64,000 bases of DNA from a bacterium (GCA_016124235.1 WGOC01000007.1:1-64000); one strand, 5' to 3'; shown: positions 1-64,000, numbered from the stretch's first letter. The notes: generated by a model not told the origin, from the sequence alone. Made by a program: numbers and translations.

Positions 1-81
1 CAACGGCTTGCCGCTGCTCAACAGGAGTTCCACGGCATCACGCTTGAAGGTCGCGTCATACCGTTTGATCGGTTTTCTCAT
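1..81 (-). CDS. IS3-family transposase OrfA, N-terminal fragment at window edge
   Basis: Reading leftwards from the ATG at 81, the minus strand encodes 27 residues beginning MRKPIKRYDATFKRDAVELL and then runs off the window. This basic helix-turn-helix start (K-R-Y-x-x-x-F-K-x-x-A-V) is typical of the OrfA protein of IS3/IS911-type elements, which binds the transposon ends. Only the first turn of the DNA-binding domain is visible, so I cannot tell whether the gene is intact beyond base 1. Confidence 0.7.
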   Translation of the reverse strand, partial: MRKPIKRYDATFKRDAVELLLSSGKPL

Positions 82-140
82 ACGCTGGTATCTCATTTAC
101 CAGCTCGCCCTTTTCTGTCCACTCAATCAGGGGAACCTCA

Positions 141-279
141 CCCATCTCCCATCTCCCATCTCCCATCTCCCATCTCCCATCTCCCATCTCCCATCTCCCA
201 TCTCCCATCTGCTATCTCCCATCTGCTATCTCCCATCTCCCATCTGCTATCTCCCATCTGCTATCTCCCATCCGCCATC
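141..279. repeat. Heptanucleotide tandem array (CTCCCAT)n
   Basis: About twenty consecutive copies of the 7-bp unit CTCCCAT. In the right half, CTGCTAT variants are interspersed so that part of the array has a 14-bp higher-order unit. There is no spacer structure, so it is not a CRISPR array. ORFs that cross it read as low-complexity peptide and are not credible genes. It lies between the transposase fragment and the terminator of the first PEP-CTERM gene. Confidence 0.9.
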
Positions 280-587
280 CGTGTTTGTCCGTGGCGATCC
301 GTGGCCAAGAATGCATCCAGGCCATGAAAGGCTCCGCAACCCTCAGCTGGTTCTCTTTCCAAATGTCGCAATGAACACCGCGCGCGGGTCGCCCGTCTTG
401 TCGGTTGAAATGCCCCCTTTCGACTCTCCTTGATCTGAGCACCAAGAAGACTCCGCCTCGCGTGTCAACTGACAATGATCGACCTCCAGCTACCTCATTT
501 TCCGCGTTTCGTTTGAGGCCTGCATCTGGCCACGGTTTGAGCACTGGCCACCTGCCTATAAACGATTCACTTCGCCACATAGAACCA

Positions 588-627
588 AAACAGCCGGGCC
601 CGATCGTTCGATCGGGCCCGGCTGTTT
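588..627 (-). terminator. Strong stem-loop after first PEP-CTERM gene
   Basis: Two perfectly complementary 19-nt arms (588-606 and 609-627) with a 2-nt TT loop. The stem is GC-rich with an A-run on one side and a T-run on the other, so it can act as an intrinsic terminator in either direction. It lies about 30 bp beyond the stop codon at 657 of the minus-strand PEP-CTERM gene. The stretch 280-587 before it shows no credible gene. Confidence 0.85.
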
Positions 628-656
628 AAAACTGTCAGAGCGTCAACTTATTTGAC

Positions 657-1412
657 TTACTTCACTCGGTTCCGGCGCACAATCCTCACCGTACTCAGCC
701 CCAGCGGCACAACCAACAACAGACCTGCGATGACCGTGCTCGGCTCTGGGACGGGAGCACCATAGTCGAGGCGAGGCTCATTCAAGGCAGTCCCATATTG
801 AAAGCTTATATCAGAAAAATCGCTCGCAGAAAGCGATGCAGGAACGTCTGATAGGGCCAGGTGAAAAACAATTGATTGATAAACCTGTGGATCTTTTATC
901 GAGCTATTTGACCCATTCAGCGTGTTCCATCCAAGTATTCCTCCATCTGACCCATCCAAATTTACATTGCTTGATCCCAAGTTGCCAAACCCCGAGCCTC
1001 CAACCGTGGAATACCCAGCGCCTCTTAGTCCCATCGACGCTCCATTTGGAGCGGTGAGATTTTGGTCAAACGCCCAATAATCCCCCAGTGTATGACCACT
1101 AGGCATAGTGCTGCCGCTAACCAGCGTCCCTGAAGCCGTTCCACTTCCAGATAGCGTACCCGCACCACTATAGTTGAAGAACACTGCCGTTAATGAATAC
1201 GTCGCGTCCCAAGTGGGAGACGGCTGTGTGCCTGAACTTGTCAACGTGACCTGCAGGTCATTGCCGACTATGTCAAATTCGACCGATGCGGCTCGACCAC
1301 CACTTCCAGCTGCGCTGAAGCTGACTGAAGCGTTCGCACTTGTGGTCGTTCCCATCCAAATTGCTGCCGCCGCCACCAACCCCGCATATGATTTAAGGTT
1401 CTGCTTTTTCAT
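657..1412 (-). CDS. PEP-CTERM sorting domain protein, Gly/Ser-rich, 251 aa
   Basis: A secreted protein of unknown function. It has a Sec signal peptide beginning MKKQNLKSYAG and ending near TTSANA, a body of about 200 residues rich in Gly, Ser, Thr and Asn, and a C-terminal sorting tail: VPEPSTV, a hydrophobic stretch, then RIVRRNR. In this family exosortase cleaves near the PEP motif after export. The start at 1412 was chosen over an upstream ATG because it opens directly into the signal peptide and has GAAAGG about 8 nt upstream. A paired GTCC element lies 118 bp upstream and a terminator follows. The body matches no domain I can name. Confidence 0.85.
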   Translation of the reverse strand: MKKQNLKSYAGLVAAAAIWMGTTTSANASVSFSAAGSGGRAASVEFDIVGNDLQVTLTSSGTQPSPTWDATYSLTAVFFNYSGAGTLSGSGTASGTLVSGSTMPSGHTLGDYWAFDQNLTAPNGASMGLRGAGYSTVGGSGFGNLGSSNVNLDGSDGGILGWNTLNGSNSSIKDPQVYQSIVFHLALSDVPASLSASDFSDISFQYGTALNEPRLDYGAPVPEPSTVIAGLLLVVPLGLSTVRIVRRNRVK

Positions 1413-1530
1413 ACTAATGCCTTTCTCAAAACTAAAAGTGCGCCTTCCAACCAGCTCGACAACGCTTGGACTGGCCACTCAAAGTGGAATTAGTGTCACT
1501 CAAAATCAGCAAAATCATCTATCCCTGCTT

Positions 1531-1556
1531 GGGACATGATCAGACACTTTTGGGAC
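1531..1556 (-). promoter_or_regulatory. PEP-CTERM upstream paired element, copy A
   Basis: Read with the gene this is GTCCC, 4 nt, GTG, 9 nt, GTCCC, with 21 bp between the starts of the two GTCC boxes. The near edge is 118 bp before the start of the gene at 1412. Three other copies with identical spacing stand before the other three PEP-CTERM genes. Two direct half-sites about two helical turns apart suggest binding of a dimeric regulator; this function is inferred. Confidence 0.65.
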
Positions 1557-2137
1557 CCACCACCAGTCAACCGTCAATAACCGGGACGGGAGAAATCCCT
1601 GTCCAATTTCCCCCGACTGGCTATCCCTCGGAAAACGGTTCAATTACCTCGGGAGGGTGCGCCGGAAACCACAAAACCGTGGCGACTTGAATATCGAGCT
1701 CTGCGCGACCAGTTCGCAGCTCCCCGCCCTGTCTCGTCTGGTATCATCGTCCGTGTGTATCCGTGCTTATGTGTGGCTAAAACTCTGGGTCTCCGAGGTG
1801 AATTTGCATAACCTGTGTTCCTCGGGCTTAAGTGAGCGGCACCCCTCGGGGGGCCAAGTTACACGAGGCCAATATGATCAGCCTCAATCAGTTCAGATCA
1901 GCGGTAAAAAACGGTGCGCGTGATGGTCCTCGTCCTCGCCCTAATCGTCCACAAGTTGGATCCACCTCTCTGAGTTGGCCTGATTGCCACACCCTTGGGA
2001 GGGACGGCAGGTTGCCGACCCCAACCATTGAGCCTCGACAGGGTTTCAAAAGTGGGGCCATCCATTCGCGTAAACCATCTATTACAAACAGAGCAAAACC
2101 TTAGGCCGGAAATCGATTTTCTTTGCTTCAAACAAAT
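1557..2137. other. Intergenic stretch without a credible gene
   Basis: ORFs on both strands here have no domain, signal peptide or neighbour logic and look like chance. Around 1749-1784 there is a short repetitive phrase of the type GTCCGTGTGTATCCGTG, and a related one occurs at 283-307 (GTGTTTGTCCGTGGCGATCC). It looks like a dispersed non-coding repeat. Confidence 0.5.
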
Positions 2138-2161
2138 AGGCCGGTCTTGCAAGACCGGCCT
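2138..2161 (-). terminator. 24-bp perfect palindrome after second PEP-CTERM gene
   Basis: A perfect 24-bp palindrome centred on TTGCAA (arms AGGCCGGTCTTG and its complement), 37 bp beyond the stop codon at 2199. In the direction of transcription it is followed by the moderately T-rich ATTTGTTTG. It is most likely an intrinsic terminator, although its exact symmetry also fits a dispersed palindromic repeat. Confidence 0.65.
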
Positions 2162-2198
2162 ACCATTTGGAAACGAGAAATGAAATGATGCTAGCGCG

Positions 2199-2759
2199 TT
2201 AGGCCCCGCGATTCCTCCGCACAATCCGCGCCGTGCTAATCCCGAGGGGAACCAACAACAACATCCCGGCAAGCACAGTCGACGGTTCGGGAACGGCAAC
2301 AACGCTCACGTCATCTATGAATGCCGACTGAGTACCGCCGTCATTCCACGTAAATTGTAGAGACCCTACCGTTGTAGGCGTTATCACAAAGGAATATTGT
2401 TGATATGTCGTCGTAAGTGAAGGTGGCGAAACAATATCAATAACAGGTGCTGTATCCAACCCTAAGGTCAGAGTGCCTTCACCAGTAGATTTGGCCCAAA
2501 AGGTGACCAAATACGCATTACCGCCAACCATTGTTGGGAGATACTGAACCAACGAACCTGCCGACGGGGAAACGACGCCCGCATAAGTACCACTGTGAAC
2601 ATCCGCCGCAGTCGTTGTCAGTCCGTTGTTGTACCCTGACCAATTTGGAGATAACGAACCCGATTCAAATCCACCATCAATAACCAAGCTCGCTTGTGAA
2701 GCGATAGCGCTCGTAATGAGCATTCCGAACATGAAACCAAGTTTTGCTCTTTTTTTCAT
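2199..2759 (-). CDS. PEP-CTERM protein with carbohydrate-binding-like fold, 186 aa
   Basis: A small secreted protein. It has a signal peptide (MKKRAKLGFMFGMLITSAIA) and then a single beta-sandwich-like domain opening with DGGFESGSLSPNWSG and ending FIDDVSVVAV. That pattern is shared by CBM4/9-type carbohydrate-binding modules and related proteins (GFE-x-G at the start, DDVSV at the end). The tail is VPEPSTVLAG, a hydrophobic helix, then RIVRRNR. It would be exported and processed by exosortase, perhaps binding extracellular polysaccharide; the ligand is inferred from fold resemblance only. A paired GTCC element lies 112 bp upstream, overlapping the end of the neighbouring PEP-CTERM gene. Confidence 0.85.
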   Translation of the reverse strand: MKKRAKLGFMFGMLITSAIASQASLVIDGGFESGSLSPNWSGYNNGLTTTAADVHSGTYAGVVSPSAGSLVQYLPTMVGGNAYLVTFWAKSTGEGTLTLGLDTAPVIDIVSPPSLTTTYQQYSFVITPTTVGSLQFTWNDGGTQSAFIDDVSVVAVPEPSTVLAGMLLLVPLGISTARIVRRNRGA

Positions 2760-2871
2760 TTTTTAACTTTCTGGGTCGAGGTTGTTGAACTTCATCTTGC
2801 AATTATTTCCGGACAAGTCGCCGCACACGCCATCATCTAATTTTCTCGGATTAATCCGTCTAGTTAAGCAT

Positions 2872-2897
2872 GGGACATCTTTATTCACTTTTGGGAC
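2872..2897 (-). promoter_or_regulatory. PEP-CTERM upstream paired element, copy B
   Basis: Same layout as copy A: GTCCC, 4 nt, GTG, 9 nt, GTCCC, 21-bp period. It sits 112 bp before the start codon at 2759. Its distal half lies inside the last codons of the upstream PEP-CTERM gene, so the element is retained even where it must double as coding sequence. Confidence 0.65.
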
Positions 2898-3682
2898 TTA
2901 TGGTGATTCCCGCGGACGATACGAACTGTGCTAATTCCCAGCGGTATCAGTAACAGCACACCCGCTATCACCGTTGAAGCTTCCGGAACAACGATCACCA
3001 ATTGGTCTTGCACCGCTCCGGGTGCGCCCAAATTGAGAGCGTAAACCCCGTACGCCCCATTCGCGTTGTCCTTGATTGTTGTGTCATTACGACCAAGAAC
3101 CGACTCAACCAAGTCGATTAAGGAGTTCCTTACTCCGTGCGACTCATCTTCAAGCCACCAAATCGCTGCTTGCAAGTCGCCAGCCGTCGCACTCCGACCA
3201 GATCCAAAAGTGTAATCATAAACGTACGATGGATTATTAGCAGGCGCGGGATAGTTCAAATTACCCGAAGCAAACTGACTGTAAAGCCAAGCAGTACCTA
3301 TTGAAATTGGATCGCCGCCGGTCGGCTGACCTCCGTACATCGCGTTCTGACTGAATCCGACGGAGTATGACGTGCCCGGATAGAATTCCTCACTGTATTC
3401 GATGCAAAACGTCTGGAAGTATTGCTGCCCATTCAAGGTCGAACGATATCCCCAGGATGAACCATCAATCCCAGAACTGATGGTTCCGCTCGTTGACGGG
3501 GCGTATGCTCCCCAATTCACGATACTGCTCAAGCCGTCGTCAGCCACCGCCCTAAATTCGCCACCATTGTTGTGACTGTATTGCGACGTATTATCCAGCA
3601 GAACAACGTTCATCGAAGCAACCGCACCCGGTGTTGGCACGAACGCTGCCGCCACACTCGCTAATATCAAAAGACTTCTCAT
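2885..3682 (-). CDS. PEP-CTERM protein, 265 aa, VPEASTV variant
   Basis: A secreted protein with signal peptide MRSLLILASVAAAFVPTPGA. A stretch in the middle (QTFCIEYSEEFYPG, then GTAWLYSQFASG and DLQAAIWWLEDE) resembles the secreted PEP-CTERM proteins with a Cys-containing F-C-I-E core that recur in Planctomycetes and Verrucomicrobia; their function is unknown. The tail is VPEASTVIAG, a hydrophobic helix and RIVRGNHHK, so the usual PEP has become PEA. The gene ends inside the regulatory element of the next gene. A paired element stands 121 bp upstream of its start. Confidence 0.85.
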   Translation of the reverse strand: MRSLLILASVAAAFVPTPGAVASMNVVLLDNTSQYSHNNGGEFRAVADDGLSSIVNWGAYAPSTSGTISSGIDGSSWGYRSTLNGQQYFQTFCIEYSEEFYPGTSYSVGFSQNAMYGGQPTGGDPISIGTAWLYSQFASGNLNYPAPANNPSYVYDYTFGSGRSATAGDLQAAIWWLEDESHGVRNSLIDLVESVLGRNDTTIKDNANGAYGVYALNLGAPGAVQDQLVIVVPEASTVIAGVLLLIPLGISTVRIVRGNHHKSQK

Positions 3683-3803
3683 ACTTCGTTATTGACCTAT
3701 TTGATCGCCAGAAGAACTCCGCTCCACACTTCACTTTCCCGACTGGTTCTCAACTTACGTGTTTCGTTATCCTCCTTTTCCCCATTCAGATCTATCGTCT
3801 GCG

Positions 3804-3829
3804 GGGACACGTTTTGACACAATCCGGAC
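3804..3829 (-). promoter_or_regulatory. PEP-CTERM upstream paired element, copy C
   Basis: GTCCG, 4 nt, GTG, 9 nt, GTCCC, again with 21 bp between boxes and 121 bp before the start codon at 3682. Between the boxes only GTG is shared with copies A and B, so the similarity is not simply a recent duplication of the whole region. Confidence 0.65.
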
Positions 3830-4417
3830 ACGGGATGACGCCGGCCCGGAACGAGGAACAAACCACGCAAATCCTGAACGCACTAAACAGCAAGTGGCTA
3901 TTTGAACACCCCCAAGACAACGATTCTGGGGGGTATCGGAATACTCGGAGCAGTGCTGCGACACGGGGATTTGGCTTACAATGAAGCCAACCAACGCGCG
4001 CAGCGCACCTGCGAACCTTTGGGGTAACCGGAGGCGAAGTTCCCTGCCCAGAAACCCGCCGATTGAATGGTATCTGACTGAACGGATGGCCGGCGTAGCG
4101 GCTGCCTCGCTCAATGAGCCGCTATGGGTAAATCGACATCTACACGCCTCGCCACCAAGACCATTGTGCGCGACCAAATCGCGAGCAAAGTCTGATCCGC
4201 CGTCCTTGGCCAAGGTACATCGTGACGCAGTCTACGAATCCCGCGCAACGAACTCTGAATCCAACTGGCCAGGGAATCGTATAACAAGCTCCCAAGATTG
4301 GACTCAGTCACGAGCATGCGGGAAATCATGAAGCCATCAGCGGATGAAGAATTCAGCGCAAGTTCTGAGTTGGAACCGCCTAACTCCGCTTGCGCATTGC
4401 GAGTCAAACAAATCAAC
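3830..4417. other. Intergenic stretch, possibly decayed coding sequence
   Basis: There is no intact gene. On the plus strand an ATG at 4124 opens into MGKSTSTRLATKTIVRDQIA before a stop after 23 codons. Further on, another frame reads plausibly to a stop near the end of the adjacent PEP-CTERM gene. This could be the remnant of a small gene broken by frameshifts, but I recognise no family. Confidence 0.3.
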
Positions 4418-5092
4418 TCATGAGCGCTTTCTGTTCCTCAGAACACGAATCGTTCCCACGCCGAGCGGCAACAACAAAAGCGCGCCCGCGACAATGGTGG
4501 ATGGCTCAGGAACAGCGACGGCGCTGATTACGAAATCATCTACGCGCGATGTACCAGATGTACCGCGTGGCGCCGAAATTGCCACCAACCGCAAGTAAAT
4601 GCTGGAAGCGTCATTCAAATCCATGACGGACGAAAGATCCGCTGTATGCACAGAACTCGACGAACCTGTTGAGCTGCCCCAGCTTGCTGTACCAACCGTG
4701 TAGGATGGCCCAAAGGAGCTAAATGCGGTGCCATCGCTGCTGTATTCGAGGCGGAAATCTGTTGGTCCCGTTTCGCTGCTGGTTTGCCCCCACGACAAAG
4801 TCAAACCAAGATAGCCTTCCGTGCTGACTTGAAACTGCCAATAATCACCGACTACCCAGGTATTCGCGCTGAAAGACTCGCCTGAACCGTTGCCAACGGG
4901 GTTGCTATACACTGCATCACTTGATGCATGCCATCCCAAGGCCGAGCCAACGCCCTGTTCCGGGGAAAACGGGCCGGCGGTTGACGGGGCAGTCGTTTCA
5001 AAAGTCCAATTCGCAATCGTAATCGACGCCTGACATGTCCAAGCACCAACCAATAGTGAGTAGCTTAAAACCAGAATAGTCTTCAGTACCAT
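4418..5092 (-). CDS. PEP-CTERM protein, 224 aa
   Basis: A secreted protein with signal sequence MVLKTILVLSYSLLVGAWTC and a beta-rich body. The body contains ITIANWTFETTAPS near the start and LGLTLSWGQTSSETGP, FRLEYSSDGT and DDFVISAVAV later, a pattern seen in concanavalin-like PEP-CTERM proteins. The tail is VPEPSTIVAG, a hydrophobic helix and RVLRNRKRS. Its role, surface attachment or matrix component, is inferred from the family. It is the first of the four clustered PEP-CTERM genes in transcription order and has its own paired element 89 bp upstream, so the four are probably transcribed separately. Confidence 0.85.
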   Translation of the reverse strand: MVLKTILVLSYSLLVGAWTCQASITIANWTFETTAPSTAGPFSPEQGVGSALGWHASSDAVYSNPVGNGSGESFSANTWVVGDYWQFQVSTEGYLGLTLSWGQTSSETGPTDFRLEYSSDGTAFSSFGPSYTVGTASWGSSTGSSSSVHTADLSSVMDLNDASSIYLRLVAISAPRGTSGTSRVDDFVISAVAVPEPSTIVAGALLLLPLGVGTIRVLRNRKRS

Positions 5093-5181
5093 TGATGTTC
5101 TCCACTTGATTCGGAGGTGATTATGCCAGCCTCGTCTTTTCCATTATCCGATGGAGCAAGCGCTGAGTGCTATCCTTCATT

Positions 5182-5207
5182 GGGACATGTTAATTCACGA
5201 TTCGGAC
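5182..5207 (-). promoter_or_regulatory. PEP-CTERM upstream paired element, copy D
   Basis: GTCCG, 4 nt, GTG, 9 nt, GTCCC with the same 21-bp period, 89 bp before the start at 5092. It lies between this gene and the stop of the NusG-like gene at 5258. Confidence 0.65.
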
Positions 5208-5257
5208 ATTTGTGATCTGACACCGAAGAATACTAAATGTCCTGAACACTGGCCCAT

Positions 5258-5746
5258 TTAAGTCGGCACCAATTGATCGGCATCCATTTTGATCGCGGCC
5301 GCTTGACTGATGAAATCCATCCGTAACAGGACGGTGTTCATGCCGTGGCGCTTTTCAACCCAGCCTTCAACGCCTTGCAAGGGGCCGGATTTGATCCGCA
5401 CGCGCATTCCTTCGGTCACCGCCGGCGCGAGTCGAACTTCCAGATTCGAATCCAACGCGAGCAGGATGTCCTCAAGTTGATTTGAAAAAGTTTCCTGATC
5501 AAATACCTCGAGCAAATTGGCAACGTGTTCGTTTTGCCGGATGGATCCGACATCGCGCGCCATCATTTGCAGGAACACGTAACCGGGAAAGAGCGGTTTG
5601 CGAAAGGTCACGACCTTGCCGCGATAGCGATGCGCGGAATCATAGCACGGCAACGTCACTTCAATCCCGTGCCGTTGACAATAATCCGCGAGCTTCTTTT
5701 CTCTTCTGGGTTTCGCGTGCGCAACCCACCATTTGATCTCTGACAC
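5258..5746 (-). CDS. NusG/RfaH-type specialised antitermination factor
   Basis: A 162-aa paralogue of the elongation factor NusG. The N-terminal NGN domain starts WWVAHAKPRREKKLADYCQ and contains the family signature FPGYVFLQM. The C-terminal KOW-like part runs from TEGMRVRIKSGPLQGVEGWV to the end. Housekeeping NusG normally sits beside secE and rplK; this copy does not, and its length and divergence fit the UpxY/LoaP/RfaH group, which lets RNA polymerase read through long exopolysaccharide or secretion operons. It lies next to four PEP-CTERM genes, and PEP-CTERM/exosortase systems usually accompany exopolysaccharide production. Its target operon is not visible in the window. Confidence 0.85.
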   Translation of the reverse strand: MSEIKWWVAHAKPRREKKLADYCQRHGIEVTLPCYDSAHRYRGKVVTFRKPLFPGYVFLQMMARDVGSIRQNEHVANLLEVFDQETFSNQLEDILLALDSNLEVRLAPAVTEGMRVRIKSGPLQGVEGWVEKRHGMNTVLLRMDFISQAAAIKMDADQLVPT

Positions 5747-5986
5747 GCCCTAAGTTTTCTTGGACCTTTGGCAGAAAAGTCAAACGAGTGTTTGGAAATG
5801 TCTGATAGCCAGACAAAAACGCGGACTTGGCTCTGCCCTTTTCTTGAACCTCGCGAACGATTTCATCCGCGATCCACATGGTCACGGGCGCGGCCGCATT
5901 GGCTACAATCCGTTTGCACGCAACAATGGTGATTTACACGAGGGAGTCCGCCAAAAGTGCGCTTCCGACGCGCAAACTATACTGCC

Positions 5987-8900
5987 CTACTCCGTGGCCG
6001 CTCGGGTGACTTCGATTCGATAGAATCGGTTTTCGGTCGCGGCTCGCGCATCGTTGAACTGTAGCGTCGTTCCCGTTCCGGGGACGCCCTCGATGAGCAC
6101 TTGCCAGGGCTCGGTCGATCCAAGCGACGGCAGATAACTTAACCCGTAGATGCGATCGATAACCGTTGGCCACGTCAACACGATGTGATCAGTGCCCGTA
6201 TCGATGTACGAATCGAGTCGCAACACCGAAAGCGCGTCCGCCGGATTGGTTCCCGCGATCACTTCCTGCGCGTCGAGAGCGCCGTCGCCGTCTGTGTCGG
6301 TAGCGGGAGCGACAAATTCAAACGCGCCGATGTCGACCACCGCGAGGCCGTCATTATTGCCGTCCAGCGGCCGGCCGATTCCGTCGAAATCGTACGATGC
6401 CGCCACGCCCCCTAATCCACCGGCGTCGATGCATGGGGAAGTCGCCAGCAAATGAAAATCACCGGTGCTTCGATCAACCAATTGTGGATCGGTGATTAGA
6501 TCATTCACGCTGGCGGTCAGATTGATGTAGTTGACCGCGTTGCTGTTGTTCACGCAATTGCGCCGCAATTCCGGATAGTAGTAGGATCCCGGATGCCGCC
6601 AGAGGCCTGACGAATTGGATGCCACGATATTGTTCAAGACCAACAGGTTGCTGCGGATCAATGTCATCGCGATGCCGCCACCCATCTCGGTTCCGAAGTT
6701 GATCGGCGCAGAATTGCCAACGATCGTGTTGTGCGCGAGCACCAGATTCGTCGTGTTCAGATTAACGAAGCAATTGATCCCGCCGCCCATCCCACCGCCG
6801 CCGGCTGTCACGTCGTAAGCGCGATTGTCCACGATGACATTGTTCAGCACGCGTCCCGCATCACAGCTTTGCAGGCTTAACCCCGCACCAGTGCTGGCAA
6901 TCTGGCCGCGGATGGTGTTGCCCTCGATCAGGAAGTCATTCATCAGCTCCATGGCCACGCCACCCTCTTGGGATCCAAGATACGTGGGTAGCGGGTAGCT
7001 GTTGTACATCGAGTTGCTCTCGACGGTGTTGTGGGTGAAGCGCACATTGGATAACGTTCCATAGTACGCGGAGCCAATCCGCGAGTGATTTGCGGTAAAG
7101 GTATTTCGGTCAATATCTGCGAATGATTCCCGACTGTAGATCCCTCCGCCCGCGCCATCGAACTCGTTCAGGTTTTCGTTTTGCAAAAACGTATTGCCGG
7201 TCACAACGGCGTGACTCAAGTACGCATATATGCCCGCGCCGTGGGCTAGCGCCGGGGTAAACGGACTGCCGATCGAATTGGTGCAAATGACATTGTTGGC
7301 GATTACCGGGGCGCTGACACGGCAGTAAATAGCGCCGCCGAGTGTTGTGTTCGTCCGGTACGGAAGTTCGGAATGCAACGGATTGCCCGCCGTGAACAGC
7401 CCTCCATTTTGAAGAATGAATCCGTCCAGGCCACTGACGCGATAACCCGCGTTGCGGCTGTACAAAATGCGCGGTGTCCCCGCTCCATCGAGAATCGTCG
7501 GATGGGTCTTCGCATCGCGCTGATTGCGCTGGCTCTCGCCACCGGTAAATCCGCCGTACAGATGAACAAATGCCGGCAGTTGGACGTGTTCAAAATAGAC
7601 GCCCGCTGCGACCCACACGTCGCCACCTTGCGACGCGGCGGTTTCAATGCCGCCGGCAACCGTGGTTCGCGCGGTCGCCCAAGAAAGCCCGTCGCCGTCG
7701 TTGCCCGCCTTGCTGACATGAATAACGGGTGTCGGAATGTTCCAGGCCGTTCCGTCGGATTCGTCGGCGCCAATGTCCACCGCCGCGCCCAAAACGCGCG
7801 GTTGTCCATCGATGTCCGGCAGATCAACGAACGCGATCGCCGTTGATCCCGCGTCAATACACGGCGACCCCGGTTGCAAATGGAATTCGCCCACTTGGTC
7901 GTTCGCCAGGAGAGGATCGGCCGAGATGTTGCCGTCGGTTCCGGTCACGTCCGGAGTTGTTCGATAATTCGATGGAGCGCCCAGCACGCTGTTCCCGAAA
8001 ACATTGTTGTAGCGCAGCACGACCGGTTCGTGGAATGTGGAATTGTGTTCAAATCCCCAGGTGTTGTAGGCCACCAGATTATTGTCATTGGTCGGGGAGG
8101 TATTCGCCCAATAAATGCCGGAGCCGTTGTTCGCGATCACCGAGTTGTTTTTGATGTTCGCCGCACCCATCGTGGAATCAATCACGGCAATGCCACCGCC
8201 GTGGCGAGCGCCGTTGACGGCCACGATGTTGTTCACAATGCGCGGCGAGCTGATCGAAAACGGAATCGGGCGCCCATCAAGATCCGTCGCGGACGCAAAT
8301 ATTCCGCCGCCGCCCGTGCTTGCCGTCAACTCATCGTAGCTGGCCGAGTTGGCTTCGATGACGTTGTTCGCGATCACCGGAAACGAGTGTCGCCAACATG
8401 CGATGCCGCCGCCGTTGCGGGTCGCTGTGTTTCGCGCGATCAGGTTATTTACAATAAAGGGAGAAGAGCCGACCACGGCGATCCCTCCACCATCGCCCTC
8501 ATCGTTGATTGATTGGTTCTCGACGATGATGTTGTTGGTCACGACCGGGAAATAGGCTTCGGTGCTGCTCAACAAGAGGAACCCCCAAATGCTCATTCCC
8601 GCACCGGCACCGTCCGTGATGTTGCCGGTGATACGGCAATGGGCAACCACCGCGCCGGAGCCGGTCATTTTGATCCCGCCACCATGAATGGCGAGGCCGC
8701 CGGTAACGACCATGCCGTCGATGCGCGTTTCGGGTCCACCACCGTTGATCACGACAACTGCGCCGGCGTATTCACCGTCCAGAATGCTGAGGTTGTTCGT
8801 CCAATCCCGCTGTTGTTTTGACGTCTCGGTCCCATCGAATCCGCCGTAAAGGTCGGCGCCACTGGGCATCGTGATCCGTTCCAGATAACGCCCCGCCGCG

Positions 8901-9091
8901 ACCCAGACTTCATCATTGGTCGTCGCGCCGGCGAGGCCAGCGGCCACGGTTTGTTTGGCAAGTTCCCAGGTGGCGCCGGAGAGCGCGTCGTTGCCATTCG
9001 TTTTCACATGATAAATGGCGCCAGGTGTCACGTGACAAAGAGCCGTCAGAGCCACCAACGCGAGTGAACGGGAGAGAAATGGCGTATTCAT
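5987..9091 (-). CDS. Secreted tandem right-handed beta-helix protein, 1034 aa
   Basis: A large exported protein. The start at 9091 opens directly into a signal peptide (MNTPFLSRSLALVALTALCH); the longer frame upstream has none. It contains two similar modules. Each begins with a (Y/I)HV-K-x-GND motif, then VWVAAG-x-Y and LYGGF-x-G-E, continues with many NN-I/V rungs of a parallel beta-helix, and ends SPCIDAG. A calcium-binding type-3-like stretch DTDGDGALDAQEVIAGTNP follows near the C-terminus. The fold is that of pectate-lyase-like and polymorphic-outer-membrane-type proteins. I see no catalytic residues that assign an enzyme, so it may be adhesive or bind polysaccharide. Confidence 0.85.
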   Translation of the reverse strand: MNTPFLSRSLALVALTALCHVTPGAIYHVKTNGNDALSGATWELAKQTVAAGLAGATTNDEVWVAAGRYLERITMPSGADLYGGFDGTETSKQQRDWTNNLSILDGEYAGAVVVINGGGPETRIDGMVVTGGLAIHGGGIKMTGSGAVVAHCRITGNITDGAGAGMSIWGFLLLSSTEAYFPVVTNNIIVENQSINDEGDGGGIAVVGSSPFIVNNLIARNTATRNGGGIACWRHSFPVIANNVIEANSASYDELTASTGGGGIFASATDLDGRPIPFSISSPRIVNNIVAVNGARHGGGIAVIDSTMGAANIKNNSVIANNGSGIYWANTSPTNDNNLVAYNTWGFEHNSTFHEPVVLRYNNVFGNSVLGAPSNYRTTPDVTGTDGNISADPLLANDQVGEFHLQPGSPCIDAGSTAIAFVDLPDIDGQPRVLGAAVDIGADESDGTAWNIPTPVIHVSKAGNDGDGLSWATARTTVAGGIETAASQGGDVWVAAGVYFEHVQLPAFVHLYGGFTGGESQRNQRDAKTHPTILDGAGTPRILYSRNAGYRVSGLDGFILQNGGLFTAGNPLHSELPYRTNTTLGGAIYCRVSAPVIANNVICTNSIGSPFTPALAHGAGIYAYLSHAVVTGNTFLQNENLNEFDGAGGGIYSRESFADIDRNTFTANHSRIGSAYYGTLSNVRFTHNTVESNSMYNSYPLPTYLGSQEGGVAMELMNDFLIEGNTIRGQIASTGAGLSLQSCDAGRVLNNVIVDNRAYDVTAGGGGMGGGINCFVNLNTTNLVLAHNTIVGNSAPINFGTEMGGGIAMTLIRSNLLVLNNIVASNSSGLWRHPGSYYYPELRRNCVNNSNAVNYINLTASVNDLITDPQLVDRSTGDFHLLATSPCIDAGGLGGVAASYDFDGIGRPLDGNNDGLAVVDIGAFEFVAPATDTDGDGALDAQEVIAGTNPADALSVLRLDSYIDTGTDHIVLTWPTVIDRIYGLSYLPSLGSTEPWQVLIEGVPGTGTTLQFNDARAATENRFYRIEVTRAATE

Positions 9092-9413
9092 AGAACTCAG
9101 GATTTGGAGTTTACGCGAGCCACACCGACGTGCGCTTTGCCGCCCTTCGCACGTCAAGTTTGCATCCTGAATCACCGCCCTGATTTGCGCGGTCGCCATT
9201 CGCGGCTTGGCAAAAATCTATTGTGGATTGCTGGCCGGATTCTGCCGACCAAATGGCTGAATCAGAGCAGCGCGCCGATTCGATAGGGCGTCGAGAAATC
9301 GCTCCAAGCAGCTGTCTGCTTGGCCGCTTTCATTCTCCCGGTGTCACGACCGCACGCACGTCCCGGGTCTCCATTGTCGTGCGCTAACGGTGATACAAAA
9401 CTTCAACCTGGAT
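9092..9413. other. Intergenic stretch with a hairpin
   Basis: There is no credible gene. An 8-bp perfect stem CCAAGCAG/CTGCTTGG with a CTGT loop lies at 9304-9323, about 90 bp past the stop of the minus-strand propeller gene at 9414. It could be its terminator, though only a short T-run follows. Confidence 0.4.
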
Positions 9414-11615
9414 TCACCTTGTCGCGACTTGTTTCCGGAGCGGATCAACCAACTCGTAGATCATGCATTTGCCCTTCCAGTCTTCCTCCACGAAGACGAG
9501 GTAATCGCCGTTCGATCGACGGGTCGCGCGGATTGCATCACGGATATCGGTCCAGCCGCTTTCGCCATGAACTTCCGGGCCAGGCTTCATCGTGCCAACG
9601 AGATGACCATCCTCTTTTGCGTAGACAAACACTTCCGCCGTCTTACCGATCACGACGAAAAACAAGTCGCCCGCCGTCGCAAACGATTCACCCCATATTG
9701 AGCCTTTTTCGTACGGCAGCACGGTTCGGTATCGCAACACCGGTTGCTTGCTCCAGTGATCGTAACAAATCACCTCGGTTCCCACCGTGCCCCACTCGCC
9801 ACCGGTGATTTCGTGTTCCTTCGTTTGCCCGGTCAGAAACATCGTGTCGCTCTCCGGAAGATATTCCACGCGCAACAAATCCTTGATCGGCGCCGGCATG
9901 GGGAAATGTTCAGCCGCCGTTTGGTATCGAGGTGTGCCGTGTTCATCCAATCCCTCAAATCGCCAGCGCCAGATCCCGGTATCGCGACCGCCCTGCCAGA
10001 TGTCGCCACGCGTGTCGACGTCGCTCGCCCAGTACTCGCCAGTTGGGCCTTCGGTCGGCGTATATTCGCTGGCTTCCATTTGACCGTTGCCATTGGCGTC
10101 ACGCCAGAGGTAACGCACTTTCTCGGGCTGACCGGGTGGATGCCACTTCTTATCGCCCGATTGCAGCGGGCCGCTGCTCAACACCACGCCTGGCTGTGCC
10201 ATGTCGCCGTCCACGCGATATATGCCCAAAATTCCCTGCCACATGCCGCGCAAGCAGATGAACAATTGTCCATCCAATCGCCGCATTTCGGTGCCGCACT
10301 GCAAGCCCGAGAAATGCAGGCGGAGATCGTCGGGATACCGAAATGGATCCAGCGTCTGTGCGATCCATTTCCAGCCCTGACCCGCCGGTGCGGTCGGATC
10401 AAACGAATATTTCCCGTCGGCGGTGTAAATCATTTTTCCGTCACTGGTCGGATCAGCGTCGCCCACGTCCACGAATTCGAGATTCAAAAGTTCCCACAGC
10501 AGATTTCGTTGCGGAGAAAACGCGCGCAACACCGTGCCGCCGCGGGGAACGTTGCAACTCACGTACAAATTTCCCGCGGCATCGGTGGCAGCGCCCGTCA
10601 GCCCGGCGAATCGCAATGGACCAGTCCGGCCCGGATGCGGCCCGGCATAGAGCCCGCCCTTCTCACCGAACGTTTCTACCAGTCGCGGCGTTCCACTGAC
10701 GTCAAAGAAAAGCACCTGCGCGTTCGGTCCCTGGTCGGCAACCATCAGACGGCCTTGGTTGTCAAACGCGAGACTGGATGGCTGCGCCCGTGGCGGGAGG
10801 GGCAGTTGAACTTCGACTGGATCCGCGCCGTTCACCGAACGAAAGACCTTCGCCGGCGCAGCGGATGAATCAAACGCCTGGACCTCAAAATGGCCTCCGC
10901 TCAAAATCCAAAGATCACCACTTGGCGCCAAGGCAAGGCGAGTCGGTTGGGTGATCGCTATGCGACGCGTTTGCTGGAACGTTTGGATGTCGAATACGAG
11001 CACCTGATCGCGTGCGGTGTCCGCCACGAACAGTTCGTGGTCGTTCGCCACGAGTCCCCGCGGGATCAGCGCGTGATCATCGAGCGCCTCGCGGAACACG
11101 AGCATGTTGCCGTACGGCGTCTTGCCACCGGGAAACGGAGCCGGCTGCCCATCGAGTGTGTAGCGCGAGACGCCGAAGAAACAGACGGGACGCGTGGACT
11201 GCGCTTCGCCGGCTTTGACTTTCGGCTGGTCTTCCCGCGCACATGTGTGGGCGTACCAAGCATAACCTCCGCCGATCGCGACCGCAAAACCACCACGCAT
11301 GTGCGTGTGAGCGAATTTGCCAATCACATCGCCGTCGCGGTAGATACCGACCTCGCGACCACCTTCATCCCAAAAGCTGGCCAGATATACCGTGCCGTCG
11401 GGCAACACCTGCATTTGCTCGTTGAAGTTCTGAACCCACTTCGGGCCACCGCCAAAACTGTTGCCCAACCACGTGGTTCGGTAATCAAGATTCTGCGGCG
11501 ACGATTCGGCCGCGATCGCACCGACCACGGAGGCACAAAGGCCAATTGTTGCGGCACCAAGAACCAGCGAAATGCCGGCGCGGCGCATTCTTGCAGTTGA
11601 ATTTTCAATACTCAT
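9414..11615 (-). CDS. Exported NHL-type beta-propeller protein, 733 aa
   Basis: A periplasmic or secreted propeller. After an N-terminal hydrophobic segment (ISLVLGAATIGLCASVVGA) come repeated NHL-like blades such as LPRGLVANDHELFVADTARDQVLVFDIQ, QPSSLAFDNQGRLMVADQGPNAQVLFFDVS and GAATDAAGNLYVSCNVPRGG (each split here by its own turn). It is paralogous to the protein at 12919-14661: both open with (T/V)TW(L/V)GNSF and share W-DEGGR-x-x-G-x-Y-x-DGDVIG and end in LVFVEE-(D/N)-x-K-x-KC(M/L)IY. Function is unknown. It is last in a tight run headed by a GH140-like glycosidase, so a part in processing or sensing the same glycan is a guess. An internal ATG at 11588 is an alternative start. Confidence 0.75.
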   Translation of the reverse strand: MSIENSTARMRRAGISLVLGAATIGLCASVVGAIAAESSPQNLDYRTTWLGNSFGGGPKWVQNFNEQMQVLPDGTVYLASFWDEGGREVGIYRDGDVIGKFAHTHMRGGFAVAIGGGYAWYAHTCAREDQPKVKAGEAQSTRPVCFFGVSRYTLDGQPAPFPGGKTPYGNMLVFREALDDHALIPRGLVANDHELFVADTARDQVLVFDIQTFQQTRRIAITQPTRLALAPSGDLWILSGGHFEVQAFDSSAAPAKVFRSVNGADPVEVQLPLPPRAQPSSLAFDNQGRLMVADQGPNAQVLFFDVSGTPRLVETFGEKGGLYAGPHPGRTGPLRFAGLTGAATDAAGNLYVSCNVPRGGTVLRAFSPQRNLLWELLNLEFVDVGDADPTSDGKMIYTADGKYSFDPTAPAGQGWKWIAQTLDPFRYPDDLRLHFSGLQCGTEMRRLDGQLFICLRGMWQGILGIYRVDGDMAQPGVVLSSGPLQSGDKKWHPPGQPEKVRYLWRDANGNGQMEASEYTPTEGPTGEYWASDVDTRGDIWQGGRDTGIWRWRFEGLDEHGTPRYQTAAEHFPMPAPIKDLLRVEYLPESDTMFLTGQTKEHEITGGEWGTVGTEVICYDHWSKQPVLRYRTVLPYEKGSIWGESFATAGDLFFVVIGKTAEVFVYAKEDGHLVGTMKPGPEVHGESGWTDIRDAIRATRRSNGDYLVFVEEDWKGKCMIYELVDPLRKQVATR

Positions 11616-11653
11616 TTTTCAAAACAAATTTGGGCATGATGCACGAAACCGAA

Positions 11654-12922
11654 TCACTTCTTTTCGACGCACCAAAGCGCGGACAACGTTCGAATGAAAA
11701 GGTGTTGGCTCGAAATCGCGATGGACGCCTGGCACCGTTCATTCAGCGCATTTCGAGCCAGCACTTTGAACTCCGGACCCGCTTCGATCACGGTCGTCTC
11801 ACCGGCGTCCGACAAAAAGTAGATGTGGTTCTCCGCGGCGACGGGTGAGGCGGAAAAATTGCCGCCGATGCGTTCCTGCCAAACGACTTCGCCCGAATCC
11901 GCCTTCAGACATTGGGCAATGCCGCCTTCGTTGATCGTGTACAGGTAGGGCGACAGAAAAAGGTAGGATGGAATCTTCGACGCGCCCTTGTGTTGTTCCC
12001 AGACGAGATTGGATTCGCCCAGATCACCGTGACCGCCGAGACGGAAAGCCTTGATCGATTCGCGTCCGCCCCAGCCCGAGGCCGTGAATGCAACACCGTC
12101 TCCCAAAACAATCGAAGGCACGACGCCTTCACCAATATTCTTCGAAGTCCAGAGCCGCTCACCGCTTTTCAATTCGAACCCCTGCACCACGTCACCCGCG
12201 CCGCTGATCAATTCCTGATGCCCGTCCGGAGCGGTCCAGATATTCGGAACGACGTGGGCGATCCGTGACATTCCGCGCTTGGCTTCCCAAACCAATTTGC
12301 CGGTGCTTTTGTCGAGCGCGAGAATGCGCGCCTGATCCCAGGCCGTGTGCCAGCCGTCGCCAGTGTTGGGCGGACGCCCGCTGCCATCGCGGGTCATGAT
12401 CAGAAGATTCTTCCAGAGCAGCGGCGACGTGCCCAATCCGTGCTCGCCGTAAAACGGAAAATCGCGATTCACCCACGCGACATTCCCGTCGAAATCGAGC
12501 GCAACAAAACTGCCATCACCAAAGACGGCGAAAACGTGTTCGCCATCGGTGCAAGGCGTGGGCGTCGCGTAACCGTTGCGTTGCTGTTTGTGACCGGGCA
12601 CCTCCCGAAAAACTTCCTTGTCCCAGACGACGTTTCCCGTGTTTCGATCCAACGCCAGCACGTGACACCCCGTGCCGTCATCGGTCGCGCTGGTGAGGAA
12701 AACACGATCGTTCCACACAATCGGCGAAGACCACCCTTCGCCGGGGATCGAAGTTTTCCACGCGATGTTTTTCGTGGCGTTCCATTCAATCGGAATGCCC
12801 GATTCGGTGGAATTACCCTGTCGTGTCGGACCGCGAAAGCAGGGCCAGTTTTCCGCCCTGACCCCGGTGGCCGCCAGCAGTGCAAACGCAACAGCGATTG
12901 AAACCAGTAAGTTCCTGTTCAT
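11654..12922 (-). CDS. Exported PQQ-type beta-propeller (BamB-like), 422 aa
   Basis: A signal peptide (MNRNLLVSIAVAFALLAATG) precedes ENWPCFRGPTRQGNS, the usual opening of the planctomycete and verrucomicrobial PQQ-like propellers. Tryptophan-docking blades follow: VLALDRNTGNVVWDKEV, ILALDKSTGKLVWEAKR, FELKSGERLWTSKN, CLKADSGEVVWQERIGG. This fold serves quinoprotein dehydrogenases and the BamB scaffold. I cannot see the calcium and catalytic acid pattern of a dehydrogenase, so a structural role is more likely. The start at 12922 overlaps the stop of the upstream propeller gene as ATGA, implying translational coupling; 38 bp separate it from the next gene. Confidence 0.8.
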   Translation of the reverse strand: MNRNLLVSIAVAFALLAATGVRAENWPCFRGPTRQGNSTESGIPIEWNATKNIAWKTSIPGEGWSSPIVWNDRVFLTSATDDGTGCHVLALDRNTGNVVWDKEVFREVPGHKQQRNGYATPTPCTDGEHVFAVFGDGSFVALDFDGNVAWVNRDFPFYGEHGLGTSPLLWKNLLIMTRDGSGRPPNTGDGWHTAWDQARILALDKSTGKLVWEAKRGMSRIAHVVPNIWTAPDGHQELISGAGDVVQGFELKSGERLWTSKNIGEGVVPSIVLGDGVAFTASGWGGRESIKAFRLGGHGDLGESNLVWEQHKGASKIPSYLFLSPYLYTINEGGIAQCLKADSGEVVWQERIGGNFSASPVAAENHIYFLSDAGETTVIEAGPEFKVLARNALNERCQASIAISSQHLFIRTLSALWCVEKK

Positions 12923-14661
12923 GGCTTCCATCGATAGATGAGGCATTTCGCTTTGTAGTTTTCTTCGACGAATACTAGGTATTCGCCGTCGTGGCGTTTG
13001 TAGGCATTGATGCCCGTGAGCAGGTCGATCCAGCCGGTATTTTCAACGCCACCAACCGTCGGGCCGGGATCGAAGGTCCCCAGTTCCTTGCCGTCGCTCA
13101 AGCGGTTGATCCAGATCTGTCCGCGTTTTTGCCAGCCGCCGGTGAACACATAATCGCCGGCCGCCGCCACGCACCCCGCATACTCACCCGCGCCCGGTGC
13201 AAGCGAAACGGTGTCACGATTTCCAGCGAGGTATCCTTTGCAGATGAATACCCGGCCGATGTGCCGCATGTCCTTTCCCTCCTCCGCGACGATCAACGTG
13301 TCCGAGTCGTCGAGGTAAACCACGCGCGCGATCTTGTTCACACCTTTGGGCTTGTCGAGAACGGTAATTTTGTCGGCCGAATAAATCGGATTGCCGCGTT
13401 CGTCGAGGCCCTGGAAATCGTAACGGAAAAATCCGTAAGCCATCCAGATGTTGCCCTTACGATCGACGCAAAACGGCCCCGGCTTGACGCGATCCGTGTT
13501 GGGCGCGAATTCGTTGGCCTGATAATCACCGTCGCCATTTCGATCGCGCCAGATGCTGGTGCCCGTCGGTTTGTTCGGCGGCCACTTCAGATCGGTGTTG
13601 TACAAGCCGTTGCCCCATTGAAGAATCAATCCTGACGGCACGGCGATTCCGCCGTCAAAGCGGAAGATGTTGATGAAATTGCTGGCAAACATCCCGCCCA
13701 CAAACATGAAGCGTCGCCCTTTCAGATAAACGATTTGGGGCGACGTGAGTCCGTGTTCGCCCTGTTGCTTCACATACATCAGCCCGCGCGGATCGTTGGG
13801 ATATTTGTGGCGTTCGAGCGTATAGCCGATCCAGCGCGAGTCGTGTCCGGCCGGCTTGGACCAGTCCATCGCGTAACGCTCCTGAATGCCCCAAACCGTT
13901 GTCGCATCGTCGGCCGGATCCGCGGCCGCGACATCGCAAAAGAACTCACCGTGCAGTTCCCAGCGTAAATCCCCACCGGGTGTGAACGACCGGAGCACGG
14001 TACCCATCTCGCTCATCGCGACATAGAGGTTGCCGGCGGCGTCCATGCCGATTCCGCGAATGCCCCAGAACTTGTCGGGCTTGATCTCGCCGGGAGTTCC
14101 CGCGCCAATCCCGCCGTACTCACCGAATGTCCGTCGCAACTCCGGCGCGGATGGTTTGCTGATGTCATAAAACAACACTTGTTGCCGCTGCCCGGTTCCC
14201 GAATCGGCGATCATCAGCGAGCCGTCATTTGCCAGAGCAATGGCCGTCGGTTGAACCAGACCGGGAAACGTCACCGCCTGACCGTCGCAGGTGACCGCCT
14301 TGGACACGAAATCCCATTCCTGGTGTTTGGGATCGGTGTAGGCGACGTCGATTTTCCAGAGTCGTCCCTCATGGTCGCGCGTCTCCAAGCTGTTCGCATG
14401 TACATCCTTGTTTCCGATGACATCGCCATCCTTGTACACGCCAAACTTTCGACCGCCTTCATCCCAGTGACTCCACGTATTCACCGTTCCGTCGGGCTGC
14501 ACCGCCGTGTTGATGAAGAAGTTCTGCACCCATTTGTTGCTGGCGCCGGAAAAGGAATTGCCGACCCACGTGACGGAATAATGAAGATCAGCACTGTGGG
14601 CGATCGACACACAAACCGCGACGGCGATCAAAGGCGCGAATCGAATAACTACTTTGAACAT
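12919..14661 (-). CDS. Exported NHL-type beta-propeller protein, 580 aa
   Basis: A paralogue of the protein at 9414-11615, with the same opening (VTWVGNSFSGASNKWVQNFF), the same WDEGGRKFGVYKDGDVIG segment and the same end (LVFVEENYKAKCLIYRW). NHL-like blades include QPTAIALANDGSLMIADSGT and GIGMDAAGNLYVAMSEMG. The start at 14661 is chosen because it opens into a hydrophobic signal peptide (MFKVVIRFAPLIAVAVCVSI). It begins 4 nt after the stop of the TolB-like gene and its own stop overlaps the next start, so the three are surely co-transcribed. Substrate and role are unknown. Confidence 0.8.
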   Translation of the reverse strand: MFKVVIRFAPLIAVAVCVSIAHSADLHYSVTWVGNSFSGASNKWVQNFFINTAVQPDGTVNTWSHWDEGGRKFGVYKDGDVIGNKDVHANSLETRDHEGRLWKIDVAYTDPKHQEWDFVSKAVTCDGQAVTFPGLVQPTAIALANDGSLMIADSGTGQRQQVLFYDISKPSAPELRRTFGEYGGIGAGTPGEIKPDKFWGIRGIGMDAAGNLYVAMSEMGTVLRSFTPGGDLRWELHGEFFCDVAAADPADDATTVWGIQERYAMDWSKPAGHDSRWIGYTLERHKYPNDPRGLMYVKQQGEHGLTSPQIVYLKGRRFMFVGGMFASNFINIFRFDGGIAVPSGLILQWGNGLYNTDLKWPPNKPTGTSIWRDRNGDGDYQANEFAPNTDRVKPGPFCVDRKGNIWMAYGFFRYDFQGLDERGNPIYSADKITVLDKPKGVNKIARVVYLDDSDTLIVAEEGKDMRHIGRVFICKGYLAGNRDTVSLAPGAGEYAGCVAAAGDYVFTGGWQKRGQIWINRLSDGKELGTFDPGPTVGGVENTGWIDLLTGINAYKRHDGEYLVFVEENYKAKCLIYRWKP

Positions 14662-14665
14662 GGAC

Positions 14666-15604
14666 TCAGGGTACTGGCTTCCAACTCGCGCGACTGCCAT
14701 CGATGGCCATTTGGTAATGCAATGGCTCAATCAACGTCGCGTCGCTGCCGTCAGGACGGATGACCCACACCGGGCGCTTGTCCGCGGGCTTTGTCGAGTA
14801 GATCAATTTCATCCGTTCGGGGTTGCTCCAATAGCGTTCGTCGGTCCGGCGGAAGGAGATCCACTTCCCGTCCGGCGACCACGCCGCCGGCGTGCAAATG
14901 CTGCTTCCGCCAAAGTGCGTGAGCTGACGTTGACCGGTCCCGTCGGCGTTGATTATGAAAAGCTCGAGCGCGTCACCGACCGGAAACGAATACACAATTT
15001 GGTTCGAATCCGGCGCCCAGTAGGGAAACGTCGCACCGACCTTGCTCGTGGTTTGAACGACGCGGCGTTTGTTTTCGCCATTCCAGTCCATCACGTAAAC
15101 CGTGACGCCGCCTTCAGGCGGATGACCGGTGTAGCAGATACGTTTTCCGTCAGGTGAAATGCACGGATCATGTCCTTCTCCGAGCATTTTCAAACCGGTT
15201 CCGTCGGGATGGATTTCGGCCATCCGGGGTTTGTCGCCGTGCATGCCGAAGACGATCAATTCTCCGCCCGGCGTCTTTTGCCAACTGGGCATGTAACAAA
15301 CGTCCGGCGAAGTGATCAACCGTTGAACATGGCTGCCGTCCGCTTCACACGTCCACAAATTGGTGTCGCCTTCGCGGTCGCTCATGAAGCAAATCTGTTT
15401 CGCGTCGGGCGACCAGCAGGGATAGCGATCCTCCGAATTCGGCGACCGTGAGACGTTGAACAGATCGCCCGTCGTGGGATCAGCGATGAACACTTCCGTG
15501 TCGCCGGTGCGGACCGAAGTAACAAGGAGTTTGTAACCGGAGAGATCTGCGGCATTCGCCGCAAAGCCAACGATCATGAGTAAGAGCGACAATATTTTTT
15601 TCAT
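14666..15604 (-). CDS. Periplasmic TolB-like WD40/PD40 propeller, 312 aa
   Basis: A signal peptide MKKILSLLLMIVGFAANA is followed by PD40-type blades marked by PxWSPD and SPDGK: RYPCWSPDAKQICFMSD, DPCISPDGKRICYTG, FPYWAPDSNQIVYSF, AAWSPDGKWISFRR. These are the repeats of TolB and of oligogalacturonate-lyase-like and other periplasmic propellers. It lacks the N-terminal TolB domain and is not beside tolQRA/pal, so it is not the Tol-Pal TolB. Its place between a GH140-like glycosidase and the NHL/PQQ propellers suggests a link to glycan handling, but no catalytic residues can be assigned. Confidence 0.75.
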   Translation of the reverse strand: MKKILSLLLMIVGFAANAADLSGYKLLVTSVRTGDTEVFIADPTTGDLFNVSRSPNSEDRYPCWSPDAKQICFMSDREGDTNLWTCEADGSHVQRLITSPDVCYMPSWQKTPGGELIVFGMHGDKPRMAEIHPDGTGLKMLGEGHDPCISPDGKRICYTGHPPEGGVTVYVMDWNGENKRRVVQTTSKVGATFPYWAPDSNQIVYSFPVGDALELFIINADGTGQRQLTHFGGSSICTPAAWSPDGKWISFRRTDERYWSNPERMKLIYSTKPADKRPVWVIRPDGSDATLIEPLHYQMAIDGSRASWKPVP

Positions 15605-15726
15605 GACAAAAACGGTGATTACAATTGTGGAACAATCAATGTTTCGAGGCGAAAATCATCGGATCAATCGAAGCTGAAAATGGGTATCGTTTATGTTCCA
15701 TAATGCGTTCATAAATTGTCGCTCCG

Positions 15727-16710
15727 TCATTGCGCAAACAAGTCTGGATCAGCCAACACGCGGAAGAATTCCTCGCGACAGGCTTTGAGATCAGTTGCGA
15801 TTTTGGGAATGACCAGCAATTCACCGTTCTCACCGGAATGTACGGAATCGAAGCGAACGGCCGTCCCCGAGAATTCAACGCGTTTTGGTTGTGCATCTTT
15901 CCAGCACTTGGGTTGAAACAACCAGACCAATGGCGCGCCGTCACCAAGCTGATTTGCCCGCCCCAGGTCGGTGCGAATGAAGCGTTTCATGTCGCGGGTG
16001 AACGGGTTGTCGGGCAAAGCGTCGAAGTCCTCGGCTCGGAACACGGAATCCCGTTCCCAAAACTCCCCACCGCCCCAGTCAACATAACGGGTTTTCTTTA
16101 TCACGATGTACGGTGACCAACCGTCTTTGCCATTGTAACCGCCGTTCACCGTGAGGTTGAAAACCATGATGTTCGGGGCAATCTCAGGATTCGTGAGCAG
16201 AGCATTGGCGACCGTAGTCAGAGGGCCGCCCGAAATGATCAATAACGGCTTGTCCGGTGAAGACTTCCGAGCCTCGGCCACAATTAGCCGACTGCCGTCA
16301 CTTGGGTGCGCCTGGGTGTCTTCGATTCGACCGCTCTCAGGACGTCGCAATGCGCGGTCTGATCCGCGGGTATAGTCGGGAATGTGCTTCAAGCCGGCGG
16401 CACGTGCGTCCTTGAGTGCTTTTTCAGCATCCTTGACGCAGTCCTCCATGGAGTAGGTATACCCCTTCTGCCAGTCCCACATATCGCGAGAAACGATGTT
16501 TCCGCGAAGGTTGACATGACCCAGGCTCGCCTGCGCCCAGAGGTAGTTGTTGTCGAACACATCAAACCACCAATCATTATCGTAGATCATTGGATTGCCC
16601 GGACCAACACCTTTGAGATGCACGGCTCCGTTGACGATTGAATAAGCCGGCTCGACCGCGAAAGCGGCAATCGACCAGAGGCACAAGCAGATCAGCAGGA
16701 ATACTTTCAT
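15727..16710 (-). CDS. Exported nucleoside-hydrolase-like protein, 327 aa
   Basis: After a signal peptide ([18 protein letters not shown]) the sequence shows features of the inosine-uridine nucleoside hydrolase fold. There is an acidic motif near the start (MIYDNDWWFDVFDNNY) where the family binds calcium, a GPLTTVANALLTNPEI segment like the family's G-P-L-T-N-(L/V)-A core, and a following N-G-G-Y. The acidic cluster is not the canonical DTD-x-G-x-DD-A form, so the substrate may not be a nucleoside; a role in cleaving another glycosidic bond is possible. The ATG overlaps the TGA of the GH140-like gene by one base. Confidence 0.65.
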   Translation of the reverse strand: MKVFLLICLCLWSIAAFAVEPAYSIVNGAVHLKGVGPGNPMIYDNDWWFDVFDNNYLWAQASLGHVNLRGNIVSRDMWDWQKGYTYSMEDCVKDAEKALKDARAAGLKHIPDYTRGSDRALRRPESGRIEDTQAHPSDGSRLIVAEARKSSPDKPLLIISGGPLTTVANALLTNPEIAPNIMVFNLTVNGGYNGKDGWSPYIVIKKTRYVDWGGGEFWERDSVFRAEDFDALPDNPFTRDMKRFIRTDLGRANQLGDGAPLVWLFQPKCWKDAQPKRVEFSGTAVRFDSVHSGENGELLVIPKIATDLKACREEFFRVLADPDLFAQ

Positions 16711-18143
16711 CAACGCGTTCCCGGCGCTGGGTAGTTCTTTGAAGCATCGTCGAGCACCAAGACCCAGTCGATCATTTCACCGTAGTCCGGCGGAGTGAAT
16801 TCACGTTCGCCTTCGCTCGGAAATGTGCCGATCTCATTTGCCTGACCGTTGCGCGGATTGAACCACCACGCCATCACCGTTGCGCCGCGGATCGCGTCCA
16901 TGTGGACCTTGAACTTTCTTCCGACAGGCACATAAACCATCGCGTAGGTCCGATCCGAATCCCGCGTTCCGGAAAAACGATACCGCCCCGCGCCGGGCAC
17001 GCTGGTCGGTACGCGGTCAGTCACGATGACTGAATCATCCGGAATGCGTGTGAGAAAGGGCCGCGACAAAAGCAGGTCCTTCGAGAAATGCATTTGTCCG
17101 GCGCCCGGCTGATCAATCGCTTCGTACCAGGGCATCAAAGGATTGTTGATGGGTTTGCCGCGTTTCGGATCGTACATCTGCCAGACGGAATGATGACCGT
17201 ACGTGTGCCCGCAGGCGCCGCCGAAGAGGTCCCAATACAACGGGCGGCGAACATCACTGCTGACGGAGTGCCCGAGCTTTTTGGCGTCGAAGGAAATCGG
17301 ATGATCCTCGTACAACGGTTCGCCATCGATCACCGGTTTCGTCGGCGTTCGATCGTAGTCCGCACGTGTTTGATCGTAGTGACCGGTAAACTCCGCTCCG
17401 TGGCCATTCTGGCGCAGATTGAAATCCATCCAGTCCGCGTCCTGAAAATACTGCGCCGACCCGTTCCCGCCGGGCGGATGAAAAGTAATCAAGTGCGCGC
17501 CGCCGTCGCCCTTGCGCAAGCCAATCGCCATGCGGTGAAGAATTTCGCGATCGGTGTCGTTGCGGATCGATCGATCTCCTCCGAGGATCCAAACCAGATC
17601 CGCATCGCGATATCGTTTGCCCAGCCATTCGCCGTAGATTTCCGCATTCTCCGGCGTGAAAATTTCCGGACCGGCACCCCACCTGTCCTTGTTCCACTTG
17701 TCACCCCACGAAGGCAGAAACCCAATGAACAAACCAAGCGAATTGGCCTTACGCATGATGTAATCGACTTGATCCCAATAGTCATTCGCCGGACCGTCCT
17801 TGATGTCGGGCCTGGTGGGATCGTCGTCAATAAGCGGCCGATCGCCGTAGGCGTTGGGATCGTGAAGTCCGTCGAGTTCCGCCAGCGCCACGGCCTGAAT
17901 CACGGTAAACCCTTTGCGGGCACGATTCTCCAAATACTTGTCGGCTTCCTCGCGATTGAGCCGGTGAAACAATTCCCAAGCCGTATCCCCGAGCCAGAAG
18001 AACGGCTTGCCGTCAGCCGTGACGAGGAAGTGTTTGTTCGCCGAAACCTTAAGCGGATGAGCCGGCGCGCCCTCGGCATTCACGATCGCCAAAAGCGGGC
18101 CAAGGACGAGCAACACGATGCTCCGGTTAAAGAGTCCGTTCAT
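16710..18143 (-). CDS. GH140-like apiosidase (DUF4038), exported
   Basis: A 477-residue secreted glycoside hydrolase. After the signal peptide ([15 protein letters not shown]) it opens with [20 protein letters not shown] and [19 protein letters not shown], the hallmark of the DUF4038/apiosidase-like (PF13204) TIM barrel. GH140 family members remove D-apiose from rhamnogalacturonan II. The likely acid/base is Asp190 in [10 protein letters not shown] and the nucleophile Glu275 in [11 protein letters not shown], matching the family's conserved Asp/Glu pair in position. The C-terminus ([12 protein letters not shown] to [12 protein letters not shown]) is the small beta domain often attached to these barrels. 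It is divergently transcribed from the apiose-type catabolic operon. Confidence 0.85.
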
Positions 18144-18167
18144 GATGAACGTGAACGTGCCGGAGAC

Positions 18168-18197
18168 TTGACGGTTATGCAATATCTATTCTATAAG
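18168..18197 (+). promoter_or_regulatory. Sigma70-type promoter of the apiose-type operon
   Basis: TTGACG (18168-18173), 18 bp, TATAAG (18192-18197). Transcription would begin about 7-9 bp later, at or just before the ATG at 18207, so the regulator mRNA would be nearly leaderless. The alternative upstream ATG at 18177 lies inside this promoter, which supports 18207 as the start. The shared 63-bp gap also holds a direct repeat GAACGTGAACGT near the GH140-like start, a possible operator. Confidence 0.5.
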
Positions 18198-18206
18198 TCA
18201 TTTCCA

Positions 18207-18839
18207 ATGCCTCGCCCGAAATCCGTTACCCGCCCGCCCGGCACAGCGGAGATTCATGTCGCCCGCCGACTGGCGGCCTTGCGCGCTGAAAGCGGTTTGA
18301 CACTCCGCGACGTGGCGCACCGCACCGGACTGTCGGATGCCTACCTCAATCGCGTCGAGCGGCAGAAGACGCCAATCAACATTGCCAACCTCGAAAAGGT
18401 CGCCCTGGCCTTTGGCGTGCCGCTGGCGAGTTTCTTCGAGAACAACTCGGAGCAGGAACCACTGGTCGTCACGCGTGCCGGCAGCGGCAAGCTCGTACGG
18501 TTTCGCGGCCGCAAAGGCTTCCGCGCGGAATTGCTCGCCGAGCGCAAGAAAGGCAAATTGATGGAGCCGATCCTGGTCGATCTCGCCTCCGCGAAGGGCG
18601 TCGTTCCGCTTCAATCCCATCCCGGACAGGAGTTCAACTTTGTCGTCAAGGGCCGGTGCCTGTTTCATTTCGGCAAGGAGCGCATTGAACTCGCGGAAGG
18701 CGACGCCGTTTATTTTGACGCCGCGGTTCCCCATGTCTGTCGGGCGGTCGGCGGCGAACCCGCTCGCATCCTCGCCGTCGTGGCCTCGCCAAATTATCCG
18801 TTGCATGGCAACATTGCCGTGCTGCTCGACGACGCATGA
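18207..18839 (+). CDS. XRE-cupin transcriptional regulator, 210 aa
   Basis: The N-terminal XRE helix-turn-helix (residues about 12-70: RRLAALRAESGLTLRDVAHR, then TGLSDAYLNRVERQKTPINI) is followed by a C-terminal cupin (QSHPGQEFNFVVKGRCLFHF, then GDAVYFDAAVPHVCRA). This is the PuuR/MtlR-type architecture, in which the cupin senses a small metabolite. It heads the plus-strand operon, overlaps the next gene by ATGA, and diverges from the GH140-like run 63 bp away. It is therefore the obvious candidate regulator of both, with a sugar or sugar acid such as apiose or apionate as effector (inference). Confidence 0.85.
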   Translation: MPRPKSVTRPPGTAEIHVARRLAALRAESGLTLRDVAHRTGLSDAYLNRVERQKTPINIANLEKVALAFGVPLASFFENNSEQEPLVVTRAGSGKLVRFRGRKGFRAELLAERKKGKLMEPILVDLASAKGVVPLQSHPGQEFNFVVKGRCLFHFGKERIELAEGDAVYFDAAVPHVCRAVGGEPARILAVVASPNYPLHGNIAVLLDDA

Positions 18840-19864
18840 AGAACCTGCGCTTCGCCATTTTCGGGACCGGTTTCTGGTCGCGCTACCAGCTCGCCGCGTG
18901 GCGCGAAGTGAAGGGTGCGACCTGTGTAGCGCTTTACAATCGGACCCGCGCGAAGGCGGAAGGGCTCGGCCGCGAGTTTGGTGTCAACGCGATTTATGAT
19001 GATCCGGCGGAGCTGTTGCGCCGCGAGAAACTCGACTTTGTTGACATCATTACGGATGTCGCCTCGCATGCTCCTTTGACCCAGCTCGCCGCAAAGTCGG
19101 GTGTGCCGGTGATCTGCCAAAAGCCAATGGCGACGAGTCTGCGCGAAGCGGAAAGCATGGTCCGGTTTTGTGCCGATCGGCACGTACCCTTCTTCGTCCA
19201 TGAAAACTTCCGCTGGCAGACACCCATTCGGGCGTTGGATGTAGAGTTGAAACGCGGCGCGATAGGCAAACCGTTTCGCGCGCGCATCGATTTTATCTCA
19301 GGGTTTCCCGTTTTCGAAAATCAGCCCTTTCTGGCGGACCTCGAGCAATTCATTCTCACTGATGTCGGAAGTCACGCGCTAGACGTCGCGCGATTTCTCT
19401 TTGGTGAAGCGAAATCCGTTTGCTGTCACACTCAACGCGTGCACAAAAACATCAAAGGCGAAGACGTCGCGACGGTGATGCTGGAAATGGTCAATGGAAT
19501 GACGGTCACCGTGAACCTTGCCTACGCGGGCAACGCACTGGAGCGGGAGGCGTTTCCGGAAACGTTGATCTTTGTCGAAGGCGAAAATGGCAGTGCTGAA
19601 CTCGTCCCCGGATGCGAGTTGCGAGTCACAACACGCGCCGGCACGCAGTCGCAGAAAGTTCCGCCACCATCTTTCTCCTGGGCTGATCCGCGCTATGCCG
19701 TGGTGCATTCGAGTATCGTGCCGTGTCATAAAAATCTGTTGCGCGCACTTCAAGGTCGCGGTCCGGCTGAAACGACCGCCGCCGACAACCTGCGCACCGT
19801 GCGGCTCGTTTTTGCCGCCTACCAATCCGCCGCCAGTGGGCGAACCGTCCCCATCAAAAATTGA
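18836..19864 (+). CDS. apsD: Gfo/Idh/MocA dehydrogenase, probable D-apiose dehydrogenase
   Basis: A 342-residue NAD(P)-dependent sugar dehydrogenase. The Rossmann motif is at the N-terminus (FAIFGTGFWSRYQLAAWREV), followed by VALYNRTRAKAE and the catalytic lysine in CQKPMA, the Q variant of the family's EKP motif. The second domain contains HENFRWQTPIRA and LTDVGSHALDVARFLFG. FGTGFW-x-R-x-QL-AAWRE together with LYNRTRAKAE is how I recall ApsD, which oxidises D-apiose to apionolactone. The assignment rests strongly on the next two genes (ApnO and OiaC types) and the divergent apiosidase. Other MocA sugar dehydrogenases remain possible. Confidence 0.75.
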   Translation: MKNLRFAIFGTGFWSRYQLAAWREVKGATCVALYNRTRAKAEGLGREFGVNAIYDDPAELLRREKLDFVDIITDVASHAPLTQLAAKSGVPVICQKPMATSLREAESMVRFCADRHVPFFVHENFRWQTPIRALDVELKRGAIGKPFRARIDFISGFPVFENQPFLADLEQFILTDVGSHALDVARFLFGEAKSVCCHTQRVHKNIKGEDVATVMLEMVNGMTVTVNLAYAGNALEREAFPETLIFVEGENGSAELVPGCELRVTTRAGTQSQKVPPPSFSWADPRYAVVHSSIVPCHKNLLRALQGRGPAETTAADNLRTVRLVFAAYQSAASGRTVPIKN

Positions 19865-19870
19865 TTCACC

Positions 19871-20716
19871 ATGAGTAAAAGCAACAACATGATCGCCCTG
19901 ATCGGGGCCGGTGGAAAAATGGGTTGTCGGCTCACCGACAACTTTCGCAAGCGCGACGACTACACGGTTCATTACGTGGAAATCTCGCCAACGGGCCTGG
20001 AGAATCTTCGCCAACGGGGCGTCGATGTCACCGACGCGGCCAGCGCGGTTCCGCTCGCCGACGTCGTGATTCTCGCGGTGCCGGATGTCGCGATCGGTCG
20101 TATTTCGCACGACCTGGTTCCGAAGATGAAACCCGGCGCGTTGTTGATGACGCTCGATCCCGCGGCGCCGCTTGACGGGCAGATTGCCTCGCGCCCGGAC
20201 GTTGGTTGCGTGATTGCGCATCCGTGTCATCCGTCCGTCTTCAACTGGGAACCGACGGAGCAAGGCTTTCGTGATTTTTACGGTGGCGTTTCCGCGAAGC
20301 AGGCGATCGTTTGCGCGTTGATGAGCGGCAGCGAAGCGGACTACCAACTGGGCGAACGCGTCGCCACCGACATGTATTCACCCGTCAGTCGAGTTCATCG
20401 AATTACTCTCGAACAGATGGCCATTCTGGAGCCGGCCTTGGTGGAAACGTTGGCGCAGACCTGCATGGAGGTCGTCCGGGAGGGATACGATACGATCGTC
20501 GCCAAAGGCGTGCCCGCCGATGCCGCGCGCGACTTTGTGCTGGGGCACCTTCGCATTCAGATCGCCGTGTTGTTCAAGGAAGTGAACGGCACGTTCTCGG
20601 ACGCCGCTTACAAAATCAGCAAGCGCGCCAAGCCGGTGCTCTTCCGCGAAGGTTGGAAAAAGATTTTTGAACTGGACGACATCCGCGAACAGGTTCGCGA
20701 CATTACGACGAAATGA
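19871..20716 (+). CDS. apnO: ApnO-type D-apionate oxidoisomerase
   Basis: A 281-aa two-domain dehydrogenase. The N-terminal Rossmann domain begins IALIGAGGKMGCRLTDNF, with VVILAVPDVAIG and TLDPAAPLDG; a HPCHPS motif follows and then a helical PGDH-like C-domain (EQMAILEPALVETLAQTCM). This organisation, with GAGGKMG and HPCHP, fits the 6-phosphogluconate-dehydrogenase-like family that includes ApnO, which converts D-apionate to 3-oxo-isoapionate by oxidation and carbon shift. It follows the apsD-like gene after 6 nt and overlaps the OiaC-like gene as ATGA. No apionolactonase gene is present, so the lactone may open spontaneously or by an enzyme encoded elsewhere. Confidence 0.8.
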   Translation: MSKSNNMIALIGAGGKMGCRLTDNFRKRDDYTVHYVEISPTGLENLRQRGVDVTDAASAVPLADVVILAVPDVAIGRISHDLVPKMKPGALLMTLDPAAPLDGQIASRPDVGCVIAHPCHPSVFNWEPTEQGFRDFYGGVSAKQAIVCALMSGSEADYQLGERVATDMYSPVSRVHRITLEQMAILEPALVETLAQTCMEVVREGYDTIVAKGVPADAARDFVLGHLRIQIAVLFKEVNGTFSDAAYKISKRAKPVLFREGWKKIFELDDIREQVRDITTK

Positions 20717-21549
20717 TGCAGGCAGGTGTCAGTTCCTATGCGTTTGGATGGGCGGTGAACGCGGGCAAGTTCACGCCGGAAGCCTTGATCGACTTTGCCG
20801 TCGAGCAACAAGTGTCCGTCGTTCAATTTGGTGACCACGTACCGCTGAATCAAATGGAACCCGAAGCGCTTGCTGCCCTCGCCGCGAAAGCGCGCTCGGC
20901 TGGCGTGGAAATCGAAACTGGTGCCCGCGGTCTCACGTCGGCTCACTTGGAAGCTTTTCTCGGAGTTTCGCGCAGACTCCGCTCTCGACTCCTGCGTTTT
21001 GTCGTCGACAATGGCGAATACAGACCCGACGTGGATACGATCTTCCATCTCATTCGAGATGCGCTGCCGGATTTGCAAGCGGTCGGCGTCACGCTCGCCA
21101 TCGAAAATCATGATCGCCTGCCCTGCGCGACCTTGCGGCGTTTGGTCGATGGCTGGGCCAGCGCGCACGTCGGCATTTGCCTCGATACCGCGAATTCGCT
21201 CGGCGCTGGCGAAGGCATCCACGAAGTAATCAAAGCGCTCGCCCCGGTTTGTGTGAATCTTCACCTCAAGGATTACCGTATCGAGCGGCTCCCCCATCTC
21301 ATGGGATTTACGGTGACCGGCCGGTCGTTGGGCGAAGGAGATTTACCGGTTCGCAAAGTGCTCGACGCCGTTCGATTCCATAATCGTTGTCAAACCGCGA
21401 TCGTTGAAACGTGGCCACCGCCGGAAAACGAAATGTCGGCCACCCTCGCCAAGGAATTGGATTGGGCAAAGCGCAGCGTCAATGTTTTGCGCGCATTGCT
21501 CAACGAACCAGCCACCAAATCATTCGTTCCAACATTGAATGTCTCATGA
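20713..21549 (+). CDS. oiaC: OiaC-type TIM-barrel, probable 3-oxo-isoapionate decarboxylase
   Basis: A 278-aa xylose-isomerase-like TIM barrel (AP endonuclease 2 family). Metal-ligand motifs typical of the fold are visible: VTLAIENHDRL (Glu on strand 5), VGICLDTANSLG (Asp), VNLHLKDYRIER (His/Asp) and TAIVETWPPPE (Glu). Directly downstream of an ApnO-like gene, the natural role is OiaC, decarboxylating 3-oxo-isoapionate to L-erythrulose. The alternative is a sugar epimerase or isomerase of the same fold. The start overlaps the upstream stop, and its own stop overlaps the SBP gene. Confidence 0.7.
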   Translation: MMQAGVSSYAFGWAVNAGKFTPEALIDFAVEQQVSVVQFGDHVPLNQMEPEALAALAAKARSAGVEIETGARGLTSAHLEAFLGVSRRLRSRLLRFVVDNGEYRPDVDTIFHLIRDALPDLQAVGVTLAIENHDRLPCATLRRLVDGWASAHVGICLDTANSLGAGEGIHEVIKALAPVCVNLHLKDYRIERLPHLMGFTVTGRSLGEGDLPVRKVLDAVRFHNRCQTAIVETWPPPENEMSATLAKELDWAKRSVNVLRALLNEPATKSFVPTLNVS

Positions 21550-22535
21550 AATACAAGTTCATCGGAATTCTGATCGCGCTCACGATGTTCGCCACCGGTT
21601 GCGGCAAGTCCGGCAAATCAAAGGACGGACTGACCATCGGCGTCGCGTTCGAGACGCTGCAAACAGAATATTGGGTCGCCGGTTTTGACGCGATCCGGAC
21701 GGACCTGGAAAAGCGTGGTTACACCATGCTGCAAGCCATCTCGAACGGTGATCCCAACCGCCAGCTTGATCAGGTGAAGAACTTCATCACGCGCAAGGTC
21801 GACGGCATCATTCTCGTTCCCAAGGATGCGAAGTCCTGTCTCCCGATCATTAAGGCCGCCAACGAAGCCAACATTCCGATCGTGCTGTTCAATCGCCCCG
21901 CCGACAAGAGCGATGCCCATTCCGTCGCGGTCGTCGCGGATAACTTCACGCTGACGCGCGAAACGGTTTCCTACTTGATCGATCAGGCAAAGAAGACCGG
22001 CAACAAACTTCAGGCGGCTATCCTGATCGGCGATCTCGGCGACATCAATGCCGTGAAACGCCGAGACGGATTTGACGCCGCGATCCAGGGTCACGAGGAT
22101 CTCATCGACGTCGTTGCCCGCATTCCGACCGAATGGAATCAGGAGAAGGCGCAGGCCGGCGTGGTCAACGCGCTGCAGGCCAATCCCGATATCGGTTTCA
22201 TTTTCACCAGCTCGGACTTTCTTCTGCCCAGCATCGTCAGCGCGCTGAAAAGCGCCGGCAAATATCATAAGATCGGTGAACCGGGACACGTGTTGCTCGG
22301 CGGATTTGACGGCGACGCCACCGCCTGGAAAATGCTGAAGGACGGTTACCTGGACGCCACCGGAGTACAAGATGTTTACTTCGAAGCCGCGCAGTCCGTG
22401 CAAGCGATTTTGGATTTGCGCGCGGGTAAGACCGTGCCCGACCTCATCCTCGACCCGGGTTTTGTGATTCATCAGGGCAATTTGGACGAAAAGTCCAAAC
22501 AGATGTGGGGTGCTCAAATGGCCGCAAAGAAATGA
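21546..22535 (+). CDS. Sugar ABC transporter substrate-binding lipoprotein
   Basis: A 329-aa RbsB-like periplasmic binding protein. The lipoprotein signal ends in the lipobox FATGC with Cys19 as the acylation site. The mature part has the class-I fold (LTIGVAFETLQTEYWVAGFD, FITRKVDGIILVPKDAKS, NEANIPIVLFNRP, LGGFDGDATAWKMLKDGYLD). The start at 21546 is fixed by the signal peptide and an ATGA overlap with the preceding stop. It is the specificity component of the transporter encoded by the next three genes. Context predicts D-apiose or a related branched sugar as ligand. Confidence 0.85.
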   Translation: MKYKFIGILIALTMFATGCGKSGKSKDGLTIGVAFETLQTEYWVAGFDAIRTDLEKRGYTMLQAISNGDPNRQLDQVKNFITRKVDGIILVPKDAKSCLPIIKAANEANIPIVLFNRPADKSDAHSVAVVADNFTLTRETVSYLIDQAKKTGNKLQAAILIGDLGDINAVKRRDGFDAAIQGHEDLIDVVARIPTEWNQEKAQAGVVNALQANPDIGFIFTSSDFLLPSIVSALKSAGKYHKIGEPGHVLLGGFDGDATAWKMLKDGYLDATGVQDVYFEAAQSVQAILDLRAGKTVPDLILDPGFVIHQGNLDEKSKQMWGAQMAAKK

Positions 22536-22551
22536 CGGCCCGACTCAGAGC

Positions 22552-23511
22552 ATGACCCAATTGCTTCGCCGAGTCCTGTTATCCGACTACTTCGTGCTTG
22601 GCCTGTCGCTTCTTTACGTGGCGGCGGTTGCGCCCTTCACGCCGGGTTTTGTTTCGGCGGAAAACTTCACCAACATTCTGTCAGCATTGTTGCCGTTGCT
22701 TGTCGTGGCGCTTGGACAAACGATCGTCCTGATCACGGGTGGAATTGATCTCTCCGTCACGGCGGTCATCGGCTTGTCCAGCATTGTGGGTGCGATGGCC
22801 ATGAATCACGAAACCGGCTGGCTGGCGCAAAGTCCAATCGCCGCGCCCGCTGGTGTGATGATCATGCTGCTGGTCGGCGCGTCGGTGGGTGCACTTAACG
22901 GAATCGCCGTGGCGATCGCGCGCATGCCGGCGTTCATGGTCACGCTGGCTTCGATGATGGGCTTCAGCGGTCTGGCGGTCTGGCTCACACACGCAAAGAC
23001 GATCAACGCGCTACCGTCGGGGTTCACGATGCTGGGTGGCCATACGATGATCACGCTCGCCATTGTGCTGGTTGTGGGGATCTGCGTTCATGTCTTCTTA
23101 AGACGTTCGCTTTGGGGACGCTGGCTGTACGCGGTCGGCCACAATTCGCGCGCTTCGCATATTTCCGGAGTGCCGGTTGGCGGTATCACGTTCTTTGCCT
23201 ACGTCGCATCCGGGCTGCTTGCCGCGATGGCCTCCGTGCTTTACACCGGACAAACGGAAACCGGCTCACCCGTGCTCGGTCAAAACATTCTGCTCGACGT
23301 GATCGGCGCGACGGTGATCGGCGGCACCAGTCTGTTTGGCGGAAAAGGAAAGGTCGTCTGGACGTTGTTTGGCGTGCTGTTCCTCAAGTTGGTCGACAAC
23401 AGTTTGAACCTGCTCAACCTCTCCATTTTTGCCATCACGATTGCGAAGGGCGCGGTCATTCTTCTGGCGGCTTATCTCGATTCGCTGCGGAACCGGTTTG
23501 TCGCCGCATGA
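22552..23511 (+). CDS. Sugar ABC transporter permease (RbsC-like) 1
   Basis: A 319-aa inner-membrane protein of the BPD_transp_2 family with about eight to ten hydrophobic segments. Family motifs are visible: TIVLITGGIDLSVTAVIGLS, then late in the protein GATVIGGTSLFGGKGKV. The start at 22552 (MTQLLRRVLLSD) is preferred over an upstream ATG that would overlap the SBP gene by 26 bp. It pairs with the second permease at 25013 to form a heterodimeric channel. Confidence 0.85.
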   Translation: MTQLLRRVLLSDYFVLGLSLLYVAAVAPFTPGFVSAENFTNILSALLPLLVVALGQTIVLITGGIDLSVTAVIGLSSIVGAMAMNHETGWLAQSPIAAPAGVMIMLLVGASVGALNGIAVAIARMPAFMVTLASMMGFSGLAVWLTHAKTINALPSGFTMLGGHTMITLAIVLVVGICVHVFLRRSLWGRWLYAVGHNSRASHISGVPVGGITFFAYVASGLLAAMASVLYTGQTETGSPVLGQNILLDVIGATVIGGTSLFGGKGKVVWTLFGVLFLKLVDNSLNLLNLSIFAITIAKGAVILLAAYLDSLRNRFVAA

Positions 23512-25016
23512 ACGCAGCACTTCAATTTGAGGGAATCGACAAAAGCTTCGGCAACGTCCCGGTGCTCCGCGATGTGTCGTTCACAGTCGGTGCGGGTCGC
23601 ACGCTCGGTCTGGTCGGCGAGAATGGCGCGGGCAAATCCACCTTGATGAATATTCTCGGTGGAAACCTCCGCTCCGACGCCGGCAAGATGGTCCTCGAAG
23701 ATCGCCCGTACGAACCAGCTCATCCCAAAGATGCCAGCCGCGCCGGTGTGGCGTTCATCCATCAGGAGCTGAATCTGTTCACGAATCTGAGCATTGCCGA
23801 GAACCTCTTTGTCACGGGATTGCCACGAACGGCTGGTTTTTTGATCAACCGGCATTCGCTTCATCAACGGGCAGCCAAACTTCTGGAGCAAGTCGGCCTC
23901 GATCTCCGACCCGAAACCAAGGTGGAAAATCTTTCGCTCGGCGAAAGGCAGTTGGTGGAGATTGCCCGCGCACTGAGCTTTGACGCGCGGTTGATCATTT
24001 TTGACGAACCCACAACCTCTCTCAGCGTCCGCGAAACCGAAGTGCTCTTCTCGCTCATGGCCCGGCTTCACGATCGGGGCATCAGCATGATCTACATCTC
24101 GCACATTTTGGAACATGTGCGGCGCCGCTGTGACGACATCGTGATCCTGCGCGACGGACAGGTCGTTGGCGAGGGCGAGGCTATCGAGTTTTCCACAGCG
24201 CGTTTGGTGTCACTGATGGTCGGACGGGAGATGAACCAACTTTATCCGACTCGGAAGAAAGCGGCCGCATCGACGCCGGCACTCGAAGTGGAGCGAGTGA
24301 ACGAGCCAGGAATCGTCCGCGACATTTCCTTCACCTTGCACCACGGTGAGGTTCTGGGAATCGCCGGTCTGATGGGAGCCGGTCGATCTGAACTCGCACG
24401 GATTCTTTTCGGGCTCGACCGCTACTCGAGTGGTGAAATCCGCGCCAATGGTAAGCCATTGATCCGTTCTGGTCCCAGACAACGCATTAAACACGGCATG
24501 GCATTTCTCACCGAGGATCGCCGCCATGAGGGCCTTTGCCTCGACGCGTCCATCGCAGATAATCTCATGCTTGTCGCCTTGCGCGACTACACCCGTTCCC
24601 CGCTTCGCCTCGTTCAATCCGGTCGCTGCCGACAATCCATTGACCGCCTGCGCGAAGAAGTTTTGCTGTCGCCGAGAGCGCACGACAAACAACCCGCGAA
24701 AACCCTAAGTGGAGGCAACCAGCAAAAAGTCGTTTTGGCGAAATGGCTTCTGGCCCGGCCATCTGTGCTGATCCTCGACGAACCCACACGCGGCGTGGAT
24801 GTCGGCGCCAAATTCGAATTATACCGCATCATTCTCGAACTCGCCGACGCGGGCACCGCCGTTCTCGTGATCTCGTCTGAGATTGAGGAGCTGACCGGCA
24901 TCTGTGACCGGATTCTCGTGATGAGCCAGGGCAAAGTTCACGCTGAGTTGAACCGGGACAAATTCGACCGCGAAAGGCTGCTGGCGGCCGCGCTACCACG
25001 GGAGGCCCGCACATGA
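23508..25016 (+). CDS. Sugar ABC transporter ATPase (RbsA-like, two NBDs)
   Basis: A 502-aa duplicated ATPase. NBD1 has an intact Walker A (GENGAGKST), signature LSLGERQ and Walker B LIIFDEPTTS. NBD2 has the degenerate P-loop usual in this family (GLMGAGRSE) with an intact signature LSGGNQQKV and LILDEPTRGVD. The start at 23508 comes from the ATGA overlap with the permease; a longer reading frame upstream is out of place. It energises import of the sugar captured by the lipoprotein. Confidence 0.9.
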   Translation: MNAALQFEGIDKSFGNVPVLRDVSFTVGAGRTLGLVGENGAGKSTLMNILGGNLRSDAGKMVLEDRPYEPAHPKDASRAGVAFIHQELNLFTNLSIAENLFVTGLPRTAGFLINRHSLHQRAAKLLEQVGLDLRPETKVENLSLGERQLVEIARALSFDARLIIFDEPTTSLSVRETEVLFSLMARLHDRGISMIYISHILEHVRRRCDDIVILRDGQVVGEGEAIEFSTARLVSLMVGREMNQLYPTRKKAAASTPALEVERVNEPGIVRDISFTLHHGEVLGIAGLMGAGRSELARILFGLDRYSSGEIRANGKPLIRSGPRQRIKHGMAFLTEDRRHEGLCLDASIADNLMLVALRDYTRSPLRLVQSGRCRQSIDRLREEVLLSPRAHDKQPAKTLSGGNQQKVVLAKWLLARPSVLILDEPTRGVDVGAKFELYRIILELADAGTAVLVISSEIEELTGICDRILVMSQGKVHAELNRDKFDRERLLAAALPREART

Positions 25017-25996
25017 GGCGCCGGGCTCTTTACTTTGCGCTTCGCCAGGCGCCCGCGCTGCTGTTCGTCGCAGTCGCCGCCATCCTGAGCATTCTTTCGC
25101 CAAAGTTTTTCAGCCTCTCCAATGCGTTGAACCTCGTGGTGCAGTCCGCGCCAATTGCCGTCGTCGCCGTGGGCATGACTTTCGTGCTGCTCACCGCGGG
25201 AGTCGATCTCTCGGTCGGCGCCATCATGTTCGCCGGGGGCGCACTCGCGGCGAAGTTGTTACTCGCCGGACATTCGGTTGCACTCGCGCTTTTGGTAATG
25301 GTCGGATGTGGTGTGTTCATGGGCGTGATCAACGGTTTCCTGATCGTGCGCGCCCGGCTTGCGCCGTTCATCGTCACCCTTGCGATGCTCTTCGTCTGGC
25401 GCGGATTTGCGCTTTGGGTCACGGAAACACGCGCAATGAATCTTCCCGATTGGTTCATTCAATTTGGTACCGCTCGGTTAGTCGGCGTGCCCGTTCCAGT
25501 TGTTGTGTTCGCGTCGGTATTTTTCCTAGCCCACATGGCGCTCACCCGAACGCCATTTGGCCGGCAGCTTTACGCAATTGGCAACAACGTCGAGAACGCG
25601 CGAAAAGCCGGTCTGCCCTTGAACTGGCTGTTGTTTGCCGTCTACGCGATCAGCGGTTTGTGCGCGGCGATCGGAGGCATCCTTGCGCTCACTCAACTCG
25701 GTTCCGTATCACCAAAATTCGGCGAAAACTACGAGTTCAAAGCCATCGCCGCGGCGGTGTTGGGAGGCACTAGTCTGTTCGGCGGCCGCGGCGCGGTCTG
25801 GCCCGGCACGTTACTGGGAGTGCTACTGATTCAGATGCTCGAAAGCGGATTGGTGATGTTGAACGCTGACCCCTATCTTTACCCGATTGTGACAGCTGCG
25901 GTGATTCTTTTCGCGGTGCTTTTGGATACGAGTCGTCAAGCAATTCTGGAGCAACGGAGCCGTCGGCGGATTTACCACGATGCTGAACGGACCTGA
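25013..25996 (+). CDS. Sugar ABC transporter permease (RbsC-like) 2
   Basis: A 327-aa membrane protein paralogous to the permease at 22552. It has the same motifs (TFVLLTAGVDLSVGAIMFAG early, AAAVLGGTSLFGGRGAVWPG late). It overlaps the ATPase gene by ATGA and closes the operon. Two different permeases with one two-domain ATPase is the layout of YtfT-YjfF-type sugar importers. The tRNA-Ser gene lies 54 bp beyond on the other strand; I see no clear terminator between them. Confidence 0.88.
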   Translation: MRRRALYFALRQAPALLFVAVAAILSILSPKFFSLSNALNLVVQSAPIAVVAVGMTFVLLTAGVDLSVGAIMFAGGALAAKLLLAGHSVALALLVMVGCGVFMGVINGFLIVRARLAPFIVTLAMLFVWRGFALWVTETRAMNLPDWFIQFGTARLVGVPVPVVVFASVFFLAHMALTRTPFGRQLYAIGNNVENARKAGLPLNWLLFAVYAISGLCAAIGGILALTQLGSVSPKFGENYEFKAIAAAVLGGTSLFGGRGAVWPGTLLGVLLIQMLESGLVMLNADPYLYPIVTAAVILFAVLLDTSRQAILEQRSRRRIYHDAERT

Positions 25997-26050
25997 CGCA
26001 CAAAAACTACCAGAAACACAAATCAGCAACAATGGCTGGGGAGGGAGGAA

Positions 26051-26140
26051 TGGCGGAAGGGGTGGGATTCGAACCCACGGTAGAGTTGCCCCTACTCCTG
26101 ATTTCGAGTCAGGTGCCTTTAACCACTCAGCCACCCTTCC
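26051..26140 (-). tRNA. tRNA-Ser (CGA)
   Basis: Read on the minus strand from 26140: a 7-bp acceptor stem starting GGAAGGG, a D-arm, the anticodon stem-loop CCTGA-CTCGAAA-TCAGG with anticodon CGA, a long variable arm typical of serine tRNAs, the T-arm GTGGG-TTCGAAT-CCCAC, discriminator G and an encoded CCA. It is 90 nt long. It faces the apiose-type operon, and its 5' side abuts a divergent integrase gene. Confidence 0.95.
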
Positions 26141-26223
26141 AACACATTGATTTTACTGGTGTTAATCGCATAGCAGCGATTCCAGGTTTTGCGTTTTCTA
26201 TACTGCTGTTCTATACTATTATT

Positions 26224-27711
26224 ATGACCGACGATTCTTCCGACAGTTCTGACCCCATCTGGCAGAAAACGCCGGTGGCAAACTTGGTCCGCCACGTGCA
26301 ATCGGGCGGCTATTATGCGAGAATACGATTGCGCGGCAAGTTGATTTGGAAATCGCTAAAAACCGACCGTATCAGTGTCGCCAAATTGCGCTTGAGCGAC
26401 TTTCACAAGGAGGAACGAAAACGGGCTGAGGCGCACAAGGCGGTTGCCCGGGGAAAGATGACCTTCAGCGCCACCTTGGAAACCTATCGGGATCGGCTCA
26501 AGGGAGACCATTCGTTGAAGGAGCGAAGCAAGACGTTTCGCGAAGAGCGCATCGTCGCGCTGCTAAAGTCATGGCCGAACCTCGAACAAACCGATGTTGC
26601 CCAAATCTCGAAGACCGATTGCCTCGCTTGGGCCGCGCGGTTCGGAACGAGCGCCAGCCCGTCGGCATTCAACAACACAGTGGGCACGCTCAAACTGATA
26701 CTGGACCTTGCCGTCGAAGCCGGCGCGCGATATGACAATCCCGCCACTCACATCAAACGGAAACGAACGCTCCAAAAGATTCTGCACCTTCCCAGTCAGG
26801 ATGAGTATTGTCAGTTGCTAGAAACAGTCCGCAAGGCCGACGGTTCGTGGGGACGGAAGTGCGCCGATTTCATCGAGTTTCTCGCCTACAGCGGTTGCAG
26901 AAAGGGCGAAGCCGCGCGCGTTGAAGGACGACATTGCGACTTTGAAAAAGGGGAGATTACCGTGCTGGGCGACCCGGCCACCGGAACGAAGAATTGGGAG
27001 ACTCGGCGTGTACCCATGATCGCGGACATGCGCCGCTTGTTGGAGCGCATTCAGGGTGATCGAGGCGAAAGGGAGTTTCTGGCGAATCCGGTCATGCGCG
27101 TTCGAGAGTGCCAGGGTGCGATCAACACCGCATGCAAGAAGCTTGGAATCTTCCGCTTCACCCATCACGACCTGCGCCACCTGTTTGCGACGCGCTGCAT
27201 CGAATCCGGCGTGGATATTCCGACGGTCTCCCGCTGGCTTGGCCACAAGGACGGCGGCGCGTTGGCGATGAAGACCTACGGCCATTTGCGCGACCAACAT
27301 TCGGCGAACATGGCGCAGAAGGTGATCTTTGCCGAACCCGCGCCAACTTTCGCTCCGAGTTCCGACAACCCCACGCCAAACCAGGGTGAAGTTCCGGCGC
27401 CGATCGCCGCTGCGGATAAGAAAGCGATCGCCGAAGCGAAGGCCCGATACAAGTATCCATGGTGGGCCTCGAATGATCCGTTGGAGGTCTTCTGGGGACA
27501 GCTCAACGAAATCGTTCCAATCGTAGCTAAGCAGAGGCTTCATGAGTGCGCCCAACAAGCAATGGGCCGGGAAGTCTTCGTGGAGGAACTCGTGGACCGC
27601 GAATCGCTCAAGGATGAACTCCGCGCTCGAATTTCGGAAACGTCCTACGACAAGCTTGTGCGGAAGCTCGGCCCGCAGCGGATGTCGCGGCGGCTAACGG
27701 TGATCCCGTAG
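26224..27711 (+). CDS. Tyrosine recombinase / integrase, 495 aa
   Basis: Phage-type site-specific recombinase. The N-terminal half holds the arm- and core-binding regions (MTFSATLETYRDRLKG onwards). The C-terminal catalytic domain shows the conserved residues: Arg in AYSGCRKGEAARV, the His-x-x-Arg box FTHHDLRHLFATRC, SRWLGHKD, and the nucleophile Tyr352 in MKTYGHLR. About 130 extra residues follow the tyrosine, longer than usual. The start at 26224 avoids reading through the tRNA. Its place beside tRNA-Ser and upstream of relaxase, partition and coupling genes makes it the likely integrase of a mobilizable element. Confidence 0.9.
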   Translation: MTDDSSDSSDPIWQKTPVANLVRHVQSGGYYARIRLRGKLIWKSLKTDRISVAKLRLSDFHKEERKRAEAHKAVARGKMTFSATLETYRDRLKGDHSLKERSKTFREERIVALLKSWPNLEQTDVAQISKTDCLAWAARFGTSASPSAFNNTVGTLKLILDLAVEAGARYDNPATHIKRKRTLQKILHLPSQDEYCQLLETVRKADGSWGRKCADFIEFLAYSGCRKGEAARVEGRHCDFEKGEITVLGDPATGTKNWETRRVPMIADMRRLLERIQGDRGEREFLANPVMRVRECQGAINTACKKLGIFRFTHHDLRHLFATRCIESGVDIPTVSRWLGHKDGGALAMKTYGHLRDQHSANMAQKVIFAEPAPTFAPSSDNPTPNQGEVPAPIAAADKKAIAEAKARYKYPWWASNDPLEVFWGQLNEIVPIVAKQRLHECAQQAMGREVFVEELVDRESLKDELRARISETSYDKLVRKLGPQRMSRRLTVIP

Positions 27712-27820
27712 TCCATTTTCCTTTCTCATCGCCAGCAATCGAGCGGGCGAGGACTGGCAGAGACTCGACAATCTCGGAGGGCACAAATTTAACGGGCTCT
27801 GCAAGACGTACAATTCCGCC

Positions 27821-28080
27821 GTGGAACCTGCCCGGATCACTGATTCGCTGAAATTGTTGATGTGCTGGAGTGTGAATTTTGGCGCCGTCGGCAGGGCGGG
27901 ATTTTCAGCGATCCAACGTCCCCGTCTACGAGAGAAGGACGGCGGGGAAGCCGGCTTGGAAAGCTACCAGCTATTCCAGCAGGAGGGGCGGATGCAGGGG
28001 GCCGTCGCCCGCAAACTGCTGCGCCAGGTTTCCACCCGCAACTATGCCGGTTCAGCCAGGGGGACTATCCGATTGTTTCT
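27821..28080 (+). pseudogene. Remnant of an IS256/mutator-type transposase
   Basis: A short frame contains RLREKDGGEAGLESYQLFQQ followed by EGRMQGAVARKLLRQVSTRN and Y-A-G-S. This resembles the segment of mutator-type transposases in which a conserved R-x-R-x-(R/K)-(D/E)-G lies before a helical L-x-x-LS-x-R-(D/N)-Y stretch. There is no DDE catalytic core, and upstream and downstream parts are missing, so it is a decayed fragment. The remainder of 27712-28051 shows nothing else. Confidence 0.45.
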
Positions 28081-28399
28081 CTACCTCGGTGATGACGATT
28101 TCGCAAATAACCGGTTGACCGTCTGGAATAAGTGAGCGCTGCTTTTGTTGCAACGTGCCGAGCCATGACAACTCCATCCGTTGCATGGCGGTTTCTATTC
28201 GTCTCAACGAATGACCTCGTAACGAAACTTCGTGCGTTGCGAAGACCAAGCGTAGTCGCTGCTCCTTCCGATCGCTTTTGAGTTCGGAGAAGGCGAACTG
28301 GTCGAAAGGCAGCAGCAGGCTTTCTTCAGCCGATATTTCGATTTTGACCGCGCGAGCGTTTGGGTCGCTCGCCCAACATTCGGGTGATTTTGTGCTCAT
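28052..28399 (-). CDS. Hypothetical protein downstream of relaxase, 115 aa
   Basis: From the ATG at 28399 the frame gives a soluble protein with a charged, mixed alpha/beta profile (VKIEISAEESLLLPFDQFAF, then ELKSDRKEQRLRLVFATHEV). It overlaps the 3' end of the relaxase gene by 74 bp in another frame. Its composition is unlike random sequence and it is co-oriented with the relaxase. I recognise no family; an accessory mobilization function is only suggested by position. Confidence 0.5.
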   Translation of the reverse strand: MSTKSPECWASDPNARAVKIEISAEESLLLPFDQFAFSELKSDRKEQRLRLVFATHEVSLRGHSLRRIETAMQRMELSWLGTLQQKQRSLIPDGQPVICEIVITEVEKQSDSPPG

Positions 28400-31178
28400 A
28401 GTTCTGTGCGTGTTGATGATGACGGCGAGAAAGCTTGAGCCGGCAGAAGGTGTCCGCTGCACGACGACCGAAGCGGAGCATGTAGCTGTGGAGGCGATCC
28501 CAGAGGCGCAGGCCACAACAGGGCGCGAAACCGCCGGCAAGTTCGAGCGCCAACGGCCGGTGACCTGGGCGGGTTACGTTCTCGCGCAGTTGCTGCTTAT
28601 CCGGCGTGAAGATGCGGATGCCGCGTCGCCCGCGCGAAATCGTCACGTACCATTGCTGGGCGTTCGTCGCCGCCTTGATGGTCGAATCGGAAAAAAGGAC
28701 GTAATCCACAGTCTTGCCTTGCGAGCCGTAGGAGGTGACGGCGTAGCCGGGAAGAAACTCTCGGAAACTCGAATCCAGGACGCGGCCATCGGTGAGTTCA
28801 ACTCTGCCGTCTAGCCGAACCGACTTCACGGTGACGAGTTCGCCGTTGGTGACGCTGCCTCCTGATGCCAGCTTGCGATTGGCTTTGATATGCAGGCGGT
28901 CACCGGTCGAAACAGGACATTCGCGTGGCAGGCAGACCGAGACGCGGTCGAGCATTTTGTTTGAGACGGTGACGAATCGTCCGCCGACTTCGATCAGCAC
29001 ACTCGATTTCAAGATGCCCGACAACCTGCCCTTCGCACCAGCTTCGGCTTCCCGGACCTTTTGGTTGAAGACGATGACGGCGCCGTCCGGGTAGAACCGT
29101 TCATCCCGTTTCTGCGCGTTCGTCAGGTCGAGCCGCTCCAGCGTTTGAACCATCGAATCGTTCGCGCCAAGGAATCCTTTGCCTTTGAGAGCCTCGCGCA
29201 CACGCTCGTTGACCCGATGCACTTCGCCCCAAGTTTGGGAGACAACGACCGCCGAAGCATTTTGCTCGGTCAGCCGGAGGAATTCGTCAGCCAGTTTATC
29301 GGCCTGATCGCCCAGACCGCAGGCCACAATCGCCCCCATCTTGTCGAGTCGTTCAAACGATTCGGCCATTTTGCCGGCCGCCGCCGCTTCGACGGCCTTT
29401 CGATACTGCCTGATGCGGGCGCGTTCATCACGGTCACGCGCAAGATTCGGGTCCTGCCGGCGAATCGTGTGCAATTGGACAGGCTCAACGCCGGCATATC
29501 GTTCGATCACCAAGAGAGCATCCGAACCTTCAACCGCTCCGTGCTGGCGCGTGTCACCTGAAAGAATCACACGCGCATTCCGTTCTTTCGCCAATCGGAG
29601 CAATTCCAGCATTTGTCGGCCGTCGATCTGACCGGCCTCATCCACAACGATGACGGCGCGTTCAGCCAATGATCCTTTGGTCAGAAAGCTGGCGACGGTG
29701 GCCGGAGACGGAAAACCTGCCTTCTCCATCTCCACGACCTGCTGGCGTTGCGGCGCGAACACGGCAACGTTTCGCCCGGCCTGGCGCAGTTGCTCCACCA
29801 ATTCCTTCAAAACGAAACTCTTTCCCGTGCCCGCGCCACCACGAAAGATCGAAACCGTGTTGATCGTGGATAGCAAGGCGTCCAAGGCCGCCCGTTGCTC
29901 GTCATCGAGTTTGGGATTGGGCGGACGGGGATTCGTCACCAGCGGCCAGGAATCCCCAACCCCTTCTTTGGCTGTCTGAACAATCTCCCATTCGCGCAGC
30001 AATACCTCGCGCGTCGTCACTTCGTCGGGACGCGCGTCGTCCCGAATGTATCCACGTCGGTTCGTGAAATCCTTCAGTTCAGAAACCGAAAATTCCTCGC
30101 CACGTGCCCGGTTCAATGCCTCCTGCCAGATCTGGCATTCCAACACGACCGAGTTGCGATCGAACAAATGGTCCTCCGCCCACTGAACGGCTTCCCCGAC
30201 ACTGATGTGCATATCCTTGGTAGCGTCCTGCTTCGGTTGTCCCGACAGGTTCTGCAACGAAGCCTTTTCGGATTTGCTCAGCTGCGCGTTCCACAAGGTT
30301 TGCAGTTCATCCCGGCTCACATCCTTCTGTTTCCGCGTTCGTTTCTCCGCGGCCAGCCGTGAGCGGAGTTCTGCGATATTGGAGCCGCCCAGTTCCGGGT
30401 GGTCGTTCAAAAGTTTGGTCAGGGCGGCATCAATCTCCGCATCGCGCTTGGAGAATCGCCGGCAAACTTCTTCCGAGACCCCTTCAATTTCAAAATCTCC
30501 TCTGGACCGGTTTCGAATCTGATAACCGAACGTCTTCAAGTCACGGGCAAACTCGTGGTAATAGATGTTCTCCGCGAATTTCCTCGCCCGCAGCAGCTCG
30601 TAGTTCTCCAGAGCTTTCCACCGGTCTTCCGCGCCGTCATAGGTTGCGTTGAACACAATACAATGGGTGTGCAGATGCGGATCAAGCGCGCGGGAGGTGT
30701 CATGGGTAAACTGTGCCGCGACGAAGTTCCCGGTAAGCCGCTCCTTTCGCTCTCCGCCCGCCCGAACACGGGTCGCGGCAAATGCTTCAAACTCCTTCAG
30801 GGCCGTCTTCACCGCCCGCTCGTGAGCCTCGAAAATCCGCCTGTCATCGCCGACAAATCCAACTATGGAAACCGACTTCGGTGGTGAAAAGGTGAAGTCA
30901 TAAAAGATTCGCCGGTTGGCCGCACTGTGGTCGCCCTCAGTCCGCGTGGTGTTCTGCCGCTGGGTCAACCGCTCGCCTGTGCTCGGATTCTGATTCTCGC
31001 AGAGCCGCAGGAAATCCTCGGCGTGGACTTTGCCGGCCAGCCCCAGCCGTGCCGCGGCCAGACCCGTCCACTCGCCGGCCACGCGCTGACCTTCATCGTA
31101 ATAATCACCGACGCAGAGGTGTTCCTCGAAGTATTCGCGCGCGTTCTTGAGGTTGTATTGCGTCTTGGCCGTGACCAC
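28326..31178 (-). CDS. MobF-family relaxase/helicase (TrwC/TraI-like), 950 aa
   Basis: A conjugative relaxase that nicks oriT and unwinds the transferred strand. The N-terminal relaxase domain has paired tyrosines (REYFEEH and GDYYDEGQRVAGEWTG) and the HUH metal site DPHLHTHCIVF. The C-terminal part is a RecD-like helicase with Walker A FRGGAGTGKSFVL, Walker B VIVVDEAGQ and motifs GDTRQHGAVEGSD and YAVTSYGSQGKTVDYV. Length is close to TrwC (966 aa). It reads away from the coupling-protein block, and the region in front of it (31.2-32.2 kb) is the natural place for oriT. The element has no type IV secretion genes, so it would borrow a mating pore. Confidence 0.9.
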   Translation of the reverse strand: MVTAKTQYNLKNAREYFEEHLCVGDYYDEGQRVAGEWTGLAAARLGLAGKVHAEDFLRLCENQNPSTGERLTQRQNTTRTEGDHSAANRRIFYDFTFSPPKSVSIVGFVGDDRRIFEAHERAVKTALKEFEAFAATRVRAGGERKERLTGNFVAAQFTHDTSRALDPHLHTHCIVFNATYDGAEDRWKALENYELLRARKFAENIYYHEFARDLKTFGYQIRNRSRGDFEIEGVSEEVCRRFSKRDAEIDAALTKLLNDHPELGGSNIAELRSRLAAEKRTRKQKDVSRDELQTLWNAQLSKSEKASLQNLSGQPKQDATKDMHISVGEAVQWAEDHLFDRNSVVLECQIWQEALNRARGEEFSVSELKDFTNRRGYIRDDARPDEVTTREVLLREWEIVQTAKEGVGDSWPLVTNPRPPNPKLDDEQRAALDALLSTINTVSIFRGGAGTGKSFVLKELVEQLRQAGRNVAVFAPQRQQVVEMEKAGFPSPATVASFLTKGSLAERAVIVVDEAGQIDGRQMLELLRLAKERNARVILSGDTRQHGAVEGSDALLVIERYAGVEPVQLHTIRRQDPNLARDRDERARIRQYRKAVEAAAAGKMAESFERLDKMGAIVACGLGDQADKLADEFLRLTEQNASAVVVSQTWGEVHRVNERVREALKGKGFLGANDSMVQTLERLDLTNAQKRDERFYPDGAVIVFNQKVREAEAGAKGRLSGILKSSVLIEVGGRFVTVSNKMLDRVSVCLPRECPVSTGDRLHIKANRKLASGGSVTNGELVTVKSVRLDGRVELTDGRVLDSSFREFLPGYAVTSYGSQGKTVDYVLFSDSTIKAATNAQQWYVTISRGRRGIRIFTPDKQQLRENVTRPGHRPLALELAGGFAPCCGLRLWDRLHSYMLRFGRRAADTFCRLKLSRRHHQHAQNYEHKITRMLGERPKRSRGQNRNIG

Positions 31179-31260
31179 GCGCCGGACACTACCCGGACTT
31201 CACGCGGTCTTTGTGTGCCAGGCACACCTTCGCCCAAACGGATTCTGCTGAACTGCGCCC

Positions 31261-31539
31261 ATGAGCTCTAACGCGATTCGTCGGCCGGGCAACCAATTGT
31301 GGGGCATTTACCACACCGACCGGGAATATGCCCGTGTAATGGGTGATCCACATCGCACCGTGGTGGAAGCTCCCTCCAAGCTCGCCGCCGAGGAAGAAGC
31401 CGCCCGACTTGGGTTCAGTGAACCGTGGGCACATCCGGTCCCGGCAAGTGAATCGAGACGGGCACAATGGCTTCCCAAACACCGACCAGGACACCGACAG
31501 GAACTCGCACGCAAGCCATCTCGCGGCATCCGCATCTGA
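31261..31539 (+). CDS. Hypothetical small protein divergent from relaxase, 92 aa
   Basis: The frame from 31261 begins MSSNAIRRPGNQLWGIYHTD, continues with REYARVMGDPHRTVVEAPSK and a helix LAAEEEAARLGFSEPWA, and has a basic tail. The composition looks like a real protein for the first 60 residues; the tail may be chance read-through. It diverges from the relaxase gene with 82 bp between them. No family recognised. Confidence 0.5.
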   Translation: MSSNAIRRPGNQLWGIYHTDREYARVMGDPHRTVVEAPSKLAAEEEAARLGFSEPWAHPVPASESRRAQWLPKHRPGHRQELARKPSRGIRI

Positions 31540-31889
31540 ACACCTGTCTGTGCAAACCCCATCCTCAGCCCAAATCAGCACCGCCATCGAGGCGCCAAAG
31601 AACGTTGGCGAACACTTAAATCACAACGCCGCCAACAAGATGATCGAATCGTCCGACTCTCGGATTTCCAAACACCATTTCGTCTGCATCGTGGACTCGA
31701 CCAAAGTTGAAACGGAGAAATTTGGAACCTTTACTTCATCACCAAACGGCCAGTGCGATGATTTGTTGAAGTCAAAGGGACCCTCAGTTTTTAGTCATTT
31801 TAATTCAGTACAAGCCTTACTCCTTAGCGGGCTAAGGTTTCTGGGTCCGCGAAGGAGTCGCGATACAGGCGCGAGCTATCCGCGCCAAT
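31540..31889. other. Non-coding stretch with hairpins, candidate oriT
   Basis: There is no credible gene. Two short inverted repeats occur: CCTTAGC-GG-GCTAAGG at 31822-31837 and CGCGA-AGGAG-TCGCG at 31848-31862. Together with the position just upstream of a MobF relaxase this makes the stretch a candidate transfer origin; no known nic sequence was recognised. Confidence 0.35.
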
Positions 31890-32180
31890 GTCCGGCCAGG
31901 CGGCCGTGGCCCTGGCTAGTCCGCGCTCGCTTCCAGTCCGCAACCAGATCGCAGCCGCGACCTGACCGTGTCCGCGACCAGTCCGTGACCACGACTTTGC
32001 CATGTCCGCATCCGCGTTCGCAGCCAGTCCATCACCGCAGCCTCGTCCAGACGGCGAATGTCCGCCTTCATTCCGTATCAGTGACCCGGCCCCGTCCAAG
32101 TCCAGTCCGTAGCCATGCGCAGTCCGCGACCGCGATCTGTCCGCGGTCGCAGCATTGCCGTAACCAGTTAATGTCCGGCA
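31890..32180 (+). repeat. Degenerate GTCCG repeat array, often 17/34-bp phased
   Basis: GTCC starts at 31890, 31919, 31936, 31970, 31981, 32004, 32027, 32045, 32060, 32094, 32100, 32105, 32122, 32139 and 32173. Many intervals are 17 or 34 bp, and several units extend to GTCCGCGACC. ORFs through it are low-complexity on both strands. It precedes the hypothetical/ParA-like gene pair, so an iteron, centromere or transfer-origin role is possible. Confidence 0.55.
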
Positions 32181-32246
32181 GTTGTGCGGGGCACGACCGG
32201 AGTATGACCGTGTCGAAGCCGCTTCTGCTCCCGCCATTTTCCGCGT

Positions 32247-32690
32247 ATGTCCTCATTTGATCCCAACGAAGTCCGCGAAGCAGTTTCGGCATTCACGCCA
32301 AAGCATCCGCTGAAGTTTGAGAACTTGATGCCAGCCCGTGAAGTTATCGCCGAGCTGAGGCGAAAACGCGCGTCCTATCGGGCGATCGCCGAATTGCTCA
32401 CTCAACATTGTCTGCCGACGGGCAAAACAGCGGTGGCTGATTTCTGTCACGAAGTTTTGGGAGAAACCATCCGCTCACGTCACCGCACCCCGCGAAAGAG
32501 GCATCCCAATCCTGAGCCTCGACCGGGTACCAATTTCGTTCCGTCAATGCCAACTACTTCACCGCCCGCCGAACCAGGTGCGAACAATGACACAGCCGAA
32601 GTCCAACCGGCGCGCGTCCGCGGGCCACGCATCGCTCAAATTCGCAGACTGCATTCACCGACCCATGAAAAGACTGATTCTCATCCTTAA
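32247..32690 (+). CDS. Hypothetical protein preceding ParA-like gene, 147 aa
   Basis: The N-terminal half is helical (EVIAELRRKRASYRAIAELL, then TQHCLPTGKTAVADFCHEV), reminiscent of a DNA-binding helix-turn-helix. The C-terminal half is Pro/Arg-rich and disordered. The gene overlaps the start of the ParA-like gene by 26 bp, a spacing usual for partition or StbA-StbB-like pairs. It may be the DNA-binding partner that recognises the repeat array just upstream; this is inferred. Confidence 0.6.
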   Translation: MSSFDPNEVREAVSAFTPKHPLKFENLMPAREVIAELRRKRASYRAIAELLTQHCLPTGKTAVADFCHEVLGETIRSRHRTPRKRHPNPEPRPGTNFVPSMPTTSPPAEPGANNDTAEVQPARVRGPRIAQIRRLHSPTHEKTDSHP

Positions 32691-33357
32691 CGGCAAGGGC
32701 GGCGTCGGCAAAAGCTTCTTCGCCGTCAACCTGATCCAGTATCTCAAAGACAAAGGCATCGCCCACGTCGCGATCGATTCCGACAACGAAAACTCGACGC
32801 TGAAGCGGTTCCACCCGGACGCCCGGTTTCTCGACTTGGAAAATCGCCGTGAACTCGACGGCATCTTCACGGCCCTCGAAAAAGCGAATCTCGTCGTTAT
32901 GGATTGCCGCGCCGCGTCCTCTGACCTGTTCATTGAATACTTCACGGAGATTGACCTGCCGGCGGTGCTTTCCGCCTTGGGCGCGGCGCTCACGCTGGTC
33001 ATGCCGGTGAACCACGAATCCGACAGCGTGGATCAAATCCAGCGGCTGGCCGATCATTTCGAAACACAATGCAACTACGTCGTGGTACGCAACGCGGCCC
33101 ACAGCGACAGCTTCGCATTGTTCGAATCGGCGGCAGTCCGAACGCAGCTCGCGGAAAGACTGGGCGGCCGGGAGATCACCATGACCCGGCTGCAAGACTG
33201 GCTGGTCGAAGCCCTGAACGATGAAAACCTGACCATAACGGCGTCGGCAAAGCATCCGGCGTTCAGCCTCCTTGACCGCCAGCGACTTCAATCGTGGCAG
33301 CGAAGGCTTTATGCCGGCATCGAGACTGTCACCGACCTGCTTCTGCCCACGAAGTAA
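32665..33357 (+). CDS. ParA/StbB-like Walker-type ATPase, 230 aa
   Basis: The deviant Walker A motif LNGKGGVGKSFFAVNLIQYL is at the N-terminus, with DSDNEN at the A' position and VVMDCRAASSDLF at Walker B. It is shorter and more divergent than chromosomal ParA, like the StbB/TraL-type ATPases of mobilizable plasmids. The start at 32665 was chosen because it opens directly into the P-loop strand. It likely stabilises the element or positions its DNA for transfer, and sits with the coupling-protein gene downstream. Confidence 0.8.
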   Translation: MKRLILILNGKGGVGKSFFAVNLIQYLKDKGIAHVAIDSDNENSTLKRFHPDARFLDLENRRELDGIFTALEKANLVVMDCRAASSDLFIEYFTEIDLPAVLSALGAALTLVMPVNHESDSVDQIQRLADHFETQCNYVVVRNAAHSDSFALFESAAVRTQLAERLGGREITMTRLQDWLVEALNDENLTITASAKHPAFSLLDRQRLQSWQRRLYAGIETVTDLLLPTK

Positions 33358-33362
33358 ACTGT

Positions 33363-33728
33363 ATGCCGGCATCCACACAACTGGATTTCGACGGGGATTT
33401 CGAGCGGGCCATCGCCGATTGGCGCGAGCGACACAAACTTCCCGAGGAGGACGCCGTATTATTGCTGATCGAGCTGTTCCGCATTCATCAACAGCATTGG
33501 GATGAACTCCGGCGGCGCGAGATTCCATCATTTGACTCGTTCCGGGCCGACCTCACCCAATTGGCGGAAACAATGCGGACATTCCAGGGGCAATCGGCGG
33601 CGCTGCTGGATTTGCTGAAAAAGCTGCCGTCGACACACCTTGCCGCACGGATCACGCGCACCGCCGCCTTCTTTGCGGCTCTGACCAGTCTGTTGGCCGG
33701 CTACCTGTTTGGGAGGGCATGGCCATGA
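33363..33728 (+). CDS. Small membrane-anchored protein before coupling protein, 121 aa
   Basis: An N-terminal soluble helical region (DFERAIADWRERHKLPEED) is followed by a coiled-coil-like stretch and one C-terminal membrane segment (TAAFFAALTSLLAGYLFG). It starts 5 nt after the ParA-like stop, and its TGA overlaps the coupling-protein ATG (ATGA). This position suggests an accessory transfer protein, comparable in layout to small mobilization proteins next to TraD/TrwB. No family recognised. Confidence 0.65.
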   Translation: MPASTQLDFDGDFERAIADWRERHKLPEEDAVLLLIELFRIHQQHWDELRRREIPSFDSFRADLTQLAETMRTFQGQSAALLDLLKKLPSTHLAARITRTAAFFAALTSLLAGYLFGRAWP

Positions 33729-35206
33729 AGCTCGATTTCATGCCGTTCAGCCCGGTGGCATTCCCTCCCGAGCTGGAACTCCTGTTGAAGCACCCGCAAA
33801 CGCTCATGCCCGCTGTGGCACTCCTGCTGGTGTTGATGGCCGGCTGGATTTTGTTCAAACCGGCGAAACGCAGAATTGTCGCGCGTCTCGGACGACTGAC
33901 GTGGCGGCGAAATCAGTTCTGCCGCGGCTGGCTCATCACGGGAGATACCGGCTCGGGCAAGACCAGTTCCGGCGTCAATCAACTGGCGCACCAAGTCTTC
34001 CAGAACGAACCGACGTGGGGCGGCCTGTGCATCGACGAAAAGGGTGTCTATTGGGAAACGCTGGCGGCGATGGCCCGGCATTACCATCGGGAACACGATC
34101 TGATTCATCTGCAGATTCGGGCCGACGGCGCGGAGGCACGCTGGACTCCACCGCATCGGTTCACTCTCACTGGCGACCGCAACATCCCCTTCACGACCTA
34201 CGCCCGGTTCGTCGTGGATACGGCGACCAGTCTGGGTCAGGGCGGTGACAAGGGATTCTTCAAGAGCCAGGCCCAGACGCACATCGCGCACGCACTGGAG
34301 ATGCTCTTTGAACTGAATCTTCCGGTCACCTTGTTGGGCGCGTATGAGTTGCTGACCGACCGCAAACTCATGGCCGAGGAAATGGAAAACCTGGCCCACC
34401 TGCTGGAAACCCCACGCCGGGAAGCGGTGCACACACATTTCGCGAACCGGTTTCTGACCCAGCCCGAGGAACAACTGGGCGGCGTCCGGGAAACCATCGC
34501 CAACTACCTGCAGTACTTCCTGACGCCCGAGGTGGCGGAGGTGTTTTGCTCCGGTGAGAGCACGTTCGATTTCGGCGCGATTGACCAGGGCAAGATCATT
34601 CTGACCACGATGCCGCAGAAGTTCCAGACCGAGCGGCGTTACGTGAACACATTCCTGAAACTGCTTTATTACAATCACGCGCTACGCCGGTTCGACAAAT
34701 CGAAGTCGGAACGGGCAAAGGACAATGTGCTGATTCTCTGGGCCGATGAAGCGCAACGGTTCATGACCGCCAGCGAGGACGGCACCAGCGATTACAACTG
34801 CGTGGATGTGATCCGCGAGGCGGGCGCAACCGTCGTCGCCGCCGCTCAAAGCACGACCTCACTCGTGCCACCGCTTGGCAACGACAAGGCCAAGGTGCTG
34901 ACGCTCAATCTGCGTAACCGCCTCATCTTCCGCGCCGCCGACGAAGCCGATGCTGTCCAAGCCGCCGACTTTCTAGGCAAGAAACTCCTGATAAAACGTT
35001 CGTGGGGCTATAGCGCCGGCAAGCGGAACGTCAATTATTCCGAAATCGAGGAGCATAAAATCAAACCACACAAGCTCCGCACCCTGTGCGATCACGAATG
35101 CGTTCTGGTTCACTGCGAGCGGGGATTCCGACGAATCACATTGCCGCCCCTCGAACCGGACGGAAACATTTCAAATTGGTATTCTCGATGGAAGCGGTTC
35201 ATATAA
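33725..35206 (+). CDS. Type IV coupling protein (VirD4/TrwB-like), 493 aa
   Basis: The DNA-pumping ATPase that links a relaxosome to a mating channel. One membrane segment lies near residue 25-45 (TLMPAVALLLVLMAGWILF), then Walker A ITGDTGSGKTSSGVN, Walker B VLILWADEAQRF, and a sensor-like region AGATVVAAAQSTTSLVPPL. The start at 33725 is set by the ATGA overlap with the preceding gene (an ATG two codons earlier is possible). With relaxase and integrase it defines a mobilizable rather than self-transmissible element. Confidence 0.85.
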   Translation: MKLDFMPFSPVAFPPELELLLKHPQTLMPAVALLLVLMAGWILFKPAKRRIVARLGRLTWRRNQFCRGWLITGDTGSGKTSSGVNQLAHQVFQNEPTWGGLCIDEKGVYWETLAAMARHYHREHDLIHLQIRADGAEARWTPPHRFTLTGDRNIPFTTYARFVVDTATSLGQGGDKGFFKSQAQTHIAHALEMLFELNLPVTLLGAYELLTDRKLMAEEMENLAHLLETPRREAVHTHFANRFLTQPEEQLGGVRETIANYLQYFLTPEVAEVFCSGESTFDFGAIDQGKIILTTMPQKFQTERRYVNTFLKLLYYNHALRRFDKSKSERAKDNVLILWADEAQRFMTASEDGTSDYNCVDVIREAGATVVAAAQSTTSLVPPLGNDKAKVLTLNLRNRLIFRAADEADAVQAADFLGKKLLIKRSWGYSAGKRNVNYSEIEEHKIKPHKLRTLCDHECVLVHCERGFRRITLPPLEPDGNISNWYSRWKRFI

Positions 35207-35211
35207 GCTTC

Positions 35212-35235
35212 GTCCCAACCCTGTTGAATTGGGAC
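35212..35235. terminator. Hairpin between coupling gene and WYL remnant
   Basis: A 7-bp perfect inverted repeat GTCCCAA / TTGGGAC with a 10-nt loop, directly after the coupling-protein stop at 35206 and before the end of a minus-strand remnant. Position suits a bidirectional terminator; no T-run makes it uncertain. Confidence 0.4.
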
Positions 35236-35238
35236 AGC

Positions 35239-35408
35239 TCAGTAATTCTTCAGGCTTCTGGTCATTGTCGCCTTGATCCTGTCGATCAGCGCAGGTGGAG
35301 ATAGGACTTGAGCATGGTCATCCCGACTCAAAATCCATCGTGCGACTTCCTCAAACCCGCCAAGTTCCAACAACAAACTAAGCCTGCCGTCCTCCATCTC
35401 TTTTATCG
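35239..35408 (-). pseudogene. C-terminal remnant of a WYL-domain regulator
   Basis: The minus strand reads SNSIKEMEDGRLSLLLELGG, then FEEVARWILSRDDHAQVLSP and P-A-L-I-D-R-I-K before a stop at 35239. The GGFEEVARWILS-(5-8)-V-LSPPAL pattern is the C-terminal extension of WYL-domain transcription factors, which often regulate defence genes. An in-frame stop lies just upstream and no N-terminal part is found, so it is a fragment left beside the restriction cassette. The rest of 35409-35578 holds only the cassette's upstream region. Confidence 0.5.
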
Positions 35409-35578
35409 AATTTGACTGCTGTAGCTAGTCCTCTTGAATCCTTTTGAATGGTGCAAAACTCGTTTTTTGCGCACCATACGCGCCATGTCGCGCCTATCCT
35501 CCACGGCACCAGTTGTCACCCTGCCAGCACCGGCAGTGGTGACATCTATCACTTCAATCGTCGAAGCGCACCAAATCC

Positions 35579-37069
35579 ATGAGTAGAATCGAACACCTGC
35601 CGCCCAATTTTGGGCGGCTCGACAAGGCGCTGCGATCAATTGGATACAGCTTTGAGGCCGCCGTTGCCGACATCATTGATAATTCCATTGATGCGAAGGC
35701 AAGGAATGTTCTGGTTCGATTCATTTTGCGAAAAAACAAGGCGCTGGACCTTGTTATCTTGGACGACGGCAACGGGATGAGTCCCGACACTTTGAAGGAA
35801 GCCATGCGGTTCGGCGCGGACGTGACACAGGAGTTGGACAGGCTTGGCAAATTCGGCCTCGGACTGAAGCTCGCTTCACTTAGCCAGGCGAAGGAGCTCA
35901 GAGTCGTCACGTACGAAGGCTCGAAGACTTCCGGCCGGGGATGGCTTGAAGAGGGAATTTCCTCCGGCTTCATGTCCACCATCCTCGAAGCCTCTGAATG
36001 TCGTGACATGCTCAAGCTGATTGTGCCCGACCGGCCATTGAAGAAATCGGGAACGGTGGTGTGGTGGTCTCATCTTTACCGCGTCGGCCAGAATCACTCC
36101 AGCCCGAATGAACACGCGCAAAAACTGATGCGTCGGCTGAAGGATTACCTGTGCATGGCCTTCCACCGGTTTCTCTCTGGCAGTCCGCGCCTGGTCAAAA
36201 TGGAGATCGACATTTTTGACGGCGATTCGAGCCTTGAAGGGCTGCCGCTTCCGTTGGAGCCCCTCAACCCATTCGGATACGACGCCACCGGACTGAAGGG
36301 CTTCCCGGCTGAATTGGTTCCCGCTGACGGATATGAGAATCGCATCAAGATTGTCGGCCATATCTGGCCGCCAAACTCATCCGCGCCCGAATACGCTTTG
36401 CCCGGCGGTGCGAACAGCCGGCAGGGATTCTATTTTTATCGCAACAACCGGCTGATTCAGGGCGGCGGTTGGAACGGAATGCGTGAAGCCGAGCCCCATC
36501 GCTCACTTGCGCGTCTGGAAATTGATATGCACCCGGATTTCGATATGGACGTCAGCCTTGACGTAAAGAAGGTCGAAATCCAGTTGCCGCCGGACCTCGT
36601 AAAGGGCATTCAGCGGTCAAAGACTGACGCCGGCACCGATTTCAAAAAATATCTGTCGCTTGCCGAGGAAACCTACCGGACAAAACCTGTTACCGAGGAC
36701 GAACTGCCACTGATTCCCGTGGATGGCCTGCCTGCCGACCTCCGCGATTTTCTCCTCAAGGAACTCAGGATCGACGGCACCAAGCGATTTCGGAAGCTTC
36801 GCTTCGCGTGGACGAATCTGGACGAGGATTCGTTTTTTGAATTGGATCGCGACAATGACACGCTTCGCCTGAACAAAATCTATCGCCGCCAGCTCTTGCA
36901 TGGTCTGGATGGTTCGTCTGCGGACATCCCCGTTGTAAAGTGTCTGCTTTTCCTTGTTCTTCGCGACGTTCTCTATTCACAGCGTATCAGCGCAAAAGTC
37001 CGGGAACGCATGGATCAGGCAAACCGCATCCTCGCTCGCGCCGTGAAGCATGAGCGCAGCGTTGAGTAA
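35579..37069 (+). CDS. MORC-like GHKL ATPase of a restriction system, 496 aa
   Basis: The N-terminal GHKL (Hsp90/MutL/MORC-type) ATPase domain is clear: the N box EAAVADIIDNSIDAKA, the G1 box ILDDGNGM and the G2 box LGKFGLGLKLASLSQ. A downstream region (FYFYRNNRLIQGGGWNG, RLEIDMHPDFDMDVSLDVKK) matches the S5 fold, with its conserved lysine in DVKK. Prokaryotic MORC-like proteins of this type are known from restriction-modification neighbourhoods with Z1-type helicases, PD-(D/E)XK proteins and cytosine methyltransferases, which is exactly the order here. It probably clamps or remodels DNA during restriction. Confidence 0.88.
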   Translation: MSRIEHLPPNFGRLDKALRSIGYSFEAAVADIIDNSIDAKARNVLVRFILRKNKALDLVILDDGNGMSPDTLKEAMRFGADVTQELDRLGKFGLGLKLASLSQAKELRVVTYEGSKTSGRGWLEEGISSGFMSTILEASECRDMLKLIVPDRPLKKSGTVVWWSHLYRVGQNHSSPNEHAQKLMRRLKDYLCMAFHRFLSGSPRLVKMEIDIFDGDSSLEGLPLPLEPLNPFGYDATGLKGFPAELVPADGYENRIKIVGHIWPPNSSAPEYALPGGANSRQGFYFYRNNRLIQGGGWNGMREAEPHRSLARLEIDMHPDFDMDVSLDVKKVEIQLPPDLVKGIQRSKTDAGTDFKKYLSLAEETYRTKPVTEDELPLIPVDGLPADLRDFLLKELRIDGTKRFRKLRFAWTNLDEDSFFELDRDNDTLRLNKIYRRQLLHGLDGSSADIPVVKCLLFLVLRDVLYSQRISAKVRERMDQANRILARAVKHERSVE

Positions 37070-37070
37070 C

Positions 37071-38054
37071 ATGAAAAAAACGGCATACATGTCGTGGCAG
37101 AACTTCTGCGCGACCATCATTGTTGAGGGCGAGCAGCGAACGCACAAGGTGTCCGCCTCCCCAAGGGTGGATTTCTTCTGGGATGGACGCGGGAAGCGCA
37201 TCGGCCTGTGGCTTGAGACTGCCCCGGACACGGTTCTTTCGCCCGAACTTCAGAAGCTGACCTTTGTCGGCCTCGACGTTGTCAAAGTCGGGCAGCGGCA
37301 TTTCCTCGAAATTGCCACCCCATCCAAGCCATTGAGGCGGCAGTTTTATTACTTCGCTGTCGCAATCACAGAACGCATGCTCTCCGCCGGTGTGTCTGCG
37401 CTGCAAGCCGTGACTGTGGAATTGCAGTGTTTTGCCGACCTGCTGGCCGAGCGCCCGACACTTGGAGTCGAACGTCAGATTGGATTGCTGGGGGAACTGA
37501 TGTTCTTGGAAAGGTTGGCCCTGTCAAAAGGTGTTCAGATGCTGGATTGTTGGGTTGGTCCGGACGCCGAGCCACACGACTTTCGACTCGACGCGCGCGA
37601 ATTTGAGGTGAAGACGACTGTTGCACCCAAGCGCGTGCATATCATCCACGGCGGCGAGCAGTTGGTTGCCTCCAAGGGGTGCTCGCTGTTTCTCCTGTCT
37701 GTCTTGCTCGGCCCTCCCAGCGACTCATCTAGCTTCTCGCTTGCTGGCAAGGTGCGAGACGTTGAGCGGCTTCTCGCCACGGATGCAGCTCGCAAGAAAC
37801 GATTTCTTGAAGCACTAGAGAATGCCGGCCTGAAAAAAGCCGACCTCCCTCAATACGGCCGCAAGTATTCACTCCGTCGCGCCGTGGCCATCGTTCCCGT
37901 GGACGGCAAGTTTCCGGCGTTGACCCGGCCCGCGATCCAGAAGGCCATCGGTCCGTTATCACAGCGAATCGAATCCCTGCAATACGCCGTGAACCTTGAG
38001 GGCCTCGAAAAGGAGGAGGGCACCCCGCAATTCGCCGCCGTCGTTCCCTCATAG
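37071..38054 (+). CDS. PD-(D/E)XK motif protein (DUF4420-like), 327 aa
   Basis: Candidate nuclease of the restriction cassette. The active-site pattern appears as DFRLDAREFEVKTTV: Asp in the first strand, then Glu-x-Lys in EVK. Before it, VERQIGLLGELMFLERLAL supplies the family's conserved glutamate helix. The start at 37071 lies one base after the upstream stop; an ATG at 37050 would overlap it. It is followed after 12 bp by the Z1 helicase gene. The family (PF14390) almost always occurs with MORC-like and Z1 proteins. Confidence 0.8.
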   Translation: MKKTAYMSWQNFCATIIVEGEQRTHKVSASPRVDFFWDGRGKRIGLWLETAPDTVLSPELQKLTFVGLDVVKVGQRHFLEIATPSKPLRRQFYYFAVAITERMLSAGVSALQAVTVELQCFADLLAERPTLGVERQIGLLGELMFLERLALSKGVQMLDCWVGPDAEPHDFRLDAREFEVKTTVAPKRVHIIHGGEQLVASKGCSLFLLSVLLGPPSDSSSFSLAGKVRDVERLLATDAARKKRFLEALENAGLKKADLPQYGRKYSLRRAVAIVPVDGKFPALTRPAIQKAIGPLSQRIESLQYAVNLEGLEKEEGTPQFAAVVPS

Positions 38055-38066
38055 GCGGATACTCGT

Positions 38067-41042
38067 ATGACACATCACTTGGACAGAATCAAAGCAGCGC
38101 TTGGCGCGATGACCGATCGCCCTCGCGCTCTCGTTAGCTACCTTCAAAAGCCCGGTCCGGACTTTGACGCGGCCAGCGACCAGGACGTGGCGAAGATGTT
38201 GTCAGCGATTCTCTCCACTGATCCGAACGACCCGACACGGATTAGGTTTTCCAATTTGTTGCACTCATGGGATAACGCCAAGGATGGAGAATGGTTCGGG
38301 CAGACCCTCCGAAACTCAGCGGCCCGTCGCACCCGCATCCATGCTTTGCTAAAATCAGACAAGGCCCTCGTCGAGCGGATTGACTCGCTCCTGCCTTTCT
38401 ACCCCTTGGATGAGCCGCTCATTATCGCCGAGGATCACGCGGACTGGTATGTCCCATCAGTGGGAGTGCGGGATTATTACTGGCGGACCTATACCAAGTA
38501 TCTCCGGGAGCGGCGCGGTTGGCGTGACGAAGCACTGCTCAACCTTGATAACAGCACGCGCAGCATACTTGAATGCCTCTCGAACCCGGAGTCCAACAAC
38601 GTCTATTCCTCGCGCGGGCTGGTGATGGGTTACGTCCAAAGCGGTAAGACCGCCAATTTCGCCGGCCTTGTCGCTCGCGCCGCTGATGCCGGCTACCGCC
38701 TCATCATTGTGCTGGCAGGCACGTGGAACATCCTGCGCAACCAAACCCAGCGCCGGTTCGACAAGGAACTTCTTGGCAAAGAATTGCTCCACAATGACGA
38801 CACCTACCAAACCCGGCATCCTGCTGATTGGGATGAATTCCTCGAACATGGTGCACACCCAGAGGATCTCGGCCACTATACCTGGCGAAGGCTGACCCGG
38901 CCGGACATTGATTATCGACGACTGAAGGCGGCGATCGACGACCTCGAGTTCGAGATGCGTCACCGGCCCCTACCGCTCTACGATCCGAAGAACTTGCACC
39001 ATCTACCCGTCAAGCTGTTGGTGGTGAAAAAAAACAGCCATGTTTTGGGCAAACTCGCCAAGGATTTGGAAAGTCTGAGGACTAAACTTGCAGAGATTCC
39101 TGCTTTGGTAATTGACGATGAATCAGACCAAGCTGGTTTGAATACCGTCGATCCCACCAAAGCTAAAACACCTGCAAAGCCTGAAAAGTCCTCTGCGAAG
39201 AAGGAAAAAGAACGCACTGCAACGAATGAGGCGATTGTGCGGCTCCTGAACCTGCTGAGGCGCGGCCAGTATGTCGGCTACAGCGCTACGCCCTACGCGA
39301 ATGCGTTGGTGAATCCCGACGACCCCGAGGACCTTTTTCCGAAGGATTTCATCATCTCCCTGGATCGTCCCATCGGTTATATGGGCGTCTCCGATTTTTT
39401 TGATCCGTTCGTTGACTATGACGATTTGAAGCAGGGTGATTTTTCCCAAGCGGAACTGGCGTTCATCCGGCGTGTCGAGGCATCCCAAGTGGAGGATGAT
39501 GAGGATTTGAAACGGGCGCTCCGCAGTTATGTCATCGCTGGCGCGGTGAAGCTTTATCGCCAAAGTCAGGATGCCGCCCTTTACAAGCCCGAGTCGCTTA
39601 AACATCACACCATGCTCATTCACACTTCTTCCCGCAAGGGGGCGCATGCATCGCTCGCGGATCGGGTTAAGGAGTTATGGGACCAGTGCGCCTTCAACAG
39701 TCCGACTGGATTGGAAGACCTGAAGGAACTTTGGGAGTCGGATTTCCTGCCGGTTTGTCAGGTTCAGGGGAAAGACGAACTTGTCCCCGCGTCGTTCCGT
39801 GAACTCAAGCCACACCTTGCCGCCTCGGTCCAGAAGATCACCCGCGACTCGCATTTCGTCAGGGTGGTTAACAGTGATAAGCATGAGGCACCCGATTTCA
39901 CCCGAGGCCCGGTTTGGAAGATTGTTGTTGGCGGCAACAGCCTCTCGCGCGGCTACACCGTCGAGGGTCTCACGGTGAGCTATTATCGGCGCGTGGCGAA
40001 CACAGCAGACACGCTGATGCAGATGGGCCGCTGGTTCGGTTTCCGTCCAGGTTATCGCGATTTGGTTCGCGTGTTTCTCGGCGTCAAGGAGGGTAAGAAA
40101 CAGTCAGAAGATTTGGTCGCGCGATTCAAGGAAGTCTGCCGGATGGAGGAACGTTTCCGCGAGGAGATCAAGCGCTATGTCCGTCGCCCCGATGCTCCGC
40201 GAATCACACCGCGACAGATTCCGCCATTGATTGCCATTTCAGGGAATCTACCACCAACGGCTCGGAACAAGATGTTCAACGCTCAACTTGATCGGAAGAA
40301 TTTCGGCGACCAGTGGGAAACTCCAACCGTTACCGCCGCTAAACCAGAATCTTTGGATAAGAATCTTGAAGCGTTGCGAAAACTCCTTGGCGCTGCATCG
40401 GGCCTAGGTCGCCATATATTGGGTGGGGACTTAAGCGACGGAACAGGTGCAACTGCGGATTGTCTGGTCTTTGAAGCGTCCAATGAATGTCTGGCCTCTT
40501 TCTTGAACGACTACCGGTGGCTTGAATCAGAATACACGCATCCTGAGCGTCCCGCTGACGTCGGTCTCCAGATTGAATTTCTCCAAAAACAAAAGCACGC
40601 AATCACGTCTTGGTTGCTTCTGTTTCCTCAGATTAAGACCTCGTTTGGCCCTCCGCTTGACCTAAATGCGTTAGGCGAGTTCACCGTTAAGAAGCGCAAG
40701 CGAGTCGGACAACGTTTCGGAATATTTGGCGAGTCCTCACATCACGCAATCGCTGAGTTCATGGCCTCAAAGAAGGACAAGCAGAAGATTCAGCTTGTTT
40801 CCTCAAATGAAGCGACAAAACACCTTCACAAATTGCACCGAGGCATTGCACTATTTTACCCAGTCCGCGAGACTGAAAGCCAGTCAGTCTCCATTGGCTT
40901 CGAGCTGTTATTCCCCGCGAACAATCTGTCGTTTGACCTTGGTTTCACGGTGCGCCGGAAATCCGAAAGCGCACGGATCGTTGTGCCAAGTTCTTCTGGC
41001 GCCGCCCGGGAGGAAGATCCCGCCGACCGCGGAATCCATTGA
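38067..41042 (+). CDS. Z1-domain superfamily II helicase/ATPase, 991 aa
   Basis: A large ATPase with helicase motifs in order: Walker A GYVQSGKTANFAGL, Walker B LVIDDESDQAG, the SAT-like motif VGYSATPYANAL, then the Z1-type segment SLSRGYTVEGLTVSYYRR and the C-terminal arginine motif MQMGRWFGFRPGYRDL. The G-Y-(V/Q)-Q-SGKT and MGRWFGFR signatures identify the Z1 family. It is predicted to translocate on or unwind invading DNA in concert with the MORC-like protein and nuclease. Its TGA overlaps a possible TTG start of the methyltransferase. Confidence 0.88.
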   Translation: MTHHLDRIKAALGAMTDRPRALVSYLQKPGPDFDAASDQDVAKMLSAILSTDPNDPTRIRFSNLLHSWDNAKDGEWFGQTLRNSAARRTRIHALLKSDKALVERIDSLLPFYPLDEPLIIAEDHADWYVPSVGVRDYYWRTYTKYLRERRGWRDEALLNLDNSTRSILECLSNPESNNVYSSRGLVMGYVQSGKTANFAGLVARAADAGYRLIIVLAGTWNILRNQTQRRFDKELLGKELLHNDDTYQTRHPADWDEFLEHGAHPEDLGHYTWRRLTRPDIDYRRLKAAIDDLEFEMRHRPLPLYDPKNLHHLPVKLLVVKKNSHVLGKLAKDLESLRTKLAEIPALVIDDESDQAGLNTVDPTKAKTPAKPEKSSAKKEKERTATNEAIVRLLNLLRRGQYVGYSATPYANALVNPDDPEDLFPKDFIISLDRPIGYMGVSDFFDPFVDYDDLKQGDFSQAELAFIRRVEASQVEDDEDLKRALRSYVIAGAVKLYRQSQDAALYKPESLKHHTMLIHTSSRKGAHASLADRVKELWDQCAFNSPTGLEDLKELWESDFLPVCQVQGKDELVPASFRELKPHLAASVQKITRDSHFVRVVNSDKHEAPDFTRGPVWKIVVGGNSLSRGYTVEGLTVSYYRRVANTADTLMQMGRWFGFRPGYRDLVRVFLGVKEGKKQSEDLVARFKEVCRMEERFREEIKRYVRRPDAPRITPRQIPPLIAISGNLPPTARNKMFNAQLDRKNFGDQWETPTVTAAKPESLDKNLEALRKLLGAASGLGRHILGGDLSDGTGATADCLVFEASNECLASFLNDYRWLESEYTHPERPADVGLQIEFLQKQKHAITSWLLLFPQIKTSFGPPLDLNALGEFTVKKRKRVGQRFGIFGESSHHAIAEFMASKKDKQKIQLVSSNEATKHLHKLHRGIALFYPVRETESQSVSIGFELLFPANNLSFDLGFTVRRKSESARIVVPSSSGAAREEDPADRGIH

Positions 41043-41065
41043 ACAATGAAACGGCAGTCTCCGAA

Positions 41066-42607
41066 ATGTCGCACCCCATCCCCGTCATAGACTTGTTCGC
41101 CGGTCCCGGCGGTTTGGGTGAAGGCTTCTCCCGCTGGCGTGGCCGCGACCGCAAGCCCATGTTCAAAATCCGGCTTTCGATTGAAACGGACCCGTGGGCG
41201 CACCGCACGCTTTTGCTCCGCTCGTTCTACCGCCAGTTTGATTCGGCCAACGTGCCGGCCTCCTATTATCAATATCTGCGCGAAGAAATCGAATTTGATG
41301 ACCTAGAACAAAAATTCAAACCGGAGTTCGCCGCCGCACGCGAGGAAGCGTGGCAGGCCACGCTTGGAAAAACGGACTCTGAGGAAGTCAGTTCGCGCAT
41401 TTCCTCGGCCCTCGGCCGGGAGCGTGACAATTGGCTGCTGATTGGCGGCCCGCCGTGTCAGGCGTATTCCCTTGTCGGTCGCTCGCGCATCATCGGTGAA
41501 AAAGGCCGCGCGGAATACGAGAAGGACCATCGCCATTTTCTCTACCGCGAATACCTCCGCATCATCGCCCGCCACCAGCCTGCGGTGTTCGTCATGGAAA
41601 ACGTCAAGGGGCTGCTGTCCGCGCAGGTTGGTGGTCAACCGATGTTCCCGCTCATCCGCGCCGACCTTCAGGACCCGCTCCAGGTCTTTCCCGATTTGCG
41701 CGCTGATTCCCGCCGCAAGAATCTCCACTACACGCTGTTTTCCCTTGTTGCCCCGCGCGATCTCGCGGGCGATTTCGAGTCTTCGGATTTCATCGTGCGG
41801 GCGGAGGACTACGGCATACCCCAAGCCCGGCATCGCGTCATCATTCTTGGTGTGCGCGGCGAAGCGGCCATGCAGCCCGGTCTGTTGCGCTCTGTTGACT
41901 CCGTATCCGTCCGCGAGGTCATTAGCGACTTGCCCCCTCTCCGCAGCCGGCTGTCATCAAAGGACACGCCCGAAGCGTGGGGCGCAGCCGTTCGTGCTCT
42001 CTCCGCTGTGCGCCTGAGCGACAAATCAAACGGCGCCGGACTGAGCCGCGCTGAATTGGAGCGGGAACTGAAGCGCATCCGTCCGCATCTTCCCGTCGGC
42101 GGCGCATTCGCTCCCTGCCAGACCAGACCGGCGCAGCATGAGCGATGGTATGTGGATCGCCGCTTGGGTGGAGTTTGCAACCACGAAACACGCGGTCACA
42201 TTGCCGAGGATTTGCGTCGCTACTTTTTTGCGGCAGTGTTCGCCGCTGCTTCCAACCCGCCGCGCTCCCCTCTGTTGCAGGATTTCCCCACGAGCCTGCT
42301 GCCCGATCACAAAAACGTCGGCGAGGCGTTGAAGACAACCAAGTTCAACGACCGTTTCCGCGTCCAGCTTGCTGACCGTCCTTCGACAACAGTTGTGTCG
42401 CACATTTCCAAGGACGGCCATTACTACATTCACTACGACCCGTCGCAATGTCGCAGCCTTACAGTGCGCGAGGCGGCACGGTTGCAGACGTTCCCCGACA
42501 ACTATTTTTTTGAAGGCCCGCGCACCGAACAATACCACCAGGTCGGCAACGCTGTGCCGCCATTGCTGGCCTACAAAATTGCAAAAATTGTGGCCGACAT
42601 TTTTTGA
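41066..42607 (+). CDS. DNA cytosine-5 methyltransferase, 513 aa
   Basis: Self-protection enzyme of the cassette. All main C5-methyltransferase motifs are present: I (PVIDLFAGPGGLGEGFS), IV with the catalytic cysteine (GGPPCQAYS), VI (VMENVKG), VIII (ARHRVIILG), a target-recognition region, and X (QVGNAVPPLLAYKI). The start at 41066 was chosen near motif I; a TTG at 41039 overlapping the Z1 stop as TTGA would add nine residues. Its recognition sequence cannot be read from the protein. A vsr-type repair gene follows, as usual for 5-methylcytosine systems. Confidence 0.9.
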   Translation: MSHPIPVIDLFAGPGGLGEGFSRWRGRDRKPMFKIRLSIETDPWAHRTLLLRSFYRQFDSANVPASYYQYLREEIEFDDLEQKFKPEFAAAREEAWQATLGKTDSEEVSSRISSALGRERDNWLLIGGPPCQAYSLVGRSRIIGEKGRAEYEKDHRHFLYREYLRIIARHQPAVFVMENVKGLLSAQVGGQPMFPLIRADLQDPLQVFPDLRADSRRKNLHYTLFSLVAPRDLAGDFESSDFIVRAEDYGIPQARHRVIILGVRGEAAMQPGLLRSVDSVSVREVISDLPPLRSRLSSKDTPEAWGAAVRALSAVRLSDKSNGAGLSRAELERELKRIRPHLPVGGAFAPCQTRPAQHERWYVDRRLGGVCNHETRGHIAEDLRRYFFAAVFAAASNPPRSPLLQDFPTSLLPDHKNVGEALKTTKFNDRFRVQLADRPSTTVVSHISKDGHYYIHYDPSQCRSLTVREAARLQTFPDNYFFEGPRTEQYHQVGNAVPPLLAYKIAKIVADIF

Positions 42608-42653
42608 TGAATTCATCCTGGCGAAATTGAAAGCTCTTGGTAGCCTGGATGCC

Positions 42654-43004
42654 ATGAAAGATTTTATCTACATCCCGCCATCCTGCCGGGCTGCTGAAAA
42701 GCATCTGGGATTTGCTTTCAAAAAGGGGCTGGGCGCACTCACCAAAAGGGAATTCGTTCGCGGCTGGTGTTCGCTTTCGTTCCTGTATCCCGGCCTGCAT
42801 CCCGATGGTTTCGCATCGCGTGGCAGCGGTTGGCCGAAGCACTTCAAACCGTTCGCGGCGGAGGCGTGGCGTCGCTTTGAAGCAGGCGAACTCACTGACA
42901 ACGAGCTGTACTGTTACCAAGCCGCAAAAGCACGCATCGGCAAGGAGCGGGATGAAGTGATGCGCGAAACGCCGTGGTTGATGACCGACCACTTTTCGGC
43001 CTGA
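42654..43004 (+). CDS. Hypothetical protein in restriction cassette, 116 aa
   Basis: It starts 46 bp after the methyltransferase and ends 6 bp before vsr, so it belongs to the cassette. The sequence is soluble, with aromatic residues (REFVRGWCSLSFLYPGLHPD, HFKPFAAEAWRRFEAGELTD). I recognise no family. Presence between mtase and vsr suggests a small accessory or specificity protein, but nothing in it shows catalysis. Confidence 0.6.
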   Translation: MKDFIYIPPSCRAAEKHLGFAFKKGLGALTKREFVRGWCSLSFLYPGLHPDGFASRGSGWPKHFKPFAAEAWRRFEAGELTDNELYCYQAAKARIGKERDEVMRETPWLMTDHFSA

Positions 43005-43097
43005 CGATTCATGTCCGACGTCTTTACCAAAGCCAAGCGCTCTCAAGTCATGTCGCGCATTCGCGGACACGGCAACAAGGACACGGAGATTGCATTA

Positions 43098-44096
43098 GAG
43101 CATTTCCATAAATAATGTAGCTTGAGCAGTGCAAGCTGCTTGGAGAGGATAGGGGCATGAAAGCCATCCCTGTGGCCGTGCGCGAACGGATCCTCAAACT
43201 CTACGAGCAGGGCAAAGACACTCGAGAGATCGCCACCAGTTTGGGCTACTGCGTGGCGGCCGTGCGGCGGGTGCGCCAGCACTTCAGGCAACGGGGCACG
43301 CTGGAGCCACTAACCCACCGCTGCGGCCGTAAGACTCTCCTGACCGAAGCCCGCCAGGCCCGCCTGGAGCGGCTGCTGGCTCAGCGGCCGGACGCGACGC
43401 TGGCGGAGTTGGGGGCGCAGTTCAAGCGCCCGACCTCCACCATCGACTTGTGGTTAAACCGGCTGGGCTGGAGTTGTAAAAAAAACGCTGCACGCCGCGG
43501 AGCAGTTGCGGCCCGACGTGGCCGCGCAAAGGAAGCAGTGGTCGCAACGACTGGCGGGCGTGCCCGCCGCCCGGCTGATCTTCGTGGATGAAAGCGGAGC
43601 CAATACCCAGATGACCCGGCGCTACGGGCGCAGTCGGCTGGGCCAACGGTTGGTCTGCTCCGTGCCGCACGGGCATTACCAAACGAGCACGCTGATTGCC
43701 GCCGTGAGCTTGCAGGGGCCGCAAGCCCCGTGGCTCTTTGATGGGCCGCTGGACGGCGAATTGTTCCTGGCTTGGGTGAAAGCGGGCCTGGTGCCGGGGT
43801 TGCACCGTGACGACGTGGTCATCTTGGACAATCTGGCGACGCATAAGGTGGCGGGCGTCCGGGAAGCCATTGAAACGGCCGGGGCACGGCTGGAGTATCT
43901 GCCGCCGTATTCGCCGGACTTCAATCCCATCGAGCCGATGTGGAGCAAGGTCAAGCAGGAGCTGAAAAGCCGGGAGCCCCGCTCAGCCCGCCAGTTGATG
44001 AAGGCTGCGGGAGCCGCCTTCGCCACCGTTACTCTCCAAGACTGTCAGGGGTTCTTTTTAAGCGCTGGATACGCTACATGAATTATGGAATTGCTC
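43098..44096 (+). mobile_element. IS630-family insertion sequence (999 bp) in vsr
   Basis: The ends form an imperfect 24-nt inverted repeat (left GAGCATTTCCATAAATAATG, right complement GAGCAATTCCATAATTCATG, both then GTAGC or TAGC). A TA dinucleotide occurs directly on both sides (43096-43097 and 44097-44098), the target duplication made by IS630/Tc1-mariner elements. The transposase gene fills the interior. Exact duplication and an otherwise intact vsr indicate a recent insertion. Confidence 0.92.
43157..44081 (+). CDS. IS630-family transposase, two frames joined at an A8 run
   Basis: The first frame (43157 to about 43480) encodes the N-terminal helix-turn-helix region: MKAIPVAVRERILKLYEQGK, then RGTLEPLTHRCGRKTLL. 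The second frame carries the DDE domain: ARLIFVDESGAN, VVILDNLATHKV, and YLPPYSPDFNPIEPMWSKVK with the final Glu. They meet at eight A residues (43478-43485). Reading seven A's gives the expected junction K-K-T-L-H-A-A-E and a protein of about 308 residues. Ribosomal frameshifting or transcript slippage at such runs is known in this family, so the gene may be active. Confidence 0.85.
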
Positions 44097-44424
44097 TAAT
44101 AAACCTCTTTCGTTTTCATCGCGTCACTGGCTGGCGTCGCAAACAGCCGGTTTTTGGAAAGCCGGACTTTGTGTTCCGCACGGCCCGCGTTGCCCTGTTT
44201 GTTGATGGCTGTTTCTGGCATGGTTGCCCCACGCATTGCAACACCCCGTCGAACAATCGCGCCTTCTGGGAAAAGAAACTTGCCGCCAACAAAGCGCGCG
44301 ACCGCCGCGTAAGCCGCGAACTTCGCAAGGTCGGTTGGCGTGTCGTGCGGATTTGGGAACACGACCTTGCCAAACACGGTGCAGTCTGCATCCGCAGGAT
44401 CAAATTGGCTCTGGCAGGGAGTGG

Positions 44425-44631
44425 CTAGTCGGCCACTTCGATGAAGTTCATCCAGACTTTGTCTGAAAATGCGATGTAGTTGGTGTCAGCTCGATCCTCG
44501 AATAACACCGTCATCCCACCCGATTGAACTTCAAGCACTGTCGCGACAACGTCTCTGTGACCTGGACGACCGTCGTTGTAAACAATCCGACCACCCCTCT
44601 TGATCTGGTCCACTGTGGTTTGAAGCTTCAC
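44425..44631 (-). CDS. Hypothetical protein convergent with vsr, 68 aa
   Basis: A compact beta-rich protein (MKLQTTVDQIKRGGRIVYND, then VVATVLEVQSGGMTVLFEDR, with VWMNFIEVAD at the end). The fold looks like a small SH3/KOW-like barrel but no family is recognised. Its stop overlaps the vsr stop by 4 bp on the opposite strand. The short length and regular composition favour a real gene. Confidence 0.55.
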   Translation of the reverse strand: MKLQTTVDQIKRGGRIVYNDGRPGHRDVVATVLEVQSGGMTVLFEDRADTNYIAFSDKVWMNFIEVAD

Positions 44632-44742
44632 GCGACAATTATTGCTAACTGCTCCAACCTCGTCAATGAACTGCCCCTTATTGCAATTAACTTATTTGCC
44701 GCTGGAATTTGACCGATCTTTCAAAGTGAGACGGCCTGACAA

Positions 44743-44894
44743 ACACGCGGTTTTTGCCTCGCTTCACGGGCTACTGGTCGGCCCTGTCTCCCCCCGACCA
44801 CGCCCGTTCCACTCCGCAAACCGCGCGCTCGTCACGAGTGGGCATTCGCCGGACGCCGCATACTGGGCGCGCTTCCGTCTGCGGCTCGGCGGCG
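44743..44894 (+). repeat. Dispersed 150-bp repeat, copy 1
   Basis: A stretch closely matched by 57063-57216 in the same orientation. Shared blocks include CTTCACGGGCT, GGTCGGCCCTGTC, CTCCGCAAACCGCGCGCTCG with TCACGAGT following, GGCATTCGCCGGACG and CCGTCTGCGGC. It contains the small palindrome CTCGT-C-ACGAG. Neither copy encodes a convincing protein. The rest of 44632-44999 holds no gene. Confidence 0.8.
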
Positions 44895-44999
44895 AGACGT
44901 TCCGCTCGCCCGCCACAGACCGAAGCTGACTTTGAGATCTTCGCTGGAAGCCAGCCAAAGTCACATCCTGAAACAGGCCGCTTCATCGTTTCAACCGAC

Positions 45000-45047
45000 T
45001 GAAATAGCAAAGTCCGTTATTTCACTTCTTGCGGCAGTTCTGAAATA
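45000..45047 (+). promoter_or_regulatory. TGAAATA operator-like repeats upstream of fic
   Basis: A perfect inverted repeat of TGAAATA/TATTTCA with 11 bp between the arms (45000-45024) and a further direct TGAAATA half-site at 45041-45047, ending 18 bp before the fic start at 45066. The arrangement suits a dimeric repressor with an extra half-site. The Fic protein's own C-terminal winged helix is a candidate binder (inference). Confidence 0.55.
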
Positions 45048-45065
45048 GAGGCAATATGACCGGGC

Positions 45066-46247
45066 ATGGCAAAAGCACCGGGTAAATCGAAATCGGGAAA
45101 GTCTTCCGGCCGTTGGATCAAGACGCTGGAGGGCTATCGGGCTTTTCATCCGAGTCCGTTGCCACCCTCGCTGAATTGGACTCCGACTCTGGCCAACGCG
45201 CTCGCGGATGCGTCCATGCTCATTGGCCGGCTGGCCGGTGAAGGACGCCGCCTCCCGAATCCGCATATTCTGATCCGCCCTTTCATCCGACGCGAGGCCG
45301 TTTTGTCCAGCCGCATCGAGGGCACACAGGCCACGCTGGGCGAATTGCTGGCCGCTGAAGCTGGCGCGGTGGTCGAGCGCAGCCCGGACGATTTGCGCGA
45401 AGTCGGCAATTACGTGAAGGCGTTGGAGCACGGCATGAAGCGGTTGGAATCCCTCCCCCTCTCGCTGCGGCTCGTGAAGGAACTCCATGAACACCTGATG
45501 ACAGGGGTGCGCGGCGGTCATGCCACGCCGGGTGATTTCCGCCGATCACAGAACTGGATTGGCCGTCCCGGCGAAACACTCGCCCAGGCCAAATACGTGC
45601 CGCCACCACCGGACGTGTTGGGCGAACATCTGTCCGCATGGGAGAAATTCCTGCACGAGCGCATGTTGCCGCCGTTGGTGCATGTGGCGCTGGCGCATTA
45701 TCAGTTTGAGGCGATCCATCCGTTTCTCGATGGCAACGGCCGCGTTGGACGGTTGCTCATCACGCTTCAACTTTGTGACCGGGACATCCTGCCCGCGCCC
45801 CTGCTTTATCTCTCGGCATTCTTCGAGGCCACGCGAGCGGATTATTACGCCGGTTTGCGCAGCGTTTCCGAAAACGGGGATTGGGAAGGATGGGTGCAGT
45901 ATTTCCTGAATGGCGTTGCCCGGCAGTCGGAAGATGCGTTGAGCCGGGCCGAACGACTGAACCAATTGCTCGCGGACTGGCGAGACAAGCTGTCTGGTCA
46001 GGCAGGAACTAAAGTAGCGCTGCAACTCCTGGACATGATTGCCACCAATCCCTTCGTTACCCCGCGGGGCGCGCAGGACAAAACCGGTCTGGCCTACAAC
46101 ACGGTGATGCGTGCCATCGGGCAGTTGGAGAAACTGAAGGTGCTAAAAGAAGTCAGCGAGGCGAAGCGGGATCGGGTCTATTGCGCGAAGGCGATCTTGG
46201 ATATTCTGGAAGAACCCGCGCGCCTCACGCCGGGCTCACCCACCTGA
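45066..46247 (+). CDS. Fic-family protein with winged-helix C-terminus, 393 aa
   Basis: Fic enzymes usually transfer AMP to target proteins. The active-site loop HPFLDGNGRVGR is complete. An N-terminal inhibitory motif SSRIEG fits the class II pattern (S/T)xxxE(G/N), so activity should be autoinhibited. The C-terminal 100 residues (VTPRGAQDKTGLAYNTVMRA onwards) look like a winged helix-turn-helix. Single-gene Fic proteins of this layout are common in mobile regions and are not toxin-antitoxin pairs. TGAAATA repeats directly upstream point to regulated expression. Confidence 0.9.
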   Translation: MAKAPGKSKSGKSSGRWIKTLEGYRAFHPSPLPPSLNWTPTLANALADASMLIGRLAGEGRRLPNPHILIRPFIRREAVLSSRIEGTQATLGELLAAEAGAVVERSPDDLREVGNYVKALEHGMKRLESLPLSLRLVKELHEHLMTGVRGGHATPGDFRRSQNWIGRPGETLAQAKYVPPPPDVLGEHLSAWEKFLHERMLPPLVHVALAHYQFEAIHPFLDGNGRVGRLLITLQLCDRDILPAPLLYLSAFFEATRADYYAGLRSVSENGDWEGWVQYFLNGVARQSEDALSRAERLNQLLADWRDKLSGQAGTKVALQLLDMIATNPFVTPRGAQDKTGLAYNTVMRAIGQLEKLKVLKEVSEAKRDRVYCAKAILDILEEPARLTPGSPT

Positions 46248-46427
46248 ACACAGAGCGACGCGCGTTGTGGTCGTGGCATGGCTGTTTTTGCGCAACTTGT
46301 CGGGGAACGAGCAGGAAATACTTTTTGGAATTCTGTGAGGCCAGCCTGATGTCGCCCGTTTCGCGCACTTCGACCTGAACGAACCGACGCTGGCATATCT
46401 TTTGCCACGAGGCGGACCGTGCGTTTG

Positions 46428-47264
46428 ATGCTGTGCTTCATTCTGACCACGTTCGCCACGGTTGTTCGCGGCGAAGCGGGGAAGAATCTTGTCACTGAAT
46501 TTCCATTTCAATTCCGCGAAGGCTTGCTGTGGGTGGAGGTCCGCGTTCCGCAATCGAATGAGCCTCTCAATTTCCTCCTGGACACCGGTGCTGGCGTCGG
46601 TGTCATCAACCTGCGCACGGCAGAGCGGATCGGACTCAAGCTGGGTCGGGAGGTCCACGTCCAAAGTGTTAATGCCACCCTTACCGGTTATTGGCAGGAA
46701 CGAATTACCGCCACGGTCGCAAAGCTCCGGCTGCCTCGTCAGTATCTGGCCGTCGATTTGAGCAAACTGAGCAGCTCGTGTGAGCGACCGGTGGACGGAC
46801 TGATTGGCGCGGACTTCTTTCGGAATCGAATCGTCCAGATCGATTTTGAGTCGCAGGTGATTCGCTTGCTTCAGCCCGCCAAGGGCAAAAGGCCAGACTC
46901 GGCAATCCCGCTCCAGATTTGTGAGTGCGGCATGCGCGTCCCCATTGGCGTGAACGGTCACGAGCGCCAGTGGGTGCGACTGGACACCGGATGCGCGACG
47001 GCACTTCAATGGGTGACGTCGGACGTGCCGGAGGGGTGCGCCTGGAAAACGGCTGTTGGTCTGGCCGAACTTTCCATTCCCCAGACGGCGGCGACTGTGG
47101 CGTTCGGAGAATACAAGTTTGAGAATGTGCCGGCCGGATTGCACGAAACCCCCATTTTCCCGGGTGAGGCCGGACTGTTGGGCAATGGTCTCCTTTCCAA
47201 GTTCTCTACTGTCACCATCGATTCCCGCGCCGGGCGATTGTCCCTTGGGCAGCGCCGCAAGTAG
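46428..47264 (+). CDS. Exported retropepsin-like aspartyl protease, 278 aa
   Basis: A hydrophobic N-terminus (MLCFILTTFATVVRG) is followed by two pepsin-like half-domains: the active-site motif FLLDTGAGVGVI in the first and VRLDTGCATALQW in the second. PVDGLIGADFF and AGLLGNGLLSKF lie at the conserved hydrophobic-Gly positions. The presence of two DTG motifs in one chain implies an intramolecular pair instead of a homodimer. The start is the ATG at 46428; a GTG three codons earlier is possible. Substrate is unknown. Confidence 0.8.
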   Translation: MLCFILTTFATVVRGEAGKNLVTEFPFQFREGLLWVEVRVPQSNEPLNFLLDTGAGVGVINLRTAERIGLKLGREVHVQSVNATLTGYWQERITATVAKLRLPRQYLAVDLSKLSSSCERPVDGLIGADFFRNRIVQIDFESQVIRLLQPAKGKRPDSAIPLQICECGMRVPIGVNGHERQWVRLDTGCATALQWVTSDVPEGCAWKTAVGLAELSIPQTAATVAFGEYKFENVPAGLHETPIFPGEAGLLGNGLLSKFSTVTIDSRAGRLSLGQRRK

Positions 47265-47403
47265 CCTCGGTTTCCTCATTTTCGCCTGACCAACCACGCT
47301 CCTTCCGGCGTGCGAAACCTTTCGTGAGGGATTTCTTTGGCACTGGCGTAATCAAAGATGTGAATGAACAGCGGCAACTGCCGCACATGAAGAAAGAGCC
47401 ACT

Positions 47404-47745
47404 ATGAAAAATGCCATCCTACTCGCCGCCGCCGCGATCGGTGCTTTGACTTTCGCAGCCAGCATCCAGGCCGGTGAACCGTTGCTCTCGCCCCGCGCCC
47501 GAGCAAACCAGATTCGCGTCGAGCCCGGCCCTTCAACCAGTGATGTAAATCTGGCGACCAACCGCCCTTTGGGAAACGCCAAGGCATGGGAACTGACGCA
47601 AAGCTTCAAACGCGTCCCCAGCACCGGCAAGAGCATTGACCTGGCCCACGCACCGCGTCCCACGATGTCACCCAAAGACCCGCGCTACCAGACGGCCTTG
47701 CGCGAAAACGCGACCAAGTCCTTCCAAGTCGCTCCGCTGAAGTAA
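47404..47745 (+). CDS. Exported hypothetical protein at head of metal locus, 113 aa
   Basis: A signal peptide (MKNAILLAAAAIGALTFAAS) is followed by about 90 residues rich in Pro, Arg and Ser, with no Cys or His cluster. It stands 68 bp upstream of the anti-sigma-like gene in the same orientation and may belong to the metal-resistance operon. No family recognised. Confidence 0.6.
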   Translation: MKNAILLAAAAIGALTFAASIQAGEPLLSPRARANQIRVEPGPSTSDVNLATNRPLGNAKAWELTQSFKRVPSTGKSIDLAHAPRPTMSPKDPRYQTALRENATKSFQVAPLK

Positions 47746-47783
47746 GCCGTGGCAGCGACACGCCAAAGTGACAGGTTCAAACA

Positions 47784-47804
47784 GTCGGCGGCGAACCCGC
47801 CGAC
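47784..47804 (+). other. 8-bp stem-loop in front of anti-sigma-like gene
   Basis: GTCGGCGG, loop CGAAC, CCGCCGAC; a perfect stem ending 8 nt before the ATG at 47813. It could attenuate transcription or mask the ribosome-binding site of the anti-sigma-like gene. No T-run follows. Confidence 0.4.
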
Positions 47805-47812
47805 TTCCGTCC

Positions 47813-48160
47813 ATGAATAAACCCGAGCCGGCCAATCAAGACGAGAAGTTGAGCAAAGTGCTCCACGAATGGAAATCGGAGGTATTATTGCCGCCGCGAT
47901 TTCAAGAGCGCGTATGGCAACGAATTCAAAGTGGCGAATCCGCTCACGCGAAGCCATTTTCAGTGATTGAATTAGTGGCACACTGGATCGGCAATTTGCT
48001 GCCGCGTCCGGCTGCGGCGGCAGTTTACGTCGCCTTGCTGATTGCTGTCGGTGCAACCGTCGGCTGGACGCAGGCGCATCAGACCAATGAACGCGTGATG
48101 AGCGAACTCGGCGACCGTTACGTTCGTGTGCTCGATCCCTTCCAGTCGCCCCGCAACTAA
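47813..48160 (+). CDS. Anti-sigma-factor-like membrane protein, 115 aa
   Basis: A cytoplasmic N-terminal segment of about 70 residues (LLPPRFQERVWQRIQSGES) precedes one membrane helix (AAVYVALLIAVGATVGWTQA) and a short periplasmic tail. This is the topology of CnrY-like and other anti-sigma factors. It is followed 4 bp later by a CnrX-like sensor, and the locus ends with an ECF sigma gene, so it probably holds that sigma factor at the membrane. Sequence alone does not prove sigma binding. Confidence 0.6.
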   Translation: MNKPEPANQDEKLSKVLHEWKSEVLLPPRFQERVWQRIQSGESAHAKPFSVIELVAHWIGNLLPRPAAAAVYVALLIAVGATVGWTQAHQTNERVMSELGDRYVRVLDPFQSPRN

Positions 48161-48164
48161 ACCG

Positions 48165-48626
48165 ATGAAGCGCGGCCTGCTCATTCTAATGGTCGGTCTG
48201 ATGGCAGCGGGAGCAGCCTACGCCTGCATCTATTTCGTATGCACCGCGCCCGCGCGCAGTTTGGAGCAAAGCGCGAAGCCGGAACTGGCGTGGCTGAAAG
48301 AGGAGTTCAACCTGAGCGATGCGGAGTTCAAGCGCGTGTCCGATTTGCATGCGGCTTATCTGCCCCAATGCCAGGAAATGTGTCGGAAGATTGACGCGCA
48401 AAATGTAGAACTTCAGAAGCTGCTTGCCGACGCAACCAACGTGTCCCCGCAGATCGAAGCCGCATTGGCGGAGGCTTCGCGCCTGCGGGCCGATTGCCAG
48501 ACGATGATGTTGCGCCACTTCATCCAGGTCAGCCAGACCATGCCACCGGAGCAAGGCCGGCGCTACCTTGCATGGGTGAAAGACAAGGCATTCCTGCCGA
48601 ACTACGGAATGAGCGAGCAACACTGA
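48165..48626 (+). CDS. Periplasmic heavy-metal sensor (CnrX/CpxP-like), 153 aa
   Basis: An N-terminal membrane anchor (GLLILMVGLMAAGAAYACIY) is followed by an all-helical periplasmic domain with LAWLKEEFNLSDAEFKRVSD and PPEQGRRYLAWVKDKAF, the LTP-like helical hairpin of metal-sensing CnrX/ZraP relatives. Cys, His and Met residues (CQEMCRK, MMLRHF) could ligate metal. It sits between the anti-sigma-like gene and the efflux genes, the usual place of CnrX, which signals periplasmic metal to the anti-sigma factor. Confidence 0.7.
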   Translation: MKRGLLILMVGLMAAGAAYACIYFVCTAPARSLEQSAKPELAWLKEEFNLSDAEFKRVSDLHAAYLPQCQEMCRKIDAQNVELQKLLADATNVSPQIEAALAEASRLRADCQTMMLRHFIQVSQTMPPEQGRRYLAWVKDKAFLPNYGMSEQH

Positions 48627-48708
48627 CCGGCCAATAATTTTTGAGGGATTTTCCCAACTATGTCGTATTAACCCGCGTTGGTCATAACCAAGCCATTACA
48701 CACGAAAT

Positions 48709-49194
48709 ATGAAATTGTTTAAACTCACCGTTCCAGTGCTTGTTGTTGCCACGTTCATCGTAACTCCACTGGCCGGATTTGCGGATGAGAAGGCAAAGGA
48801 AGAACCCGCCCTCATGCAGCCGGTCAAATCGGTCTATGACTCCTACCTGAAGATTCAGTCTGAACTCGCAAAGGACTCGCTCAAGGGCGTGGACGAGAGT
48901 GCGAACGGAATTGCCCGGGCCGTTCGCGGCGACGAAATGAAAATGCTTTCCGCCGATGTTGCGACCCAGGCCGAGACATTGGCGAAAGCGAAGGACGTGA
49001 AGACCGCGCGCGAGGCGTTCAAGCCCTTGAGCAAATCGCTCATCAAATATCTCGCCGACCACAAAGCGGGCAAAGGCACGTATCACGAGGCGTATTGTCC
49101 GATGGTCAAGGCAAGCTGGCTGCAAACCGAAACGGACATCAAGAATCCCTACATGGGCAAAGCCATGTTGGGCTGCGGCGAATTGAAAAACTAA
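48709..49194 (+). CDS. Periplasmic DUF3347-type metal-binding protein, 161 aa
   Basis: A signal peptide (MKLFKLTVPVLVVATFIVTP) is followed by a helical domain (VKSVYDSYLKIQSELAKDSL) and a C-terminal motif YCPMVKASWLQTETDIKNPY, then MGKAMLGCGEL. The Y-CPM and NPY-x-G-x-x-M-x-x-CG pattern is the DUF3347 signature, found alone or fused to CusB-type adaptors, and its Cys and Met residues are likely copper ligands. It probably buffers or delivers periplasmic copper to the efflux pump encoded downstream. Confidence 0.8.
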   Translation: MKLFKLTVPVLVVATFIVTPLAGFADEKAKEEPALMQPVKSVYDSYLKIQSELAKDSLKGVDESANGIARAVRGDEMKMLSADVATQAETLAKAKDVKTAREAFKPLSKSLIKYLADHKAGKGTYHEAYCPMVKASWLQTETDIKNPYMGKAMLGCGELKN

Positions 49195-49317
49195 GGCCAC
49201 GAGCGATTCCGGCGCGGCCAACCCGCGCCGGAGCGCCGGAAGAAATGATTTCCCCGCAGCAAACATTCTGGCAATCTGCGACAGGATTCGCCGTTCAAAC
49301 CGACTGAACCAAGTCCC

Positions 49318-49698
49318 GTGACAACGCGACTCGCAAAGACTGTGCTCGTGATCCTGCTGGGATTCCTGCTGGCATGGCACGGTGTCTTTGCGATGTCCGC
49401 CCGCGCCGGCAATCTTCCCTCCGCAGCCCACAACCCCAACTGTGAGTGCTGTAAGTCCGGTTGCGGAAAATGCACCACGCCCGTTTGCTGCACCAAGCCC
49501 GCTGAGAACCGCGAACCTTTTGCGCCCGCTTCTCTCCCCACCACCTCCCAAAATGAGTGGCACGCGCTGGCAGCATCAGTTTCGTCCTGGGTGACCCTGC
49601 CGTCCATTCCCGTCGTCGAGTTTCCTTCGCCTGGCGTTCCTTCCGCCCCGGTGACAGTCATTCCGCTTTTCCAGCGGGATTGCTGTTACCTCATCTGA
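49318..49698 (+). CDS. Exported Cys-rich protein, 126 aa, GTG start
   Basis: Starting at GTG 49318, a hydrophobic segment (TVLVILLGFLLAWHGVFAM) leads to a cysteine cluster CECCKSGCGKCTTPVCC, and the chain ends DCCYLI. Ten cysteines in 126 residues next to copper-efflux genes suggest metal binding. The central part is Pro/Ser-rich. No named family; the N-terminal hydrophobic region could be a signal or an anchor. Confidence 0.6.
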   Translation: MTTRLAKTVLVILLGFLLAWHGVFAMSARAGNLPSAAHNPNCECCKSGCGKCTTPVCCTKPAENREPFAPASLPTTSQNEWHALAASVSSWVTLPSIPVVEFPSPGVPSAPVTVIPLFQRDCCYLI

Positions 49699-49786
49699 GC
49701 GTCCGACTCCCTCAGTCGCAGTGTGCCCGGCCATAAACGCCGCGGCACTTCTAAACTGTTTTCCTTTTTGGAAGCTCGTCCTCGTT

Positions 49787-51268
49787 ATGAAAATCATCGG
49801 AACAATTTTGCTTGTCAGTTTTGCCGGGTTGAACGCTCGCGCCGCCAATACGACCAACGCCATCGTCGTCTCGACCGACCTGATCAACCGCCTCGTTGCC
49901 GTGGCGCGCACGAACAACCCCTCGCTGAAGGCCGCCGACTTGCGCGTCCGTTCAGCCACTCTCAACGCGGAAGGTGTCCGCACCTGGGATGACCCGATGG
50001 CGCTCTTTGGAGGGGAAACTTTCAGCCCGCAGGGAATGCCGCCGGAGCAAATGGGTAATATCATTTACGGCGTCGAAGAAAGACTGCCTCTTTGGGGCAA
50101 ACCAAAGCTTACCCGGCTCGTTGCTGAAGCCGAGACTTCGACGAGGCAGGCCGAATCCGATTTGCGCGTGCAGGAACTGCGTCGTGACATCACCAAGGGA
50201 TTGCTGGCAACGGCGCTGGCCGCGCGTGTGGTTGAAATCGGCGAGCAAGATCTCGCCTGGCTGGATGCGACTGCAAAGGCGACTGAAACCAAATATCGCG
50301 CGGGAACAGCCGTCCTCGCCGACACCCTGCAAATTCAGAATGAAGCGGCCAAACGAAGCGACGCTCTCCGCACCGACCGCAATCGTCTGGCGCACGAACA
50401 CTTTGCCCTGAACCGCTTGGTGAATCGGCCGGCTGATTCGCCGTGGCCGCCGCTGCAATTGCCCGCCGTTGGACCAGCCGTTCCATTGAGCCCGAAACTG
50501 CTGGCGCTCGCGCTTCAAAATGAACCGAAGCTCAAGGTCATGGCGGAGCAAATCAAGCAAGCGCAGGCCGCAGCCGAGCTGACGCGCAAATCGCGCCTGC
50601 CTGACGTAAGCCTCGGCATCGAGGGACGACAGTACAGCGGCGACGGAGAATTTCGTTCCGGGATGTTCACGTTGCGCTTTTCGCTGCCCTGGTTCAACGA
50701 AAGCAAATATCGCAAGGACTATGCGCGCGACCGGGAACGGCAGAACACCGCCGAACAGGAGCGACAGGATCAGATTCTGATGGTCCGCGAGGAGTTGCAC
50801 CACCTGTCCGTGGAGGTCGAAGCCACCCGTCGTGAAGCGTTGCTCTACGGCGATGAAATCACCGCGCGCGCGGAGCAGGCCTTGGCCAGTCGTCTTGCTG
50901 ATTGGGAGGCCGGACGTGGCATGTTCCGCGACGTGCTCGACGCGCGCCGCGCGTCGCTCGAAAGCGAATTGATGTCAGCCCGCGCGACCGCCGAGCAAAA
51001 TGAATTGCTCGCCGAGTTGTTGCTCTGGACGGGACTGGACAATATCGAAGCACTTGCGCCGCTGGCAAACGAACCATCCATCCTTCCAGATCACCAAGGC
51101 CATTCATCCGATGCCGCATCTGCGACGGTGAAACCGACCGCAGCGAACTACTACACTTGTGCTATGCACCCGGAAGTGCATTCGCAAGACCCCGAGGGCA
51201 AATGTCCGATTTGCCAGATGCCGTTGTTGTCATCCAACGACGTCCCCGCCGAACCCGCTAACAAGTAA
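49787..51268 (+). CDS. TolC-family outer-membrane channel with C-terminal metal-binding domain
   Basis: A 493-aa CusC/TolC-type efflux protein. A signal peptide (MKIIGTILLVSFAGLNARA) precedes two repeats of the outer-membrane efflux fold (NNPSLKAADLRVRSATLN; NEPKLKVMAEQIKQAQAAAE) with long coiled helices. After the channel ends near residue 435, a linker leads to YYTCAMHPEVHSQDPEGKCP and ICQMPL, a heavy-metal-binding domain (HMBD) normally found on CusB or CopA. The start at 49787 is set by the signal peptide. Six bases separate it from cusB. Confidence 0.85.
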   Translation: MKIIGTILLVSFAGLNARAANTTNAIVVSTDLINRLVAVARTNNPSLKAADLRVRSATLNAEGVRTWDDPMALFGGETFSPQGMPPEQMGNIIYGVEERLPLWGKPKLTRLVAEAETSTRQAESDLRVQELRRDITKGLLATALAARVVEIGEQDLAWLDATAKATETKYRAGTAVLADTLQIQNEAAKRSDALRTDRNRLAHEHFALNRLVNRPADSPWPPLQLPAVGPAVPLSPKLLALALQNEPKLKVMAEQIKQAQAAAELTRKSRLPDVSLGIEGRQYSGDGEFRSGMFTLRFSLPWFNESKYRKDYARDRERQNTAEQERQDQILMVREELHHLSVEVEATRREALLYGDEITARAEQALASRLADWEAGRGMFRDVLDARRASLESELMSARATAEQNELLAELLLWTGLDNIEALAPLANEPSILPDHQGHSSDAASATVKPTAANYYTCAMHPEVHSQDPEGKCPICQMPLLSSNDVPAEPANK

Positions 51269-51274
51269 CTTTCC

Positions 51275-52588
51275 ATGCACACTTTCATATCCCAGCTCAA
51301 GGCGATGCCACGGTGGACATTCACGCCATTGATCCTGCCACTGCTGTTGTTCGGCGCGGTGTCATGCAAGAAGAACGGTGCGGAGGCCAAACCTGCTGAC
51401 GTGGATTACTACACTTGCACCATGCACCCATCCGTGAAGAAACAGAACCCAACCGACAAGTGCCCGATTTGCTCGATGGATTTAGTGCCCGTGAAGAAGA
51501 AGGGCGCGGACATGGACACACACGCGGAACATTCCGGGAAAATGGCCGGCGGCATGGCCTCCACCAACATGAGCGCCACGGACGAACCCGGCGAATTCTC
51601 CGTTCCGGTCGAACGCCAGCAGCAGATTGGCGTGACCTATGCCACGATTCAGAAGCAACCGTTCACCTACGCCGTCCGGGCCGTGGGCATGGTTGCGTAC
51701 GACAAGCAACGACATTGGGATTACGTCACGCGCGTTGAAGGCTACGTAAACAACTTGTCCGTCTTCTCGCGCGGTGAGCTCGTTGAAAAGGACGCGCCAA
51801 TTCTGACGATCTACAGTCCCGACCTGCTTACCACGCAAAGGGAGTTCGTGGACGTCCTCAATATGCGGGATGAGGCGAAAGCCAAAGGCAGCCGCGCCGT
51901 CCTCGACAGCACCGAACGGCTGGTCGATTCAGCCAGGCAACGTCTGCGCTTGTGGAACATTACCGAGGATCAGATCGCGGAGTTGGAGAAAAGCCGTAAA
52001 CCATCCGAAACGCTCACGCTCCGCTCACCTTTCAAAGGCGTCGTACAGGACATCGGTGTTGACCAGGGACGCAAAGTGATGAATGGCGATCATCTGGTGG
52101 ACATTGCGGACCTGTCGGTCGTGTGGGTGTGGGCGCAGTTCTATCAGGACGAATTGCCGATGCTGAAGAGGGATTTGGCCGTCACCATCACCTCCTCCTC
52201 TTATCCCGGCGAAAAGTTCCCTGGGAGAATCTCCATCGTTGACCCTTTCATCAACGACGCCACACGGACAGGCCGCGTGCGGATTGATATTGAAAATCCT
52301 GACCTCAAATTGCGCCCTGATATGTACGTGGATGTTGAGTTGAGCATGGCAATGGGCGAAGGCGTGGCCGTGCCGTTTGGCGCGGTGCTGCCGACGGGCA
52401 AACACAACATCGTCTTCGTGGACAAAGGGGAGGGCAAACTTGAGCCGCGCTTCATCGAACTCGGCCGCAAATACGGCGATTTCTACGAAGTGAAATCCGG
52501 TCTGAAGGAAGACGAGCGTGTGGTAACAAGCGCCAATTTCCTAATTGATGCCGAGGCCAAAGTTCAAGGCGCGTTGAAGTCCTGGTAG
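51275..52588 (+). CDS. cusB: CusB-type RND periplasmic adaptor, lipoprotein, 437 aa
   Basis: Membrane-fusion protein linking the RND pump to the channel. The lipobox FGAVSC places the lipidated Cys at residue 31. Next comes an HMBD (YYTCTMHPSVKKQNPTDKCP, ICSMDL), a Met/His-rich linker (HSGKMAGGMASTNM), then the adaptor's barrel-lipoyl-hairpin-lipoyl-barrel parts, with YVNNLSVFSRGELVEKDAPI and LRSPFKGVVQDIGVDQGRKV. This is the organisation of copper/silver CusB proteins. It ends 17 bp before cusA. Confidence 0.9.
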   Translation: MHTFISQLKAMPRWTFTPLILPLLLFGAVSCKKNGAEAKPADVDYYTCTMHPSVKKQNPTDKCPICSMDLVPVKKKGADMDTHAEHSGKMAGGMASTNMSATDEPGEFSVPVERQQQIGVTYATIQKQPFTYAVRAVGMVAYDKQRHWDYVTRVEGYVNNLSVFSRGELVEKDAPILTIYSPDLLTTQREFVDVLNMRDEAKAKGSRAVLDSTERLVDSARQRLRLWNITEDQIAELEKSRKPSETLTLRSPFKGVVQDIGVDQGRKVMNGDHLVDIADLSVVWVWAQFYQDELPMLKRDLAVTITSSSYPGEKFPGRISIVDPFINDATRTGRVRIDIENPDLKLRPDMYVDVELSMAMGEGVAVPFGAVLPTGKHNIVFVDKGEGKLEPRFIELGRKYGDFYEVKSGLKEDERVVTSANFLIDAEAKVQGALKSW

Positions 52589-52605
52589 GCGGGGGAGCGC
52601 ACATC

Positions 52606-55600
52606 ATGGAAACCATCACCCCAGCGCACACCGAGCAACGCAAACCGTTCCTTTTGGAACGTATCATCGAGGCCAGCGCGCGGAACATCTTTCTCGTCTT
52701 CATCCTTGCCGTCTTCGGAGTCGCGGGCGGAATTTGGGCAGTCAAGAAAACGCCACTCGACGCGATTCCCGATTTGAGCGACGTGCAGGTTATTGTCTAT
52801 ACCGATTGGGAAGGCCGCTCGCCCGATTTGGTGGAAGACCAGATCACTTACCCGATTTCTACGAAGTTCATTGCCGCGCCCAAGGTAAAATTCGTGCGTG
52901 GCGAATCCATGTTCGGCAAGTCGTTCGTCTATGTGATTTTTCAGGACGGCACGGACATCTATTGGGCGCGCTCGCGAGTCATCGAGTATTTGAACGCCGT
53001 GCGCGGCATGCTGCCGGAAGGCGTCAATCCTGTCATCGGTCCGGACGCAACCGGCGTGGGCTGGGTTTATGAATACGCACTCGTGGACAAGTCCGGGAAA
53101 CACGACCTCGCCGAGTTGCGTTCGTTGCAAGACTGGCATCTGCGCTATGCACTCGAATCCGTGAAGGGCGTCTCCGAGGTCGCTCCGGTCGGTGGCTTTG
53201 TGAAGGAGTACCAGGTTGACCTCGATCCGAACAAATTGTCGGCCTACGGCATCCCGCTAAACGAAGTCGTCAATAAGATCCGTATGTCCAACGGCGACGT
53301 GGGCGGCAAGACATTTGAAGTCGGTTCGACGGAATACTACGTGCGCGGGCGCGGATACATCAAAACCATCGCCGATATTGAAAATGTGCCACTCAAAACG
53401 CAGAACGGCACACCGGTGTATGTGAAGAACGTTGGAACGGTCCATCTTGGACCGGCTATCCGCCGCGGCGTGGCAGAGCTCAATGGCGAAGGCGAAGTGG
53501 TCGGCGGCATCGTCGTCATGCGTTACGGCGAAAACGCGTTGACCGTCATCGACGGCATCAAGAAGAAGCTGGAGGAAATCAAATCGTCGCTGCCGGCGGG
53601 CGTCGAGATCATTCCAACCTACGACCGCAGCCAGCTCATCAAACGTTCCATTGCCACGCTGCGCGAAAAGCTCATCGAGGAAAGCATCGTGGTTGCACTC
53701 GTTTGTCTCGTATTCCTCTGGCACATCCGCTCGGCGCTGGTTGCCATCATCACTCTGCCGATCGCAATCCTGCTTTCGTTCCTCCCGATATACTGGCTCG
53801 GCATGACTTCAAACATCATGTCCCTCGGCGGCATCGCCATTGCCATTGGTGCGATGGTGGATTCGGCCATCATCATGGTCGAGAACGCGCACAAGTTTCT
53901 GGAACACTTCCGTGAAGAAAAGGGCCGCGACCCGACCAACGTCGAGCGAATTGAAGTCATCATCGCCGCCGCCAAGAGCGTGGGGCGTCCGCTGTTCTTC
54001 GCGCTGCTCGTCATCACGGTGAGTTTCATTCCCGTGTTTTCGCTCGAAGCGCAGGAGGGGCGGCTGTTCAAACCGCTGGCATTCACGAAGACGTTTTCGA
54101 TGTTCTTCGCCGCGCTGCTCGGCGTGTCTCTCGTGCCGGTGCTGATGCTGTTGTTCGTTCGCGGCAAGATCACGCCGGAGGCCAAGAATCCCATCAACCG
54201 TTTCCTGATTTGGTCCTATCGGCCATTCGTGAACTTCGTCCTGCGCTTTCGCTGGCTCACACTCATCGCCGCTCTGATCGTCATGGGAGTCACCATTTAT
54301 CCGTTCAAAAAGCTGGGCAAGGAATTCATGCCCCCGTTGAACGAGGGCGACATCCTGTTCATGCCGACTGCCGTGCCCGGCATCACCGTCGCGGAGGCGA
54401 CCAAGATTCTGCAAATCCAGGACCGGATGCTGCGCGAGTTTCCCGAAGTCGAATCCGTCTTCGGCAAAGCCGGCCAGTCCGAAACCCCCACCGACCCCGC
54501 GCCAGTCTCGATGTTTGAAACCATCCTGCGACTCAAGCCGCCGGAACAGTGGCGGCCCGGAATGACCTGGGAAAAGCTCACCGCCGAGATGAACGACAAA
54601 ATGAAAACGCCGGGGATGGCGAACATTTTCTGGATGCCCATTCAGACCCGCACTGAAATGCTCACCACCGGCTTCCGATCAGTTCTCGGCATCAAAGTGT
54701 TCGGCCCGGATTTGGGCACGATTCAAGGCGTGGCGGTGCAGATTGAGAAGTCCTTGGGTGATTTTCCAGGAACGCGCAGTGTCTTCGCAGAACGCACGAC
54801 CGGCGGCTATTTTCTCGATTTCACTCCCAAACGCGAGGTCGCCGCGCGCTACGGCCTCACGGTGGGAGACGTGAACGACATTGTGGAAAGCGCCATTGGC
54901 GGCAAGACCGTTACCACGACTGTCGAAGGCCGCGAACGTTATTCCGTCAACGTCCGCTACGCGCGCGATTTTCGCGAAGACCTCGACGCCCTCAAGCGTG
55001 TGCTTGTGCCCGTGACAATGACGGAAACGAAAGCCGCGCAGGCGTCGGACGCAATGGGCAAACCGGCCACCGGGATGGGAGGGCCTTCGCAGATGGCGCA
55101 GATTCCCATCTCCATGCTGGCCGACATCAGTTACAAAACCGGTCCGCCTTCCATCCGCAACGAAAACGGTCAGCTCGTTGGTTTCGTCTTCGTGGACATC
55201 ACGGGCGACGACATCCAGGGGTACGTTGACGCCGCCTCGAAGCGTCTCGCGCAGACGGTCCAATTTCCGCCCGGCTATTACATTCAATGGGCCGGACAGT
55301 TTGAGTATCTCAAGAGCGCCGAGCAGAAACTCAAGGTCGTCGTGCCGTTCACGCTGCTGATTATCTTTGTGCTCATTTACATGAATACAAAATCGGCGGT
55401 CAAAACCACGATTGTCTTGCTCGCCGTTCCGTTCTCCTTGGTGGGCGCATTTTGGTTTCTGTATTTGCTCGACTACAACATGAGCATTGCCGTGTGGGTG
55501 GGTCTCATCGCGCTGGCGGGTCTGGATGCAGAAACCGGCGTCGTAATGCTGCTCTACCTTGACCATGCCTGGGACAAATTCCGGGCTGCCGGGCGCATGA

Positions 55601-56400
55601 ACTCGATGACGGACTTGCACGATGCCGTCGTTGAAGGCGCGGTGCAGCGCATCCGCCCGAAGATCATGACAATTTGTGCCATCCTGTTCGGCCTGCTGCC
55701 CATCATGTGGTCTCCCACCACGCAAAGCGGCGCGGACGTCATGAAACGTATCGCCGCGCCCATGATTGGCGGCGTCATCACGTCGGGCATATTGGAACTG
55801 CTGCTCTATCCGGTGATCTATGTTTTATGGCGCAAGCGCCACTTGGGAACGCCGCTGGCCGTTTCGAACCTTGGGGCATTGCCAGACCAAGCAAATTCTC
55901 CGGGGAATATGCCGCGCACGCAAAGTACCCCCGAAGTTTCGCCAACCGCGCGTCCGCGTCGTCCATGGTTTGGCATCGTGCTGGTCCTTCTCGTTGCGAC
56001 CGGCATCGGCGGCTTTTTCACCTGGCAGAAATTCGGCCACGGCGATTCTGTGGAAAGAAACCCGGCCGCTCCATTTGCCACGCAGAGGGTGAAAGACCTG
56101 ACGGTCAATTTCCTTCATCCCAAAGGCCACCTTCAAATCGCGAAGAACAACATCCTCATCGAGTTCCGCGATTCGACGAGCGGTGAACTGGTGGATGTTG
56201 CCGCGGTAAAATTTGACCTCGATATGAACATGCCCGGCATGGTGATGCACAGCGGCGCAAAGATTGAACCGACCGGCACTCCGGGCGAATACCGCGCAGA
56301 AATAAAGCCCGACATGGCCGGGGATTGGACGGCGACACTTCGTTACGATGGTCCGCACGGCAGCGGCAGCACCAGTTTTTCGGTGAACGTGAAGCAGTGA
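52606..56400 (+). CDS. cusA: CusA-type RND efflux pump with fused C-terminal YtkA/FixH-like domain
   Basis: A 1264-aa inner-membrane metal pump. The standard CusA part (residues 1 to about 1075) has an N-terminal region SARNIFLVFILAVFGVAGGI, the family's proton-relay segment IGAMVDSAIIMVENAHK with Asp419, and Met-containing transport motifs FMPTAVPGIT and TRTEMLTTGF typical of copper/silver pumps. After a linker comes an extra membrane helix (residues about 1118-1140, FGIVLVLLVATGIGGFFTW) and a periplasmic beta domain (NNILIEFRDSTSGELVDVAA, MNMPGMVMHSGAKI, DMAGDWTATLRYDG). This extra domain resembles YtkA/FixH-like copper-associated proteins. CusA is usually about 1050 residues. Its stop overlaps the ECF sigma start. 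Confidence 0.9.
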   Translation: METITPAHTEQRKPFLLERIIEASARNIFLVFILAVFGVAGGIWAVKKTPLDAIPDLSDVQVIVYTDWEGRSPDLVEDQITYPISTKFIAAPKVKFVRGESMFGKSFVYVIFQDGTDIYWARSRVIEYLNAVRGMLPEGVNPVIGPDATGVGWVYEYALVDKSGKHDLAELRSLQDWHLRYALESVKGVSEVAPVGGFVKEYQVDLDPNKLSAYGIPLNEVVNKIRMSNGDVGGKTFEVGSTEYYVRGRGYIKTIADIENVPLKTQNGTPVYVKNVGTVHLGPAIRRGVAELNGEGEVVGGIVVMRYGENALTVIDGIKKKLEEIKSSLPAGVEIIPTYDRSQLIKRSIATLREKLIEESIVVALVCLVFLWHIRSALVAIITLPIAILLSFLPIYWLGMTSNIMSLGGIAIAIGAMVDSAIIMVENAHKFLEHFREEKGRDPTNVERIEVIIAAAKSVGRPLFFALLVITVSFIPVFSLEAQEGRLFKPLAFTKTFSMFFAALLGVSLVPVLMLLFVRGKITPEAKNPINRFLIWSYRPFVNFVLRFRWLTLIAALIVMGVTIYPFKKLGKEFMPPLNEGDILFMPTAVPGITVAEATKILQIQDRMLREFPEVESVFGKAGQSETPTDPAPVSMFETILRLKPPEQWRPGMTWEKLTAEMNDKMKTPGMANIFWMPIQTRTEMLTTGFRSVLGIKVFGPDLGTIQGVAVQIEKSLGDFPGTRSVFAERTTGGYFLDFTPKREVAARYGLTVGDVNDIVESAIGGKTVTTTVEGRERYSVNVRYARDFREDLDALKRVLVPVTMTETKAAQASDAMGKPATGMGGPSQMAQIPISMLADISYKTGPPSIRNENGQLVGFVFVDITGDDIQGYVDAASKRLAQTVQFPPGYYIQWAGQFEYLKSAEQKLKVVVPFTLLIIFVLIYMNTKSAVKTTIVLLAVPFSLVGAFWFLYLLDYNMSIAVWVGLIALAGLDAETGVVMLLYLDHAWDKFRAAGRMNSMTDLHDAVVEGAVQRIRPKIMTICAILFGLLPIMWSPTTQSGADVMKRIAAPMIGGVITSGILELLLYPVIYVLWRKRHLGTPLAVSNLGALPDQANSPGNMPRTQSTPEVSPTARPRRPWFGIVLVLLVATGIGGFFTWQKFGHGDSVERNPAAPFATQRVKDLTVNFLHPKGHLQIAKNNILIEFRDSTSGELVDVAAVKFDLDMNMPGMVMHSGAKIEPTGTPGEYRAEIKPDMAGDWTATLRYDGPHGSGSTSFSVNVKQ

Positions 56401-56996
56401 GTGACGAAACCACACAATGTGACGAACGCGATCGGGCGGACATGGTCCGCCTCGTGGCTGGCCATGGTGCGGCCTTGAACGAAATCACGGAGCGCCACGC
56501 ATCAAAGCTGTTCAACTATCTCGTGCGCTGTCTGCAGAATGAGGAAGACGCCGCTGACACCGCCCAAGAAACTTTCGTCCGCGTTTATCAAAGCTGCGCA
56601 CGTTTCGATCCAAGTCAACGGTTCTCAACCTGGCTCTATGCCATCGCGAAGAATCTGGTGAAAGACCGCTATCGTCATCGCTCCCGGCATCCCCAAATCT
56701 CGTTGGACGCCGAGAATCAAGCGACGGGCGGCTATTTCCGCGAGAACTTGCCGGAACAGAACCCCACACCAACTGAATCGTTGCAGGGCGCAGAGCGGGT
56801 GGAAGCAATCCGTAAGGCTGTGGCGGGATTACCCGAAGAACTCCGCACGCCGTTCATTCTCTTCGAATATGAGGAACTGTCCCACACGGAGATTGGCGCG
56901 ATTCTTGGTTGCTCTGCCAAAGCCGTCGAGACACGAATCTATCGTGCTCGAAAACTGTTGCGAACTGCTCTCAGCAATCTGATAGAGCCAGCTTGA
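56397..56996 (+). CDS. ECF RNA polymerase sigma factor, 199 aa
   Basis: Region 2 (AADTAQETFVRVYQSCARFD, then STWLYAIAKNLVKDRYRHRS) and region 4 (AGLPEELRTPFILFEYEELS, GAILGCSAKAVETRIYRARK) are both complete, as in RpoE/CnrH-type sigma factors. A GTG at 56397 overlaps the cusA stop as GTGA and gives the longest well-placed start; an internal ATG at 56442 is possible. Last in the efflux operon that begins with anti-sigma- and CnrX-like genes, it probably drives its own operon when metal is sensed. Confidence 0.85.
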   Translation: MSDETTQCDERDRADMVRLVAGHGAALNEITERHASKLFNYLVRCLQNEEDAADTAQETFVRVYQSCARFDPSQRFSTWLYAIAKNLVKDRYRHRSRHPQISLDAENQATGGYFRENLPEQNPTPTESLQGAERVEAIRKAVAGLPEELRTPFILFEYEELSHTEIGAILGCSAKAVETRIYRARKLLRTALSNLIEPA

Positions 56997-57062
56997 CCAG
57001 GGCGCGTATAGAGGATCGCGGCGAGGATAAGTGCCCTCGCATATTATCAAACCACCGTGACC

Positions 57063-57216
57063 AACGCGCGGTTTGCTGCGCTTCACGGGCTGCCGGTCGG
57101 CCCTGTCCCCCCTCTCGACCGCACCCGTTCCGCTCCGCAAACCGCGCGCTCGTCACGAGTAGGCATTCGCCGGACGTCGCTAACGCGGCACGCGTCCGTC
57201 TGCGGCCCGGCGGCGG
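57063..57216 (+). repeat. Dispersed 150-bp repeat, copy 2
   Basis: Matches 44743-44894 in the same orientation with scattered substitutions and small indels. The two copies bracket fic, the aspartyl protease gene and the whole copper locus (12.3 kb apart). It occupies the gap after the ECF sigma gene; no gene is visible in 56997-57309. Confidence 0.8.
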
Positions 57217-57309
57217 TCGTTGCGCGGCGGCTTCAATGCGCCTGTCATGAATGGATCCGCACCCGGCAAGGATAGGGATCAGCTGTATGTGGAAGCTGAG
57301 AATTCAAGT

Positions 57310-57474
57310 TTAGTCATTTTTTACAACCGGCGGCGGCGGATCACCCGCCGCCATTTCAAACGACTTGAGTTCGACACGCCAATCTGAAATCATCCCGCCC
57401 TCGGGATGGTAAAAGTGTGAACGTCTGAAGATCCCAGAGCCGTTCACGCGCAGTTCAACGCACCAGTCAGGCAT
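57310..57474 (-). CDS. Possible small protein divergent from kinase, 54 aa
   Basis: From an ATG at 57474 the minus strand gives MPDWCVELRVNGSGIFRRSH, then FYHPEGGMISDWRVELKSFE and a short acidic tail. Its ATG shares the CATG of the sensor-kinase start on the other strand, which would be an extreme divergent overlap. The composition is plausible but there is no family, so it may be a chance frame. Confidence 0.3.
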   Translation of the reverse strand: MPDWCVELRVNGSGIFRRSHFYHPEGGMISDWRVELKSFEMAAGDPPPPVVKND

Positions 57475-59848
57475 GGACGAAATCTCCAAGCCCAAAGCGC
57501 CAAAGTCAAACATCGCGCGGCCAGTCATGTTGGCGGTGAAGGCGGCTGTTCTCTACTTTCTGTGCGCGGTGCTCTGGTTTGCAGTCCTCGAACGGCTGGC
57601 CCGGCGGGTGACAACCGATCCAGAACGCCAGGAACTGTTCAAGGGACTCACGGGCCTCTTTTTTGTCATTGGCTCCGCCGTGCTCATCTCCATACTCATT
57701 CGCCGGGAGTTCATCAAACAGCAGCGGGCGCAGGCGATCATCCAAGCGGGCCAGGACCGGCTTGCCAGCATCATCTCCTCGGCGATGGACGGTATCATTT
57801 CGGTGGACCCGCAACAGCGCATCGTGCTCCTCAATCCAGCGGCTTCGCAGATGTTCGGTTTCCCGGAAGATCAACTGCTGGGGCAACCTTTGAGTCGATT
57901 GATCCCCGCCGGAATCCGGCCCGCTCGTACGGAAAAGGCAGGCGGGCCGGGCGCACCCGAATCACCGGATGCAAGGTCACGGATCAACAAGACCGTCTCG
58001 GGTCTGCGCTCCGACGGCGTCGAGTTTCCCTTGGAAGTCTCACTATCCGGGAGAGATGCCGGCGCGGACCATGCCTCGACAATTGTTTTGCGTGACATCA
58101 CCGAACGCAGGGAGGCCGAACAGAAGCTCCGCACCCAACTGGCGCGCCTGGACCTGCTGAGCCGCACAACCCGCGCCATCGGCGAGCGCCAGGACCTGCC
58201 GAGCATTTTCCAGGTGGTGATCCGGAGCCTGGAGGATCATCTGCCCATCGATTTCGGCTGCGCGTGTCTCTGCGACGCGGCACTTGAATCGGTCACCGTT
58301 ACCAGCGTTGGCGTCAAAAGCCAACCCCTCGCACTGGAGCTGGCCATGACCGACCGGGCACAAATCAACGTCGATCAAAATGGCCTGTCGCGGTGCGTGC
58401 ATGGCGAACTGGTCTACGAGCCGGACATCGCGCGGGTTCCCTTTCCCTTTCCGCAACGCCTGGCCCGGGGTGGTCTGCGTTCTCTGGTCATCGCGCCGCT
58501 GCTGGTGGAGAGCCGGGTCTTCGGGGTGCTGGTTTCCGCCCGTCAAAGACCGCATGCCTTCAGCAGCACGGACTGCGAGTTCCTCCGGCAGCTGAGCGAG
58601 CATGTCGCCCTGGCGGCCCATCAGGCGCAGCTTCACGGTGCCCTTCAGCGGGCGTACGACGAACTACGCCAGACCCAGCAGGCGGTGATGCAGCAGGAAC
58701 GGTTGCGGGTGCTGGGCCAGATGGCCAGCGGCATCGCCCACGACATCAACAATGCGCTCTCGCCGGTGGCCCTGTACACGGGCTTTCTGCTGGAAACCGA
58801 GTCAAGCCTGAGCAAACAGGGCCGTGAGTATCTGGAGATCATTTCACGCGCGGTGGACGATGTGGCGGCGACGGTGGCGCGCCTGCGGGAATTCTACCGC
58901 CAGAGAGAGCCGCAGCTGACACTTGTCCCTCTGCCGTTGAACCGACTTGTACCGGAGGTGATCGATCTCACTCGCGCCCGTTGGAGCGACATGCCCAATC
59001 AACGGGGGGCGGTCATCCAGATCAAGACGGAACTCATGGACAACCTCCCCGCCATCATGGGCGTTGAAAGTGAAATCAGGGAGGCCCTCACCAACCTGAT
59101 CTTCAACGCCGTGGACGCCATGCCCGCTGGAGGCACCCTGAAATTGAGAACCGGGGTACGGGAAGACGGCGTAGTCGTCGTCGGCCCGACCGCAAGGCAG
59201 GTGTTCGTCGAGGTGACCGACAGTGGCATCGGCATGGATGAGAATACGCGTCGACGATGTCTTGAACCGTTTTATACCACCAAAGGTGAGCGGGGTACCG
59301 GCCTGGGCCTGGCGATGGTCTACGGCGTGGTTCAGCGACACGGCGCGGACCTGGAAATCATGAGCCAGCCCGGACAGGGAACGACGTTTCGCCTGAACTT
59401 TGCGATTCCCCAAGACGTGGTTTCGCCAACCACGGTAACAAGCGCCGCATCACCCACCTCCAGGCGTTTGCGCATTCTGGTCATTGATGACGATCCAATC
59501 CTGCTCAAATCCCTGCGCGACATCCTGGAAAGCGATGGCCATGTGGTGGTCGCCGCCAATGACGGCCGGGAGGGGATCAGCGCGTTCCATGACGCCCGGG
59601 AACGGGAGGAACACTTCGATGTGGTCATCACCGACTTGGGAATGCCGTACCTGGACGGACGCAAGGTTGCCAGCGCGGTCAAGGCCACCGCGCCGTCGAC
59701 TCCCGTCATCCTGCTCACCGGCTGGGGCCAGCGGATCGTTGTCGAGGGGGATGTGCCGCCGGAAGTGGACCAGGTTTTGAGCAAGCCGCCGAAACTGAAC
59801 GATCTTCGCGGCACCCTGACCCGCTTGTGCGCGCAACCGAACTCCTGA
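57473..59848 (+). CDS. Membrane hybrid histidine kinase (PAS-GAF-HisKA-HATPase-receiver), 791 aa
   Basis: Domains in order: two membrane helices (VMLAVKAAVLYFLCAVLWFA; LTGLFFVIGSAVLISILI), a PAS domain (SAMDGIISVDPQQRIVLLNP, about 100-215), a GAF domain (about 230-380), the HisKA dimerisation helix with phospho-acceptor His423 in SGIAHDINNALSP, an HATPase (DSGIGMDENTRRRC, GERGTGLGLAMVYGV), and a C-terminal receiver with phospho-acceptor Asp721 in VVITDLGMP. No DNA-binding output is present. It lies 3 nt upstream of the receiver-kinase gene. The signal it senses is unknown. Confidence 0.9.
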   Translation: MDEISKPKAPKSNIARPVMLAVKAAVLYFLCAVLWFAVLERLARRVTTDPERQELFKGLTGLFFVIGSAVLISILIRREFIKQQRAQAIIQAGQDRLASIISSAMDGIISVDPQQRIVLLNPAASQMFGFPEDQLLGQPLSRLIPAGIRPARTEKAGGPGAPESPDARSRINKTVSGLRSDGVEFPLEVSLSGRDAGADHASTIVLRDITERREAEQKLRTQLARLDLLSRTTRAIGERQDLPSIFQVVIRSLEDHLPIDFGCACLCDAALESVTVTSVGVKSQPLALELAMTDRAQINVDQNGLSRCVHGELVYEPDIARVPFPFPQRLARGGLRSLVIAPLLVESRVFGVLVSARQRPHAFSSTDCEFLRQLSEHVALAAHQAQLHGALQRAYDELRQTQQAVMQQERLRVLGQMASGIAHDINNALSPVALYTGFLLETESSLSKQGREYLEIISRAVDDVAATVARLREFYRQREPQLTLVPLPLNRLVPEVIDLTRARWSDMPNQRGAVIQIKTELMDNLPAIMGVESEIREALTNLIFNAVDAMPAGGTLKLRTGVREDGVVVVGPTARQVFVEVTDSGIGMDENTRRRCLEPFYTTKGERGTGLGLAMVYGVVQRHGADLEIMSQPGQGTTFRLNFAIPQDVVSPTTVTSAASPTSRRLRILVIDDDPILLKSLRDILESDGHVVVAANDGREGISAFHDAREREEHFDVVITDLGMPYLDGRKVASAVKATAPSTPVILLTGWGQRIVVEGDVPPEVDQVLSKPPKLNDLRGTLTRLCAQPNS

Positions 59849-59851
59849 ACC

Positions 59852-60970
59852 ATGCCCGAACGCCCGGCCACCCGGATTCTGATTGTGGACGATGAAAAGC
59901 CGCAAATGCACGCGTTGTGCGACACGCTGGGAGGAAAAGGCTATTCGACGACGGGTGTAAGCACTCCCGCAAGCGCGCTGGCCGCCCTGCGCGCCGAGCC
60001 ATTTGATCTGCTGCTCACCGACTTGATGATGCCGGAAATGGACGGGGCTCAATTGTTGCGCGCCGCCCTGGAGCTGGAGCCTGATCTGGTCAGTATCGTC
60101 ATGACGGGGCACGGTTCCATCGACAGCGCAGTCGAGGCGATGAAATCCGGGGCGCTCGACTATATACTCAAGCCGTTCAAGTTGTCCGCCATTCTCCCCG
60201 TGCTCACGCGGGCGGAAACCGTGCGGCGGCTCCGTCTCGAAAAGAAGACCCTTGCGCAGCGGGTGAAGGAACGCACGGCGGAACTGGAGACCACCAATCG
60301 CGATCTGGAGGCGTTCGCCAGCTCGGTCTCGCACGATCTGCGCGCACCCGCACGCACCCTGAAGGGATTTTCCCAACTGCTGCTCGGCGAATCCGGGGCA
60401 GCGCTTTCCGGCAAAGGCCGTCATTATCTCAATTGCATTTCGGAAAGTGCCGAACAAATGGGCCAGTTGATCGAAGCACTGTTGAAGCTTTCCAGATTGG
60501 GACGGCACGCTCTGTCCCCGCAGAGAATCAACGTCCAGACGCTGGTCCAGGAGATCATCGACGGGCAGGCCGAAGAGTTGGATGGTCGCGAGGTGGAAGT
60601 ACGGGTTGGCCCGTTGCCTGACTGCCGGGCCGATCCCGTACTGCTCAAACAGGTTTGGTTCAACCTCCTTTCAAACGCGTTCAAATACACACACCAAAAG
60701 TTGACTGCGGTGGTGGAGGTGGGGTGTGACCAGCGAGAGGAGGAATCCATATACTACGTGCGGGACAACGGCGCAGGCTTTGAAATGCAATACGCGGACA
60801 AGCTGTTCCGTCCGTTCCAGCGGCTTCACAGCGACACTGATTTTGCCGGTTCGGGAATCGGTCTCTCCACGGTCAGACGAATTCTCGAACGCCACGGCGG
60901 CCGCATCTGGGCCGACGCGGTTGTCAATCACGGAGCGACCTTCTACTTCACCATTCCTCCTGGAACGTAG
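59852..60970 (+). CDS. Receiver-histidine kinase, 372 aa
   Basis: An N-terminal receiver (RILIVDDEKPQ, LLLTDLMMPEMDG with Asp57, SIVMTGHGS, and YILKPF with the switch Lys) is joined by a coiled coil (TLAQRVKERTAELETTNRDL) to a HisKA domain with His161 in SSVSHDLRAPARTLKGFS and a complete HATPase (NLLSNAFKYT, VRDNGAGFEM, GSGIGLSTVRRI). Such receiver-first kinases take phosphate from a partner kinase, and the neighbouring hybrid kinase is the obvious one. No DNA-binding output is encoded nearby. Confidence 0.9.
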   Translation: MPERPATRILIVDDEKPQMHALCDTLGGKGYSTTGVSTPASALAALRAEPFDLLLTDLMMPEMDGAQLLRAALELEPDLVSIVMTGHGSIDSAVEAMKSGALDYILKPFKLSAILPVLTRAETVRRLRLEKKTLAQRVKERTAELETTNRDLEAFASSVSHDLRAPARTLKGFSQLLLGESGAALSGKGRHYLNCISESAEQMGQLIEALLKLSRLGRHALSPQRINVQTLVQEIIDGQAEELDGREVEVRVGPLPDCRADPVLLKQVWFNLLSNAFKYTHQKLTAVVEVGCDQREEESIYYVRDNGAGFEMQYADKLFRPFQRLHSDTDFAGSGIGLSTVRRILERHGGRIWADAVVNHGATFYFTIPPGT

Positions 60971-60990
60971 CCGCCGACCGACTCTCCGGC

Positions 60991-61206
60991 TCAAAGGCCC
61001 AGCCGTTTCAATTCCCGTTCGATGAGTTCGGCCGGGCGGTCCAGATAGATGGCCGCATTGGCGGCGGTGCAACCGTAACCCAGTAACCGCACGAGGATTT
61101 CGATCTCCACCTCCGTGAGTCGGGGATTGCGCGGCTTGATCGCTTCAGGCGGTGAGAACGCCGGATCACGGCAGGATCGTGCCGTATTAGAGTCCACGGG
61201 GAGCAT
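60991..61206 (-). CDS. Small HTH-like hypothetical protein, 71 aa
   Basis: Starting at 61206 the sequence ends in a helical region RLTEVEIEILVRLLGYGCTA, then ANAAIYLDRPAELIERELKR, which looks like a trihelical helix-turn-helix. It is convergent with the receiver-kinase gene and ends 20 bp from its stop. No family identified. Confidence 0.5.
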   Translation of the reverse strand: MLPVDSNTARSCRDPAFSPPEAIKPRNPRLTEVEIEILVRLLGYGCTAANAAIYLDRPAELIERELKRLGL

Positions 61207-61278
61207 TGACCCGCACCATAGCACCGTTGGCGCTCCGCGCCACCGAATTGTGGAGCGACACACGATGTCAGCTCCCCC

Positions 61279-61470
61279 TTACCTGTGCTTTTGGTTGTCG
61301 TGGGAACCGTGTCCGCGAGCTTCCCATCTGGCGGCGCGACGGCGTCGACGCAGGTGGTCGATCAACAAGGTGGCAAAGAAAGCCGTCGCCAGGCCGGCTG
61401 CGGCCACCAGCATCCAGGTGCCGTTTATTGTGGCAATCAACATGCCCAAGGTGAATTTATGCAGGGTCAT
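61279..61470 (-). CDS. Small single-span membrane protein, 63 aa
   Basis: The ATG at 61470 has GAAAGGA about 5 nt upstream and opens MTLHKFTLGMLIATINGTWM, then one membrane helix (LVAAAGLATAFFATLLI) and a basic His/Arg-rich tail. The good ribosome-binding site and helix favour a real gene. Function unknown. Confidence 0.5.
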   Translation of the reverse strand: MTLHKFTLGMLIATINGTWMLVAAAGLATAFFATLLIDHLRRRRRAARWEARGHGSHDNQKHR

Positions 61471-61823
61471 TATTCCTTTCTCCCGGCAACGGAGCCTCGC
61501 CGAAGCTCCGGTCACGGGCAAGCTCCGATACCGCTCAATCAAGCCTCGGGTCGTGAGTAAACAAACTGTGGCCGGTGGAAGCCGGCGAGTTTCCCGGGGA
61601 CTCCCTGCCCGATATTGGATCCCGCCATAAATCGAGTGAAGGTGATTGCCATCAGCGGGCTGGCTGGGGCGGTCCCGCCACCCGCAAGTCCTGGTGCGGT
61701 GGTGGTCACTCGCCGCAAGCCTTACGAGGGCTCGCAACTCCTGATGGCGGTCGGACAAGTCTTCGGGGGTGCCACCGGAAATGGAAGCACCCAATCCCTT
61801 CCAAGGACCTCGCCCTCATCCGG
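61471..61823. other. Intergenic stretch without a credible gene
   Basis: No ORF here has domain, signal or composition support. The long plus-strand frame that crosses it continues as antisense of nrdB and is rejected. I see no clear terminator after nrdB. Confidence 0.5.
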
Positions 61824-62885
61824 CTACCAGTTCAGGGAACCGCCGGTCTGGTACTCGGTGACTCTCGTTTCAAAGAAGTTCTTCTCCTTGCCAAGATCAA
61901 TGGTTTCGCTCATCCACGGAAAGGGATTCTTGGAACCGAATCGCACCGCCAGACCGATCCGTTCCAGCCGGCGATCCGCGATGTGCTGGACATAATCACG
62001 GAAGAGGTCGGCGTTCAGCCCCAGAATTCCACGCGGCAGGCAATCCTGCGCATAAGCAATCTCCAGTTCAACAGACTGTTCGACAAGATGGGTCAGCGTC
62101 CCCTGAAATTCGGAAGTCCAAACCGCCGGGTTCTCGGCTCTGATGCCGTTGATGAGATCAATGCCGAAGTTCAGATGAATTGTCTCATCCCGCAGGATGT
62201 ATTGAAACTGCTCGCCAATTCCGGTCATGCGGTTCTGGCGGTGAAAGGAGAGCATCATCACAAAGCCGCTGTAGAAAAAGATGCCCTCCATGATCACATA
62301 GAACCCGACCAGGTTTTTGACGAACCGCTGCATGCCCTCCGTGGTGCCCGTGTCGAGGGAGGCATCCATGATGTCCGCCGTCAGTTCCATCTCAAAGGCA
62401 TCCTTGTCGTGGATCGAGTTGACCTCGTGATACATGTTGAACACCTCCCGCTCGTCGAGCGCGAGAGACTCGCAAATGTAATGAAACGTGTGGGTGTGGA
62501 TCGCCTCCTCAAACGCCTGGCGCAACAGGTACTGGCGGGCCTCGGGATTGGTGATGTGTTTGAAGATCGCCAGCACGATGTTGTTGCCCACCAGCGATTC
62601 GGCGGTGCTGAAGAAACCCAGGTTGCGCATGATCACCCGGCGTTCGTCGCCGGAGAGCCGGTTGGATTTCCAAAGCTCAATGTCCCGTTGCATCGGCACC
62701 TCGGTCGGCATCCAGTGGTTGGCGCAGCCGTTGAGGTAATGTTCCCAGGCCCACTTGTACTTGAGCGGCATAAGCTGGTTGACATCGACAGCCCGGCAGT
62801 TGAGGAGCCGTTTGTCAGCGGGGTTGATGCGCCTGGTGAGATCATGCGCGGTGGGTCGGTGGCTCGAAGTAGTGCAGCAGGACAT
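61824..62885 (-). CDS. nrdB: Class Ic ribonucleotide reductase small subunit (NrdB)
   Basis: A 353-aa ferritin-like R2 subunit that generates the radical for dNTP synthesis. The metal ligands are all visible: Glu96 ([12 protein letters not shown]), Glu127 and His130 ([13 protein letters not shown]), Glu200 ([10 protein letters not shown]), Glu234 and His237 (RDETIHLNF). The position of the radical tyrosine holds Phe134, and the first ligand is Glu instead of Asp. The spacing (31, 3, 4, 34, 3 residues) equals that of the Chlamydia trachomatis class Ic enzyme, which uses a Mn/Fe cofactor instead of a tyrosyl radical. The large subunit NrdA is not in the window. Confidence 0.92.
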
Positions 62886-63025
62886 AATATGTTTGTTGGT
62901 TGATTTAGTTTTGGAGTGGAGGCCATGCCACGGCGGGTTTCTTCAGTCCGCCAGACCAGTCTGAAGCGGACTGCTCTTGTGAAGGAACCGGTGCCAATGA
63001 CATGGCCAGAGTCTTCATGAGGATT

Positions 63026-64000
63026 TCAAAGTTCCGTGCGGGCCTGTTGGGCGGCTGCGACCAGATTCTTCAATGCCGGCTCAACCTCCGCCCAGCGTCG
63101 GGTTTTCAAGCCGCAGTCCGGATTGATCCATAGCCGGTCCCCCGGAATCACCTTTGCCGCCCTGCGGATGAGGTCCAGCATCTCCTCCGTCGACGGGACG
63201 CGCGGAGAATGGATGTCCCAAACACCCGGCCCGATCTCGTTGGGATATTGGAAGCGTCCAAAAGCATTGAGCAACGCCATGCCGGAGCGGGCGGTCTCGA
63301 TGGAAATGACATCCGCGTCCAAGGCGGCGATGCTCTCCAGTATGTCGTCAAATTCGCAGTAACACATGTGGGTGTGTATCTGCGTATCGTCCTTCACGCC
63401 CGAGGAAGCCAGGCGAAACGCCCTTACCGCCCATTCGAGGTAAGCAGCACGCTCGGAGTCTCGCAGAGGAAGCCCTTCCCGCAAGGCGGGTTCATCAATC
63501 TGGATCATCCCGATTCCGGCGGCTTCCAGATCACGAACCTCGTCCCGGATCGCCAGCGCCAGTTGCCTTGCTGTTTCCGCCCGGGACTGGTCGTCACGCA
63601 CGAAGCTCCATTGCAGCATTGTGACCGGTCCGGTGAGCATCCCTTTCACCGGTTTTGACGTGAGGGTCAGGGCGAACGACGACCAGCGAACGGTCATCGG
63701 TGCCGGCCGGAACACATCACCATAGATGATGGGAGGTTTGACGCACCGGGAGCCGTAGCTCTGCACCCAGCCGTTTTCGGTAAACGCAAAGCCCGACAGT
63801 TGCTCACCGAAGTACTCGACCATGTCATTGCGCTCGAACTCGCCATGCACCAGCACGTCCAGTCCGGTTTCCTCCTGCCACTTCACGCACCGGGCAATCT
63901 GCCGTTCGAGGAACGATTCATAATCCGCTGGGGACAGAGTTCCCCGTTTGAATTCCGCCCGTTTGCCCCGCACCTCTTCGGTCTGGGGAAAAGAACCGAT
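63026..64000 (-). CDS. metE: Cobalamin-independent methionine synthase MetE, C-terminal domain (5' end outside window)
   Basis: The visible 324 residues begin [20 protein letters not shown], the start of the catalytic C-terminal barrel. Zinc ligands are apparent: His and Cys in [14 protein letters not shown], Glu in [10 protein letters not shown], and the final Cys in [29 protein letters not shown] and [11 protein letters not shown] are further family motifs. It transfers a methyl group from methyltetrahydrofolate to homocysteine. A full MetE has an N-terminal barrel, which would lie beyond 64000; a free-standing C-terminal-only homologue cannot be excluded. nrdB follows downstream after 140 bp. 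Confidence 0.9.

Follow-up and report, generated by a model that had tools for sequence, protein, structure and literature searches.

The dedicated promoter element described for PEP-CTERM genes in Proteobacteria consists of a 17-nt motif ending in TTTACA, a spacer of ~63 nt and a -24/-12 sigma-54 site, and its regulator is the NtrC-like protein PrsR (Haft et al., 2006, PMC1569441). The authors reported this PrsK/PrsR element from no group other than Proteobacteria, and they noted that additional regulators and DNA motifs were still to be discovered (PMC1569441). In this work we analysed an element upstream of PEP-CTERM genes in another lineage. It resembles the PrsK/PrsR system in that a dedicated cis-element stands before many scattered PEP-CTERM genes and the (candidate) regulator gene is often near an exosortase/EPS locus; it differs in that the element is a tandem repeat with a 21-bp period, set directly against a sigma-70-like -35, and the candidate regulator belongs to the AraC family. 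Since motif, sigma factor and regulator class all differ, the present element is not a member of the PrsR system, although it would do the same job.

Two bipartite direct half-sites spaced 21-22 bp apart and ending at the -35 are found in the XylS-dependent Pm promoter and in araBAD I1-I2; in AraC/XylS-dependent promoters each half-site measures ~15 bp and offers two contact boxes one turn apart. LytTR regulators (AgrA and ComE type) likewise recognise direct repeats with a period of ~21 bp beside the -35. The footprinted MtlR promoter PmtlE (AGTGC-N5-AGTAT-N7-AGTGC-N5-AGGAT) carries two direct half-sites upstream of the -35, the upstream half-site being the stronger one and followed by an A-tract (PMC4514859). 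At the level of sequence, the present element is like PmtlE in repeat length, spacing, location, the stronger upstream half-site and the A-tract after its first box. However, the MtlR, XylS and araBAD promoters differ in half-site sequence and serve sugar or aromatic catabolism operons, whereas here one type of site stands over scattered surface-protein genes. An AraC-family protein tied to a class of sorted surface proteins is also known as the YSIRK-adjacent regulator (NCBIfam TIGR04094), but that regulator is part of a Gram-positive sortase system, and the present AraC-family candidate matches it weakly and in the HTH only (25.6-34.3 vs. the cut-off of 200 bits).

Results

The window (the whole 64-kb stretch of DNA that was analysed) contains exactly four exact matches to GTCCS-N4-GTG-N9-GTCCC, each located upstream of a PEP-CTERM gene, at positions 1531-1556, 2872-2897, 3804-3829 and 5182-5207; sites and genes are all on the minus strand. 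A scan of both strands allowing up to one mismatch also gave four matches and no others (0.30 expected; no shuffle reached four). The likely start codons lie 118, 112, 121 and 89 nt from the sites, respectively, and at site 2872-2897 the final 13 bases of the PEP-CTERM ORF ahead of it (2885-3682) lie within the element. A sequence-only reading of this DNA had placed four copies at these coordinates, 89-121 bp before the start codon and in part over coding sequence, and it was right on all of these points. Across the 3.89 Mb of the window's own genome, which is 56% complete, a slightly looser pattern matched six times, i.e., the four window sites and two GC-rich singletons; in a control search of the same genome the reversed pattern matched twice.

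PEP-CTERM gene 1 (657-1412) encodes an XDD4-type exosortase-dependent surface protein (NCBIfam NF045504, 81.5 bits vs. a cut-off of 40) with the tail PEPSTVIAGLLLVVPLGLSTVRIVRRNR. Its promoter has the upstream half-site (GG)GTCCCAAAAGTG (1545-1558; PWM score 44.8), the downstream half-site ATGTCCCAAGCAGG 21 bp from the upstream one (1524-1537) and the -35-like TAGATG (1516-1521), with no good -10 at 16-18 bp. Gene 2 (2199-2759) has a weak match to CBM_4_9 and the tail PEPSTVLAGMLLLVPLGISTARIVRRNR; it is preceded by the upstream half-site AAGTCCCAAAAGTG (2886-2899; PWM score 45.2), which overlaps the 3' end of gene 3, the downstream half-site ATGTCCCATGCTTA (2865-2878) and the -35-like TAGACG (2857-2862), and its -10 is weak. 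Genes 3 (2885-3682) and 4 (4418-5092) have the tails PEASTVIAGVLLLIPLGISTVRIVRGNH and PEPSTIVAGALLLLPLGVGTIRVLRNRK, respectively. Promoter 3 is made up of the half-sites GTGTCCGGATTGTG (3818-3831; PWM score 30.8) and GTGTCCCCGCAGAC (3797-3810), the -35-like TAGATC (3789-3794) and, after a 17-bp spacer, the -10-like GATAAC (3766-3771). Promoter 4 has the half-sites ATGTCCGAATCGTG (5196-5209; PWM score 44.9) and ATGTCCCAATGAAG (5175-5188), the -35-like TAGCAC (5167-5172) and an 18-bp spacer to the -10-like GATAAT (5143-5148). Good -10 boxes are thus present in promoters 3 and 4, and weak ones in promoters 1 and 2.

All four window proteins have a PEP motif, a hydrophobic helix and a basic tail, and they belong to a common tail subclass, PEPSTxxAGxLLLxPLGxSTxRIxR, a type that is perhaps reminiscent of Verrucomicrobiota of the Pedosphaera group. 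Exosortases were detected in 25/25 genomes tested, including the window's own. A search of this genome with the subclass tail returned only the four window genes. The genome also holds PEP-CTERM genes with different tails, and no motif was found in the 3-kb loci around them (best PWM score 5.3 vs. 31-45 for the four sites). The motif is therefore a mark of one tail subclass rather than of all exosortase substrates. The sequence-only reading had named absence upstream of other PEP-CTERM genes in the same genome as evidence against it, and this absence is indeed observed.

Next, we examined 293 genomes of the same order. The exact pattern occurs in many of them, mostly as chance copies, and a recognisable AT-rich set (e.g., GTCCCAAAAGTGTACTAAGATGTCCC) recurs across families. 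When 20 regions around such copies were read, most led to genes ending in PEP(S/T)TxxAGALLLLPFGASTxRxLRK. Subclass genes were then gathered by protein alone with a tail profile, A1, and found in 38 of the 293 genomes. In 99 subclass genes with usable upstream DNA, the core with up to two mismatches was present on the gene strand in 67 vs. 2 on the opposite strand, and de novo Gibbs sampling of the subclass upstream regions recovered ATGTCCCAAAAGTG...ATGTCCCA in 79 of the 99. As the A1 seed had itself come from loci with the motif, we ran the test again on non-seed genes, using a PWM built from the seed loci only; 44/73 scored at least 10, as compared to 2/73 on the opposite strand. The motif is commonest at the strongest tail matches (up to two mismatches in 45/51 genes at E<1e-13 and in 9/26 at E>1e-9), and about one-third of the subclass genes, mainly the weakest tail matches, have no recognisable site. 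As a control we took 921 ORFs (at least 200 aa) from the exosortase and regulator loci. An upstream motif was present in 15 of them, and all 15 were PEP-CTERM genes or AraC genes (overlapping-frame ORFs of the latter included); the sequence-only reading, which the motif's occurrence at similar frequency upstream of unrelated genes would have contradicted, agrees with this outcome. In 387 further genomes sampled from the phylum, almost none of which belong to the order, the full motif with up to one mismatch was absent. Scanning named genomes with a shifted spacing (10 instead of 9 nt) gave 16 scattered matches, which are background only.

The motif is part of a conserved promoter, in which two direct repeats of ATGTCCCAAAAGTG 21 bp apart adjoin a -35-like T(A/T)GA(C/T), with a -10-like box 16-18 bp downstream. 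Counting from the first G of GTCC as position 1 in the aligned sites, half-site 1 is AT-GTCCC-AAAA-GTG at positions -1 to 12 (ATGTCCCAAAAGTG), and its two boxes, GTCCC and GTG, are separated by roughly one turn of the helix. Positions 13-19 are AT-rich, followed by AT-GTCCC-A at 20-27 and a weak G at 33; half-site 2 is the unit of half-site 1 at positions 20-33 with a weaker second box. The motif core can also be written GTCCSRAWWGTG-N7-ATGTCCC. The profile is self-similar only at a shift of 21, and in the 99 subclass upstream regions the GTCCC-GTCCC spacing was 21 bp in 32 pairs, with no other spacing seen more than once, in keeping with the two half-sites two turns apart proposed in the sequence-only reading. 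This reading did not contain the AT that flanks the boxes, the run of AAAA, the -35- and -10-like elements or the repetition of the whole of unit 1 in unit 2.

Downstream of the repeat, A35-T36-A/T37-G38-A39 is conserved as the -35-like stretch and positions 59-64 are enriched in TA-rich hexamers. The best TATAAT-like box lay 16-18 bp after hexamer 36-41 in 41/68 sites, with ~10 expected (P~1e-17 against a flat expectation). ATAGA was at first considered as the -10 box, but this was dropped once the -10 was recognised at positions 59-64 and ATAGA proved to fit a -35. Over ~95 nt of the 68 aligned sites only the repeat and the -35/-10-like boxes are conserved, and neither a sigma-54 -24/-12 (GG/GC) element nor a TTTACA motif was found in them, as the earlier finding of no sigma-54 promoter had anticipated. 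From the anatomy of the aligned sites and the -10 spacer we concluded that the element resembles a sigma-70-like promoter with a weak -35, directly preceded by two head-to-tail half-sites.

A PWM scan of the collected loci gave 118 sites scoring at least 20, of which 79 had a PEP-CTERM-like gene downstream. Among the sites without a PEP-CTERM gene two families recurred, a receiver-only response regulator (~127 aa) and an AraC-family protein (~350 aa). Their genes are often neighbours and in some cases point away from each other, and each has a motif of its own (G096, G208). An AraC/XylS-type layout had been proposed from the DNA alone before any regulator was known, and the motif targets later yielded the AraC-family gene. 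About half of the AraC orthologues examined carry the motif in their upstream region; it was not found upstream of the AraC gene in the window's own genome. The C-terminal double HTH of the AraC candidate matches PF12833 at 80-82 bits (cut-off 33.6) and PF00165 at 60-64 bits (cut-off 26.6), and PDB matches are to the HTH domains of AraC, Rob, MarA and SoxS. Orthologues (E<1e-75) are separated by a sharp gap from other AraC proteins (E>1e-50), except for contig-edge pieces and one intermediate (G225). Both recognition helices are near-invariant in 28 orthologues and different in relatives outside the group. The sequence-only reading had looked to response regulators as candidates; the motif-bearing genes point instead to the AraC-family protein, and the response regulator that accompanies it, being a receiver domain only, cannot bind DNA by itself.

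The AraC orthologue was detected in 23/29 genomes with strong subclass genes, including the window's own, vs. 9/264 others (P = 1.3e-21, a Fisher value that overstates independence, as the genomes are related by descent). These nine genomes have the AraC gene without strong subclass genes. In the remaining six subclass-positive genomes (G083, G090, G109, G180, G224, and G242), among them the motif-rich G083 and G090, no orthologue was found, and a sensitive rescan of all candidates gave no close AraC either; all six are draft assemblies, and four are at least 94% complete. The motif-positive G090, G180 and G224 contain no AraC close to the group, and G083 and G109 contain distant ones only; in these five genomes the gene may be missing because of gaps in the assembly or because another regulator has taken its place, or the model itself may be flawed. 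What was computed directly is the motif with its geometry and gene specificity, its occurrence ahead of AraC and receiver genes, and the co-occurrence. In the literature searched we found no PEP-CTERM paper linking AraC, and the half-site string appeared only in papers with unrelated titles.

The AraC gene is often beside exosortase or EPS-export genes, and it lies within ~10 kb of an exosortase in six genomes (G276, G208, G096, G137, G199, and G176). In the window's own genome (G000:C27:108969-109766) it directly precedes the genes of a Wza-like export protein and a Wzc-like kinase, as read by eye. This neighbourhood suggests that matrix export and the synthesis of sorted proteins would be controlled together. 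Clustering of 562 ORFs for a regulator conserved in exosortase loci gave none that stood out.

Discussion

Based on these data, the element is probably the target of an autoregulated AraC/XylS-type activator that controls a PEP-CTERM regulon from a sigma-70-like promoter, and we hold this interpretation with good confidence. The element would be an activator-dependent promoter common to a regulon of PEP-CTERM surface-protein genes, in which two bipartite half-sites, head to tail at 21 bp, abut the poor -35 (T(A/T)GA(C/T)). A dimer of the lineage-specific AraC/XylS-family protein would occupy both half-sites, and its downstream subunit would adjoin RNA polymerase and activate transcription. The regulator gene and the linked receiver-only response regulator gene would often be under the same promoter, which would make the circuit autoregulated; phosphorelay input probably enters via the receiver protein, and synthesis of the polysaccharide matrix would be switched in step with that of the proteins sorted to it. 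We infer the AraC protein as the binder, its activating role and the role of the receiver protein. Against this interpretation stand the six subclass-positive genomes lacking an orthologue, the nine with the AraC gene but no strong subclass genes, the AraC gene of the window's own genome with its motif-free upstream region, the weak -10 boxes of promoters 1 and 2, and the subclass genes that have no recognisable site.

If the site were bound by another regulator, such as a response regulator of the LytTR, NarL or OmpR type, the AraC and receiver genes would be only its targets. Direct repeats of 21 bp are typical of LytTR proteins too, and it was this spacing that prompted the LytTR hypothesis; the six subclass-positive genomes without an AraC orthologue also speak for another binder. 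However, the LytTR family (PF04397, E<=1e-4) was not detected in 8/29 genomes with subclass genes (G109, G131, G148, G224, G234, G254, G278, and G280), including the motif-rich G148 and G234. It is hardly enriched (P = 0.01), while AraC co-occurs far more tightly, and LytTR was therefore discarded as an explanation valid for all the genomes. Neither the motif targets nor the conserved exosortase-locus clusters showed a further recurring DNA-binding family; of the three response-regulator types, the profile search covered LytTR. We therefore regard a different binder as unlikely. A dedicated regulator, as the sequence-only reading had suggested, is supported in kind by the motif targets and the co-occurrence, but not as a classical DNA-binding response regulator.

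It is also conceivable that the AraC protein occupies the site chiefly to repress, or as a dual regulator, and keeps the PEP-CTERM genes silent until it receives an EPS-related signal. Repression is known in the AraC family, autoregulation is common there, and the site is frequent before the AraC gene itself; but the site is placed upstream of a poor -35 and leaves the -10 uncovered, which is the position of an activator and makes repression quite improbable. The fixed spacing to a downstream box and the strand-specific orientation would likewise suit core promoter elements read by an alternative (ECF-like) sigma factor. Such a promoter has two elements, whereas the present sites combine a pair of similar 14-bp units at a 21-bp interval with a separate -35 and -10, and with no sigma-factor gene among the motif targets listed we give this explanation very little credence. 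The clustering of the four window genes and their shared tail could finally suggest that the four copies are functionless duplicates of one ancestral upstream region. The sequence-only reading had argued against copied background since the remaining positions differ, and indeed only the constrained positions are conserved while their neighbours vary; the motif is also found upstream of subclass genes from many families of the order, and upstream of AraC and receiver genes, which are unrelated to them. Such conservation between families whose flanks have diverged already refutes mere copying, the probability of which is negligible.

Thus the reading of an AraC/XylS-type activator is retained. 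What is new is a PEP-CTERM regulon with a different, predicted AraC-type switch; the AraC-type promoter as a kind is already known. The chances are about even for the wider proposal of a PEP-CTERM regulon outside Proteobacteria in which an AraC activator and a stand-alone receiver, both under one tandem-repeat promoter, would form a feedback circuit coupling a phosphorelay to the AraC activator and would co-switch matrix export and exosortase substrates in one order. The analysis provides a second, unrelated cis-element together with a candidate regulator and a target list in another lineage, and it opens to testing how exosortase-sorted surface proteins are controlled outside Proteobacteria. 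The motif also provides a marker that singles out one tail subclass among the many PEP-CTERM genes of a genome.

In the window, the PEP-CTERM cluster has a gene for an UpxY/RfaH/NusG-like antiterminator immediately upstream (5258-5746, minus strand), which matched PF02357 and scored 73.6 bits against NF033644, below the cut-off of 100; no copy of the 21-bp tandem-repeat promoter element (the motif) was found at this gene. CATCTCC/CATCTGCTATCTCC units form a short tandem array at about 140-275. At 35579-42607, consecutive plus-strand genes extend from one for a GHKL-ATPase-like protein to one whose product resembles a DNA cytosine methyltransferase; read by eye, they have the appearance of a defence or restriction-type cluster. 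Not close to the PEP-CTERM cluster, a large sensor histidine kinase is followed by a receiver-plus-histidine-kinase protein (57473-60970).

Several exosortase types are present in the motif-positive genomes. No named exosortase model matched the exosortase of ∼550-600 aa near the AraC gene above its cut-off; for the exosortase of the window's own genome (G000:C32) the nearest model was XrtC (249 bits vs. a cut-off of 300).

The receiver-only proteins of loci L077, L240, L246, and L355 retain TDNSMPGMTG around the phospho-acceptor. Compared with these, the G137 protein (L354) reads TENSLAGMTG, and its acceptor position bears an acidic change. In genome G148, an in-frame TGA breaks the reading frame of the AraC orthologue, the proposed regulator of the motif promoters (L375, G148:C53:15845-16576); motif sites are numerous in this genome despite the interruption.

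Some PEP-CTERM genes whose tail is generic likewise have the motif upstream, near position 4220 of L075 (G176:C88) and at 6548-7598 of L400 (G043:C42). The regulon is therefore not confined in every genome to the subclass with the PEPSTxxAGxLLLxPLGxSTxRIxR-type tail.
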